DNA of 41,500 nt from Prochlorococcus sp. AG-418-F08 (lineage in GTDB: Bacteria; Cyanobacteriota; Cyanobacteriia; PCC-6307; Cyanobiaceae): positions 1-41,500 of the forward strand of contig QCLV01000012.1 of NCBI GenBank assembly GCA_003214295.1, in the 5' to 3' direction. The translations under genes and the position numbers were made by a program. Within the stretch, counting starts at the first letter, position 1; every line of letters starts with the position of its first letter. The notes beneath the pieces are model-generated. The model saw only the letters and a program-made list of their open reading frames with translations. It was not told where the DNA came from and did no database searches. Positions 1 to 41,500 of the stretch are shown here, piece after piece.

Positions 1-1
1 T

Positions 2-454
2 TCTACATATCCTATTATTCTGGCCTTAGACGGTATTACTGATCCACATAATGTTGGTGCGATCATAAGATCTGCAGAAGCATTTGATTGCAAAGGTATT
101 ATCATTCCTCAAAGAAGATCTGCTGGATTAACGGGTACTGTTGCTAAGGTAGCTTCAGGGGCCCTAGAGCACTTGCCGGTAAGTAGGGTAGTTAATTTAA
201 ATAGAGCACTTGAGCAACTAAAGAAAAATGGTTTTCTTATTGTTGGATTAACGGGAGATGCACAATTATCGATCTTAAGGTTTCAAGATAAAACCCCCTT
301 GGTAGTAATTGTTGGATCTGAAGATAAAGGTATATCTTTGCTGACTCAAAAAAAATGCGATTACTTATTAAGGATTCCCCTTAAAGGTAAGACTTCAAGT
401 TTAAATGCCTCAGTGGCAGCTGCAATATCAATATTTCACCTCACAAGTAAGTAA
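2..454 (+). CDS. rlmB: 23S rRNA 2'-O-ribose methyltransferase RlmB/TrmH family, C-terminal part
   Basis: This is the SpoU (SPOUT) catalytic domain of a TrmH-family enzyme that 2'-O-methylates a ribose in rRNA, by family 23S rRNA G2251. The frame is open from the window edge, so the N-terminus lies outside. Visible are motif 1 (DPHNVGAIIRSAEAF), a GTVAKVASGALEHLPV stretch, motif 2 (IVGSEDKGIS) and motif 3 (IPLKGKTSSLNASVAAA), which together form the SAM-binding trefoil knot. It ends with TAA at 452-454. The family and domain are certain. The choice of RlmB over another TrmH paralogue is inferred from motif similarity and from the gene lying upstream of DUF1816 and gatA, which I recall as the order in picocyanobacteria. 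Confidence 0.93.
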   Translation, partial: STYPIILALDGITDPHNVGAIIRSAEAFDCKGIIIPQRRSAGLTGTVAKVASGALEHLPVSRVVNLNRALEQLKKNGFLIVGLTGDAQLSILRFQDKTPLVVIVGSEDKGISLLTQKKCDYLLRIPLKGKTSSLNASVAAAISIFHLTSK

Positions 455-536
455 ATTCAACTATTAATAATCACCTAAATCAAGACCATCTAAAATATTG
501 TTGTTTCAATATATTTATATAATTAATGAAAATTTA

Positions 537-564
537 TTGAATTTTTACTACATAATTGTATAGA
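537..564 (+). promoter_or_regulatory. Candidate sigma70-type promoter for the DUF1816 gene
   Basis: A TTGAAT hexamer at 537-542 and a TATAGA hexamer at 559-564 are separated by 16 bp. This would start transcription near 571 and give a leader of about 30 nt before the TTG start at 603. The call rests on sequence match only, in a very AT-rich gap where chance matches are common. Confidence 0.4.
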
Positions 565-580
565 ATTTAACAAGAATTAA

Positions 581-596
581 TGGTCTTGTAAGACCA
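581..596 (+). promoter_or_regulatory. Near-palindromic hairpin just upstream of the DUF1816 start
   Basis: TGGTCTTGTAAGACCA folds into a 6-bp stem with a UGUA loop (or reads as a 7-bp inverted repeat around GT) and ends 6 bases before the start codon. It lies inside the predicted leader, where a Shine-Dalgarno sequence would be expected and none is seen. It could be a translational control hairpin or a DNA operator; neither is shown. Confidence 0.45.
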
Positions 597-602
597 AAAC
601 AA

Positions 603-818
603 TTGATTAGAACTTTTGGAAACAAACTCGGATTAGCTTGGTGGGCTAAAATAGAGACACAACAACCTAATGCTACATATTGGTACGGTCCATTCATTAC
701 AAAACGTAGCTTAAAAGTAAATATGTCTTCTTTTATTGAGGATCTTACTAATGAAGGTTCTAAGAATATCCAACATAGTTTTGTACGATGCAAGAAAGAA
801 GAACCATTAACTATTTGA
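603..818 (+). CDS. DUF1816 domain protein (cyanobacteria-specific, function unknown)
   Basis: This 71-residue soluble protein matches the DUF1816 pattern: a GLAWWAKIETQQPNATYWYGPF segment near residues 10-31, then SFIEDLTNEGSKNI and a C-terminal RCKKEEPLTI. The family is small, aromatic-rich and restricted to cyanobacteria, and I know of no assigned biochemical role. The start is TTG at 603, because no ATG or GTG in this frame lies upstream after the preceding stop and the family fold begins only a few residues later. The gene sits 27 bp before gatA on the same strand and may be read with it. The family call is from recall of the consensus pattern, not a search. Confidence 0.85.
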   Translation: MIRTFGNKLGLAWWAKIETQQPNATYWYGPFITKRSLKVNMSSFIEDLTNEGSKNIQHSFVRCKKEEPLTI

Positions 819-845
819 TATTTTTAGATTTGAGAAAATTAAAAC

Positions 846-2294
846 ATGAATTTTAATTCTTTAAGAAAGGATATTAAAAGTAAAAATGCCTCCGTAAAGG
901 AAATAGTTAATGATATTTTTTCAAAAATCGATTCTAAGGATTCTGTAATTAATTCATATGTCTGTACTACAAAAGATAATGCCATATTGCAAGCTGAAAA
1001 TATAGATAAATTAATTGAAAATGAAGAAACGCTTCCTCCTCTTGCAGGAATCCCATTAGCTATTAAAGATAATATTTGCACTAAAGGTGTTGCAACTACT
1101 TGCGCCAGTAAAATGCTCAAAAGTTTTGTTTCACCATATGAGTCAACGGCCTCAAGTAGATTATGGTCCTCAGGTGGTATTTGTTTAGGTAAAACAAATT
1201 TAGATGAATTTGCCATGGGAAGTTCAACAGAAACTTCTGTATTCGGTGTTACATCAAATCCATGGGATATTAATAGAGTTCCAGGAGGAAGTTCAGGAGG
1301 TAGCGCTGCCTCAGTAGCCGCTGGATTTTCTGCTGCTGCTATAGGTTCTGATACCGGAGGGTCAATAAGGCAACCAGCTTCCTTCTGTGGTGTTGTAGGA
1401 CTTAAACCTACCTACGGCAGAGTAAGCAGATGGGGATTAGTAGCATTCGCTAGTTCACTTGATCAAATTGGTCCTATTACGAATACTGTTTCAGATGCTG
1501 CTGAGATCCTTTATGCAATATCAGGTGAAGATTCTTTTGACTCCACATGTCTTCACAAACCAGTGCCAAATTATTTGAGTGATTTAAACAAATCTATAAA
1601 GGGTATGAAGATTGGTATCATAAAAGAATGTTTCGAACATCAAGGGCTCAATCCAGAAGTTAAAGAATCAGTACTTTCTGGGGTTGAAAGATTCAAAGGC
1701 CTTGGCGCTGAAATCATTGAAGTCGAATGTCCAAGGTTTAACGATGGAATTGCTACATATTATGTAATTGCACCCTCTGAGGCATCAGCAAATTTAGCTA
1801 GATACGATGGAGTTAAATATGGTTACAGATCTACAGAAGTCTCAAATCTTTTAGATATGACCTCAAAAAGTAGAGCTGAAGGTTTTGGAGATGAAGTTCA
1901 AAGAAGAATTTTGATAGGAACTTATGCTTTATCAGCAGGATACAGTGATGCTTATTACAAAAAAGCGCAAAAAGTTAGAACTTTAATTAGAAAAGATTTT
2001 GATAATGCTTTTAAGAAAGTTGATATTTTATTAACCCCTACTTGTCCAACTACTGCTTTTTTAAAAGGTGATTTTGCCAATGATCCACTTTCTATGTATT
2101 TATCTGATCTTCTAACTGTGCCTGCAAATCTAGCTGGACTCCCAGCTATCAGCATTCCTTGTGGTTTTGATAAGAAAGGGTTACCTGTAGGACTTCAACT
2201 TATAGGCAATGTATTGGAAGAAGGTAGAATATTAAATGCAGCAAATATTTTTGAAATTGATGCTCAGGTAATTAAGAATAGACCTATATTTTAA
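846..2294 (+). CDS. gatA: Glutamyl-tRNA(Gln)/aspartyl-tRNA(Asn) amidotransferase subunit A
   Basis: GatA is the glutaminase subunit of the GatCAB complex. It releases ammonia from glutamine so that GatB can convert mischarged Glu-tRNA(Gln) to Gln-tRNA(Gln), the route used by cyanobacteria that lack GlnRS. The 482-residue length is normal. The amidase-signature triad is present: Lys74 (LAIKDN), cis-Ser149 ([10 protein letters not shown]) and the nucleophile Ser173 ([10 protein letters not shown]), with the same spacing as in the family (75 and 24 residues). The C-terminus carries the expected [10 protein letters not shown] and LPVGLQLIG strands. The start is ATG at 846. It lies between DUF1816 and dnaE on the same strand; gatB and gatC are not in this window. 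Confidence 0.98.
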
Positions 2295-2378
2295 ATTTGT
2301 AGTAATAATTAATTTGTAATCACAAAGTATAGATCTTTTGGGAATTTTCTCTATCTTATATATATAAATTGATTGAGT

Positions 2379-5300
2379 ATGGGTTTCGTTCCGCTTCATA
2401 ACCATAGTGACTACAGTTTGCTGGATGGAGCCAGCCAAATTTCAAAAATTGTTGATAGAGCTAGCGATCTTGGAATGGATTCTATTGCTCTGACCGATCA
2501 TGGTGTTATGTATGGAGTTCTTGATTTAGTCAAGAAGTGTAAAGAGAAAGGGATAAAACCAATTATTGGTAATGAAATGTATGTGATTAATGGTTCTATT
2601 GATGATCCTCAACCCAAAAAAGAAAAAAGATATCATTTGGTGGTTTTAGCAAAAAATCATACTGGCTATAAAAATCTCGTAAAGTTAACAACTATTAGTC
2701 ACTTAAATGGGATGAGAGGTCGAGGTATTTTTTCTAGACCATGTATTGACAAGTATCTTTTAAATAAATATAAGGATGGTCTAATAGTTTCTACGGCTTG
2801 CCTTGGTGGCGAGATACCTCAGGCCATTTTGAAAGGAAGATTAGATGTAGCAGAGGATATAGCTCTTTGGTATAAAAATTTATTTGCAGATGATTTTTAT
2901 CTGGAAATACAAGATCACGGCTCTATTGAAGATAGAATTGTAAATGTCGAATTATTAAAAATAGGCAAAAAACATGCAATTAAAGTTATAGCAACAAATG
3001 ACGCTCATTACATTTCCAATATGGATGTTGAAGCACATGATGCTTTACTTTGCGTATTGACAGGGAAACTAATAAGCGATGAAAAACGTTTGAGATATAC
3101 CGGTACGGAATATATTAAGAGTGAAAATGAAATGCTTGAACTTTTTAAGGATCATATAGATGAAGAATCAATTAAAGATGCAGTGAACAATACAGTAGAA
3201 ATTTCTGAAAAAATTGAAGTATTTGATTTGTTTGGTAAATATAGAATGCCAAAATTCCCTCTTAAGAAAGAAAAAGATTCATTTTCTTTCCTTACTCAAT
3301 TATCTAACGAAGGTCTTTTAAAGAGATTGAAAAAAAAGAATCTTCAAGAAGTTGATGAGAATTATAAAAAAAGACTTTCTTCGGAATTAAAAATCATAAA
3401 AGATATGGGTTTCCCTGATTATTTCTTAGTTGTTTGGGACTATATCAAATTTGCTAGGGACAACTCTATTCCTGTAGGTCCTGGAAGAGGTTCTGCTGCA
3501 GGATCACTAGTAGCCTATGCTCTTCAAATTACAAATATAGATCCTGTTGAGCATGGATTATTGTTTGAGAGATTTTTAAATCCCGCAAGAAAGTCTATGC
3601 CAGATATTGATACTGACTTTTGTATTGATAGGAGAAATGAAGTTATTGATTATGTTACTAATCGATATGGAGAAGATAAAGTTGCGCAAATAATTACTTT
3701 TAATAAAATGACTTCTAAGGCAGTTTTAAAAGATGTAGCAAGGGTTTTAGATATTCCTTATGGAGAGGCTGATAAATTGGCTAAGTTGATACCTGTTGTT
3801 AGAGGTAAACCTTATAAACTCAATGAAATGATTGACAAGAATTCTCCTAGCCAGGAGTTTAGAGATAAGTATATTAAGGACGATAAGGTCAAAAAATGGG
3901 TTGATTTGGCTTTAAGAATTGAAGGAACTAATAAAACATATGGGGTTCATGCTGCAGGAGTTGTTATTGCATCAGATCCACTCGATGAACTTGTACCTCT
4001 CCAAAGAAATAATGAAGGTCAAATAATAACACAATATTCCATGGATGATATTGAATCACTTGGATTATTAAAAATGGATTTCTTGGGTCTGAAGAATCTT
4101 ACTATGATTGAAAAGACGGTTTCTTTGATTAATCAATCAACTGGAAAAACAATTAATATTGACGATTTACCTCAAAACGATTGTAAAACTTTTGATCTTA
4201 TTGGGAGAGGTGATCTTGAAGGTATTTTTCAACTTGAATCTTCAGGTATGAAGCAGGTTGTAAAGGAATTTAAACCTAATTCTCTTGAGGATATTTCATC
4301 TATCCTTGCTCTTTATCGCCCTGGTCCTCTTGATGCTGGTCTTATACCTAAATTCATAAATCGAAAAAATGGGAATGAAAAGGTTGATTTTCCTCATCCT
4401 TTTATTAAGTCAATTCTCACCGAAACCTACGGAATTATGGTTTACCAAGAACAAATCATGAAAATTGCTCAAGACTTAGCGGGTTATTCTCTTGGTGATG
4501 CTGATTTACTACGAAGAGCAATGGGTAAAAAGAAAGTATCAGAGATGGTTAAACATAGGAATATTTTTGTCGAGGGCTCTATGAATAAAGGAGTAAATGA
4601 AAAATTAGCAAATGATCTTTTTGATCAAATGGTTTTATTTGCAGAATATTGTTTTAACAAAAGCCATTCAACTGCTTATGGTGCTGTTACTTATCAGACT
4701 GCGTTTTTAAAAGCCCATTTTCCTGTCGCTTATATGGCAGCTCTCTTAAGCGTAAATTCTGGTTCTAGCGACAAGATGCAAAGATATATTTCTAATTGTT
4801 ATTCCATGGGAATAGAAGTTATTTCTCCAAGCATTAATTTCTCTGGGGTTGATTTCACTATTAAAAATAATCAGATTTTGTTCGGTTTATCTGCGATCAA
4901 GAATTTAGGAGATTCAGCTATAAGAAATATTATTGAAAACCGTAGTAGTTTTGGAACCTTTAAGTCATTATCGGATTTGTGCGATCGTTTACCATCTAAT
5001 GTTCTTAACAAAAGAAGTCTTGAATCTCTAATTCATTGTGGAGCGCTTGATGAGTTCTCAAATAATGATAATAGAGCTCAGTTATTGTCAGATCTCGAAC
5101 ATGTAATTGAGTGGGCCTCTTCAAGAAATCGTGATAGATTATCTGGTCAAGGAAATCTATTTGATTCTAAAGAGGAATTTTCTAATGTTGCTTTTTCAGA
5201 TTCACAATTAGCTAAGGTTGATGATTATTCCCTTATTGAGAAGTTAAGGTTAGAAAAGCAGCTTTTAGGTTTTTATTTATCTGATCATCCTCTAAAACAT

Positions 5301-5876
5301 TTAACAAGGCCAGCAAAACTTATATCTCCTATTAGCATTTCACAGTTAGAAGATACAAAAGATAGAACCAAAGTCTCATTAGTTGGAATGATCCCTGAGT
5401 TGAAACAAATCACAACTAGAAAAGGAGATAGGATGGCTATAGTTCAGCTAGAGGATCTTTCTGGAACTTGTGAAGCGATAGTTTTTCCTAAAACCTACAT
5501 AAAATTATCAGAATTTCTTTTGACTGATACTAGGCTACTGGTTTGGGGGACAATAGATAAAAAAAGTGATAAGACTCAATTAATAATTGATGATTGTAGA
5601 GAAATAGATAATCTTAAATTACTTATTATTAATCTTGAAAGTACTCAAGCATCAGATGTAAGAGTACAAAATTTATTAAGAGACTGTTTAATTAAATTTA
5701 AGCCAGATAAAGGAAGATGCGGAATAAAGATCCCAGTATTAGCGGCAGTAAAAAATAAAAATAATATTACCTACGTTAAATTTGGGGAACAATTTTGCAT
5801 CGGTGACTTACAAGGAGCATTTAAATTATTAGAAGATAAATCATTCCAAGTTAATTTATTGTCTCTAGTTTCCTAG
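2379..5876 (+). CDS. dnaE: DNA polymerase III alpha subunit, single uninterrupted polypeptide
   Basis: This is the replicative polymerase catalytic subunit (C-family), 1165 residues from ATG at 2379. A TTG two codons upstream is possible but less likely. Order of parts: N-terminal PHP domain (HNHSDYSLLDG, then ALTDHG, GNEMY and NDAHY, so many metal-site residues are retained), then the palm with catalytic PDIDTDF and the LLKMDFLGLKN segment, GPGRGSAAGS, HAAGVVIA, ALYRPGPLD, YGIMVYQEQIM, the FNKSHSTAYG motif near residue 760, and an OB-fold near the C-terminus (GTCEAIVFP). Many cyanobacteria split this gene with a trans-splicing intein; here both halves are fused. It ends 1 bp from convergent pam68. 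Confidence 0.98.
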   Translation: MGFVPLHNHSDYSLLDGASQISKIVDRASDLGMDSIALTDHGVMYGVLDLVKKCKEKGIKPIIGNEMYVINGSIDDPQPKKEKRYHLVVLAKNHTGYKNLVKLTTISHLNGMRGRGIFSRPCIDKYLLNKYKDGLIVSTACLGGEIPQAILKGRLDVAEDIALWYKNLFADDFYLEIQDHGSIEDRIVNVELLKIGKKHAIKVIATNDAHYISNMDVEAHDALLCVLTGKLISDEKRLRYTGTEYIKSENEMLELFKDHIDEESIKDAVNNTVEISEKIEVFDLFGKYRMPKFPLKKEKDSFSFLTQLSNEGLLKRLKKKNLQEVDENYKKRLSSELKIIKDMGFPDYFLVVWDYIKFARDNSIPVGPGRGSAAGSLVAYALQITNIDPVEHGLLFERFLNPARKSMPDIDTDFCIDRRNEVIDYVTNRYGEDKVAQIITFNKMTSKAVLKDVARVLDIPYGEADKLAKLIPVVRGKPYKLNEMIDKNSPSQEFRDKYIKDDKVKKWVDLALRIEGTNKTYGVHAAGVVIASDPLDELVPLQRNNEGQIITQYSMDDIESLGLLKMDFLGLKNLTMIEKTVSLINQSTGKTINIDDLPQNDCKTFDLIGRGDLEGIFQLESSGMKQVVKEFKPNSLEDISSILALYRPGPLDAGLIPKFINRKNGNEKVDFPHPFIKSILTETYGIMVYQEQIMKIAQDLAGYSLGDADLLRRAMGKKKVSEMVKHRNIFVEGSMNKGVNEKLANDLFDQMVLFAEYCFNKSHSTAYGAVTYQTAFLKAHFPVAYMAALLSVNSGSSDKMQRYISNCYSMGIEVISPSINFSGVDFTIKNNQILFGLSAIKNLGDSAIRNIIENRSSFGTFKSLSDLCDRLPSNVLNKRSLESLIHCGALDEFSNNDNRAQLLSDLEHVIEWASSRNRDRLSGQGNLFDSKEEFSNVAFSDSQLAKVDDYSLIEKLRLEKQLLGFYLSDHPLKHLTRPAKLISPISISQLEDTKDRTKVSLVGMIPELKQITTRKGDRMAIVQLEDLSGTCEAIVFPKTYIKLSEFLLTDTRLLVWGTIDKKSDKTQLIIDDCREIDNLKLLIINLESTQASDVRVQNLLRDCLIKFKPDKGRCGIKIPVLAAVKNKNNITYVKFGEQFCIGDLQGAFKLLEDKSFQVNLLSLVS

Positions 5877-5877
5877 T

Positions 5878-6327
5878 TTAACTGTTCTCCTCAAAATTCT
5901 GAGTTGCAGGTTTAAATGCAGCTTTTGCACGTTGTATGTTCATCGGGATATTTTCAATACCGAAAAATGATCCAGGCTCCTTATCCCAACTAGCTGATAA
6001 TATCCCAAAACTTAAACCTGCTAGACCTAACAAGAAAAACAACGCTGATATTGCAATTGTTGAGGAAGGAGGTATTTCAGCAATATTTCTTGTAACGATA
6101 ATGTAACTAACAACAAAAACTGACATTCCCAATATTGTAGGTATTCCTGCTGTAAAAAATATTCTTCTAGCCATTCTATCGGCTACATATTTAGGTATCC
6201 CACTTGATGATCGCTTTGGAGTACTTACAGTATTAGATATTTTTTCGTAATTAGAAAACGCAGATTTATCAGAATAATTTTTTTTCTTTTTATTTTGTAT
6301 CTTTTTTTTTGATTGTTTCTTTTTCAT
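5878..6327 (-). CDS. pam68: PAM68-family photosystem II assembly protein
   Basis: This 149-residue membrane protein has a highly basic N-terminus (about 20 Lys-rich residues), then the family segment PKYVADRMARR, a first transmembrane helix (TAGIPTILGMSVFVVSYIIV), an EIPPSSTIAIS loop, a second helix (ALFFLLGLAGLSFGILSASW) and a short tail. PAM68 helps assemble the photosystem II inner antenna protein CP47 and supports chlorophyll insertion at the translocon. I chose ATG at 6327 over the TTG one codon upstream. It follows rpsO by only 9 bp. A link to a ribosomal protein gene fits reports that Pam68 binds ribosomes; co-transcription here is inferred from spacing. Confidence 0.92.
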   Translation of the reverse strand: MKKKQSKKKIQNKKKKNYSDKSAFSNYEKISNTVSTPKRSSSGIPKYVADRMARRIFFTAGIPTILGMSVFVVSYIIVTRNIAEIPPSSTIAISALFFLLGLAGLSFGILSASWDKEPGSFFGIENIPMNIQRAKAAFKPATQNFEENS

Positions 6328-6336
6328 CAATGGAAA

Positions 6337-6606
6337 TCATCCTCTGATTCCAATTTTAGTAATTAAATCTTGATATTTTTTTACGTCTTTCTCTTTTATA
6401 TATGAGAGCAATCTTTTCCTTTTGCCAATCATTTTTAATAATCCTTGCCTAGAAGCAAAATCATGAATGTTGCTTTGTAGATGGTCACTTAATTTAGAAA
6501 TCCTTTTAGAAAGCATCGCGACCTGAACTTCAACTGAGCCTGTATCAGTTGCATGCACTTGGTGGGTTTCAATAAGCTTCTGTTTTTCAGCTGTATCTAA
6601 TGGCAT
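6337..6606 (-). CDS. rpsO: 30S ribosomal protein S15
   Basis: The 89-residue protein is full length for bS15, a primary 16S rRNA-binding protein of the platform that also forms bridge B4 with the 50S subunit. Family landmarks are present: [23 protein letters not shown] near residues 14-36, [19 protein letters not shown], and [15 protein letters not shown] in the C-terminal helix. The start is ATG at 6606. It lies 33 bp after ruvA and 9 bp before pam68, all on the minus strand. No separate promoter is obvious in the ruvA-rpsO gap. Confidence 0.98.
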
Positions 6607-6639
6607 AAAATTTATTTTCCTTAGTTTTATATTACTACG

Positions 6640-7317
6640 TTAACTGACTATTTTACTACTTTCAGTATCTAAATAATTCATGGCTAACTTCAATAAATTT
6701 TCAAATGATAAATTATTTTCTTTTTTGGTGAGAAGATCTACATCTTTAACAATAATTGGCAAAATAGTCTTTATTTCTTTGTTTTTATAATTTAATGATT
6801 GAAGGGTTAATTGAAGATCCTCCATCATTTTATTCATTTGAGGATCCTTAATATCTAATTCATCATTGTCTTTTTCTTCTGCAAATGATATTTCACTTTT
6901 AAATTTGCTTTTTAATTCTAAAATTAATCGGTCACTCATTTTTTGTCCAATACCAGGTACGGAACAAATTAATTTTTTGTTTTGTGTTCTTATAGCACTT
7001 ATAACTTCATTAATAGTAAATTTATTTAATATACCCATACTAATTTGAGATCCAACGCCACGAATACTTAAAATTTCAATGAAGAAATTCTTTTGTTCCT
7101 TCGATATAAAGCCAAATAATAAATCTGAATCTTCTTTTTTAATATGTTTTATCCAAAGAGTAATGTTTTTATTTGATATTTGATTTGTTTTTAATTTGAG
7201 AAAAAAGGATTCTAGAATTTGCACTTCGTATCCTAATCCTTGACAATTTATTAAAATAAAAAATTTTTGATTAGTTTGCCATAATTCAACCAAATCTCCA
7301 TTTATCCAACTAATCAA
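6640..7317 (-). CDS. ruvA: Holliday junction branch-migration protein RuvA
   Basis: RuvA binds four-way junctions as a tetramer and loads the RuvB motor. The 225-residue sequence has the N-terminal OB domain (MISWINGDLVELW), two helix-hairpin-helix motifs (LSIRGVGSQISMGIL near residue 83 and SVPGIGQKMSDRLILELK near residue 118) and a C-terminal RuvB-binding domain after an acidic, poorly conserved linker. The start is TTG at 7317, directly after the stop of the upstream gene (TAATTG, no gap), consistent with translational coupling. The family N-terminus begins exactly here. ruvB and ruvC are not in this window. Confidence 0.96.
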   Translation of the reverse strand: MISWINGDLVELWQTNQKFFILINCQGLGYEVQILESFFLKLKTNQISNKNITLWIKHIKKEDSDLLFGFISKEQKNFFIEILSIRGVGSQISMGILNKFTINEVISAIRTQNKKLICSVPGIGQKMSDRLILELKSKFKSEISFAEEKDNDELDIKDPQMNKMMEDLQLTLQSLNYKNKEIKTILPIIVKDVDLLTKKENNLSFENLLKLAMNYLDTESSKIVS

Positions 7318-7683
7318 TTAACCACCATCCACTTGACATCCAATTAGCGCACCTGCTGTTCCACCTGCAGGAACGGCCCAAAATCTATCTTTTCCCCTTG
7401 AAGAGGATAGTGCTATGCCAGCACCAAGAAGAGTACCAATAAATGATCCTTGACTACAGTCATTATCATCAATTTTCTCCGCTTGTCTTTCTCCTGTACA
7501 AGGTATTACTACATCAACCTCGTAACTTTTTACAAAGCCTGGATTTGATTTCGTTCCAGGAATGTATTCCTCCCTATATTCAGTTCTTGTACAAGTTACT
7601 GACTTTGGGGTTGTAGCATTAACTTGACCAATAGGAAAAAAACAAAATAATAAAGTTAAATAGAAAACTTTCACTTTTATCAA
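7318..7683 (-). CDS. Exported small protein with glycine-zipper-like C-terminal helix
   Basis: I do not recognise a named family with certainty. The first about 23 residues form a signal peptide ending near QVNA. The mature part has four cysteines, a charged segment (TRTEYREEYIPGTKSNPGF) and a Gly/Ala-rich hydrophobic stretch near residues 83-115 (FIGTLLGAGIALSSS ... AGGTAGALIGCQ) of the glycine-zipper type seen in the rickettsial 17-kDa antigen group of envelope proteins. The start may be TTG at 7683 or GTG at 7674; the latter gives a tidier signal peptide. It abuts ruvA without a gap. A role in the periplasm or outer membrane is inferred only from the leader and the zipper. Confidence 0.8.
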   Translation of the reverse strand: MIKVKVFYLTLLFCFFPIGQVNATTPKSVTCTRTEYREEYIPGTKSNPGFVKSYEVDVVIPCTGERQAEKIDDNDCSQGSFIGTLLGAGIALSSSRGKDRFWAVPAGGTAGALIGCQVDGG

Positions 7684-7700
7684 ATCACTATATTTACATT

Positions 7701-8591
7701 CTAGGTCTTTTTGATTATTTTGGTAGTCGAAATTATTGTTGCTAATAAAACTAGTAAGGCGCCTATTAAAAAATTTATGTTTATTATTTCACGAAAAAAC
7801 AAAACCCCCCATATTGACCCGAATAAAACTTGCAAATAGTTAATTGTTGAAGCTTTAGAAGCAGGTAAATTTTTTAACCCTATAGTTAAGAAAGTCTGAC
7901 CTAATTGAGTAAATATACCAATGCCAATTATCCAAACTAATTCATTCCAATTTGGGGTAACCCAGTTAATTAATACAATTGGCAATAACGTTATAAAAGA
8001 AACAAGTGGAAAATATTCAATAATTACATAAACATCTTCAGTAAATGAAAGTTTCTTAACCGTAACGTATGCTAATGCAGTAAAGATTGCCCCAAGAAAT
8101 GCTATTGAAATCGAAATATTTTCAATTTCAACGTTTATATTTGATAATTGAATAGGATTTAAAATTACTAATATTCCAACCCAACCAATAATTAAAGCAA
8201 AAATTATATTTCGATTTATTTTTTCATTTATAAATATGCCAGCAAATATAGATATAAGAATAGGATATGTGTACTGAATGACAGTAGATATACTAAGAGG
8301 CATATTTCTAATAGAATAGAAAATACAAACTAAAGCTAAAGTTCCTAAGACACCTCTTAAGATAAGTAATGGTCTATTTTTGCCCCAAGGATTTATATTT
8401 TTTAGATTAATTATGAATAAAGTAATCATTAAACTTAACAATGATCTGAATAAAACTAATTCATAAATAGGGATCCTTTTATCAATATTTTTTACGCACA
8501 ATGTCATCAAACTAAAGAAGAATGAGGCCAATACCAAATTAAACTTATTCAATGAATTAAATTTTTTTTCAAATTCTGCGATATTGATCAT
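7701..8591 (-). CDS. EamA/DMT-superfamily membrane transporter
   Basis: A 296-residue polytopic membrane protein with about ten hydrophobic helices arranged as two EamA repeats of five, the layout of the drug/metabolite transporter superfamily. The first repeat contains a LFRSLLSLMITLF helix and STVIQYTYPILISIFAG; the second contains the matching ASTINYLQVLFGSIWGVLFF, which is the family signature at the end of each repeat. The substrate cannot be read from sequence; members export amino acids, nucleosides or drugs. It starts with ATG at 8591, is divergent from dnaG, and heads the minus-strand run that ends at pam68, with 17 bp to the next gene. Confidence 0.9.
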   Translation of the reverse strand: MINIAEFEKKFNSLNKFNLVLASFFFSLMTLCVKNIDKRIPIYELVLFRSLLSLMITLFIINLKNINPWGKNRPLLILRGVLGTLALVCIFYSIRNMPLSISTVIQYTYPILISIFAGIFINEKINRNIIFALIIGWVGILVILNPIQLSNINVEIENISISIAFLGAIFTALAYVTVKKLSFTEDVYVIIEYFPLVSFITLLPIVLINWVTPNWNELVWIIGIGIFTQLGQTFLTIGLKNLPASKASTINYLQVLFGSIWGVLFFREIININFLIGALLVLLATIISTTKIIKKT

Positions 8592-8647
8592 TTAAAAAAA
8601 TAATTTTTTTGTGAAATTAAGTAGATTCTTATTTCATTTTGACCTAT

Positions 8648-8674
8648 AACAAATAAATTATTATTTGTTTTTTT
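8648..8674 (+). terminator. U-tract hairpin in the leader of dnaG (attenuator or terminator candidate)
   Basis: AACAAATAA and TTATTTGTT form a perfect 9-bp stem around ATTA, followed on the plus strand by a run of T. It ends 12 bases before the dnaG ATG. The stem is almost all A-U, so its strength is doubtful, and it would sit inside the dnaG leader rather than behind a gene, because the neighbour is divergent. Confidence 0.4.
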
Positions 8675-8686
8675 ATAAAAATCTCA

Positions 8687-10720
8687 ATGGTTCATTCTAT
8701 ACATCCAAGAACTATTCAAGAGATTAAGGAAAAGGCAGATATTGTAGATGTTATTTCTGAACATATTGTTCTTAAGAAGAAAGGCAAGGAATTTGTTGGT
8801 ATTTGCCCATTTCATGATGATAGTAAGCCATCTATGACAGTATCACCAAGTAAACAATTCTATTATTGTTTTTCTTGTGGTGCTGGTGGTAACTCTATTA
8901 AATTTTTAATGGAATTTACTCGTGCAAATTTTTCTGATGTTGTACTTTCTCTTGCTAAGAAAAATAATATTAATGTTGAAAATTTTGAAGGGCCCCAAGT
9001 AGAAGCATATAAAAAACAATTATCTAGAAAGGAGGAGCTTTATAAAATATTAAGGGTCACTAAAAATTGGTTTAAGTCTCAATTAAATAATTCTATAGGT
9101 GTTGAAGCTATGAAATATTTAAAAAACAAGAGGAACTTGAGTAATAAAATTATCGACGACTTTGAATTAGGTTTTGCTCCAAATTCATGGAATGATTTAT
9201 TTAACTATCTATCTATGGTTGAAAAATTTCCTATTAATCTAATATTGGCTTCAGGCCTTGCAATTTCTAAGGATAATTCTGACAAGATTTATGATCGTTT
9301 TAGAAATAGATTAATTGTTCCAATACATGATATGCAGGGGCGTGTTGTTGCCTTTGGTGGAAGATCACTTGATGGACAGGAACCTAAATATCTTAATTCT
9401 CCTGAATCAGAGATATTTGAAAAAGGGAAAATGTTGTTTTCATTTGATAAAGCATCTAGCAATATAAGAAAAAGAGATAAAGCTATTATTGTTGAAGGAT
9501 ACTTTGATGTGATTGCTCTTCATTCAAAAGGTATAACTAATTCTGTAGCTTCCCTCGGCACGGCATTAAATAAATATCAAATTTCCCAACTATGTAGATG
9601 CACGGATAATAAGAATATAATATTGAATTTTGATTCTGATAATGCAGGAATATTAGCTACAAAAAGAGTAATAAAAGAAGTAGAAAGCTTATCTCTCAAT
9701 GATCAAATTAATCTTAAGATACTACAACTTAATGATTTTAAAGATCCTGACGAATTTTTGAATAGCCATACACCAGAAGATTATTTTAATCTAATTGATA
9801 ATTCATCCTTTTGGATTGATTGGGAGATTGATCAGATCTTTAAAGATAAAGATTTAAGTAAGTCTGAAAATTTCCAAAGTGTTATTTCTTCATTGGTAAA
9901 ATTGTTGAGCAAATTACCTCAATCATCAATAAGGACACATTACTTACAAAAAGTTTCCGAACGATTGAGTAAGGGACAAGCAAGGTTAGCTATACAGTTC
10001 GAACAAGATTTAAGAAATCAAGTTAAGGGATTTCGTTGGCATGGTAGATCAAAAAAATTTGAACAACCAAATGAAATTTCTCGGCGTGAGAAAAATGAAT
10101 CGGAAATAATCTTTTATTATTTGCATTGTCCTGATCTTCGGTTATTTATTCGCGATGAATTTCTTAAAAGAGAAATTAATGTTTTTAACACTAATCATAT
10201 TCAAATTTTGTGGGAAGCTATTTCCAAAATTGAACAAAATAATTTAGGTTTAGATTATTTAAATGAATTAAATGAATCTGATAGTCATAATATTCAAAAA
10301 GAGTTTTTTGCTATTGACTTAATTTCACTTCTTTCTGATCACTTAGCTCTTTATAATCCTGATTTATCAAATAAAATTAATAATTTTGTTAATCCAAATG
10401 AGTTATTTTTAACATTGCTTACTAATCCGAAAGATAATTTACTTGGAACTTTATCACTTCTTGAAAAATATAATTCTTTAAAAAGATGTAGACACTTGAT
10501 CGAATCTTGGGGATCACAAAGATTAAAAACTTTAGAAAATTGTATTTCTATTTTAATTGATAATCCTTCTTCAGTTTCCTCAGAGACTAATAAAGAGATA
10601 GATGATCTTTTTAAGGACTTAAATTCAGATGCGATTAAATTTCAGGAATTATATTACTTAGAAAGACAACATATAAGTTTTTTAGATAAACAACGCTGTG
10701 GTAATTTTATTACTAGCTAA
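8687..10720 (+). CDS. dnaG: DNA primase
   Basis: DnaG makes the RNA primers for leading- and lagging-strand synthesis. The 677 residues contain the N-terminal zinc-binding domain with Cys40-x2-His43-x17-Cys61-x2-Cys64 (the CHC2 finger), the RNA-polymerase core with YDRFRNRLIVPIHD near residue 202 and AFGGRSLD, and the TOPRIM catalytic residues Glu270 (IVEGYFDVI), Asp316 and Asp318 (NFDSDNAG). The C-terminal third is weakly conserved, as expected for the DnaB-binding region. The start is ATG at 8687. It is divergent from the EamA gene and convergent with the metalloprotease-like gene, leaving 16 bp at its 3' end. Confidence 0.97.
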   Translation: MVHSIHPRTIQEIKEKADIVDVISEHIVLKKKGKEFVGICPFHDDSKPSMTVSPSKQFYYCFSCGAGGNSIKFLMEFTRANFSDVVLSLAKKNNINVENFEGPQVEAYKKQLSRKEELYKILRVTKNWFKSQLNNSIGVEAMKYLKNKRNLSNKIIDDFELGFAPNSWNDLFNYLSMVEKFPINLILASGLAISKDNSDKIYDRFRNRLIVPIHDMQGRVVAFGGRSLDGQEPKYLNSPESEIFEKGKMLFSFDKASSNIRKRDKAIIVEGYFDVIALHSKGITNSVASLGTALNKYQISQLCRCTDNKNIILNFDSDNAGILATKRVIKEVESLSLNDQINLKILQLNDFKDPDEFLNSHTPEDYFNLIDNSSFWIDWEIDQIFKDKDLSKSENFQSVISSLVKLLSKLPQSSIRTHYLQKVSERLSKGQARLAIQFEQDLRNQVKGFRWHGRSKKFEQPNEISRREKNESEIIFYYLHCPDLRLFIRDEFLKREINVFNTNHIQILWEAISKIEQNNLGLDYLNELNESDSHNIQKEFFAIDLISLLSDHLALYNPDLSNKINNFVNPNELFLTLLTNPKDNLLGTLSLLEKYNSLKRCRHLIESWGSQRLKTLENCISILIDNPSSVSSETNKEIDDLFKDLNSDAIKFQELYYLERQHISFLDKQRCGNFITS

Positions 10721-10736
10721 CTTATTTTATTTAAAT

Positions 10737-11204
10737 TTATAGGCAGTATTTTTTAATCATATTTTTTACCTTTTTGGGCTTGTCTTCCAGAATATAAGCT
10801 TCTACTTCTTTCGCATAAGTTCCAGAAAAATTAGAAGTAGAGAACTCTAATGATCGCCTCTTACTTTGATGTAATTTAGCTTCTAAATTTTTTATATCCC
10901 CTACTGTCTTATTGTTGTTACATTTTTGTATAGCATGAGTAGCTTCATGTCTTAATGCTTTTCTTATAGCCAATTTTGTTTTGAAGTTGTCTTTATTTGG
11001 TAGCTGCTTTTTATTTCTATAATTTGTTTTCCTTTTCGCATTTTCAGTACATATTATTATTTTATTTTCTACAAAATTATGTAGTCCTTTTATTTCTTTA
11101 TTTAAGAGACATTCAATTTTATTTTCTTCAACTTCATAGTTTGCTTTTATTAATAAGTCAAGAATCTCTTTATCTAATTTGCTTAAAAATATAATAAATT
11201 CCAT
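10737..11204 (-). CDS. Putative HExxH zinc metalloprotease-like protein, possibly third gene of the umuDC operon
   Basis: A 155-residue, Lys-rich soluble protein with no signal peptide. The only strong landmark is His86-Glu87-Ala-Thr-His90 in a helix (RKALRHEATHAIQKC), the zinc and catalytic motif of gluzincin and metzincin-type peptidases, followed 45 residues later by an acidic EVEAYIL segment (Glu133, Glu135) that could supply the third zinc ligand. The HE-T-H-A-x-x-x-C arrangement recalls the Atp23 peptidases of mitochondria, but I cannot claim homology. The start is ATG at 11204, only 8 bp after the umuC stop and on the same strand, so it is likely co-transcribed with umuDC. Activity and target are unknown. 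Confidence 0.75.
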   Translation of the reverse strand: MEFIIFLSKLDKEILDLLIKANYEVEENKIECLLNKEIKGLHNFVENKIIICTENAKRKTNYRNKKQLPNKDNFKTKLAIRKALRHEATHAIQKCNNNKTVGDIKNLEAKLHQSKRRSLEFSTSNFSGTYAKEVEAYILEDKPKKVKNMIKKYCL

Positions 11205-11212
11205 TTTATTTT

Positions 11213-12499
11213 TTACTTTACTATAGTTGGGATTTGTTCAATATCAGTTGTAGATGAGCGACTTAAGAAATTCTTATTCATCGTCCAACTTTTTGGCGTT
11301 TTTGTAATGGCCCATGTAATTGCATTGTTATTAAATCTTTTATTTAATAAATCAATAGTTCTCATTAGAATTGCTGATTTTTTTAGGTCTTTCTGAGATT
11401 TGTAATTGATAACTGATTGCTGTAAATATTCGCTATTAGTTAAATCCTGCATTAAAACACCAGCTTTTGAGAATTTATATTCGGGATTATAAATTTCTTT
11501 AGATAATTCAACTACTATTTTTAAAATGCTGTTTGTGTCGTCTGTTGCATTTGTAAGTTTTCTATGAGCACTTCTTTGATAATTTTGACTTGAATATTTA
11601 CTGGTTCTGGCAAATACTCTAATATCAGATGATTGCAAATTCTGACTTCTCATTTTTTCGGATGCTTTTATTGCGTGAGTCGCTAGTGCTTGAGTTAAGT
11701 CTTCTAATTTTGTGACAGGAGTACCGAAACTCCTGCTTACCTGAATTTCTTTTTTTGATTTCTTGTTTTTTTCTATAGGCAGACATTTATAACCTTTCAG
11801 TTCTAATTGCAATCTTTTTCCTACTATGCCTAGTTTCTTGGTGATTTCATTTTCTTCCATATCTCTTAATTCTTTCGCATTCTTAATACCTTTACTTTGC
11901 AACCAATTAGAGGTTTGTTTGCCGACTCCCCATATCTTATCTACACTAATTCTTTTTAAATAATTATTCTCATTTCTGGTTCTAGCTAAATCAAATATTC
12001 CAGCTGAATAATCAATATTTTTAGCTAATTTATTAGCAATTTTTGCTCTTACTTTATTTTCTCCTATTCCTACTGTTATGGTAATCCCTAGATTCTGATA
12101 TATTAATGATCTTATGTTTCTTGCCCAAGGATATAGATTTTTATCATTAGGTCTAGAAATCGAGACAAATGCTTCGTCAATAGAATAAATTTCTATCTGT
12201 TCACAGTAGTTTTTCAGTAAATTCATTAGTCTTCTGCTCATATCCCCATAAAGCGAGTAGTTTGAGCTTAAGACTGCTACATCTAATTTATTTAATCTTT
12301 CTTTGACCTTAAAATACGGAGTTCCCATTTTAATTTTTAAAGCTCGCGCTTCAGGACTTCTCGCAATGATACATCCGTCATTATTAGATAAAATTACTAC
12401 TGGTTTATTTCTCAAATGAGGATTAATATTTTGTTCACATGACGCGTAAAAATTATTAGCATCTATAAGAGCTATTGCATCAACATTTGAAATTCTCAT
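11213..12499 (-). CDS. umuC: Y-family translesion DNA polymerase V catalytic subunit
   Basis: UmuC copies past DNA lesions with low fidelity as part of Pol V (UmuD'2C). The 428-residue length is typical. Catalytic acids are present: Asp13 (LIDANNFYASCE) and Asp108-Glu109 (YSIDEAFVSI). The NNDGCIIARS and KIKMGTPYFK finger motifs, the HhH region (VDKIWGVGKQTSNWL) and the little-finger domain follow, and the C-terminus keeps the family SPATVEST-like end (LSRSSTTDIEQIPTI). Its ATG overlaps the umuD stop by 4 bp, which indicates translational coupling. Control by LexA is inferred from the box in front of umuD. Confidence 0.97.
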   Translation of the reverse strand: MRISNVDAIALIDANNFYASCEQNINPHLRNKPVVILSNNDGCIIARSPEARALKIKMGTPYFKVKERLNKLDVAVLSSNYSLYGDMSRRLMNLLKNYCEQIEIYSIDEAFVSISRPNDKNLYPWARNIRSLIYQNLGITITVGIGENKVRAKIANKLAKNIDYSAGIFDLARTRNENNYLKRISVDKIWGVGKQTSNWLQSKGIKNAKELRDMEENEITKKLGIVGKRLQLELKGYKCLPIEKNKKSKKEIQVSRSFGTPVTKLEDLTQALATHAIKASEKMRSQNLQSSDIRVFARTSKYSSQNYQRSAHRKLTNATDDTNSILKIVVELSKEIYNPEYKFSKAGVLMQDLTNSEYLQQSVINYKSQKDLKKSAILMRTIDLLNKRFNNNAITWAITKTPKSWTMNKNFLSRSSTTDIEQIPTIVK

Positions 12500-12924
12500 A
12501 AATAGCTATGTATTGAATAAATGACAACTCCCCATATCTGTACATCAATGTGGTTTTTAAATCTAAAATCAGGATAATTATGATTTTCTGCTTTTAAATA
12601 TAATTCATTATTTTTTATAGATAATCTTTTTATTGTAAATTCTCCGTCTATCATTGCAATGATGATATTCCCTGGCCTGGCTGTTAAGCTCTTGTCTACT
12701 ATTATTAAATCTTTATCTTTAATTCCTGCATTTATCATTGAGTCACCTTTAACTCTAAGAAAAAAAGTGCTAAATGGATTAGATATTAAATGTTCATTTA
12801 AATCAATATTTTCTTCCGTATAGTCATCAGCAGGAGAAGGAAACCCTGCTGATACCGAATCAGTTAATAAGGGGATTTTAAATTTTTTAGTAGTTGAATC
12901 AAAAGAATCCAAGATTAAATTCAT
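12496..12924 (-). CDS. umuD: UmuD, self-cleaving S24 peptidase subunit of DNA polymerase V
   Basis: UmuD is cleaved, stimulated by RecA filaments, to UmuD', which partners UmuC. The 142 residues show the cleavage site Ala26-Gly27 in SVSAGFPSPADDY, the nucleophile Ser62 (KGDSM) and the general base Lys99 (GEFTIKRL). The spacings of 35 and 37 residues equal those in E. coli UmuD (Gly25-Ser60-Lys97), though the scissile bond here is Ala-Gly rather than Cys-Gly. The start is ATG at 12924. There is no Shine-Dalgarno sequence because a LexA-type palindrome reaches the start codon, so the mRNA may be leaderless. There is no other Met before the cleavage site. Confidence 0.96.
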   Translation of the reverse strand: MNLILDSFDSTTKKFKIPLLTDSVSAGFPSPADDYTEENIDLNEHLISNPFSTFFLRVKGDSMINAGIKDKDLIIVDKSLTARPGNIIIAMIDGEFTIKRLSIKNNELYLKAENHNYPDFRFKNHIDVQIWGVVIYSIHSYL

Positions 12925-12939
12925 AGTATATATGTACTA
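12924..12939 (-). promoter_or_regulatory. Putative LexA (SOS) box over the umuD promoter and start codon
   Basis: Read toward umuD the sequence is TAGTACATATATACTA, an imperfect palindrome whose inner AGTACATATATACT matches the published cyanobacterial LexA consensus RGTAC-N3-D-GTWCB with one mismatch. A TATAGT -10 candidate overlaps its upstream edge (12936-12941), and the box touches the A of the umuD ATG. LexA binding would occlude RNA polymerase. The family association with umuDC supports it; binding is not shown. Confidence 0.65.
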
Positions 12940-13010
12940 TATAGCAAAAAATCAAAAAATAGTTAGTTATTAAACTTTTATAGATTAATTTTGGATTGAA
13001 TCTACTCTTT

Positions 13011-13427
13011 TTAAGAGCGATGGTAAGGGGAGTTGTTAGATATAGAAATAGCTCTATAGATTTGCTCGATAAGGATTAATCTAGCTAATTCATGAGGAAA
13101 AGTTAAAGGAGACAGGCTTAGTACAAGATCTGATTTTTCTTTTATATCTGAACTAACTCCATCAGTATCACCGATTAAGAAATTAATTTTTTTATTTTTA
13201 AAATTCAAGAGTAAGGAACATAGTTCAACTGAATTAAACTGCTTCCCTTCTTCACTTAGGCAGATAATAATATTGTTATTGGATCTAAGATTATTTAAAT
13301 TAAAAGTCTTTAACTCATTAATGATAAGTTCAGGCATTCTTTTTTTGTATTGATTAATTCCATCTCTAATCCAAAGTTTCTTTATTTTGCCGATAGCATA
13401 AATCGTTAATCTATTACTCTGAAGCAT
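13011..13427 (-). CDS. rlmH: 23S rRNA pseudouridine-1915 N3-methyltransferase
   Basis: RlmH methylates pseudouridine 1915 in helix 69 of 23S rRNA on the assembled ribosome. The 138-residue SPOUT protein shows [20 protein letters not shown] at the N-terminus, [17 protein letters not shown], the SAM-binding loop [13 protein letters not shown] (family IGGxxG, here IGDTDG), and the C-terminal [19 protein letters not shown] with NSPYHRS at the end. The length is slightly short of E. coli RlmH (155) but the core is complete. It starts at ATG 13427, 19 bp after the next upstream gene. One glycine of the canonical loop is replaced by Asp, which may be normal in this clade. Confidence 0.93.
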
Positions 13428-13446
13428 AAGTGAATATTAAAACTAA

Positions 13447-13779
13447 TTATTCATCAAGAAGATAATTAAATTCATCATATAGTTCCTCTTCAGTTGTTAA
13501 TTTCTTGGAAAAATTATCTTTTTTAGAATTCATAGTAATTTGATTAATCTCACTTTTTCTTAGTGAATTATTAACGTTAGAAGTCTCTTCTAAAGATTCA
13601 GAATTATCAATTAAAGAATAAAAAATTTTATTGGGATCTTCTGAAGCAACTGGATTGGTGATTAAATTATCATTATTAGTTATATTTGTATAATTATTTA
13701 TATTTTTACTTTCATTATTTAAATTTTTATTTTTTTTTAATTTATTGAGTTTATCTAAATTTTTTTTTGATAAGCTCAT
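13447..13779 (-). CDS. Low-complexity Asn/Lys-rich protein with acidic C-terminal motif, function unknown
   Basis: I do not recognise a characterised family. The 110-residue protein has a Lys/Asn-rich, probably disordered N-terminal third, a DPNKIFYSLIDNSES segment near residue 48, and a C-terminal TTEEELYDEFNYLLDE acidic amphipathic helix. From memory, both short segments also occur in longer picocyanobacterial proteins at this locus, so it looks like a real but fast-evolving gene. No signal peptide or membrane helix is visible. It starts with ATG at 13779, lies divergent from rsmA and 19 bp before rlmH. Confidence 0.7.
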   Translation of the reverse strand: MSLSKKNLDKLNKLKKNKNLNNESKNINNYTNITNNDNLITNPVASEDPNKIFYSLIDNSESLEETSNVNNSLRKSEINQITMNSKKDNFSKKLTTEEELYDEFNYLLDE

Positions 13780-13835
13780 GATATAAAGTATTAAATAAAT
13801 TCATATTTAATTTAAACATATTATTTATCTTTTAG

Positions 13836-14660
13836 ATGAATTCTAAAAACTATCATCAAAAAAAAAGATTTGGACAACACTGGTTGGTAAATAAAAAAAT
13901 ATTAGAAAAAATTAAAGAAATTGCTGTTCTTAATGAAAATGACTTTATTTTAGAAATTGGTCCAGGTAAAGGAGCTTTAACATCTAAGTTGTTAGATTCA
14001 GAAATTAAAAAATTACATGCGATTGAATTAGATAAAGATTTAATAAATTTATTAAATGATAAATTCAATAATAATGATAAGTTTTCACTTCAGCAAGGAG
14101 ATATTCTCACTGTAAATTTAGATTCTATTAATAAGAAGATTACAAAAGTGATTGCAAATATTCCTTACAATATAACTGGCCCAATATTGGATATTTTTAT
14201 AGGGCGATTGGGCATTATAAGAAATTATAATTACGAAAAAATAATATTTTTAATGCAGAAAGACGTTGTAGATAGGATTTTATCAAAAGAAGGTAGTCCC
14301 AATGCTGGTGCGCTTAGTATAAGAATGCAACTTCTATCAAAGATAAAAAGAATATGTGATGTGCCTCCTTCATCATTTAGTCCGCCTCCAAAAGTTTTTT
14401 CTTCATTAGTAGTTTTTGAACCAATTAAAAATGATTTAAGATTAGATATTAGTCTAGAAAAATATATAGATAAACTTCTTCGAATTTCATTTAATTCAAG
14501 AAGAAAAATGCTTAGAAATACTCTTAATTCAATACTTTCAAATGAAGAGATAAATGAATTATCTGAATTTTCAAAAGTTTGTTTTAATTTAAGACCACAA
14601 GATGTCTCAATTGACCAATGGATTAGGCTTGCAGAAAATTGTATTAAAATTAAAAAATAA
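13836..14660 (+). CDS. rsmA: 16S rRNA (A1518/A1519-N6) dimethyltransferase RsmA/KsgA
   Basis: RsmA dimethylates two adjacent adenosines in the 3'-terminal hairpin of 16S rRNA, a late step and checkpoint of 30S assembly. The 274 residues show the N-terminal [19 protein letters not shown] motif [16 protein letters not shown] near residue 41, motif [13 protein letters not shown] (family NLPYN), and [17 protein letters not shown] before the C-terminal helical domain with [11 protein letters not shown]. The start is ATG at 13836. The gene is followed 12 bp later by ispE, an arrangement shared with many bacteria. Confidence 0.97.
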
Positions 14661-14672
14661 AAATTTAAGTAT

Positions 14673-15608
14673 ATGCAAGATTTAGCTAAAACGAAAATTA
14701 ATATAAAATCCCCTGCCAAAGTAAATTTACACCTTGAAGTTATTGGTAAAAGAGAGGATGGATTTCATGAGTTAGCAATGATTATGCAAAATATCGATCT
14801 TTCTGATTATTTAGAATTTGAAATAAATAATGAAGGTTTAATTAAACTTGATTCTGATTGTAATGATTTAAGCTTATCTGATGATAACTTAATTATTAAA
14901 TCGGCTAATCTTTTAAGGAAAAAATCAAATATAAATTACGGTGCGAATATATTTTTAAGGAAAAATATTCCAATTGGCGCAGGATTAGCTGGTGGATCCA
15001 GTAATGCAGCAGCAACATTAATTGGTCTTAATAAATTATGGGATTTGAACTTAGATCAAGAGACTTTATGTTCATTAGCCTCAAATTTAGGATCTGATAT
15101 TCCCTTTTTTATAAATGGTGGTATTCAATTATGTTTTGGAAGAGGGGAAATTTTGGAGAAATTAGATTCAAACTTTGAATATGGAGTAATTCTTTTAAAA
15201 AATCCAAATGTATCAGTATCTACAGCTGAAACTTATAAAAAATATAGTAATAGATTTTGTGATCAATATCCTACTGATAGAGAAATGATTGAGAATATAA
15301 GAAATAATTTAAGAGATAATGGTTTAAATAACTTAAGTTTTGATAATCAACATTTATCTATTAAAAATGATTTACAGTTAGTTGTTGAAAATGAAAATGA
15401 TTCTGTAAAGCAGGCATTATATTTACTTTCTAAATTAGAAAATTGTCTGACATTTTCAATGAGTGGATCAGGCCCAACATGTTTTGCACTCTTTAAAGAT
15501 ATAGAGACTGCTAAAAAAGAATTAACTGCAAATTATAAATTATTTAAAAATAAAGGTTACGACTCATGGGTTTGCACTTTCCTTAAAAAGGGAATAACAT
15601 TCATTTAA
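14673..15608 (+). CDS. ispE: 4-diphosphocytidyl-2-C-methyl-D-erythritol kinase
   Basis: IspE phosphorylates CDP-ME in the MEP pathway that feeds carotenoids, phytol and quinones. The 311-residue GHMP kinase has SPAKVNLHLEVIGKREDGFHE at residues 11-31, the glycine-rich ATP loop PIGAGLAGGSSNAAA with the catalytic-region Asp in LGSDIPFF, and the C-terminal motif 3 SMSGSGPTCFALF. The start is ATG at 14673, 12 bp after rsmA. dxs, the first enzyme of the same pathway, is 23.5 kb away in this window. Confidence 0.97.
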   Translation: MQDLAKTKINIKSPAKVNLHLEVIGKREDGFHELAMIMQNIDLSDYLEFEINNEGLIKLDSDCNDLSLSDDNLIIKSANLLRKKSNINYGANIFLRKNIPIGAGLAGGSSNAAATLIGLNKLWDLNLDQETLCSLASNLGSDIPFFINGGIQLCFGRGEILEKLDSNFEYGVILLKNPNVSVSTAETYKKYSNRFCDQYPTDREMIENIRNNLRDNGLNNLSFDNQHLSIKNDLQLVVENENDSVKQALYLLSKLENCLTFSMSGSGPTCFALFKDIETAKKELTANYKLFKNKGYDSWVCTFLKKGITFI

Positions 15609-15632
15609 ATTTTTTTTATACAAAGTTTTATT

Positions 15633-15935
15633 GTGGCTGATAATAGTAATGAAAATTTAGAAAAAAACATTCCCGAAAAAGGACCACTAAATTTTTTTGT
15701 AGGATCATTAACAAGTTTTTTATTATTTATATTTTTTTATTTTTTAAGTAATAAAATTGCAATTTATTTTTCAGTACATAAACCATCTAATTCTTCTGAA
15801 ATAGTTCAAAATATTTCTTCTAGTATTAATACCTTAATAATTGGATTATCTTTTTTGCTAACTTTCTCTTTTGCTTTTATAGGTATAGGACTTTTTATTG
15901 TATTTATTCGCAGTTTTTTTCTGAAGAAAAGTTGA
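15633..15935 (+). CDS. DUF3082-family two-helix membrane protein
   Basis: A 100-residue protein with a polar, Asn/Glu-rich N-terminus followed by two membrane helices (residues about 21-45, LNFFVGSLTSFLLFIFFYFL, and about 66-92, LIIGLSFLLTFSFAFIGIGL). The segment VGSLTSFLL and the two-helix layout fit the cyanobacterial and plastid DUF3082 family, which has no assigned function to my knowledge. The start is GTG at 15633 because no ATG is available in this frame before the first helix. It is 24 bp after ispE on the same strand. Confidence 0.8.
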   Translation: MADNSNENLEKNIPEKGPLNFFVGSLTSFLLFIFFYFLSNKIAIYFSVHKPSNSSEIVQNISSSINTLIIGLSFLLTFSFAFIGIGLFIVFIRSFFLKKS

Positions 15936-15969
15936 ATTACCAATATTATTAAGAAAATACTTTCTTTGA

Positions 15970-16065
15970 ATGTCTTTACATGACTTAGGCCTTTTAGTCC
16001 TTTTGCTGTCACCTGGGATGATTTTATCAATATTACTACTCATAACTTTCGCTGAAGGAGGTTGA
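15970..16065 (+). CDS. 31-codon single-helix membrane peptide (candidate small gene)
   Basis: An ATG-initiated ORF of 31 codons between DUF3082 and pdhB encodes MSLHDLGLLVLLLSPGMI followed by LSILLLITFAEGG: a short polar start, one strongly hydrophobic helix of about 22 residues with a Pro-Gly kink, and a polar Glu-Gly-Gly end. This is the design of the tiny subunits of photosystems, cytochrome b6f and NDH-1, but it matches none of PsbM, PsbX, Psb30, PetG, PetL, PetN or PsaM that I can recall. It lies in the sense direction of its neighbours. Support is the ORF itself, its membrane-peptide character and the otherwise empty 179-bp gap. Confidence 0.55.
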   Translation: MSLHDLGLLVLLLSPGMILSILLLITFAEGG

Positions 16066-16114
16066 ATTATTCAAAGTGGTAGGATTATATATGTGATTAA
16101 TTAGGTAATTAATT

Positions 16115-17098
16115 GTGGCTGGAACATTATTATTTAATGCTTTGAAAGAGGCAATTGATGAAGAAATGGCAAATGATGTCAATGTTTGCGTTATGGGGGA
16201 AGATGTTGGTCAATATGGAGGATCTTATAAGGTAACTAAAGATTTATATGAAAAATATGGAGAGTTAAGAGTCTTAGATACTCCAATTGCAGAGAATAGT
16301 TTTACGGGTATGGCTGTGGGTGCAGCAATGACTGGCTTAAGACCAATAGTAGAAGGAATGAATATGGGTTTTTTGCTTTTAGCTTTTAATCAGATATCAA
16401 ATAATATGGGTATGCTTAGATATACAAGTGGCGGAAATTATAAAATACCAGCAGTAGTTCGTGGACCTGGAGGAGTTGGGCGTCAACTTGGTGCTGAGCA
16501 CAGTCAAAGGCTTGAAGCATATTTTCATGCAGTTCCTGGCATAAAGATTGTTGCTTGTAGTACGCCTACTAATGCTAAAGGTTTAATGAAAGCAGCTATA
16601 AGAGATGATAATCCGGTTCTATTTTTCGAACATGTTCTTCTATACAACTTGTCTGAAGAATTACCTGAGGGCGATTATACTTGCGCTTTAGATCAGGCTG
16701 ACGTTGTAAAAGAAGGGAAAGATATTACTTTATTGACTTATTCAAGAATGAGACATCACTGCCTTAAAGCTGTTGAAGAATTAGAAAAAAAAGGAATAGA
16801 TGTTGAGTTAATAGATTTAATAAGTTTAAAACCATTTGATATGGAAACCATCTCAAAATCAATAAGAAAAACAAATAAAGTAATTATTGTTGAAGAATGT
16901 ATGAAGACTGGAGGTATTGGAGCAGAATTAATTGCCTTGATAACAGAAGAGTGTTTTGATGATCTTGATGCCCGACCAATTAGATTATCTAGTCAGGATA
17001 TTCCAACTCCTTATAATGGAAATCTTGAGAATTTGACAATAATTCAACCACATCAAATAGTTGAAAAAGTTGAACACTTAATTAGTGGGAGTATATAG
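16115..17098 (+). CDS. pdhB: Pyruvate dehydrogenase E1 component, beta subunit
   Basis: The beta chain of the heterotetrameric E1 decarboxylates pyruvate with thiamine diphosphate to feed acetyl-CoA synthesis. The 327 residues follow the family pattern: [49 protein letters not shown] with the ThDP-contacting Glu, [22 protein letters not shown] near residues 117-138, and a C-terminal transketolase domain with [14 protein letters not shown]. The start is GTG at 16115, at the usual family N-terminus. It precedes secD by 3 bp; the other PDH genes are elsewhere, as usual in cyanobacteria. Confidence 0.97.
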
Positions 17099-17101
17099 AC
17101 A

Positions 17102-18571
17102 ATGAAAAGAAGGCAAGGTTGGCTTTTTTTTATTATATTTCTACTTACTTTATCTGTTTATCTATTAATAAATTATCCCTTACAGTTAGGACTGGATTTA
17201 CAAGGTGGTTCTCAACTTACACTACAAATTATTAAAGAGGAAGCTAAGGTAACAAGGGACGAACTTGATGCAGTTAATTCGGTTATAGATAGGCGCGTTA
17301 ACAATTTAGGAGTTTCTGAGTCTAATTTGCAAACCCTTGGTGGAGATCAATTGATTTTAGAATTACCAGGTGAACAAAATCCATTAGTTGCTTCAAGGGT
17401 ATTAGGTAAGACTGCTTTATTAGAATTTAGAACCCAAAAAGAGGGAACATCTACAGATTTAAAATCCCTGCAACTACAGAGATTGAGTATTAAAGAATTA
17501 ATTGATCAATATTCCTTTGCAGAAAAAAGTCAAAATGATCTTAATTACTTAAAAGTTATTCAAGATGATCTTAAAGATATAGAACAAGAATTGAATTACT
17601 CATCTACTAGTAATGATTTATATGGAAAGTTAATTGAAATCAAAAAATACGTGGATAAAGAAATTACAAATTTATTTATTAAGACAGATTTATCTGGTAA
17701 GGATCTTATTAACGCAGGAAGGAGACAAGAACAAACAAATAGTAATTGGGAGGTTTTATTAACTTTTAGTAATTCAGGAGGTGAAAAATTTGCAGAAATT
17801 ACAAAGTCAATTGCAGGCACTAATCAACTATTGGCTATCATTCTAGATGGTGAATCAATAAGTGAAGCCAGTGTTGGTAATCAGTTTGCTAGTACTGGGA
17901 TTACAGGTGGATCAGCAACAATAAGCGGTAATTTTAGTGCTGAAAATGCTAGAGAATTAGAAGTTCAACTTAAAGGAGGCTCATTGCCATTGCCAATTGA
18001 AATAGTAGAAACCAACACAATAGGTGCTCTGTTGGGATCCAAAAATATTTTAAAAAGTCTTTATGCAGCAATTAGTGGGTTAATTTTTGTTGGTATTTTT
18101 ATGATTTTTAATTATAGAATTCTAGGTTTTGTTTCAGTTCTTTCTCTAGTACTTTATGGTTTCTTTAACTTGGCCTTATATTCTCTAATTCCTGTAACTT
18201 TGACTTTACCTGGAATATCTGGGCTTATACTTAGCATTGGTATGGCTGTTGATGCAAATATTCTAATATTTGAGAGAATTAGAGAAGAATTATATGATGG
18301 TAATACTCTTACGAGATCTATTGATAGCGGTTTTCAAAGAGCTAATTCATCCATAGTTGATGGCCATATTACAACTCTTCTTAGTTGTTTTGTATTGTTT
18401 TTATTAGGAACAAATTTTGTTAAGGGTTTTGCGGCAACATTAGGTATTGGAGTCTTAATAAGCTTGTTTACCTCATTAAATTGTTCTAAAACAATTTTGC
18501 GATTTTTTACAACATATCAATCTTTGAGACAGAAAAATCTCTATCTGCCAAGGAATAATTTTTCAAATTAA
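17102..18571 (+). CDS. secD: Protein translocase subunit SecD
   Basis: SecD, with SecF, uses the proton-motive force to pull proteins through SecYEG after SecA acts; in cyanobacteria this serves both plasma and thylakoid membranes. The 489 residues begin with one membrane helix and the D1 motif LGLDLQGGSQLTLQI, then a long periplasmic P1 region (residues about 40-290), then five helices with the D5 motif GLILSIGMAVDANILIFERIREE near residue 378 (charged Asp and Arg of the proton path). ATG at 17102 follows the pdhB stop by 3 bp. secF follows after 21 bp. Confidence 0.97.
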   Translation: MKRRQGWLFFIIFLLTLSVYLLINYPLQLGLDLQGGSQLTLQIIKEEAKVTRDELDAVNSVIDRRVNNLGVSESNLQTLGGDQLILELPGEQNPLVASRVLGKTALLEFRTQKEGTSTDLKSLQLQRLSIKELIDQYSFAEKSQNDLNYLKVIQDDLKDIEQELNYSSTSNDLYGKLIEIKKYVDKEITNLFIKTDLSGKDLINAGRRQEQTNSNWEVLLTFSNSGGEKFAEITKSIAGTNQLLAIILDGESISEASVGNQFASTGITGGSATISGNFSAENARELEVQLKGGSLPLPIEIVETNTIGALLGSKNILKSLYAAISGLIFVGIFMIFNYRILGFVSVLSLVLYGFFNLALYSLIPVTLTLPGISGLILSIGMAVDANILIFERIREELYDGNTLTRSIDSGFQRANSSIVDGHITTLLSCFVLFLLGTNFVKGFAATLGIGVLISLFTSLNCSKTILRFFTTYQSLRQKNLYLPRNNFSN

Positions 18572-18592
18572 TTTTTTTATTTCTAATTTTCC

Positions 18593-19507
18593 ATGAAATA
18601 CAATCTTGAATTAAAAAAAAATAAAAAAAAGATAATTGGTTTTTCAACTATTCTTATTTTGTTTAGTCTTCTAGGAATTTTATATTCTACTTTTAATACT
18701 TCTTATAAGAAACCTATAAATTTAGGAATGGATTTTGTTGGAGGAAATGAACTAAGAATAGAAAGAGTTTGTGAAGCGGAATGTTCTAATTTTTCCCCAG
18801 ATTCAGTTTTGGAAAATTTAAGAGAGATTTCTAAAAATAAAAAAGTTTTAAATAATATCAAATTACAATTCCAAAATAATAATAAATTAATTTCAATAAG
18901 AACACCTTATTTGAGTATCGAAGAATCAAATAATCTTATTTCTAATCTTGATAATATTGTTGGACCTCTTAATTATGAGAGTAAGGATTCAAGATTAATA
19001 GGCCCAAAGCTTGGAAAAAGATTACTAACTAATTGTGTTACTTCATTGTTGGTTTCTTTATTAGCAATATCTTTATATATAACCATTAGATTTGATAAGA
19101 AATATGCATTATTTGCATTATTAGCTTTATTCCATGATTTGTTAATTGTTTTCGGGATATTCTCCTGGTTGGGAATTATATTATCTGTTGAGGTAAATAG
19201 TTTATTTGCTGTGTCCTTGCTAACTATTGCTGGATATTCTGTAAATGATACTGTTGTTATTTTTGATAGAATTCGTGAGAATTTAAAATCAAAGAAAGAA
19301 GACTATAACGAAACTATTCAATTATCAGTTAACGAATCATTTAGGAGAACAACGTTTACCAGTATTACAACACTTATTCCTTTACTAAGCATAATTTTGT
19401 TTGGATCTTACTCGCTATATTGGTTTTCCTTAGCCTTATCATTAGGAATTATAGTTGGAAGTTATTCAAGTATTCTATTGGCTCCATCTTTGTTGCTTAA
19501 AGAATGA
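18593..19507 (+). CDS. secF: Protein translocase subunit SecF
   Basis: SecF is the partner of SecD. The 304-residue sequence has helix 1 followed by LGMDFVGGNELRIE (SecF D1 motif), a smaller periplasmic region than SecD, and five C-terminal helices including the D4/D5 motif LLTIAGYSVNDTVVIFDRIREN near residues 207-228. The start is ATG at 18593, 21 bp after secD, and both are surely co-transcribed. It ends 18 bp before a 60-codon membrane protein. Confidence 0.97.
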   Translation: MKYNLELKKNKKKIIGFSTILILFSLLGILYSTFNTSYKKPINLGMDFVGGNELRIERVCEAECSNFSPDSVLENLREISKNKKVLNNIKLQFQNNNKLISIRTPYLSIEESNNLISNLDNIVGPLNYESKDSRLIGPKLGKRLLTNCVTSLLVSLLAISLYITIRFDKKYALFALLALFHDLLIVFGIFSWLGIILSVEVNSLFAVSLLTIAGYSVNDTVVIFDRIRENLKSKKEDYNETIQLSVNESFRRTTFTSITTLIPLLSIILFGSYSLYWFSLALSLGIIVGSYSSILLAPSLLLKE

Positions 19508-19525
19508 GCTTAGGCTTCTAATTTT

Positions 19526-19708
19526 ATGAAATTGAATTACTATTTGATAATTTTATTTTCTTTAGTTTTAATAGATCTTTCTACTGAGCTTAGAATATTA
19601 TTTGATTATTTTACTTTTAATTCGTTATATTTTGCTATAGGTAAACACCCTTTAGCTTTCTTTATACTTTTTTCGTATCCATATTTATATAAAAAATTAA
19701 TTAAGTAG
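19526..19708 (+). CDS. Small two-helix membrane protein, function unknown
   Basis: A 60-residue ORF on the secDF strand, 18 bp after secF and 3 bp from the stop of the convergent permease. It has two hydrophobic stretches (YYLIILFSLVLIDLS and a second near residues 31-54, LYFAIGKHPLAFFILFSY) with a short Lys tail. I do not recognise a family. The position at the end of the operon and the fact that it fills the space between secF and the permease argue that it is real. Confidence 0.6.
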   Translation: MKLNYYLIILFSLVLIDLSTELRILFDYFTFNSLYFAIGKHPLAFFILFSYPYLYKKLIK

Positions 19709-19711
19709 TTT

Positions 19712-20755
19712 TTAAATATCTTTAATTGATTCTTTGATTAAAACTTGTATTACAACAGCTAATGGAAGAGATAGTATTAAGCCTAATGGACCAAAAATAA
19801 AGGTAAAACCAAATTGTGATATTAATGTCAAACCAGGAAGTAAGTTTGCTTTTTTCTTCATTATAGATGGCATTATTATATAGCTTTCAATATTTTGAAT
19901 AACGACATATGCTCCTAAAACGGCCAGTGGTTTCCAGAAATTATCTAATAGTGCTATTGAGATTGGAAATATAGCACTAATAACTGGTCCTATATTTGGA
20001 ATTATATTGAGAACCATCGCTATTAATGCATTTGAGACAACATATTTGACATCTAAAACAGATAAAACTATTAATGATAATAGACCTACTGATAATGAGC
20101 TTATGACCATAGAAAAGGTCCAATTTGCTAATGCAATATTGCATTTTTCTAGAATATTTCTAAATTTGTTGCGATAATTTTTTGGAAATAATAGAAGTAT
20201 ATTTTCTTTATATTGATTTGGTTCAATAGAAATCATCAAACTCACTGCTAGTACAAATATTAGTTTCAAAAGACCTGAACCCAGATTCCCCGCTATGTTT
20301 ATTAAATTTTTAAAACTTTCTTGAATAGCTTTTGCAATAGTTGAGGCATCTGGAATGGAAACTACATCATTTATAAGACTGAATATGTCAATAATATTTT
20401 CTGATTGTTTGCCATAAAATAAGCTATTAAGTTTGTTTAGATTTGAATTAATCAAAATATTTATTTTTGATAAGCCATTTGGTATATCAATTAGTATTTC
20501 ATTAAATTCTTTTATAAACGGAGGCAATACAAGAATAAAAATAGTGAATACTATTACTGATATAACAGTTAAGACAAGAAATAGAGAAAACGATCGGGGG
20601 ATTTTCAACCCTCTTTGTATTTGATTACATAAATTACATACAATATTTGAAATTACTAAAGAACATATTATTAAGAGTATAAAATCTCTTAAAATCCATA
20701 TTATTAACGAAGTGATAAAAATTACTACTAACTTGAAATATGACGAGCTACTCAA
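19712..20755 (-). CDS. AI-2E-type membrane permease (PerM family)
   Basis: A 347-residue polytopic protein of the AI-2E transporter (DUF20/PerM) superfamily. It shows two N-terminal helices, a third helix near residue 57 followed by a long soluble segment (about residues 80-160), and five C-terminal helices ending in the family signature ISQFGFTFIFGPLGLILSLPLAVV. Members have been tied to export of autoinducer or to sodium/proton exchange; the substrate here is unknown. The start is TTG at 20755, since no ATG or GTG lies nearer the first helix. It is 12 bp downstream of psb28, so probably co-transcribed with it. Confidence 0.87.
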   Translation of the reverse strand: MSSSSYFKLVVIFITSLIIWILRDFILLIICSLVISNIVCNLCNQIQRGLKIPRSFSLFLVLTVISVIVFTIFILVLPPFIKEFNEILIDIPNGLSKINILINSNLNKLNSLFYGKQSENIIDIFSLINDVVSIPDASTIAKAIQESFKNLINIAGNLGSGLLKLIFVLAVSLMISIEPNQYKENILLLFPKNYRNKFRNILEKCNIALANWTFSMVISSLSVGLLSLIVLSVLDVKYVVSNALIAMVLNIIPNIGPVISAIFPISIALLDNFWKPLAVLGAYVVIQNIESYIIMPSIMKKKANLLPGLTLISQFGFTFIFGPLGLILSLPLAVVIQVLIKESIKDI

Positions 20756-20767
20756 TTTAGGAATATT

Positions 20768-21121
20768 CTACTTCTTTTCAGAATATCCCAATCCATTCGA
20801 TTTGGCATAACTATTTGCGAATCTCATAAATCTATCAAAGTCAGTAGTAGTCTTCCAAACATAAACTGCCTCTAAAAATATTGGTTCTCCATCTACAAAC
20901 TTAACTTTAACTTCTCTTGTTAAAATCTCACCTTCACTATCAATCATACGCATACCTGTGATTTCCCCTTCTGTAATTGATGATAATGCTTGAGGTTTCT
21001 CAAATGAAAATAATGCTTGCCCAGTTGTACCATCCTTACTTCTTGTTAGCCTTATTTCAGGAACTACCGGTTCATCAGTTCCTTCATAAAATTGTATTTT
21101 TGCACTTTTATTTGATGTCAT
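20768..21121 (-). CDS. psb28: Photosystem II assembly factor Psb28
   Basis: Psb28 binds the cytosolic face of CP47-containing PSII assembly intermediates and protects them; it is not in the mature complex. The 117 residues carry [20 protein letters not shown] at residues 9-28, [38 protein letters not shown] and the C-terminal [18 protein letters not shown], matching the family along its whole length. The start is ATG at 21121. It lies 60 bp after mnmH and 12 bp before the permease, all on the minus strand. Confidence 0.97.
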
Positions 21122-21181
21122 GTTTTTCGATAATTAATTTTTTATCTTAGGAAATATTTTTCACATTCGTTTGTAATTATT

Positions 21182-22225
21182 TTATAAAACATTATTTATT
21201 AATTTAAGAATATTTTCATCATATTTTTTATCGGTTAAATCTAATAACTTTATATTAGTTTTGCCAACCTTTTCATAGTCATAACATTTATCGTAATAAT
21301 CTAGAACTGATCTACAAACTAGGTCCCATTTCTCGTTATTAATTGATTCAAGAGCTATTTTTGTTCTTTGCGGGCCTAATCTTTTTTTTATCCTTAATAC
21401 AGATTCTTGGAGTTCCTCTTTCTTAAAAACACTATAAGTATCTATCAATTCATCTAATCTGTTCGATTCGCTTCTTAAAATTTCAATTCTCCTAGAGTTT
21501 TTCATCTGATTAAAGAATTCATGAGGTATTTTGCATTTTCCTATATTTGCACTCTCAGCTTCTACAAAAATATTATTAGAACATTCAAAAGTATTTAATT
21601 TTTCTGCAATAATATTTTCAAATTGTTCATTTGAGGGTTGCTCTTTCATTCCTAAACCACCAAATGTACTTCCTCTATGACAAGCAAATGCCTCGAGATC
21701 AATAGTTTGATATTTAAATTTCTCTAATAAGGATAATAATCTTGTCTTACCTGTGCCTGTTTTCCCTCCAATAACTACAATATTTAACTTCCTTGAAAAA
21801 CTATCTAATACCCATCTCCTATACACTTTGTATCCACCATTAAGTGTAACGAGATTTAATTGAAATTTTTCTAGTAACCAAGCAATACTTTGTGACCGCA
21901 TACCCCCTCTAGAGCAATATATTCTTATATAAAGTTCTTTATTATCATTTTCAGAAATATTTTTATATGATTCAATACTAATGAATAAATTATCAAGAAG
22001 TAATTCGATTTTTTTTTCAAAAAAATTTAATCCCTCTATGACTGCTTTTTTTCTTCCTTCTTTTTTATAAATTGTGCCAATTATAGATCTCTCATCATTA
22101 TCAAATAATGGAATGTTAATAGAATTAGGCAGGTGTCCTTTATAATATTCACTCGGGCTTCTAACATCTATAAGTGGTCCTTTAAAACTTCTAAATTTCT
22201 CTAGTTCTTTTCTTTTGAAGTACAT
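21182..22225 (-). CDS. mnmH: tRNA 2-selenouridine synthase (MnmH/SelU)
   Basis: MnmH replaces the sulfur of 2-thiouridine at the wobble position of some tRNAs with selenium, using selenophosphate and a geranylated intermediate. The 347 residues hold an N-terminal rhodanese domain with the catalytic Cys104 (YCSRGGMRSQSIAWLL), a LNGGYKVYRRW linker, and a P-loop domain with Walker A GGKTGTGKT at residues 153-161 and the family HRGSTFGGLG. The start is ATG at 22225, divergent from gun4 by 35 bp. It implies selenophosphate supply by a selD elsewhere in the genome. Confidence 0.93.
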   Translation of the reverse strand: MYFKRKELEKFRSFKGPLIDVRSPSEYYKGHLPNSINIPLFDNDERSIIGTIYKKEGRKKAVIEGLNFFEKKIELLLDNLFISIESYKNISENDNKELYIRIYCSRGGMRSQSIAWLLEKFQLNLVTLNGGYKVYRRWVLDSFSRKLNIVVIGGKTGTGKTRLLSLLEKFKYQTIDLEAFACHRGSTFGGLGMKEQPSNEQFENIIAEKLNTFECSNNIFVEAESANIGKCKIPHEFFNQMKNSRRIEILRSESNRLDELIDTYSVFKKEELQESVLRIKKRLGPQRTKIALESINNEKWDLVCRSVLDYYDKCYDYEKVGKTNIKLLDLTDKKYDENILKLINNVL

Positions 22226-22260
22226 GGATAGTTTTAATTTTTTTAGTTTGATTTTTTAAA

Positions 22261-22980
22261 ATGAATAACAAAGAACAAGATAATTATAATAATGCTACAC
22301 TAGAACTTATAAAAAAATTTGTTGATTCCAATCAAAGAAAAAGAATAAATTCATTGACTCAAATAGAATCTGAAGTCGAAAATATTTTTAATCTTGGCCC
22401 TTCATTGTTTAATATCTTTGATAGTGATGGAGATGACTGGGCAGCTGGTTGGATATTACAAGTTTTAAAAAAATTTAAGCCTGAATTCTTTGAAAACTCT
22501 AAGTTCAATAATTGGTTTAACACCTATTCAGATATTGATATTAATTATGAAGATTTGCAATTAATGTTAATTGAGCAAAAATTTGAAGAGGCTGATAGAT
22601 TAACAAGTTCATACCTTCGAAAATTAGCTGGAAAATTAGCTGAAAAACGTGGATATGTTTTCTACAGTGAGGTTAAGAATATGTCAGGTAAAGATTTACA
22701 AACCATTGATAGATTATGGACTATTTACTCTACTGGTAGATTTGGATTTTCAATTCAAGCAAAGATTTTAAAATCAGTCGGTAAAAAATATGAATTAATG
22801 TGGCCGAAAATAGGTTGGAAAAAAGAGGGCTTATGGACTAGATACCCTGGATCTTTTTGTTGGTCATTGGATGCTCCTGATGGACATATGCCATTAATAA
22901 ATCAACTTAGAGGTGTAAGACTTATGGATTCAATCCTACGACATCCTGCTATTGCAGAGAGACATAACAATATCCTTTAA
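22261..22980 (+). CDS. gun4: GUN4 porphyrin-binding regulator of Mg-chelatase
   Basis: Gun4 binds protoporphyrin IX and Mg-protoporphyrin IX and stimulates the ChlH subunit of magnesium chelatase in chlorophyll synthesis. Of the 239 residues, the first about 85 form the helical N-terminal domain found in cyanobacterial Gun4, and residues about 90-239 form the GUN4 core with IDRLWTIYSTGRFGFSIQ, KIGWKKEGLWTRYPGSF and HMPLINQLRGVR (the greasy loops that cup the porphyrin). The start is ATG at 22261. It precedes the RsbW-like gene by 48 bp on the same strand. Confidence 0.96.
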   Translation: MNNKEQDNYNNATLELIKKFVDSNQRKRINSLTQIESEVENIFNLGPSLFNIFDSDGDDWAAGWILQVLKKFKPEFFENSKFNNWFNTYSDIDINYEDLQLMLIEQKFEEADRLTSSYLRKLAGKLAEKRGYVFYSEVKNMSGKDLQTIDRLWTIYSTGRFGFSIQAKILKSVGKKYELMWPKIGWKKEGLWTRYPGSFCWSLDAPDGHMPLINQLRGVRLMDSILRHPAIAERHNNIL

Positions 22981-23028
22981 AATGAGGTATTTAATAAGTT
23001 AAAATTAAGTCAGTATCAAAATATTATT

Positions 23029-23463
23029 ATGTCCTCTTTTCGGGGCAAAAATATTTTAAAAAAGTTTTTTAAAAGACCAAGGATTAACTGGTCAAACTAC
23101 GAATTTGAATCATCATTACAGTTAAATGAATTTGTCGATCAATTATTAGAACCTATTAAAAATTCTGAATCAAGCTATCTGATAAAACTTGGTTTACATG
23201 AAGCTCTAGTTAACGCAGTAAAACATGGAAATAAATTAGATCCTAAAAAAAATATTAGAGTAAGAAGAATAATTACTCCTAATTGGTGTGTTTGGCAAAT
23301 TCAAGATCAAGGTAATGGTTTAGAAATAAAAAAAAGAGATTACAATTTACCAAAAAAAATAAGTAGTGTAAAAGGCCGAGGCCTATACATTATTAATGAA
23401 TGTTTTGATGATATTAGATGGAGTAGTAAAGGTAATAGGCTTCAATTGGCTTTAAAAAGGTGA
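23029..23463 (+). CDS. RsbW/SpoIIAB-type ATP-binding regulatory kinase
   Basis: A 144-residue single-domain GHKL ATPase. Motifs are the N-box LHEALVNAVKHGNK near residue 63, the G1 box IQDQGNGLE, and the G2 box GRGLYIINECFDDI. Such stand-alone HATPase_c_2 domains are anti-sigma or anti-anti-sigma kinases (RsbW, SpoIIAB) or related switch regulators. No partner sigma or antagonist gene lies next to it. The start is ATG at 23029. Its 3' end overlaps the convergent DUF6439-like gene by 22 bp. Confidence 0.85.
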   Translation: MSSFRGKNILKKFFKRPRINWSNYEFESSLQLNEFVDQLLEPIKNSESSYLIKLGLHEALVNAVKHGNKLDPKKNIRVRRIITPNWCVWQIQDQGNGLEIKKRDYNLPKKISSVKGRGLYIINECFDDIRWSSKGNRLQLALKR

Positions 23464-23705
23464 TTTTTACTAGGGCAAGGTTTATCTATGTTGATTTCTT
23501 TTAACCATTTAATACTTTCTTCTATATAATCAATCGTTTCTTTCTCATTACAAGAAATAATTAAATGGCATAATGCCGCCGAAATTAGTTCTGCAGATCG
23601 TTTATATTTATTTCCTTTATCTTTATGCCATTTAGAATGGTCTATCTTTAATTTGTCATTTAGACTTTGAACAAGGTGAATAGTATCTTTATCCCAATAG
23701 GTCAT
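23442..23705 (-). CDS. Small cyanobacterial helical protein (DUF6439-like)
   Basis: An 87-residue soluble helical protein with segments LVQSLNDKLKIDHSKWHKDKG, RSAELISAALCHLI and ESIKWLKEI followed by CPSKNH. The pattern resembles a cyanobacterial family that I recall as DUF6439; function unknown and the number is from memory. The start is ATG at 23705. It is 12 bp downstream of the methyltransferase on the same strand and overlaps the convergent RsbW-like gene by 22 bp. Confidence 0.7.
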   Translation of the reverse strand: MTYWDKDTIHLVQSLNDKLKIDHSKWHKDKGNKYKRSAELISAALCHLIISCNEKETIDYIEESIKWLKEINIDKPCPSKNHLFKAN

Positions 23706-23717
23706 AGAAGTTTTTAA

Positions 23718-24773
23718 TTACTTTACAGCAGACCATACTTTTGTCATAAAAAAGGAATTTGATTTTACATCTTTAAAACCTATTTCCTCAATTTTAGAAT
23801 CTATATCTTCTTTAATATAATCACAATAAAAAGGCTCATGAAAAGACTTATAGAAACTTTCCATTACAGAGGTAAAGTCAGGTGAGTCGCTTATTTGAAT
23901 TGAATCAGCTAATACTAATATCCCTCCAGGTTCAAGAACTCTAAAAAATTCATTTAATACTTTGGCTCTAACTGTTCTCGGTAATTCATGAAATAAGTAA
24001 ACACAAGATATACATTGAAAACTTTCATTTTCAAAAGGTAATTGCTCAGCATTGCCTTTTATTAACTCAATTAAATCTCCATCTAAATCTGAAATATATC
24101 TACTTGCCTCTTTTAAATATGAATCAGATAAATCAAGACCTGTAATTTTTTCTTTAGGAAATGCGGCTCTTAATTGTTTTAATGTTCTTCCTGATCCTGT
24201 AGCCACATCAAGTATTTTTATAGAACTTTTTTTCCTATCGCTAAAAATTTCAAGTCCTTCTTTTATTGGTTTAATTATTCTTCTCCTCATTGAATCAGCA
24301 CTTCCATTAAAAAGTATCTCTACTTGTAGGTCATAAATACTAGCTGAAAAATCTGATAGATAACCATCTGTTTGATGATGAAAATTTCTCAAGTAATATT
24401 GAGGATAATTATCTTTGTCAATAGATTTTGGGAGATCATCAAAGTTTTGTTTTCTGCGTCTATCCCATGTATTAGGCATATCGAGCCAAATTTTAGGATA
24501 TTGAGTTAGATATCTAAGCCATGGCTCGTCAAACAATAATTTTTTTGGGTATATATTTTTTTCTGCATCGTTCCAATCTTCTTCTCTTAAGTTATCCATT
24601 GAATTTTGGATTTGCATTAGAAGATCCTTATCTATATCAAAATTTTCAAGCTTCGAATCTGGAAGAATAAAATTCATTAATCTTGAACTGATTTGCTTGT
24701 GGGCGAAACCTGCAATGCTTTTACTTTGTTGTAGCGTTTTATATGCAATTTTTGAAATAGAATCCCTAGCCAT
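23718..24773 (-). CDS. Class I SAM-dependent methyltransferase, UbiE-like
   Basis: The 351-residue protein has a cyanobacteria/plastid-type N-terminal region of about 185 residues (PWLRYLTQYPKIWLDMPNTW, then YYLRNFHHQTDGYLSDFSA) followed by a Rossmann methyltransferase: motif I ILDVATGSGRTLKQL, the acidic end of strand 2 GLDLS, FENESFQCISCVYLFHELP and EFFRVLEPGGILVLADS. The closest well-known group is UbiE/MenG-like, but the substrate is not readable. It starts with ATG at 24773, behind the glnA terminator, so it likely has its own promoter in the 24774-24800 AT-rich stretch. Confidence 0.87.
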   Translation of the reverse strand: MARDSISKIAYKTLQQSKSIAGFAHKQISSRLMNFILPDSKLENFDIDKDLLMQIQNSMDNLREEDWNDAEKNIYPKKLLFDEPWLRYLTQYPKIWLDMPNTWDRRRKQNFDDLPKSIDKDNYPQYYLRNFHHQTDGYLSDFSASIYDLQVEILFNGSADSMRRRIIKPIKEGLEIFSDRKKSSIKILDVATGSGRTLKQLRAAFPKEKITGLDLSDSYLKEASRYISDLDGDLIELIKGNAEQLPFENESFQCISCVYLFHELPRTVRAKVLNEFFRVLEPGGILVLADSIQISDSPDFTSVMESFYKSFHEPFYCDYIKEDIDSKIEEIGFKDVKSNSFFMTKVWSAVK

Positions 24774-24801
24774 TTTTCAATTTATATATATATATTCCAA
24801 C

Positions 24802-24850
24802 AAAAAAAAAATCAATTTGAGAATATTTTGTGATATTTCTCAAATTGATT
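24802..24850 (-). terminator. Rho-independent terminator of glnA
   Basis: A perfect 14-bp inverted repeat (24810-24823 and 24837-24850) with a 13-nt loop, followed on the minus strand by about nine T residues (plus-strand A run 24802-24810). It begins 25 bp after the glnA stop. The stem and U-tract are strong by the standard of this AT-rich genome and should separate glnA from the methyltransferase. Confidence 0.9.
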
Positions 24851-24874
24851 AATTTAAACTAATCTGTTTTTTAA

Positions 24875-26296
24875 TTATGCATCGTAATACATGAAGAATT
24901 CATGTGGATGAGGTCTTTGTCTTAGTTGTTGTACCTCTTCGTATTTTATATCGATAAAATTATCAATAAAATCTTCAGTAAATACTCCACCAGCTAATAG
25001 ATAATCCTTATCTGCTTTTAGCGCATTAAGTGAGTCATTTAGAGATGAAGGTACTGTATCAATTCTTGCAAGTTCATCAGCTGGAAGTTCAAATAAATCT
25101 ACATCTACTCCATCACCAGGATCAATTTGATTTTTAATTCCATCAATACCAGCAAGCATCATTACAGAGAATGCTAAGTAAGGATTTGCAAGGGCGTCAC
25201 CTGATCTGAATTCTAATCTTTTAGCTTTGGGGCTAGGTCCTGTTAAAGGTATTCTTACCGCAGCTGATCTATTACCCTCAGAATAAACTAAATTTACAGG
25301 TGCCTCAAATCCTGGAACCAATCGTTTATAACTATTAGTGGTTGGGTTAGTAAATGCTAAGAATGATGGTGCATGTTTAAGTATGCCTCCGATGTACCAT
25401 CTTGCTGTTTGAGATAAATTTGCATATGATCCTTCACCAAAGAATAGTGGCTGTCCACTCTTCCATAAACTTTGGTGAACATGCATTCCTGTTCCGTTGT
25501 CGTTAAAAACAGGTTTGGGCATAAATGTTGCTGTTTTTCCATATTTCTTTGCAACATTTCTGACAACGTATTTATAAGTCATAACGTTATCAGCTGCATT
25601 TATTAACGAATCAAATTTCATTCCAAGCTCGTGTTGGCCGGCACCAGCAACTTCATGGTGATGTTTTTCAGTGGGGATACCTAATTCACCCATAAGAAGA
25701 AGCATCTCAGATCTGATATCTTGCGCAGTATCATTTGGAGCTACTGGAAAATATCCTTCTTTATATTGTATTTTGTATCCTAAGTTTCCCCCTTCTTCAA
25801 TTCTTCCAGTATTCCATGGAGCTTCAATAGTATCTACACTATAAAAACAACCACCTTCTTTAGAGTCGTATCTCACGTCATCAAATAGGAAGAATTCTGG
25901 TTCTGGCCCAAAAAATGCAGTATCTGCTATACCAGTCGAGTCTAAATATTTCAATGCCTTTTGAGCTAAAGCTCTTGGACACCTATCATAAGGTTCCCCG
26001 CTTCTTGGCTCTTGAATTGAGCAAATCATACTTAAGGTTTTATGTTTATAAAAAGGATCTATCCAAGCTGTACTTGCATCGGGCACCATTGACATATCCG
26101 AGGCATTAATTGCTTTCCAACCTCTTATTGATGAGCCATCAAATGCCAACCCTTCTGTAAAAGAATCCTCCTCTATCATGTCTGATGTAAGAGTTAAATG
26201 TTGCCATTTTCCATGTATATCAGTGAATTTTAAATCGATGAGTTCAATTCCTTCGTCTTTAATTTGACTTAAAACGTCTTGAGGAGATTTAGACAT
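24875..26296 (-). CDS. glnA: Glutamine synthetase type I
   Basis: GlnA condenses ammonium and glutamate, the entry point of nitrogen assimilation. The 473-residue dodecamer-type subunit shows the N-terminal [12 protein letters not shown], the latch [17 protein letters not shown], the active-site [38 protein letters not shown], and NRSAAVRIP. At the site where enteric GS is adenylylated (Tyr397, motif NLYDLP) this protein has Phe402 in [10 protein letters not shown], so that switch cannot operate. The start is ATG at 26296. Upstream is an NtcA-type promoter and downstream a strong terminator, so it is a one-gene transcript. Confidence 0.98.
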
Positions 26297-26317
26297 AATT
26301 TTTTAATACCTTATATG

Positions 26318-26359
26318 AAATTAATAACTTGATGATTCTTGTTATGTATCAACGGTAAC
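26318..26359 (-). promoter_or_regulatory. NtcA-activated (class II) promoter of glnA
   Basis: Read toward glnA, 26359-26346 is GTTACCGTTGATAC, which fits the NtcA core GT-N10-AC (7 of the two GTA/TAC triplets' 6 positions are not all met: GTT-N8-TAC, one off GTA-N8-TAC). Exactly 22 bp later, 26323-26318 is TAATTT, a TAN3T -10 box. The 22-bp spacing is that of established NtcA-activated promoters. An AAGG lies near the glnA start. The same site is about 150 bp upstream of the divergent aminotransferase. Confidence 0.8.
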
Positions 26360-26458
26360 TTTTTTTAAGACTTGATGTCTTCTTTTAGTGTTTCAAGTCA
26401 TAACTTTAATAATTATTTACTTAATTATTTAAATTGAATTAATTTCTTTAAATAAATA

Positions 26459-26470
26459 TCGCTTAAGCGA
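26459..26470. repeat. 12-bp perfect palindrome upstream of the aminotransferase gene
   Basis: TCGCTTAAGCGA is a perfect GC-containing palindrome 39 bp before the aminotransferase TTG start, in surroundings that are almost pure A/T. It could be a regulator-binding site. The gap (26297-26509) also holds GACTTGA/TCAAGTC inverted arms at 26369-26375 and 26393-26399. Confidence 0.45.
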
Positions 26471-26509
26471 CAATATTAGTCTAATTTAAAGATAACTAAT
26501 TGTAATGCT

Positions 26510-27694
26510 TTGACAGAAGCAAAACTTATTTCGGCTTTAAATAAAGAGAATTTATCTCATTTCTCAAAAACTTATGTTCCCTCTAGACTTTTATTAGGTC
26601 CTGGTCCCTCAAATGCTCATCCAGAAGTCTTAAGCGCTCTTTCTTTGAATCCTATTGGTCATTTAGATGAAGCATATATCTCATTGATGTCTGATGTCCA
26701 GCAACTTTTAAGGTATACATGGCAGTGCGATAATCGTCTTACACTTCCGATGAGTGGTACTGGTAGTGCTGCGATGGAAGCCTCAATAGCTAATTTTATT
26801 GAAGAAGGAGAAAAAATATTGATTGCTAAAAAAGGATATTTTGGAGACAGATTAGTTGATATGGCAACTAGATATAAAGCTCATGTTTCCGTTATGGAAA
26901 AACCATGGGGTGAGGCATTTAATTATGAGGAAATTAAGTATGAAATAGAAACTAAAAAACCATCTATTTTTGCTATAGTCCATGCTGAAACATCGAGTGG
27001 TGTATTACAACCTCTTGAGGGGATTGGCGATATATGTAGAAAAAATAACTGCTTGTTTTTAGTTGATGCAGTTACTTCCCTTGGAGCTTTAGAATTATTG
27101 ATAGACGAATGGAAAATTGATTTAGCATACAGTTGTAGTCAAAAGGGATTAAGTTGTCCCCCAGGTTTAAGCCCTTTTACAATGAATAAAAGAGCTGAAG
27201 AAAAACTAAGATCAAGAAAAACAAAAGTACCTAACTGGTATTTAGATTTATCTCTATTAAATAAATATTGGGGTTCTGATCGTGTTTACCATCATACTGC
27301 GCCCGTAAATATGAATTTTGCCATTCGTGAAGGTTTACGATTAATTGCTAATGAGGGTTTAGAAAATGTTTGGAATAGACATAATACTAATGCAAAGAAA
27401 CTTTGGAATGGCTTAGAAAGTCTAGGAATGGAGTTACATGTACCAGAGGATTATAGATTGCCAACATTAACCACAGTAAAAATACCACCAGCAGTTGATG
27501 GCGATGGTTTTAGAAATCATCTCTTAAGAAACTTTGGAATTGAAATAGGAAATGGACTTGGAGATTTATCCGGTAAGGTGTGGCGTGTAGGGCTAATGGG
27601 TTTTAATTCATGTGAGAAGAATGTTGACACATTATTAAACCTATTTGATACTGAGCTTAAGAAATTTTCTATTTTTGAGTCCTCAACTTTTTGA
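26510..27694 (+). CDS. Alanine/serine-glyoxylate aminotransferase family protein
   Basis: A 394-residue class V PLP aminotransferase. Landmarks are LLGPGPSNAHPEV near residue 29, the phosphate-binding MSGTGSAAMEASI near residue 81, HAETSSGVLQPL, the Asp of LVDAVTSLGA and the Schiff-base Lys212 in SCSQKGLSCPPG, then a C-terminal domain with VWRVGLMGFN. The family transfers amino groups from alanine or serine to glyoxylate, which fits photorespiratory glycolate recycling; the donor is not certain. The start is TTG at 26510: an overlapping ATG at 26505 runs into TGA after two codons. The end overlaps convergent tadA by 26 bp. Confidence 0.92.
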   Translation: MTEAKLISALNKENLSHFSKTYVPSRLLLGPGPSNAHPEVLSALSLNPIGHLDEAYISLMSDVQQLLRYTWQCDNRLTLPMSGTGSAAMEASIANFIEEGEKILIAKKGYFGDRLVDMATRYKAHVSVMEKPWGEAFNYEEIKYEIETKKPSIFAIVHAETSSGVLQPLEGIGDICRKNNCLFLVDAVTSLGALELLIDEWKIDLAYSCSQKGLSCPPGLSPFTMNKRAEEKLRSRKTKVPNWYLDLSLLNKYWGSDRVYHHTAPVNMNFAIREGLRLIANEGLENVWNRHNTNAKKLWNGLESLGMELHVPEDYRLPTLTTVKIPPAVDGDGFRNHLLRNFGIEIGNGLGDLSGKVWRVGLMGFNSCEKNVDTLLNLFDTELKKFSIFESSTF

Positions 27695-28184
27695 ACCAAA
27701 TCTGTAACATTTGACTGCATTCGTCTTCTAGGACACCTCCAATTATTTCCATTTTGTGATGAGCACTTTCATGTTTTGATAGGTCAATTGAGCCACCCAA
27801 TCCACCTCTTTTCTTATCGTAAGCCCCGAAAATAACTTTACCCATCCGCGCTTGAATAAGAGCAGAGGAACACATGGTACAAGGTTCTAAATTAGTGATA
27901 ATAGTACATTCATTAAATCTCCAATCATTTTTTATTAGCGATGCCTGCCTAAGTGCCATTATCTCAGCATGGCCTAATGGGTCTTTATTTATATTCCTTC
28001 TGTTAACCCCTCTCCCGATACATCTCCCTCTCTCATCAAAAATTAGTGAACAGATTGGTAGCTCAACTTTTCCAATTTCTTTGGATCTTCTTAATATCGA
28101 ATTCATCCACAAAGTGTATTTTAATTTTTCCGTTTTTTTTTGTTGAACGTTATTACTATTTCCATTTTCGAAAATATATCTCAT
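27669..28184 (-). CDS. tadA: tRNA-specific adenosine deaminase TadA
   Basis: TadA converts the wobble adenosine 34 of tRNA-Arg(ACG) to inosine. The 171 residues show the zinc-binding and proton-shuttle motif DPLGHAEIMALRQA (His72, Glu74) and PCTMCSSALIQARM (Cys102, Cys105), then VIFGAYDKKRGGLGGSIDL, the TadA-type stretch. The start at ATG 28184 adds about 20 residues before the family start (LKYTLWMNSILRRS aligns with the usual first helix), so a later start is conceivable, but none better is seen. The 3' end overlaps the aminotransferase by 26 bp; the 5' end is divergent from the decarboxylase by 43 bp. Confidence 0.93.
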   Translation of the reverse strand: MRYIFENGNSNNVQQKKTEKLKYTLWMNSILRRSKEIGKVELPICSLIFDERGRCIGRGVNRRNINKDPLGHAEIMALRQASLIKNDWRFNECTIITNLEPCTMCSSALIQARMGKVIFGAYDKKRGGLGGSIDLSKHESAHHKMEIIGGVLEDECSQMLQIWFKKLRTQK

Positions 28185-28227
28185 TTTCCAATATTGAGAA
28201 TAGAATTATTAATAGATATCTTATCTG

Positions 28228-29613
28228 ATGGCTGAAGATTTAATTAATAATAAAGATATATATTTCCCCTCATATTTAGGGACTAACGACAAATTGATTA
28301 CTCTTCTGAATAGAGCAAGTCAAAATCTTTGCGACTGGTTCTCTAAAGCTGATAAAAATGGTCCTTTACCTTTTGATGAGAATTTCAAGTGCACTATGCC
28401 TGCGGAAGATGGTAAATCTGAACAAGATTTGTTTTCTGAGATTGAATCTCTTTTGAATAATTCATTTAATCCCGTTCATCCTGGCTCACTAGCTCATCTT
28501 GATCCCCCACCTTTAATTTTCTCTATTTTGGGAGATTTAATTGCTGCTGGTTTAAACAATAATCTTCTCGCTTACGAGTTATCACCAAGTGTTACTTTGC
28601 TTGAGGAATCATTATGCAAATGGTTTGCCAAGAAAATAGGGTTTAATGATTTCTCAGGAGGTATAGCTGCTAGCGGAGGTACATTAAGTAATCTGAATGC
28701 ACTGATAGCAGCTAGAAATAATGCTGGATTAGGTACAAATCCTAATTCTGTATTAGTTGTTAGTGAAGATGCTCATTCATCCTTTGTTAAATGCATGAGA
28801 GTGATGGGTCTTGATACTACGAATCTTGTCAGGATTAAAACTGATAATCAAGGTAGAATGGATATAAACGATCTCAGTAAGTCTTTAGATAAATGTTCAA
28901 TAGAAAATAAAAAAATATTTGCTATTGTTGCCACCCTTGGAACAACTGTAAGAGGAGCCATTGATCCTATTAAAGAAATAAGTGAAATCTGTAAACAAAG
29001 AAATATTTGGTTACATATTGATGGATCAATAGGTGGGATTTTTGCTATAACTTCTATCCCAATAGAAGGTTTAAATAATATTAATCAGGCTAATTCAATA
29101 ACGATAAATCCACAAAAAATCATTGGCATTACAAAGACTTCATCTTTGTTATTGGTTTCAAATATGTGTACTTTAGAAAATACTTTTAATACTGGACTAC
29201 CATACATATCATCTAAAGAAAATATTATAAATAGAGGTGAAATAGGCATACAAGGTTCTAGACCCGCAGAGGTTATCAAACTATGGCTTGGCTTACGCTT
29301 TTTAGGTCTGAATGGAATAGAAAATATATTAAAATCATCTATTAAAAGAAAAGATTTTTTTATAAAAAATATTAGTAAAAATAAATTTGATATATATTCA
29401 GGTCCTCTTCATATTGTTTCATTCTTACCAAAGAAACTTGAGCCAAAAGACTCTGATGTATGGACGCAAACGAAGGTTAATGAACTAATTAAAAATAATT
29501 TTATGCTTTCTAGACCAAAATTTAAAGGTAAATATTTTTTACGGGTTGTCATGGGAAATTACAATACAAAAGAATCTCATATTGAAAAACTTTTGAGACT
29601 TTTAGATACTTAA
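28228..29613 (+). CDS. PLP-dependent group II decarboxylase-like protein
   Basis: The 461-residue protein belongs to the glutamate/aromatic/diaminobutyrate decarboxylase fold. Visible are HPGSLAHLDPPPL near residue 88, the PLP-anchoring SGGIAASGGTLSNLNALIAARN near residue 147, AIVATLGTTVRGAIDPI, the His-x-Asp of WLHIDGSIGGIFA (family HxDAAxGG, here Gly-Ser), and NPQKIIGITKTSS holding the candidate PLP-Lys in place of the usual HKW. The Asp and Lys are kept but the surrounding motif is atypical. It may act on L-2,4-diaminobutyrate, tyrosine or another amino acid. The start is ATG at 28228. Confidence 0.87.
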   Translation: MAEDLINNKDIYFPSYLGTNDKLITLLNRASQNLCDWFSKADKNGPLPFDENFKCTMPAEDGKSEQDLFSEIESLLNNSFNPVHPGSLAHLDPPPLIFSILGDLIAAGLNNNLLAYELSPSVTLLEESLCKWFAKKIGFNDFSGGIAASGGTLSNLNALIAARNNAGLGTNPNSVLVVSEDAHSSFVKCMRVMGLDTTNLVRIKTDNQGRMDINDLSKSLDKCSIENKKIFAIVATLGTTVRGAIDPIKEISEICKQRNIWLHIDGSIGGIFAITSIPIEGLNNINQANSITINPQKIIGITKTSSLLLVSNMCTLENTFNTGLPYISSKENIINRGEIGIQGSRPAEVIKLWLGLRFLGLNGIENILKSSIKRKDFFIKNISKNKFDIYSGPLHIVSFLPKKLEPKDSDVWTQTKVNELIKNNFMLSRPKFKGKYFLRVVMGNYNTKESHIEKLLRLLDT

Positions 29614-29616
29614 CTT

Positions 29617-29754
29617 ATGAATATGGGTAGACCAAAAATTATTGCAATAGTAACAGGGTTTATATCAATAGCTATTTGTATTGCATATTTACTCTTAATT
29701 ACTATTTTTGACTTCAGAACTTATTTAAATGATCAATTATCCAATTTTACATAG
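29617..29754 (+). CDS. 45-codon single-helix membrane protein (candidate small gene)
   Basis: ATG at 29617, 3 bp after the decarboxylase stop, opens a 45-codon frame: a short basic start (MNMGRPK), one long hydrophobic helix (IIAIVTGFISIAICIAYLLL) and an acidic, Asn-rich tail (DFRTYLNDQLSNFT). I recall similar short MGRPK-plus-helix proteins in marine picocyanobacteria, which supports a real gene. It was likely missed because it is short, and it overlaps the stop end of the convergent GTPase gene by 8 bp. Function unknown. Confidence 0.7.
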   Translation: MNMGRPKIIAIVTGFISIAICIAYLLLITIFDFRTYLNDQLSNFT

Positions 29755-31246
29755 TAAATGGAGGCAATCTTTTATTTGATTTAAAATACTTTTTCATTTC
29801 AATTTTTGAAATAGCTTCATTTACGAAGTTTTTTAAAATGTCCTCTCTCTTACTTATTCTATAGATCTTATCTACTACTTCTTGAATTCCTCCATCTCCC
29901 CAATCTTGTCCATTTTTAAAATATTCAATCAAACTTAGTCCTACTATTCTTATTAACCAGCCTGCTGTAACTGATTGTATAGACTTTGATAATAATATTT
30001 TAGTAAAGCTTGTAGCTAAAGCAGGAGAAAGAATTGCTAGACCCCCTTTTAGTATTCCTTGTTTTGCCAATGCGCTTAGCAATGATGTCGCTAAATCTTT
30101 TGCGTCTTTTTTTGTAAGCTTTATTTCATATATTTTTGATAATTCCATTATCATTTGCAGGTTTACGGAGGTAGTAGTAAGGAAATCAATAGCTGGTAGT
30201 GGATTAACTAGTATTACACCTCCTGTTATCCACATATATTTATTAATCACTTTATTTGACATTAAATATCTTTGTTCTTGCACGAAATTTTTACTTTTAA
30301 TACCTAACTTATTTGAGCGAAAAAGAATATTATCTGCCAATAACTCTTCACCATTATTATCTAGTGTTTCAATTATTTCTCTAAATAAACCTCCCACATC
30401 GGGAACTAATTTTAAAGCATCTGATTTTATATAGGAGGATTGTTGAGGTACTGCAATTGTTTGAACAACTGAAATTTTATTTTTTCTAGCGGATGTTATG
30501 GAAATAATATTTTCTATGATGAGGTTATTTTCATCTCTAGACCTCAAATCGCATTTATTTAATACTATTATTATTTTTTTCCTTAATTTTAATAACTCTT
30601 TAATTAAATAGTTTTCGTATTTATTTATGTCCTGATCTAAAACAAAAAGAACTAAGTCAGAATTTGATGCTTGTATAATTGTTGCTTTTTCTCTTTCTTC
30701 TCCTAATTTAGATGGTTCGAATAAACCCGGAGTATCAACTATATTAATGTTTCTTTTTAGGATTGGGATACGAACTTTATAGCTATTAATTTGCGATGTT
30801 GTACCTATTTTTGCTGAAGTTTGTCCGACAATATTTTTCAATAAAGATCTTGTTATGGATGTTTTTCCTGAGGAACCTGCTCCAAAAAGAGTAACATTGT
30901 AGTCTCCTGTCTTTAGTTGTGACTCTAGTTTATTTTTTTGGTAATTTAATAATTCAACTTTTACCTTATCGTTAATTTTTTTATTAATTTTCTCGACCCC
31001 TTCCAAACTTATCTTGGCAGCACCATATGTATTTTTAAATGAAAGTGTATTTTTTTTATTTTTATATATAACTTTATAAACTATTTTTTTAAATAATTTT
31101 TTATCAAAATTATAAAAGATATAAATAATTAATATTAAAAATAATATGGAATAAATATTTACTATTCTTATAAATATCGAAAATAAAATATAAAGAAATA
31201 AAATTAATACAATATACTTTATATATTTTAATTTTAAGTAATTCAT
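29747..31246 (-). CDS. Membrane-associated GTPase with C-terminal DUF697-like domain
   Basis: From ATG at 31246 the protein has about 499 residues: two to three N-terminal membrane helices, a GTPase domain with G1 GAGSSGKTS, G3 VDTPGLF and G4 VLNKCDLRS, then a helical region with hydrophobic stretches (about 370-470, such as YMWITGGVILVNPLPAIDF) like the DUF697/YcjF group. An upstream ATG at 31315 would overlap lspA by 68 bp; the 31246 start follows the lspA stop by 1 bp (TAAAATG) and is preferred. Function is unknown; relatives are thought to act at membranes. Confidence 0.82.
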   Translation of the reverse strand: MNYLKLKYIKYIVLILFLYILFSIFIRIVNIYSILFLILIIYIFYNFDKKLFKKIVYKVIYKNKKNTLSFKNTYGAAKISLEGVEKINKKINDKVKVELLNYQKNKLESQLKTGDYNVTLFGAGSSGKTSITRSLLKNIVGQTSAKIGTTSQINSYKVRIPILKRNINIVDTPGLFEPSKLGEEREKATIIQASNSDLVLFVLDQDINKYENYLIKELLKLRKKIIIVLNKCDLRSRDENNLIIENIISITSARKNKISVVQTIAVPQQSSYIKSDALKLVPDVGGLFREIIETLDNNGEELLADNILFRSNKLGIKSKNFVQEQRYLMSNKVINKYMWITGGVILVNPLPAIDFLTTTSVNLQMIMELSKIYEIKLTKKDAKDLATSLLSALAKQGILKGGLAILSPALATSFTKILLSKSIQSVTAGWLIRIVGLSLIEYFKNGQDWGDGGIQEVVDKIYRISKREDILKNFVNEAISKIEMKKYFKSNKRLPPFTM

Positions 31247-31247
31247 T

Positions 31248-31706
31248 TTATCGATTATTTTTAAAAATGTTATACAGTAAAAAAATGAAACCAATATTAA
31301 TAGATATATCAGCAATATTAAATACTGGAAAATTTATAATATTTAAATTTATAAAATCTACTACAAAGCCTTTATATATCCTATCTATACCATTACCAAT
31401 AGTTCCACCAAGGATAAAGCTATAAGAATATAGATCGAAAAAGTTTAAAGTATTTTTCCTAAATATTAAATAAATAAGTAATATTGAAAAAAAAATACTT
31501 ATTAAAGATAGAAATACTCTACTACCACTAAATATATTAAATGCTGCGCCGTAATTTTTTACAAAGTCTAATTTGAATAAAAGAAAATCTTTATTAATAA
31601 ATAATTTATTATTATAAAGCATTAAATATTTCGTAAATTGATCTATTAGAACAATAAAAATACTTAAAGATAAAAAATATAATTTTGTTTGTACCTTAAT
31701 AATCAT
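31248..31706 (-). CDS. lspA: Lipoprotein signal peptidase (signal peptidase II)
   Basis: LspA cleaves the signal peptide of prolipoproteins at the lipid-modified cysteine. The 152 residues carry four membrane helices and the catalytic landmarks: DQFTKY near residue 22, GGTIGNGIDRI with the first catalytic Asp, VVDFINLNI, and FPVFNIADISINIG with the second Asp. Length is normal for the family. The ATG overlaps the bioY stop (TAATG), so it is likely translated by coupling. It precedes the GTPase by 1 bp. Confidence 0.92.
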   Translation of the reverse strand: MIIKVQTKLYFLSLSIFIVLIDQFTKYLMLYNNKLFINKDFLLFKLDFVKNYGAAFNIFSGSRVFLSLISIFFSILLIYLIFRKNTLNFFDLYSYSFILGGTIGNGIDRIYKGFVVDFINLNIINFPVFNIADISINIGFIFLLYNIFKNNR

Positions 31707-32275
31707 TATTTGCTACGTTTTAAAAGTTCTAAAGGTTTAAGAAGTAATAAAAGTGGAAAAAGCATTAAAAAATGATATCCAATCTTACCTAATGAATATT
31801 TACCTAAATTATATAAAAATAAATTAAATTGACTGAAGATTATAATTTGTATGAAGTTGTAAAAAATTCCAGTTAAATGCATAGCACTTATTGCTATAAA
31901 TCCATTTTTTAAAAAGTTTGTAACGTTTATTTTATTTCCATTATTTAAATTATCAATTATTTTGATTAATGGATATAAACCTAATAAATAGCCGAAATTT
32001 GGAGTGAGCAAATAACCAATTGAACCTCCCTCTTGAAATACTGGATATATAAATAACCCTAAAATTATATAGATAGAAAATGCTCTGAAAACAATTTTTT
32101 TTTGAAATATAAGTGTTAACAAAATTATCGTTGGAATTTGCCATGTGATAGGTAACTCGATATTTTTAGTAGATTTATAGATAAAAGCTAGTGGAACATA
32201 AACAGGTATCATTGATGTTATTACAATTGATTGAAGACTTACCAGTATCTCAATTAATTTATAAAAATTGAGCAT
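31706..32275 (-). CDS. bioY: BioY-family biotin transporter substrate-binding subunit
   Basis: BioY is the substrate-specific S component of ECF-type biotin transporters. The 189 residues have about six helices and the BioY pattern: VYVPLAFIYKS near the N-terminus, LGLFIYPVFQEGGSIGYLLTPNFGYLLGL near residues 70-98, and AMHLTGIFYNF in the middle helix. The energizing EcfA/EcfT subunits are not here; some BioY act alone. The start is ATG at 32275, 15 bp after the MacB-like gene, and its stop overlaps lspA. The substrate is assigned by family only. Confidence 0.83.
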   Translation of the reverse strand: MLNFYKLIEILVSLQSIVITSMIPVYVPLAFIYKSTKNIELPITWQIPTIILLTLIFQKKIVFRAFSIYIILGLFIYPVFQEGGSIGYLLTPNFGYLLGLYPLIKIIDNLNNGNKINVTNFLKNGFIAISAMHLTGIFYNFIQIIIFSQFNLFLYNLGKYSLGKIGYHFLMLFPLLLLLKPLELLKRSK

Positions 32276-32290
32276 TATTATAAGTTCTAT

Positions 32291-33523
32291 TTATAAACTT
32301 CTCAATGCAACAATTGGATCTAATTTAGAAGCTCTTTTTGCAGGTAAAACACCAAAAATTAAACCAATTGAGCCTGAAATGATCATTGTGGAAAAAGTAG
32401 TTATAATTCCTACTGATGCAGGAAGTGGTGTTATCAGAGATAAAAGAAAAACACCTGATAATCCCGTTGTTGTTCCAATTAATCCTCCTATTGTAGATAA
32501 AATCAATGCCTCAATTAAAAATTGAATTAATATATCTGACTGTTTAGCTCCTATTGCTTTTCTAAGTCCAATCTCTTCAGTCCTTTCGCTTACAGATACG
32601 AGCATAATATTCATGATTCCTATGCCTCCAACCACTAATGAAACGGCTCCTATACCAGCTAATAAAAAAGTTAGCCCACTTGTTATGTTGGTCACTATGT
32701 TCAATGCATCTTCTTGTGATCTAACCGCAAAGTCATCATCTCTAATTATTTTATGTCTTTGCCTTAATAAGTTAGTAATCTGAAATTTTGCGGCACTAGT
32801 AGCATTTTTATTTATCGCTTCCACACTAATGAAGCTTAAACTAACACCATATGTGGGGTCCCTCCCAGTAATCCTATTAACCATTGTTGTTAATGGAATA
32901 TAAGCATTTTTATCTTGATTGCTTCCAAATACGGCACCCTTTGGTTTTAATATTCCGATAATTTCATAAGTATGATCTTTAATTCTAATTTTTTTTCCAA
33001 GAGATGAAGTCTTATCTTTGAAAAATTCCTCTTTAAGATCAGGACCTATAACTACATAACTTCTTGCACTATTAATATCACTTTTTGATAAAAATCTTCC
33101 CTTATCTACTTCAAAGCTTCTTACTTCTAGAAATTCAGGAGTAACTCCTGCAATTGATATATTTAGACTTTTAGAACTTGATTGAACTATTTCGTTAGCT
33201 GAGATTTGAGGAGCAACTTTTTTAACTGTTGGTACTTGATTACTTATTGCTACTGCATCATCTAAAACTAGGTTTTTAGGAAATGAAATTCCTCTTCTTC
33301 TTGTGTCATTATTTCCTGGAACAATGAATAAAACATTTGCACCTAAATTACTTAATTGGTTTTTTGCTAGCGTTTGAGCTCCTCTACCAAGTCCAACAAG
33401 TGTAATAACTGATGCATTCCCTATAATTATCCCTAGCATTGTTAACGAACTTCTCAATTTGTTCGAAACTAATGTTTTTGTGGCCATGCCTAAGGCTTCT
33501 TTTATTGAGATATTCCTAGACAT
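32291..33523 (-). CDS. MacB/FtsX-type ABC transporter permease
   Basis: The 410 residues follow the MacB permease architecture: an N-terminal membrane helix (LRSSLTMLGIIIGNASVITLVGLG, residues about 23-46), a periplasmic MacB-PCD domain (about 47-285), and three C-terminal helices of the FtsX type with RTEEIGLRKAIGAKQSDILIQF. Such permeases export lipoproteins, peptides or glycolipids. No ATPase or membrane-fusion partner is adjacent, so these must be encoded elsewhere. Its ATG overlaps the pyk stop by 8 bp and bioY follows by 15 bp. Confidence 0.9.
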   Translation of the reverse strand: MSRNISIKEALGMATKTLVSNKLRSSLTMLGIIIGNASVITLVGLGRGAQTLAKNQLSNLGANVLFIVPGNNDTRRRGISFPKNLVLDDAVAISNQVPTVKKVAPQISANEIVQSSSKSLNISIAGVTPEFLEVRSFEVDKGRFLSKSDINSARSYVVIGPDLKEEFFKDKTSSLGKKIRIKDHTYEIIGILKPKGAVFGSNQDKNAYIPLTTMVNRITGRDPTYGVSLSFISVEAINKNATSAAKFQITNLLRQRHKIIRDDDFAVRSQEDALNIVTNITSGLTFLLAGIGAVSLVVGGIGIMNIMLVSVSERTEEIGLRKAIGAKQSDILIQFLIEALILSTIGGLIGTTTGLSGVFLLSLITPLPASVGIITTFSTMIISGSIGLIFGVLPAKRASKLDPIVALRSL

Positions 33524-35306
33524 ATTTATATTTATCTACTGCATCATCATCTTCAATTTGTCCCTTGTATATAACTCCTTCATTAAGCTGCAGTGTTATA
33601 AGGTCACCATTACTAATTTGATGATTATCAATATTTTCTAAATTACAAATTGTAGAAATCTTTTTATTACTTTTGTTAAACAAAGAATAAACATCATTTA
33701 CATTTTGGTTCGTAACAATACCAGCAATATTTTTACTAAATGGAATATTTTTCATTAATTCCTCGGGTACAAATAATATTTCTCCAGGACATATTAAAGA
33801 TACATCGAGATTATTTTTAATTATTCTTGCTTTGCCCGTAACACCGATTTCCCCTATTGAAATTCCTCTTGAAACAATCTTTCTTACTAAACCTACTTTT
33901 ATTAAATCTGTAGAGCCGCTAATGCCAGTTAATGTACCTGCGGTTTGAACTACTAAATCTCCTTGATTAAGGATCCCCATCTCCTGAGCAATTTGCATAG
34001 CTAAACTAAAAGTTTTTGCTGTTCTTTCATCATTATTAACTACTATGGGAGTCACTCCCCAAACAAGTTGCAATCTTCTCGCCACACTCCTCTCTGTAGT
34101 AGTTGCCAAGATAGGTGTTGGTGGTCTGAACTTACTAACATTTCTAGCGGTAGAGCCTGATTTTGTTAAAGGGATTATAGCTCCTGCATCAAGTTGTCTA
34201 GCTATATTACTAACTGCTGCACTAATAGCATTTGGGATCGTACTAGGTAAGTGGCTTTCAATAGCTTTAAGTGGATAATCCCTTTCGATTCTTCTCGCTA
34301 TGGTTGCCATCGTTTCTACTGCTTCTACTGGATAATCGCCTACTGCAGTTTCATTTGAAAGCATTACCGCATCTGTTCCATCAAGAATTGCATTTGCAAC
34401 ATCACTAACTTCGGCCCTAGTTGGTCTTGGGTTTGAAGCCATAGAATCAAGCATTTGAGTCGCTGTAATTATTGGGATACCTAATGAATTAGCTTTTCTT
34501 ATTAATTCTTTTTGTAAGAGAGGAACTTCTTCAGCAGGCATTTCAACTCCTAAATCACCTCTTGCAACCATAACCCCATCACATAAGGGTAATACTGTAT
34601 CAATTTGATCAATTGCTTCAAATTTTTCAATTTTTGCGACTACAGGAGTTGAATGCCCATTTTTGTTTATTAAGTCTTTTATCTCGTTTATATCGGATGG
34701 ATTTCTTACAAAACTTAGGGCTATCCAATCAACCCCTTCAGATAAACCGAATTTTAAATCCTCTTTATCCTTATCTGTTAATGCTTTTACTGATAATTGA
34801 ACATCTGGGAAATTAACACCTTTATTGTTAGAAAGAACTCCCCCTACAGTTACTAAGCACTCTAAAAGATTAGCTTTTATATCTACTTTTTCTACAAGCA
34901 TTTCTATTTTACCATCATCTAATAGTATTCTTTTCCCTTCGCTAACTTCTTGAGAAAGTTTGTCGTAGGTTACATTTGCAATAGTATTAGTGCATTCGAC
35001 TTCATTCGATGTCAGTGTAAATTTATCACCTTTTTTAACCTTTACTGGACCATCTTTAAAGCGCCCTAATCTTATTTTAGGTCCTTGAAGATCCTGCAAT
35101 ATTCCAATATCTATATCTAACTTTTTTGATACTTCTCTTATGGTTTTAATCCTCTCAGCATGATCCTTATGATCTCCATGTGAGAAATTTAATCTGAATG
35201 TAGTTACTCCAGCTTTAATTAAATCTGTAATTATCTCTTCAGATTGAGTTGCAGGACCAATAGTCGCTACTATTTTTGTTCTTCTTTTTAAATCAATATT
35301 CGACAT
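33516..35306 (-). CDS. pyk: Pyruvate kinase with C-terminal PEP-utilizing-like domain
   Basis: Pyruvate kinase makes ATP and pyruvate from phosphoenolpyruvate. The 596 residues contain KIVATIGPATQ, LQDLQGPKIRLGRF, the catalytic Lys region VAKIEKFEAI, MVARGDLGVEMPAEEV, IITATQMLDSM and SNETAVGDYPVEAV, then the regulatory C domain. An extra domain of about 110 residues at the end (GVTGKARIIKN ... PGEILFVPEEL ... IAGIVT) resembles the phosphohistidine domain of PEP synthase and occurs in cyanobacterial and Bacillus-type enzymes. The start is ATG at 35306, divergent from the MazG-like gene. It leads a five-gene minus-strand run. Confidence 0.97.
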   Translation of the reverse strand: MSNIDLKRRTKIVATIGPATQSEEIITDLIKAGVTTFRLNFSHGDHKDHAERIKTIREVSKKLDIDIGILQDLQGPKIRLGRFKDGPVKVKKGDKFTLTSNEVECTNTIANVTYDKLSQEVSEGKRILLDDGKIEMLVEKVDIKANLLECLVTVGGVLSNNKGVNFPDVQLSVKALTDKDKEDLKFGLSEGVDWIALSFVRNPSDINEIKDLINKNGHSTPVVAKIEKFEAIDQIDTVLPLCDGVMVARGDLGVEMPAEEVPLLQKELIRKANSLGIPIITATQMLDSMASNPRPTRAEVSDVANAILDGTDAVMLSNETAVGDYPVEAVETMATIARRIERDYPLKAIESHLPSTIPNAISAAVSNIARQLDAGAIIPLTKSGSTARNVSKFRPPTPILATTTERSVARRLQLVWGVTPIVVNNDERTAKTFSLAMQIAQEMGILNQGDLVVQTAGTLTGISGSTDLIKVGLVRKIVSRGISIGEIGVTGKARIIKNNLDVSLICPGEILFVPEELMKNIPFSKNIAGIVTNQNVNDVYSLFNKSNKKISTICNLENIDNHQISNGDLITLQLNEGVIYKGQIEDDDAVDKYKYV

Positions 35307-35367
35307 ATATAGATAATATTGCTAGATATAAATAAATTTACCATACCCAAAGTTAGTTATTTAAGTC

Positions 35368-35697
35368 ATGGATTTTAAAACTTATCAGAAAAAAGCTAGA
35401 GAAACTGCACAATATCCAGATTTAGGTTCAAATAATATTTATCCAACTCTTGGTTTAGTTGGAGAAGCTGGTGAGGTAGCAGAAAAAGTAAAAAAAGTTA
35501 TAAGAGATAAAAATGGAATATTTGATAACGAATCAAAAATAGGTATTAAAAAAGAGTTGGGAGATGTTTTGTGGTACATCTCAAATCTTTGTACTGAATT
35601 AAATTTCAATTTAGAGGATGTTGCTATACAAAATCTTGAAAAACTAAAATTAAGAGCGGCAAAAGGTATGATATCCGGTTCTGGAGACGATAGATAA
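35368..35697 (+). CDS. MazG-like nucleotide pyrophosphohydrolase
   Basis: A 109-residue single-domain MazG/dUTPase-2 superfamily protein that hydrolyses NTPs or dNTPs to monophosphates, likely for pool cleansing. The metal-binding acids are in GLVGEAGEVAEKV (Glu33, Glu36, Glu39) and KKELGDVLWYISNL (Glu63, Asp66), the ExxE...ExxD arrangement of the family. The start is ATG at 35368, 61 bp from divergent pyk. Its stop is 2 bp from the stop of yggT. Confidence 0.88.
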   Translation: MDFKTYQKKARETAQYPDLGSNNIYPTLGLVGEAGEVAEKVKKVIRDKNGIFDNESKIGIKKELGDVLWYISNLCTELNFNLEDVAIQNLEKLKLRAAKGMISGSGDDR

Positions 35698-35699
35698 AT

Positions 35700-35978
35700 T
35701 TAGCTATAACCTAAACTTGCATACTGGAGATTTGTAATTAAGTTTTGAACAACATTTAAAAGTAAAAAAGCTAATAATGATGAAATATCAAATCCACCTA
35801 TTGGAGGGATAATACCTCTAAAAATGTTTAAATAAGGATCTGTGATAGAAGTTAATGCAGATAAAACACTGTTACTCCAATCAATACCTGGAAACCACGT
35901 AAGTAAAATTCTTATTATCAATATAAACGAATAAATTGATAGAGTTTGGCCCAGAACTGCAAAAATCTCAGATAACAT
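35700..35978 (-). CDS. YggT/YlmG-family membrane protein
   Basis: A 92-residue protein with two hydrophobic regions: residues about 4-24 (ILRI LLTW region begins after it) and about 64-85. The family signature RILLTWFPGIDWSNSVLSAL, then ITDPYLNIFRGIIPPIGGFDISSLLAF, is clear. Cyanobacterial and plastid YlmG proteins have been linked to membrane and nucleoid organisation; the E. coli name is YggT. The start is ATG at 35978, 31 bp after scpB. Confidence 0.92.
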   Translation of the reverse strand: MLSEIFAVLGQTLSIYSFILIIRILLTWFPGIDWSNSVLSALTSITDPYLNIFRGIIPPIGGFDISSLLAFLLLNVVQNLITNLQYASLGYS

Positions 35979-36009
35979 TATCTTTTCGTAATTTAATACA
36001 TACTAACAT

Positions 36010-36465
36010 TTACTTATTATTGCTGCCTCCTATATTTGAGAGATATTCATTACTTACTGCAAAAGTTTGGAAAAACTTTTCTGATAATGATAACCAATAT
36101 GATCTACCATCTTTTTGCTTCCGTTTGACAATAAATTTCTTTTCTAATAATTCTTTAATATGATCATAGGCACCTGAACCTCTAAGAAGTATAAGATCCG
36201 ATTGCAGGATCTTTTTTTTGATCGCAATAGTTGCCAATGTCCTTAATTCAGATGTTTTCAAATCTGAAGGAAGTAAATCATCTACGAATTCATTAAGACT
36301 GGATTTTAGTTCGAGAGAGAAACTGTTATTAATTGAATTTAATTCAATAGCTGAGTTGGAATTAGAGTATTTATTTTTTAGTTCTTTAATTGCATCATTT
36401 ATTGAGTTGATATCAGAATTAGTAATTTCTGAAAGATCCTTTTTTGTTATTGGTCTGCCTTTCAA
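36010..36465 (-). CDS. scpB: Segregation and condensation protein B (N-terminus extends upstream)
   Basis: ScpB dimers bind the kleisin ScpA in the Smc-ScpAB condensin. Two winged helices are visible: GRPITKKDLSEI with the following helices, then SELRTLATIAIKKKILQSDLILLRGSGAYDHIKELLEKKFI and KRKQKDGRSYWLSLSEKFFQ. The given 5' limit is a TTG at 36463-36465, the first canonical start codon. The open frame continues upstream for about 30 codons (to about 36555) and encodes ISDIDLVTKVEAVLYLK, which is the conserved first helix of the family, so the true start is probably a non-canonical codon there. scpA is not in the window. Confidence 0.88.
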   Translation of the reverse strand: MKGRPITKKDLSEITNSDINSINDAIKELKNKYSNSNSAIELNSINNSFSLELKSSLNEFVDDLLPSDLKTSELRTLATIAIKKKILQSDLILLRGSGAYDHIKELLEKKFIVKRKQKDGRSYWLSLSEKFFQTFAVSNEYLSNIGGSNNK

Positions 36466-36576
36466 ATATAGAACAGCTTCAACTTTAGTAACTAGATCTA
36501 TATCAGATATTGGCGTGGTATTTAGATCAGATTGATTGATTTTAATTACCGAAATCTTCCCTAATTTACCTTAAAT

Positions 36577-38118
36577 TTAATCTGATGCACCAAGGAATAA
36601 TCTATATGTATCGTTTTGAGTTTCATCCCAGAATTTATAGCCTAGAATTCTTACAAATTTATTCCACTCTAAAATCTCATTTTTATCGATCAAAACTCCA
36701 ATAACAATTTTCCCTACATCAGCTCCATAATTTCTATAGTGAAATACGCTTATAGACCAATTAGATTTCATATTATTTAAGAAGTTTATTAATGCACCAG
36801 GCCTTTCAGGAAACTCAAATCTGTATAAAAGTTCAATAAAGTTTTTATATTCCATCTCTTTAAAATCTCTTGGTAATCTTCCACCTACCATATGTCTGAG
36901 ATGATTTTTAGATAATTCATCATCACTTATGTCAATAAATGAGTACTCAGAATTTCTAAATACATTTAATAGATTTTTTTTATCATCTAAACCATAGACT
37001 TGAACCCCTACAAAGATCTGTGCATTTTTTGCATTCGACATCCTATAGCTAAATTCAGTTAAATTTCTATTATCAAGTAACTTACAAAAATCAATTAGAC
37101 TACCAGCACGTTCAGGAATTTCAACAGCCATCATTACTTCTTTACACTCTCCAAGTTCTGCTCTTTCAGCTACAAATCTAAGCCTCTCAAAATTCATATT
37201 TGCACCACATGCAATCGCAACCATTTTTTTATTTGAATGATTCAAACTTAAAATATCTTTTTTCATTCCTGCTATTGATAAGGCACCTGCGGGCTCTAGT
37301 ATTGATCTAGTATCCTCAAAAACATCTTTTATAGCAGCACAGATTTCGTCAGTATTAACCCTAATCATCTTATCTATATATTTTCTACCAATATCAAAAG
37401 TATTTTTACCAATTTTTTTAACCGCCACTCCGTCTGCAAATTGACCTACAGAAGATAATTCCACAATTTTTTCTTCTTCCAATGATTTCGTCATGGCGTC
37501 AGCATCTTCTGGTTCCACACCAATTATTTTGACTTCGGGCCATATTTTTTTTACGTATAAGGATATTCCTGATATCAATCCCCCACCACCTACAGCAATA
37601 TAAATTGCATAAGGTTTTTCCTTAAGCTGCTGTTCAAGTTCTATAGCTATGGTCCCTTGTCCCGCTATTACTTCTGGATCATCAAAGGGATGAATAAAGC
37701 ATAAATTTCTTTCTTGGCTAATCCTTATTGCCTCTTTGTAAGTTTCATCATAGTTATCGCCATATAATATAACTTTTGCCTTTAAATTTTTTACTGCATT
37801 AACTTTTACTATAGGTGTGGTAATGGGCATTAATATGGTTGCCTGGCAATTTAACTTAAGGGCACTTAGTGCAACCCCTTGAGCATGATTACCAGCACTA
37901 GAAGTAATTACTCCCTGAGCAAGCTGGGAATTAGTGAGCTTACTCATTTTGTTATAAGCACCTCTTATTTTGAATGAAAATACATCCTGAAGATCTTCTC
38001 TTTTTAGAAAAACTTCATTATTAAGTGTATTACTTAAATTATGAGCTTTTTCTAGCGGTGTCTTTTTTGCAACTTCATAGACTTCAGCTTGAAGTATTTT
38101 TTCAAAATAATCATTCAT
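36577..38118 (-). CDS. ilvA: Threonine ammonia-lyase (biosynthetic threonine deaminase)
   Basis: IlvA deaminates threonine to 2-oxobutyrate, the first committed step to isoleucine. The 513 residues have the PLP Lys50 in FSFKIRGAYNKM, SSAGNHAQGVALSA near residue 74, the glycine loop AVGGGGLISGIS, and a C-terminal regulatory region with two ACT-like modules (VEIPERAGSLIDFCKLL near 330 and FEFPERPGALINFLNNM near 428), as in feedback-inhibited enzymes. The start is ATG at 38118. It is divergent from dxs and followed by scpB. Confidence 0.97.
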   Translation of the reverse strand: MNDYFEKILQAEVYEVAKKTPLEKAHNLSNTLNNEVFLKREDLQDVFSFKIRGAYNKMSKLTNSQLAQGVITSSAGNHAQGVALSALKLNCQATILMPITTPIVKVNAVKNLKAKVILYGDNYDETYKEAIRISQERNLCFIHPFDDPEVIAGQGTIAIELEQQLKEKPYAIYIAVGGGGLISGISLYVKKIWPEVKIIGVEPEDADAMTKSLEEEKIVELSSVGQFADGVAVKKIGKNTFDIGRKYIDKMIRVNTDEICAAIKDVFEDTRSILEPAGALSIAGMKKDILSLNHSNKKMVAIACGANMNFERLRFVAERAELGECKEVMMAVEIPERAGSLIDFCKLLDNRNLTEFSYRMSNAKNAQIFVGVQVYGLDDKKNLLNVFRNSEYSFIDISDDELSKNHLRHMVGGRLPRDFKEMEYKNFIELLYRFEFPERPGALINFLNNMKSNWSISVFHYRNYGADVGKIVIGVLIDKNEILEWNKFVRILGYKFWDETQNDTYRLFLGASD

Positions 38119-38234
38119 ATATATATTTCTAGCATTAATTATTAATCTAATAAAACATTACATGATCTATTTCAAAAAAAATACTCATTTTGCACCTCGG
38201 CGTTTTAGATTATATAGATACCAATTTTTGTTAA

Positions 38235-40124
38235 ATGCTTTTAAGTGAGTTAAGTCATCCAAATCAACTTCATGACTTAACAGTTTCACAATTAGAAGAA
38301 ATTGCTTGTCAAATTAGAGAAAGACATCTTCAGGTTGTATCTAATAGTGGAGGACATCTTGGTCCTGGATTAGGAGTAGTCGAGTTGACATTGGCTTTAT
38401 ATCAAACTCTTGATCTTGATATTGACAAAGTTGTTTGGGATGTAGGACATCAAGGTTACCCTCATAAATTAATTACAGGACGTTTCAGTCAATTTGATTC
38501 TCTAAGACAACAAAATGGGGTCGCTGGATATCTAAAAAGAAGTGAAAGTAAATTTGATCATTTTGGTGCTGGACATGCAAGTACTTCTATTTCTGCTGCT
38601 TTAGGAATGGCAATAGCAAGGGATAGAAAAGGTGAAAATTATAAATGTGTCGCTGTTATTGGAGATGGAGCACTAACTGGAGGAATGGCATTAGAAGCTA
38701 TAAATCATGCAGGTCACTTACCAAATACCCCTTTAGTTGTTGTATTGAACGATAATGACATGTCTATTTCACCTCCTGTTGGAGCCCTTTCATCTTACTT
38801 AAATAAGGTAAGAGTAAGTCCACCATTGCAATTTTTGTCCGATAGTGTTCAAGAAAGTGTAAAAAATATTCCCTTAATTGGTAAGGATATCCCAGAAGAA
38901 CTCAAAAATATTAAAGGAAGTGTTAGACGACTATCTGTGCCTAAGGTTGGAGCTGTTTTTGAAGAACTTGGATTTACATATATGGGTCCAATTGATGGTC
39001 ATGATATTGGCAACTTAATTAAGACCTTTAACGCTGCCCATAAACTTAAGAGACCTGTACTTGTTCATGTTGTTACAACAAAAGGAAAGGGTTACCCATA
39101 TGCAGAAGCCGATCAGGTTGGATACCATGCACAGTCTGCATTTGATCTTACAACTGGAAAATCTATTCCATCAAAGAAACCTAAACCTGTTAGTTATAGT
39201 AAGATATTTGGTCAAACCTTATTAAAAATATGTGAGCAAGATAGCAAAGTCGTTGGTATTACAGCTGCAATGGCTACAGGTACTGGTTTAGATATATTGC
39301 AAAAAAATATCCCTGATCAATATATCGATGTAGGAATAGCGGAACAACATGCAGTTACTCTTGCGGCAGGAATGTCTTGCGATGGCCTTAAACCTGTTGT
39401 AGCTATCTATAGTACTTTTCTTCAACGTGCTTTCGACCAATTAATTCATGATGTAGGAATACAAAATTTACCTGTATCTTTCGTACTTGATAGAGCTGGG
39501 ATAGTTGGAGCTGACGGTCCTACACACCAAGGTCAGTACGATATCAGTTATATGAGATCTATACCTAATTTTGTATTAATGGCTCCAAAGGATGAGTCAG
39601 AATTACAAAGAATGTTAATAACTTCAATAAATCATAATGGTCCTACAGCTCTAAGAATACCCAGAGGCTCTGGATTAGGAGTTGCAGTGATGGATGAGGG
39701 CTGGGAACCTTTAAAGATAGGCGAAGCTGAAATACTTGAAGAAGGAGAAGATATTTTAATTATTGCTTATGGTTCAATGGTCGCATCAGCAATCGAAACA
39801 GCAATGATCTTAAATAATATGAACATTAATGCATGCATTGTTAATGCAAGATTTGTTAAACCTCTCGATAAAAATCTTATTATGCCTTTAGCAAGTAGGA
39901 TTCAAAAAGTTGTAACAATGGAAGAAGGAACATTAATAGGTGGATTTGGTTCCGCAATAGTTGAATTATTTAACGATAATGAACTAAACATTCCTGTATA
40001 CAGAATAGGTATACCCGATATATTAGTTGATCATGCTTCACCTGATCAGAGTAAAGAAAAACTAGGACTTATGCCTGATCAGATGGCAGATAAAATTGTT
40101 AAGAAATTTAAGTTAGTTAATTAA
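38235..40124 (+). CDS. dxs: 1-deoxy-D-xylulose-5-phosphate synthase
   Basis: DXS joins pyruvate and glyceraldehyde 3-phosphate with thiamine diphosphate, the first and flux-controlling step of the MEP isoprenoid pathway. The 629 residues show the N-terminal [17 protein letters not shown], the Mg-ThDP motif [18 protein letters not shown] near residue 142, [15 protein letters not shown], the transketolase central domain with [14 protein letters not shown], and [15 protein letters not shown]. The start is ATG at 38235 after a 116-bp divergent spacer with AT-rich promoter-like sequence. It converges with psaK. Confidence 0.98.
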
Positions 40125-40132
40125 AAATTTAA

Positions 40133-40165
40133 TAAATAAATATTTAATAATTAAATAAATATTTA
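40133..40165. repeat. Tandem 14-bp AT repeat between convergent dxs and psaK
   Basis: TAAATAAATATTTA occurs at 40133-40146 and again at 40152-40165 with a 5-bp spacer. Each copy contains the self-complementary AAATATTT, so the two copies can also pair as a hairpin and could act as a weak bidirectional terminator. The second copy includes the psaK stop codon. Confidence 0.55.
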
Positions 40166-40423
40166 TAAAACACCTCGTGAGGCTAAACCTAAGATTGCTC
40201 CAATTCCGAAAATATGACCTAGGCAATTAGCACCTACAACTGATGCGTGACTTAAACCACCATAGAATTTTGAATTAGGTATTTCAAAACCTTCATTAGG
40301 TTTTCTTATTGTTGCTCTAGCAATTGCATAAGCAATAACATTACATGCAATCATTACGACGGCACACTTTGGAGACCAAGAAAAAGTTGCTGGATCTGCA
40401 GCTGCAAATAATGTAGTAAACAT
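40163..40423 (-). CDS. psaK: Photosystem I reaction center subunit PsaK
   Basis: PsaK is a two-helix peripheral PSI subunit at the rim of the PsaA side, binding chlorophyll and mediating antenna contacts. The 86 residues have a short N-terminal region (FTTLFAAADPATFSWSPK), helix 1 (VVMIACNVIAYAIARATI), a cytosolic loop with NEGFEIPNSKFYGGLSHASV, and helix 2 (GANCLGHIFGIGAILGLAS). The start is ATG at 40423. It is 66 bp after DUF3593. A TTTACAAT at 40484-40477 on the minus strand resembles half of an RpaB/HLR1 box upstream. Confidence 0.96.
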   Translation of the reverse strand: MFTTLFAAADPATFSWSPKCAVVMIACNVIAYAIARATIRKPNEGFEIPNSKFYGGLSHASVVGANCLGHIFGIGAILGLASRGVL

Positions 40424-40489
40424 AAAAAATCGTTATTTTTATATATTCTCTAATACTTTTACCTAAAAAACACAAAATTGTAAAAGGTC

Positions 40490-40825
40490 TTAAGAGTTGT
40501 TTACTTCTAAGCTATTTAACAACTTTATAAATCCAAACAAAATAACAAAATCACTTAGAGTTAGGAAGGATTCAGCAAAGCCATGCAGGAAATCAACCTC
40601 AACAAGTGTTTTGTCATAGTAATTTAGAGTGAAGATAGATACCAATATAGTTATGAATACGAATAAAACAGTTAAGGAAAATCCTGATTTTATAAAAATA
40701 TTAATAGACTTGATTTTATATAGGTAAAACAAAAATATTGCATATGGAATTATTGATATTGCGAACAATAATGTGTTATCAATTGCCCCTAATTTTTCTA
40801 TAAATCTAAAAATTAAATCATTCAT
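40490..40825 (-). CDS. DUF3593-family membrane protein
   Basis: A 111-residue protein with three hydrophobic helices: LLFAISIIPYAIFLFYLYKI, SGFSLTVLFVFITILVSIFTL and a C-terminal FLTLSDFVILFGFIKLL. The DFLHGFAESFLTLSD segment and FAISIIPY start match the cyanobacterial/plastid DUF3593 family, whose function is unknown. The ATG at 40825 overlaps the end of the DUF2499 gene by 8 bp. The two families are neighbours here and, as I recall, in other cyanobacteria and in fused plant proteins. Confidence 0.87.
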   Translation of the reverse strand: MNDLIFRFIEKLGAIDNTLLFAISIIPYAIFLFYLYKIKSINIFIKSGFSLTVLFVFITILVSIFTLNYYDKTLVEVDFLHGFAESFLTLSDFVILFGFIKLLNSLEVNNS

Positions 40826-41120
40826 AAGTTTCTTTTCCTTTAAAAATTATTATTGCAGCTAAGGCTAATGTTGAATTACCTATAAATGTAAATATTCCTT
40901 GAAGTGATACTAGACCGTAAAGATTTTCTTGGTTGTCATATATATGCCAGGTGATGGCACACATAGCACCTATTAAGTTTGGGACCATAGCGAGGCTTAA
41001 CCAAAAAAATAAATTATATTTTTTATATGTTGATATTTTGTTTATTACAAATATTGCAAAAATCCATTCTATTACTGATGAGATATGTATTAACCAAGTT
41101 CCAAATGATAATTCGTGCAA
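40818..41120 (-). CDS. DUF2499-family membrane protein
   Basis: A 100-residue protein with three helices and the DUF2499 pattern: LSFGTWLIHISSVIEWIFAI, LAMVPNLIGAMCAITWHIYDN, and LVSLQGIFTFIGNSTLALAA. Function unknown. The start is TTG at 41120; no ATG or GTG precedes the first helix in this frame. It follows the peroxiredoxin by 4 bp and overlaps DUF3593 by 8 bp, so the three are probably one transcript. The DUF2499-DUF3593 pairing suggests a shared membrane task. Confidence 0.88.
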   Translation of the reverse strand: MHELSFGTWLIHISSVIEWIFAIFVINKISTYKKYNLFFWLSLAMVPNLIGAMCAITWHIYDNQENLYGLVSLQGIFTFIGNSTLALAAIIIFKGKETYE

Positions 41121-41124
41121 AATT

Positions 41125-41500
41125 TTATATTTTTTTCTTTAGAACGTTGAGAACTTCTTTGGCATGATTTATAGGTAAAACACTTATCCATCTATAAGAA
41201 ATTTTCCCATCTGGAGAAATCAAAAAAGTATTTCTATCTGAGAATGGAGGAATCCAGGAACCATATTTATCACTAATAATTCCGTCAGGATCAGATAATA
41301 AAGTGTAGTTTATGGATTTCTGGCTGCAGAAACTTTCATGAGAATCTTGATTATCAGCGCTAATACCTACAATTTCGGCTTTATATTTTGAAAAATCTGT
41401 TTTTAATTCCGAAAAACCTTTAGCTTCAAGGGTGCAACCTGATGTAAAGTCTTTTGGATAAAAATACAAAACTAGCCACTGACCTTCAAAATCATTTAAT
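41125..41500 (-). CDS. bcp: PrxQ/BCP-type thiol peroxidase, C-terminal part
   Basis: This reduces hydrogen and lipid peroxides using thioredoxin. The frame runs off the window end, so about 30 N-terminal residues are missing; the visible part starts LNDFEGQWLVLYFYPKD. The peroxidatic Cys is in KDFTSGCTLEA. The usual resolving Cys five residues later is replaced by Lys. A second Cys lies exactly 36 residues on (ESFCSQKSI), the spacing of the alpha-3 type PrxQ of Xylella, so that is the likely partner. The rest (LLSDPDG, RNTFLISPDGKI) is typical. It leads DUF2499 and DUF3593. Confidence 0.93.
   Translation of the reverse strand, partial: LNDFEGQWLVLYFYPKDFTSGCTLEAKGFSELKTDFSKYKAEIVGISADNQDSHESFCSQKSINYTLLSDPDGIISDKYGSWIPPFSDRNTFLISPDGKISYRWISVLPINHAKEVLNVLKKKI

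Follow-up and report, generated by a model that had tools for sequence, protein, structure and literature searches.

A gene for a putative zincin-type metallopeptidase follows umuD-umuC in Prochlorococcus and has relatives in cyanophages

The window, a stretch of 41,500 nucleotides from Prochlorococcus sp. AG-418-F08 (contig QCLV01000012.1), carries on its minus strand the two genes of the translesion polymerase Pol V, followed by a third gene that we call M. The features of this locus are:

12924-12939, minus strand: LexA-type box TAGTACATATATACTA, which shares one base with umuD, the first of its start codon (motif from PMC2921402)
12496-12924, minus strand: umuD, Pol V autoproteolytic subunit, 142 aa (Peptidase_S24; Pfam, NCBIfam)
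11213-12499, minus strand: umuC, Pol V catalytic subunit, 428 aa (IMS, IMS_C, DUF4113; Pfam, NCBIfam)
10737-11204, minus strand: M, a 155-aa HExxH (zincin-like) protein (ORF and model; PHROG 16003)
10935-10949, minus strand: HEATH, M residues 86-90, the HExxH predicted to bind zinc and to be catalytic (sequence and alignment)
10797-10808, minus strand: EVEA, M residues 133-136, where E133 or E135, in a helix further downstream, is the candidate for the third zinc ligand (model and alignment)
8687-10720, plus strand: dnaG, the convergent neighbour that bounds the operon and lies outside the system (ORF and neighbour comparison)

An earlier note made from the sequence had described most of this layout, and the reading of the window agrees with it: umuD and umuC overlap by 4 nt (12496-12499), M starts on the same strand 8 nt past the umuC stop, and the HEATH motif is followed downstream by the EVEA segment. 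UmuD is LexA-like by its domain matches. Window M has no visible signal peptide.

The box claimed in front of umuD is also present, with one mismatch to the Prochlorococcus motif TAGTACA-N2-TGTACTA given in the accessible part of PMC2921402. It is conserved in all 79 close relatives for which umuD could be seen, with one mismatch in 76 and two in 3 (as a chance control, 0.1% of shuffled segments reach two mismatches), and it precedes umuD in 12/12 regions from other genera where umuD was found. Such a box upstream of the transcription unit suggests membership in the LexA/SOS regulon, and the accessible part of PMC3091678 lists umuCD among the predicted LexA targets in MED4 and others. A separate promoter or terminator ahead of M would speak against a shared transcript. 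No terminator-like site was detected in 10600-13050, but one of the 14 promoter-like matches in this interval (14.5 are expected by chance) lies directly upstream of M on the minus strand (11247-11220), and a separate weak M promoter may therefore exist. The damage-induced transcript containing M that the earlier note predicted is consistent with the LexA box, the tight spacing, the lack of a terminator-like site and the adjacency kept in other genomes.

This adjacency is widespread. Among the 80 close relatives fetched, umuC lies directly upstream of M in every one, with a gap of 1-15 nt; a umuC match accompanies a high-scoring M in 140 of the 146 genomes tallied, and the two genes are adjacent in 136 of these 140. 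They lie apart in four genomes (G312, G335, G316, G349), and in G335 (L351) umuDC faces dnaG and the interval between them has no M match. Where M is linked to umuC in other genera of the family, it is 38-49% identical to window M; in strain MED4, M would presumably be PMM0936. The median dN/dS against the window is 0.134 for M (n=80) and 0.129 for umuC (n=76), and judging by these ratios M is under purifying selection, like umuC. Five genomes of the window's own genus without either gene (G567, G636, G638, G648, G649) at first looked like losses of umuC and M as a unit; we rejected this, because a dnaG match is absent from all five too, making the absence an assembly gap. A short M match in another genome, G642, starts at base 3 of its contig.

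Window M matches no family in Pfam or NCBIfam. It is assigned to PHROG 16003 by a match over residues 11-154 (E 3.8e-10), and of 292 genomes in the phylum, 49 have a match to the profile of this family. A PDB sequence search with the family profile returned only two non-significant chains of a single protein, and window M as a query against viral contigs, with patterns that were exact peptides, found no relative. H86, E87 and H90 are invariant in all 239 distinct aligned sequences; two of the viral scans used patterns that contain this motif. Position 133 is E in 230 of these sequences and D in 9, and position 135 is E in 236 and Q in 3. Judged by eye, the wider family is mostly secreted-looking.

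AlphaFold models were obtained for window M (pLDDT 88.5, pTM 0.86) and for a phage relative (pLDDT 96.8, pTM 0.91). In the model of M, H86, E87 and H90 are predicted to lie within a helix spanning residues 71-95, the long HExxH-bearing helix of zincins, and E133 and E135 would fall in a second helix (130-139). The top-ranked solved folds for both models are zinc-peptidase folds, all with Z values below 8 and so below the level that shows kinship: IrrE (3dte; Z 7.3 over 79 residues at 2.0 A for M, 7.5 over 85 residues at 3.2 A for the phage relative), the tied anthrax lethal factor peptidase domain (4dv8; 6.6 and 7.3), PprI with ssDNA (8sln; 6.5 and 6.7), ArdC (6sna; 6.0 and 5.9 over 93-94 residues) and, for the phage model only, a DNA-protein-crosslink protease entry (6mdx; 5.2) that we take to be human SPRTN. 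A Foldseek search of the PDB with either model found nothing at E<=0.001. The earlier note had suggested looking for a gluzincin fold; a zincin-like fold with zinc-peptidase neighbours is predicted, at Z values below 8 and with no significant Foldseek match.

The viral relatives of M occupy a nearly constant place, which we read against the layout of the T4 replication cluster. The T4-like sliding clamp gene gp45 is upstream in 169 of the 171 viral loci that extend 300 nt or more on that side, and gp44 is downstream in 147 of the 149 that extend 1200 nt or more past M. A pyrimidine-dimer-glycosylase gene, with its family confirmed for seven proteins, lies no more than 1.5 kb from M in 122 of the 149 viral loci with room downstream. 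We had considered whether this proximity to the clamp and the glycosylase directly proves a role in repair, and downgraded it: the glycosylase is widespread (362 phage records have it, and 315 of these carry the name Synechococcus, Cyanophage or Prochlorococcus), and the contents of the slot vary. In four other cyanophages the gp45-gp44 gap holds a phytanoyl-CoA dioxygenase gene, an AdoMet decarboxylase gene with the glycosylase, the glycosylase alone, or nothing. Genes unrelated to replication thus also use this accessory slot, and a place next to gp45 is weak support for a role in replication. In isolate records, M is near gp45 in 4 (3 phages), against 376 gp45 records named Synechococcus and 61 named Cyanophage. 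The phage regions read, of 6-8 kb, carry no annotation of umuDC, UmuD or LexA. The M tree has long branches and a bootstrap that did not converge, and leaves the direction of transfer unsettled; with this tree, we infer that the gene, shared with T4-like cyanophages and probably exchanged with them, joined umuDC inside the Prochlorococcus family.

Six further genomes of the family carry M on its own; eight such copies were read, none with a LexA box upstream (0/8). Their neighbours are ORFs that, from their translations, we take to resemble rplT, mqo/lepA, groEL or a ribonucleotide reductase. The earlier note had speculated that M removes Pol V subunits, an idea weakened because relatives exist in cyanophages near gp45, where umuDC is not annotated, and as stand-alone copies. 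The same copies and their neighbours suggest that M could be a passenger, a genuine peptidase with another task inside the cell that inserted behind umuC, inherited its promoter and has no functional tie to Pol V or DNA damage; the variable phage slot and the G335 locus point the same way. Set against this are the 136 of 140 small genomes that keep the two genes adjacent, the 1-15 nt spacing in close relatives and a constraint on M equal to that on umuC. We regard a passenger gene as a serious, if doubtful, explanation.

The reading that we tentatively prefer, at a probability of roughly 40%, is that M is a small cytoplasmic zincin made together with Pol V under LexA control, which cleaves protein at damaged or stalled forks. 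Upon DNA damage, the LexA-repressed umuD-umuC-M transcript would be made, yielding M and Pol V together. M would bind zinc and act as a cytoplasmic zincin-type metallopeptidase, and its substrate would most likely be protein at damaged or stalled replication forks, perhaps one that is crosslinked or stuck there, or else a factor of replication or of the SOS response. Its cleavage would either let translesion synthesis proceed or shut it down. The computed support consists of the gene order and its conservation, the LexA box, purifying selection, confident models with zinc-peptidase neighbours and phage relatives near the clamp. The overall interpretation of the earlier note is supported in part, at the level of sequence, by the box, the spacing, the lack of a terminator-like site, the adjacency and the predicted zincin-like fold. 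Of the three kinds of finding which that note said would refute it, none turned up, although a promoter-like match at chance level does lie ahead of M. In agreement with the note, the literature searched describes no connection of UmuDC with a protein of this kind.

Several observations weigh against a fork or SOS role: the eight stand-alone copies lacking a LexA box, the four genomes in which M and umuC are apart, a separate SprT-like gene already present elsewhere in the same genome, the mostly secreted-looking wider family (by eye) and the few isolate records that place M near gp45. So does the literature. In the accessible part of PMC2921402, where qPCR data cover umuC, umuC and most repair genes are already active in high visible light and added UV has only a slight effect; whether any Prochlorococcus uses an SOS system is not known according to the accessible part of PMC2955971.

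A more elaborate version of the preferred reading, which we hold to be improbable in its full form, makes M a peptidase of the cyanophage replisome cluster that Prochlorococcus has domesticated by adding it, in third place, to the Pol V operon: a bacterial counterpart of eukaryotic SPRTN, SOS-induced, fork-associated, coupled to translesion synthesis and possibly redox-gated through two conserved cysteine pairs, C32-C52 and C95-C154.

M might instead act as an SOS regulator, cleaving LexA, UmuD or another repressor or switch and so timing the response, in the manner of IrrE/PprI, which acts on DdrO. IrrE/PprI ranks first, in a tie, among the folds near both models, the M and M78 alignments both show ExxA on the C-terminal side of HExxH, and M shares its operon with the LexA-like UmuD. 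However, no profile links the families: the M78/IrrE profile (PF06114) does not match window M at E<=10, and a profile-profile comparison (hhalign) gives a probability of 4.8% over 11 columns. M also appears too small for the extra domains of IrrE, and the phage regions read have no annotated UmuD or LexA, which leaves such a regulator quite improbable. Very unlikely is a counter-defence or anti-restriction role, with phages protecting their replicating DNA and the host reusing the protein, as suggested by the structural neighbour ArdC (of plasmid R388, an ssDNA-binding protein with a metalloprotease domain in the accessible part of PMC7213743) and by the phage gene near the clamp, since the Z values are middling, the alignment covers just the C-terminal half of ArdC, a longer protein than M, and a conserved umuDC host operon is an unexpected place for an anti-restriction gene.

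The retention, in the Pol V operon, of an uncharacterised peptidase-like gene related to a viral replication-region gene suggests that proteolysis may be tied to damage tolerance in Prochlorococcus. Few photosynthetic organisms are as abundant as Prochlorococcus, which lives under strong sunlight with a very small gene set. Its small genomes and UV setting are treated in the accessible parts of PMC2955971 and PMC2921402. M is small and its candidate active site is defined (H86, E87, H90), which allows one to ask whether SOS translesion synthesis has, in some bacteria, a protease of its own.

Among known systems, PHROG 16003 is a phage protein family with no assigned function that covers most of window M; many of its chromosomal relatives have an N-terminal hydrophobic extension, which window M lacks. 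M76/Atp23 (PF09768) does not match window M but shows a sub-threshold likeness in 6 of the 9 relatives scanned (best L091 at 23.2 bits and L104 at 19.5), with none reaching the curated cut-off of 25.2; a genome search with M76 was uninformative, as nothing matched, controls included. M78 IrrE/PprI resembles M as tied top fold neighbour at Z values below 8, in HExxH with a downstream ExxA and in a DNA-damage setting, whereas M has no profile match to it, seems too short for its added domains and sits in a LexA-type Pol V operon. The SprT-like family (PF10263) differs in having no match to window M (relatives reach at best E 0.018 and 15.3 bits, against a cut-off of 25.6) and a gene of its own in the genome; the likeness of these SPRTN-type proteases for DNA-protein crosslinks to M is one of working alone, that of a zinc peptidase tied to replication through damage, beside a weak fold similarity between 6mdx and the phage model (Z 5.2).

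In the window, umuD and umuC are followed on the same strand by a third gene encoding an HExxH protein, M. The arrangement is the one that the earlier note had described, and overlap, spacing and both motifs were all found where it had placed them:

12924-12939: LexA-type box TAGTACATATATACTA, at the umuD start
12496-12924, minus strand: umuD, clear family member
11213-12499, minus strand: umuC, clear family member, overlapping umuD by 4 nt
10737-11204, minus strand: M, 155-residue open reading frame starting 8 nt past the umuC stop
M residues 86-90: HEATH
M residues 133-136: EVEA

A scan of 10600-13050 revealed no terminator-like site, and promoter-like matches were at the shuffled level (14 versus 14.5 in shuffled sequence). 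One of these chance-level promoter-like matches (11247-11220, minus strand) sits a short way ahead of M, so that a weak promoter of its own is conceivable. The LexA-type box proposed ahead of umuD is borne out: it differs by one base from the Prochlorococcus motif TAGTACA-N2-TGTACTA (PMC2921402), and a box is present in 79 of 79 close loci, with one mismatch in 76 and two in three; a fit at least as good as two mismatches is reached by 0.1% of shuffled segments. Regions from other genera of the family carry such a box, again with one or two mismatches, in 12/12 cases where umuD is present (a thirteenth, L352, has no umuD in reach); it begins 6-48 nt ahead of the approximate start of umuD. Among these regions (L326, L342-L353) the distance is 27-48 nt in eleven and 6 nt in L351; in the window the box reaches into the start codon of umuD, so it may be worth checking where this gene has been annotated to begin.

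In the accessible parts of published work, umuCD are predicted LexA targets in MED4, AS9601 and others (PMC3091678). umuC stayed high for 8 h after midday under UV, but according to the abstract high visible light was enough for umuC and most repair genes to be active, with only a slight effect of added UV (PMC2921402); use of an SOS system by any Prochlorococcus was described as not known (PMC2955971). The accessible portions of these three papers do not mention a third gene after umuDC. Literature searches on Prochlorococcus umuC, umuD and LexA, on cyanophages and on umuDC with a metalloprotease, with most subscription journals and supplements outside their scope and some sources available only in part, returned nothing that describes M, in agreement with the earlier note. 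Within the same scope, only PMM0937 (umuC) was found among the locus tags PMM0936-0938, and nothing on a cyanophage metalloprotease with a clamp loader.

The closest relatives of M come from Prochlorococcus single cells and strains (identity up to 97% in the genome scan). Among the best 80 of the 118 relatives reported, retrieved with patterns other than the HExxH motif, umuC lies directly upstream at a spacing of 1-15 nt and dnaG is convergent downstream in all 80; 79 also show umuD, the remaining locus beginning inside umuC. Relative to the window, M and umuC have median dN/dS values of 0.134 (n=80) and 0.129 (n=76), respectively. Across the family, profile A2 matched 247 of 400 genomes (E<=0.001), many weakly. 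Adjacency was tallied in 146 genomes among the matches listed (M match E up to 1.6e-51). umuC is present in 140 of them (109 places plus 31 of the remaining 37) and lies directly upstream of M on the same strand in 136 (107/109 in a first batch, with 8-364 nt between matches, and 29/31 in a second, with 57-337 nt), so that adjacency to umuC, which the earlier note proposed to look for among homologues, recurs in other genomes.

umuC lies away from M in four tallied genomes (G312, G335, G316, G349), and a umuC match is absent in six (G371, G443, G301, G385, G353, G314); in G385, M starts at base 5 of its contig. The umuC of G335 faces dnaG, and the space between the two holds no M match. Eight stand-alone copies were read in six genomes (G335, G312 twice, G301, G314, G353 twice, G316), and none has a LexA box nearby. 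Their neighbours are open reading frames that we take to resemble rplT, mqo/lepA, groEL and ribonucleotide reductase, among others; in L318 (G301:C6, 5365-8312) a 778-residue frame resembling a ribonucleotide reductase lies 149 nt upstream of M on the same strand. Many larger family genomes (about 2-4 Mb) have umuC with weak or no M matches; the M relatives read from such genomes have hydrophobic stretches added at the N-terminus and, by eye, look secreted. A contig of one larger-genome relative (L322, G507:C289, 4703-5128) bears a phage-type M, and no match to a clamp gene is in view there. Five genomes of the window's genus seem to have lost umuC and M jointly; this was rejected as an assembly gap, since they lack dnaG as well.

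M also has phage relatives. Against 50,697 phage records, the window's M gave two tblastn matches at E<=1. The relative in Synechococcus phage DSL-LC02 (E 3e-7) has the sliding clamp on one side and an ATPase bearing the Gp44 lid domain on the other. In SynMITS9220M01 (E 0.9; 2e-7 with the DSL-LC02 protein as query) it is downstream of the clamp with one gene in between, and in a further phage, S-SRM01, it follows the clamp directly. The DSL-LC02 gene (L102, 2998-3408, WJZ48381.1) is annotated as serine hydroxymethyltransferase, likely a misannotation; so is, in all likelihood, the name DenV of QJT70141.1 (L103, 2248-2847), which has no match to the dimer glycosylase profile and resembles a 2OG-Fe(II) oxygenase profile at a score below the cut-off. 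Three viral-contig scans contributed 178 loci (the best 80 of 231, 18 of 18 and the best 80 of 321 relatives), and no two of these scans have an identical M gene in common. Where at least 300 nt precede M, the clamp gene gp45 is upstream in 169/171 loci, in 157 of them no more than 200 nt away; where at least 1200 nt follow M, gp44 is downstream in 147/149 and a pyrimidine-dimer-glycosylase gene lies within 1.5 kb in 122/149. These counts are not independent events, the phage loci being interrelated. When the 116 distinct M stretches are counted once, gp45 is upstream in 111/112 with room (within 200 nt in 101). Two loci (L230, L231) have none of these genes near M, in L228 gp44 sits between gp45 and M, and the relatives in ACG-2014f and podovirus S-CBP42 are located away from gp45-gp44.

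HExxH is intact in 324/324 sequences (239 distinct), a result partly built in, as the patterns of two viral scans included the motif. Four cysteines (C32, C52, C95, C154) are kept in 237/239 distinct sequences; one exception lacks C32 and C52 together and the other C95 and C154 together, a paired loss that suggests two disulfide-like pairs. Such pairs are unexpected in a protein with no visible signal peptide. By hhalign (probability 98.8%, E 4.4e-17), the secreted-looking paralogues and the cytoplasmic branch are homologous. In a maximum-likelihood tree of 69 proteins, with several long branches and bootstrap not settled, nine secreted-looking proteins stand apart from the other 60 (support 93/92), which comprise every phage-type and Prochlorococcus-family M protein and the long-branched phage protein L105. 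Within this group of 60, 26 umuDC-linked proteins cluster with five stand-alone ones (91/91), three of the five basal; the other three stand-alone copies fall among phage proteins. This topology fits a gene common to phages and hosts, first stand-alone and later joined to umuDC, the direction not being proven.

Most economically, a LexA-controlled transcript would make Pol V and a zincin together, and M would clear obstacles or retired factors from stalled forks, a role that fits both the Pol V operon and the gene position after the sliding clamp. We give a damage- or fork-linked peptidase a probability of roughly 0.4. Three things speak against it: the phage slot is an accessory one, the stand-alone copies in hosts lack a LexA box, and umuC responds only modestly to UV (PMC2921402, accessible part). 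As a control, the gp45-gp44 gap was read in four other T4-like cyanophages (L354, L355, L356, L357): it holds a dioxygenase and two small frames in P-SSM2, AdoMet decarboxylase, the dimer glycosylase and two small frames in S-SKS1, the dimer glycosylase alone in P-SSM4 and no gene in S-RIM44. The interval is thus a variable slot accepting several kinds of accessory genes. That M is a passenger peptidase is to us only slightly less probable than the damage- or fork-linked reading; the conserved umuC-M spacing counts against it.

No Pfam or NCBIfam family covers M of the window, which does match PHROG 16003, a family of unknown function (E 3.8e-10). AlphaFold models of M (65 sequences; pLDDT 88.5, pTM 0.86) and of a phage relative (50 viral sequences; 96.8, 0.91) were obtained; in that of M, a long helix contains HExxH, and EVEA belongs to a helix further along. 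Foldseek found no significant PDB match for either, and six viral models at E<=0.001, four named Synechococcus phage proteins and two nameless. The window's own genome also encodes an SprT-like protein (G000:C6:72-413, L341; PF10263, E 7.2e-25); no other PF10263 match reached E<=1e-8 among the 29 genomes of the phylum that were searched. A second structural aligner ranked zinc-peptidase folds on top for both models. IrrE (3dte) has Z 7.3 for M (2.0 A over 79 residues) and 7.5 for the phage model (3.2 A over 85), level with the peptidase domain of anthrax lethal factor (4dv8), whose values of 6.6 and 7.3 extend over about 120 residues; then come PprI with ssDNA (8sln; 6.5 and 6.7), ArdC (6.0 and 5.9) and, for the phage model, the DPC-protease entry 6mdx (5.2). 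Every Z is below 8, a level possibly meaning mere common arrangement; the zinc peptidase-like character described by the earlier note is thus upheld as a likely zincin class, without assignment to a family. The ArdC similarity makes an ArdC-like counter-defence protein conceivable on fold, but we judge it quite improbable. An IrrE-like SOS regulator is unlikely as well: comparing the M profile with that of the phylum's M78 proteins gives a probability of 4.8%.
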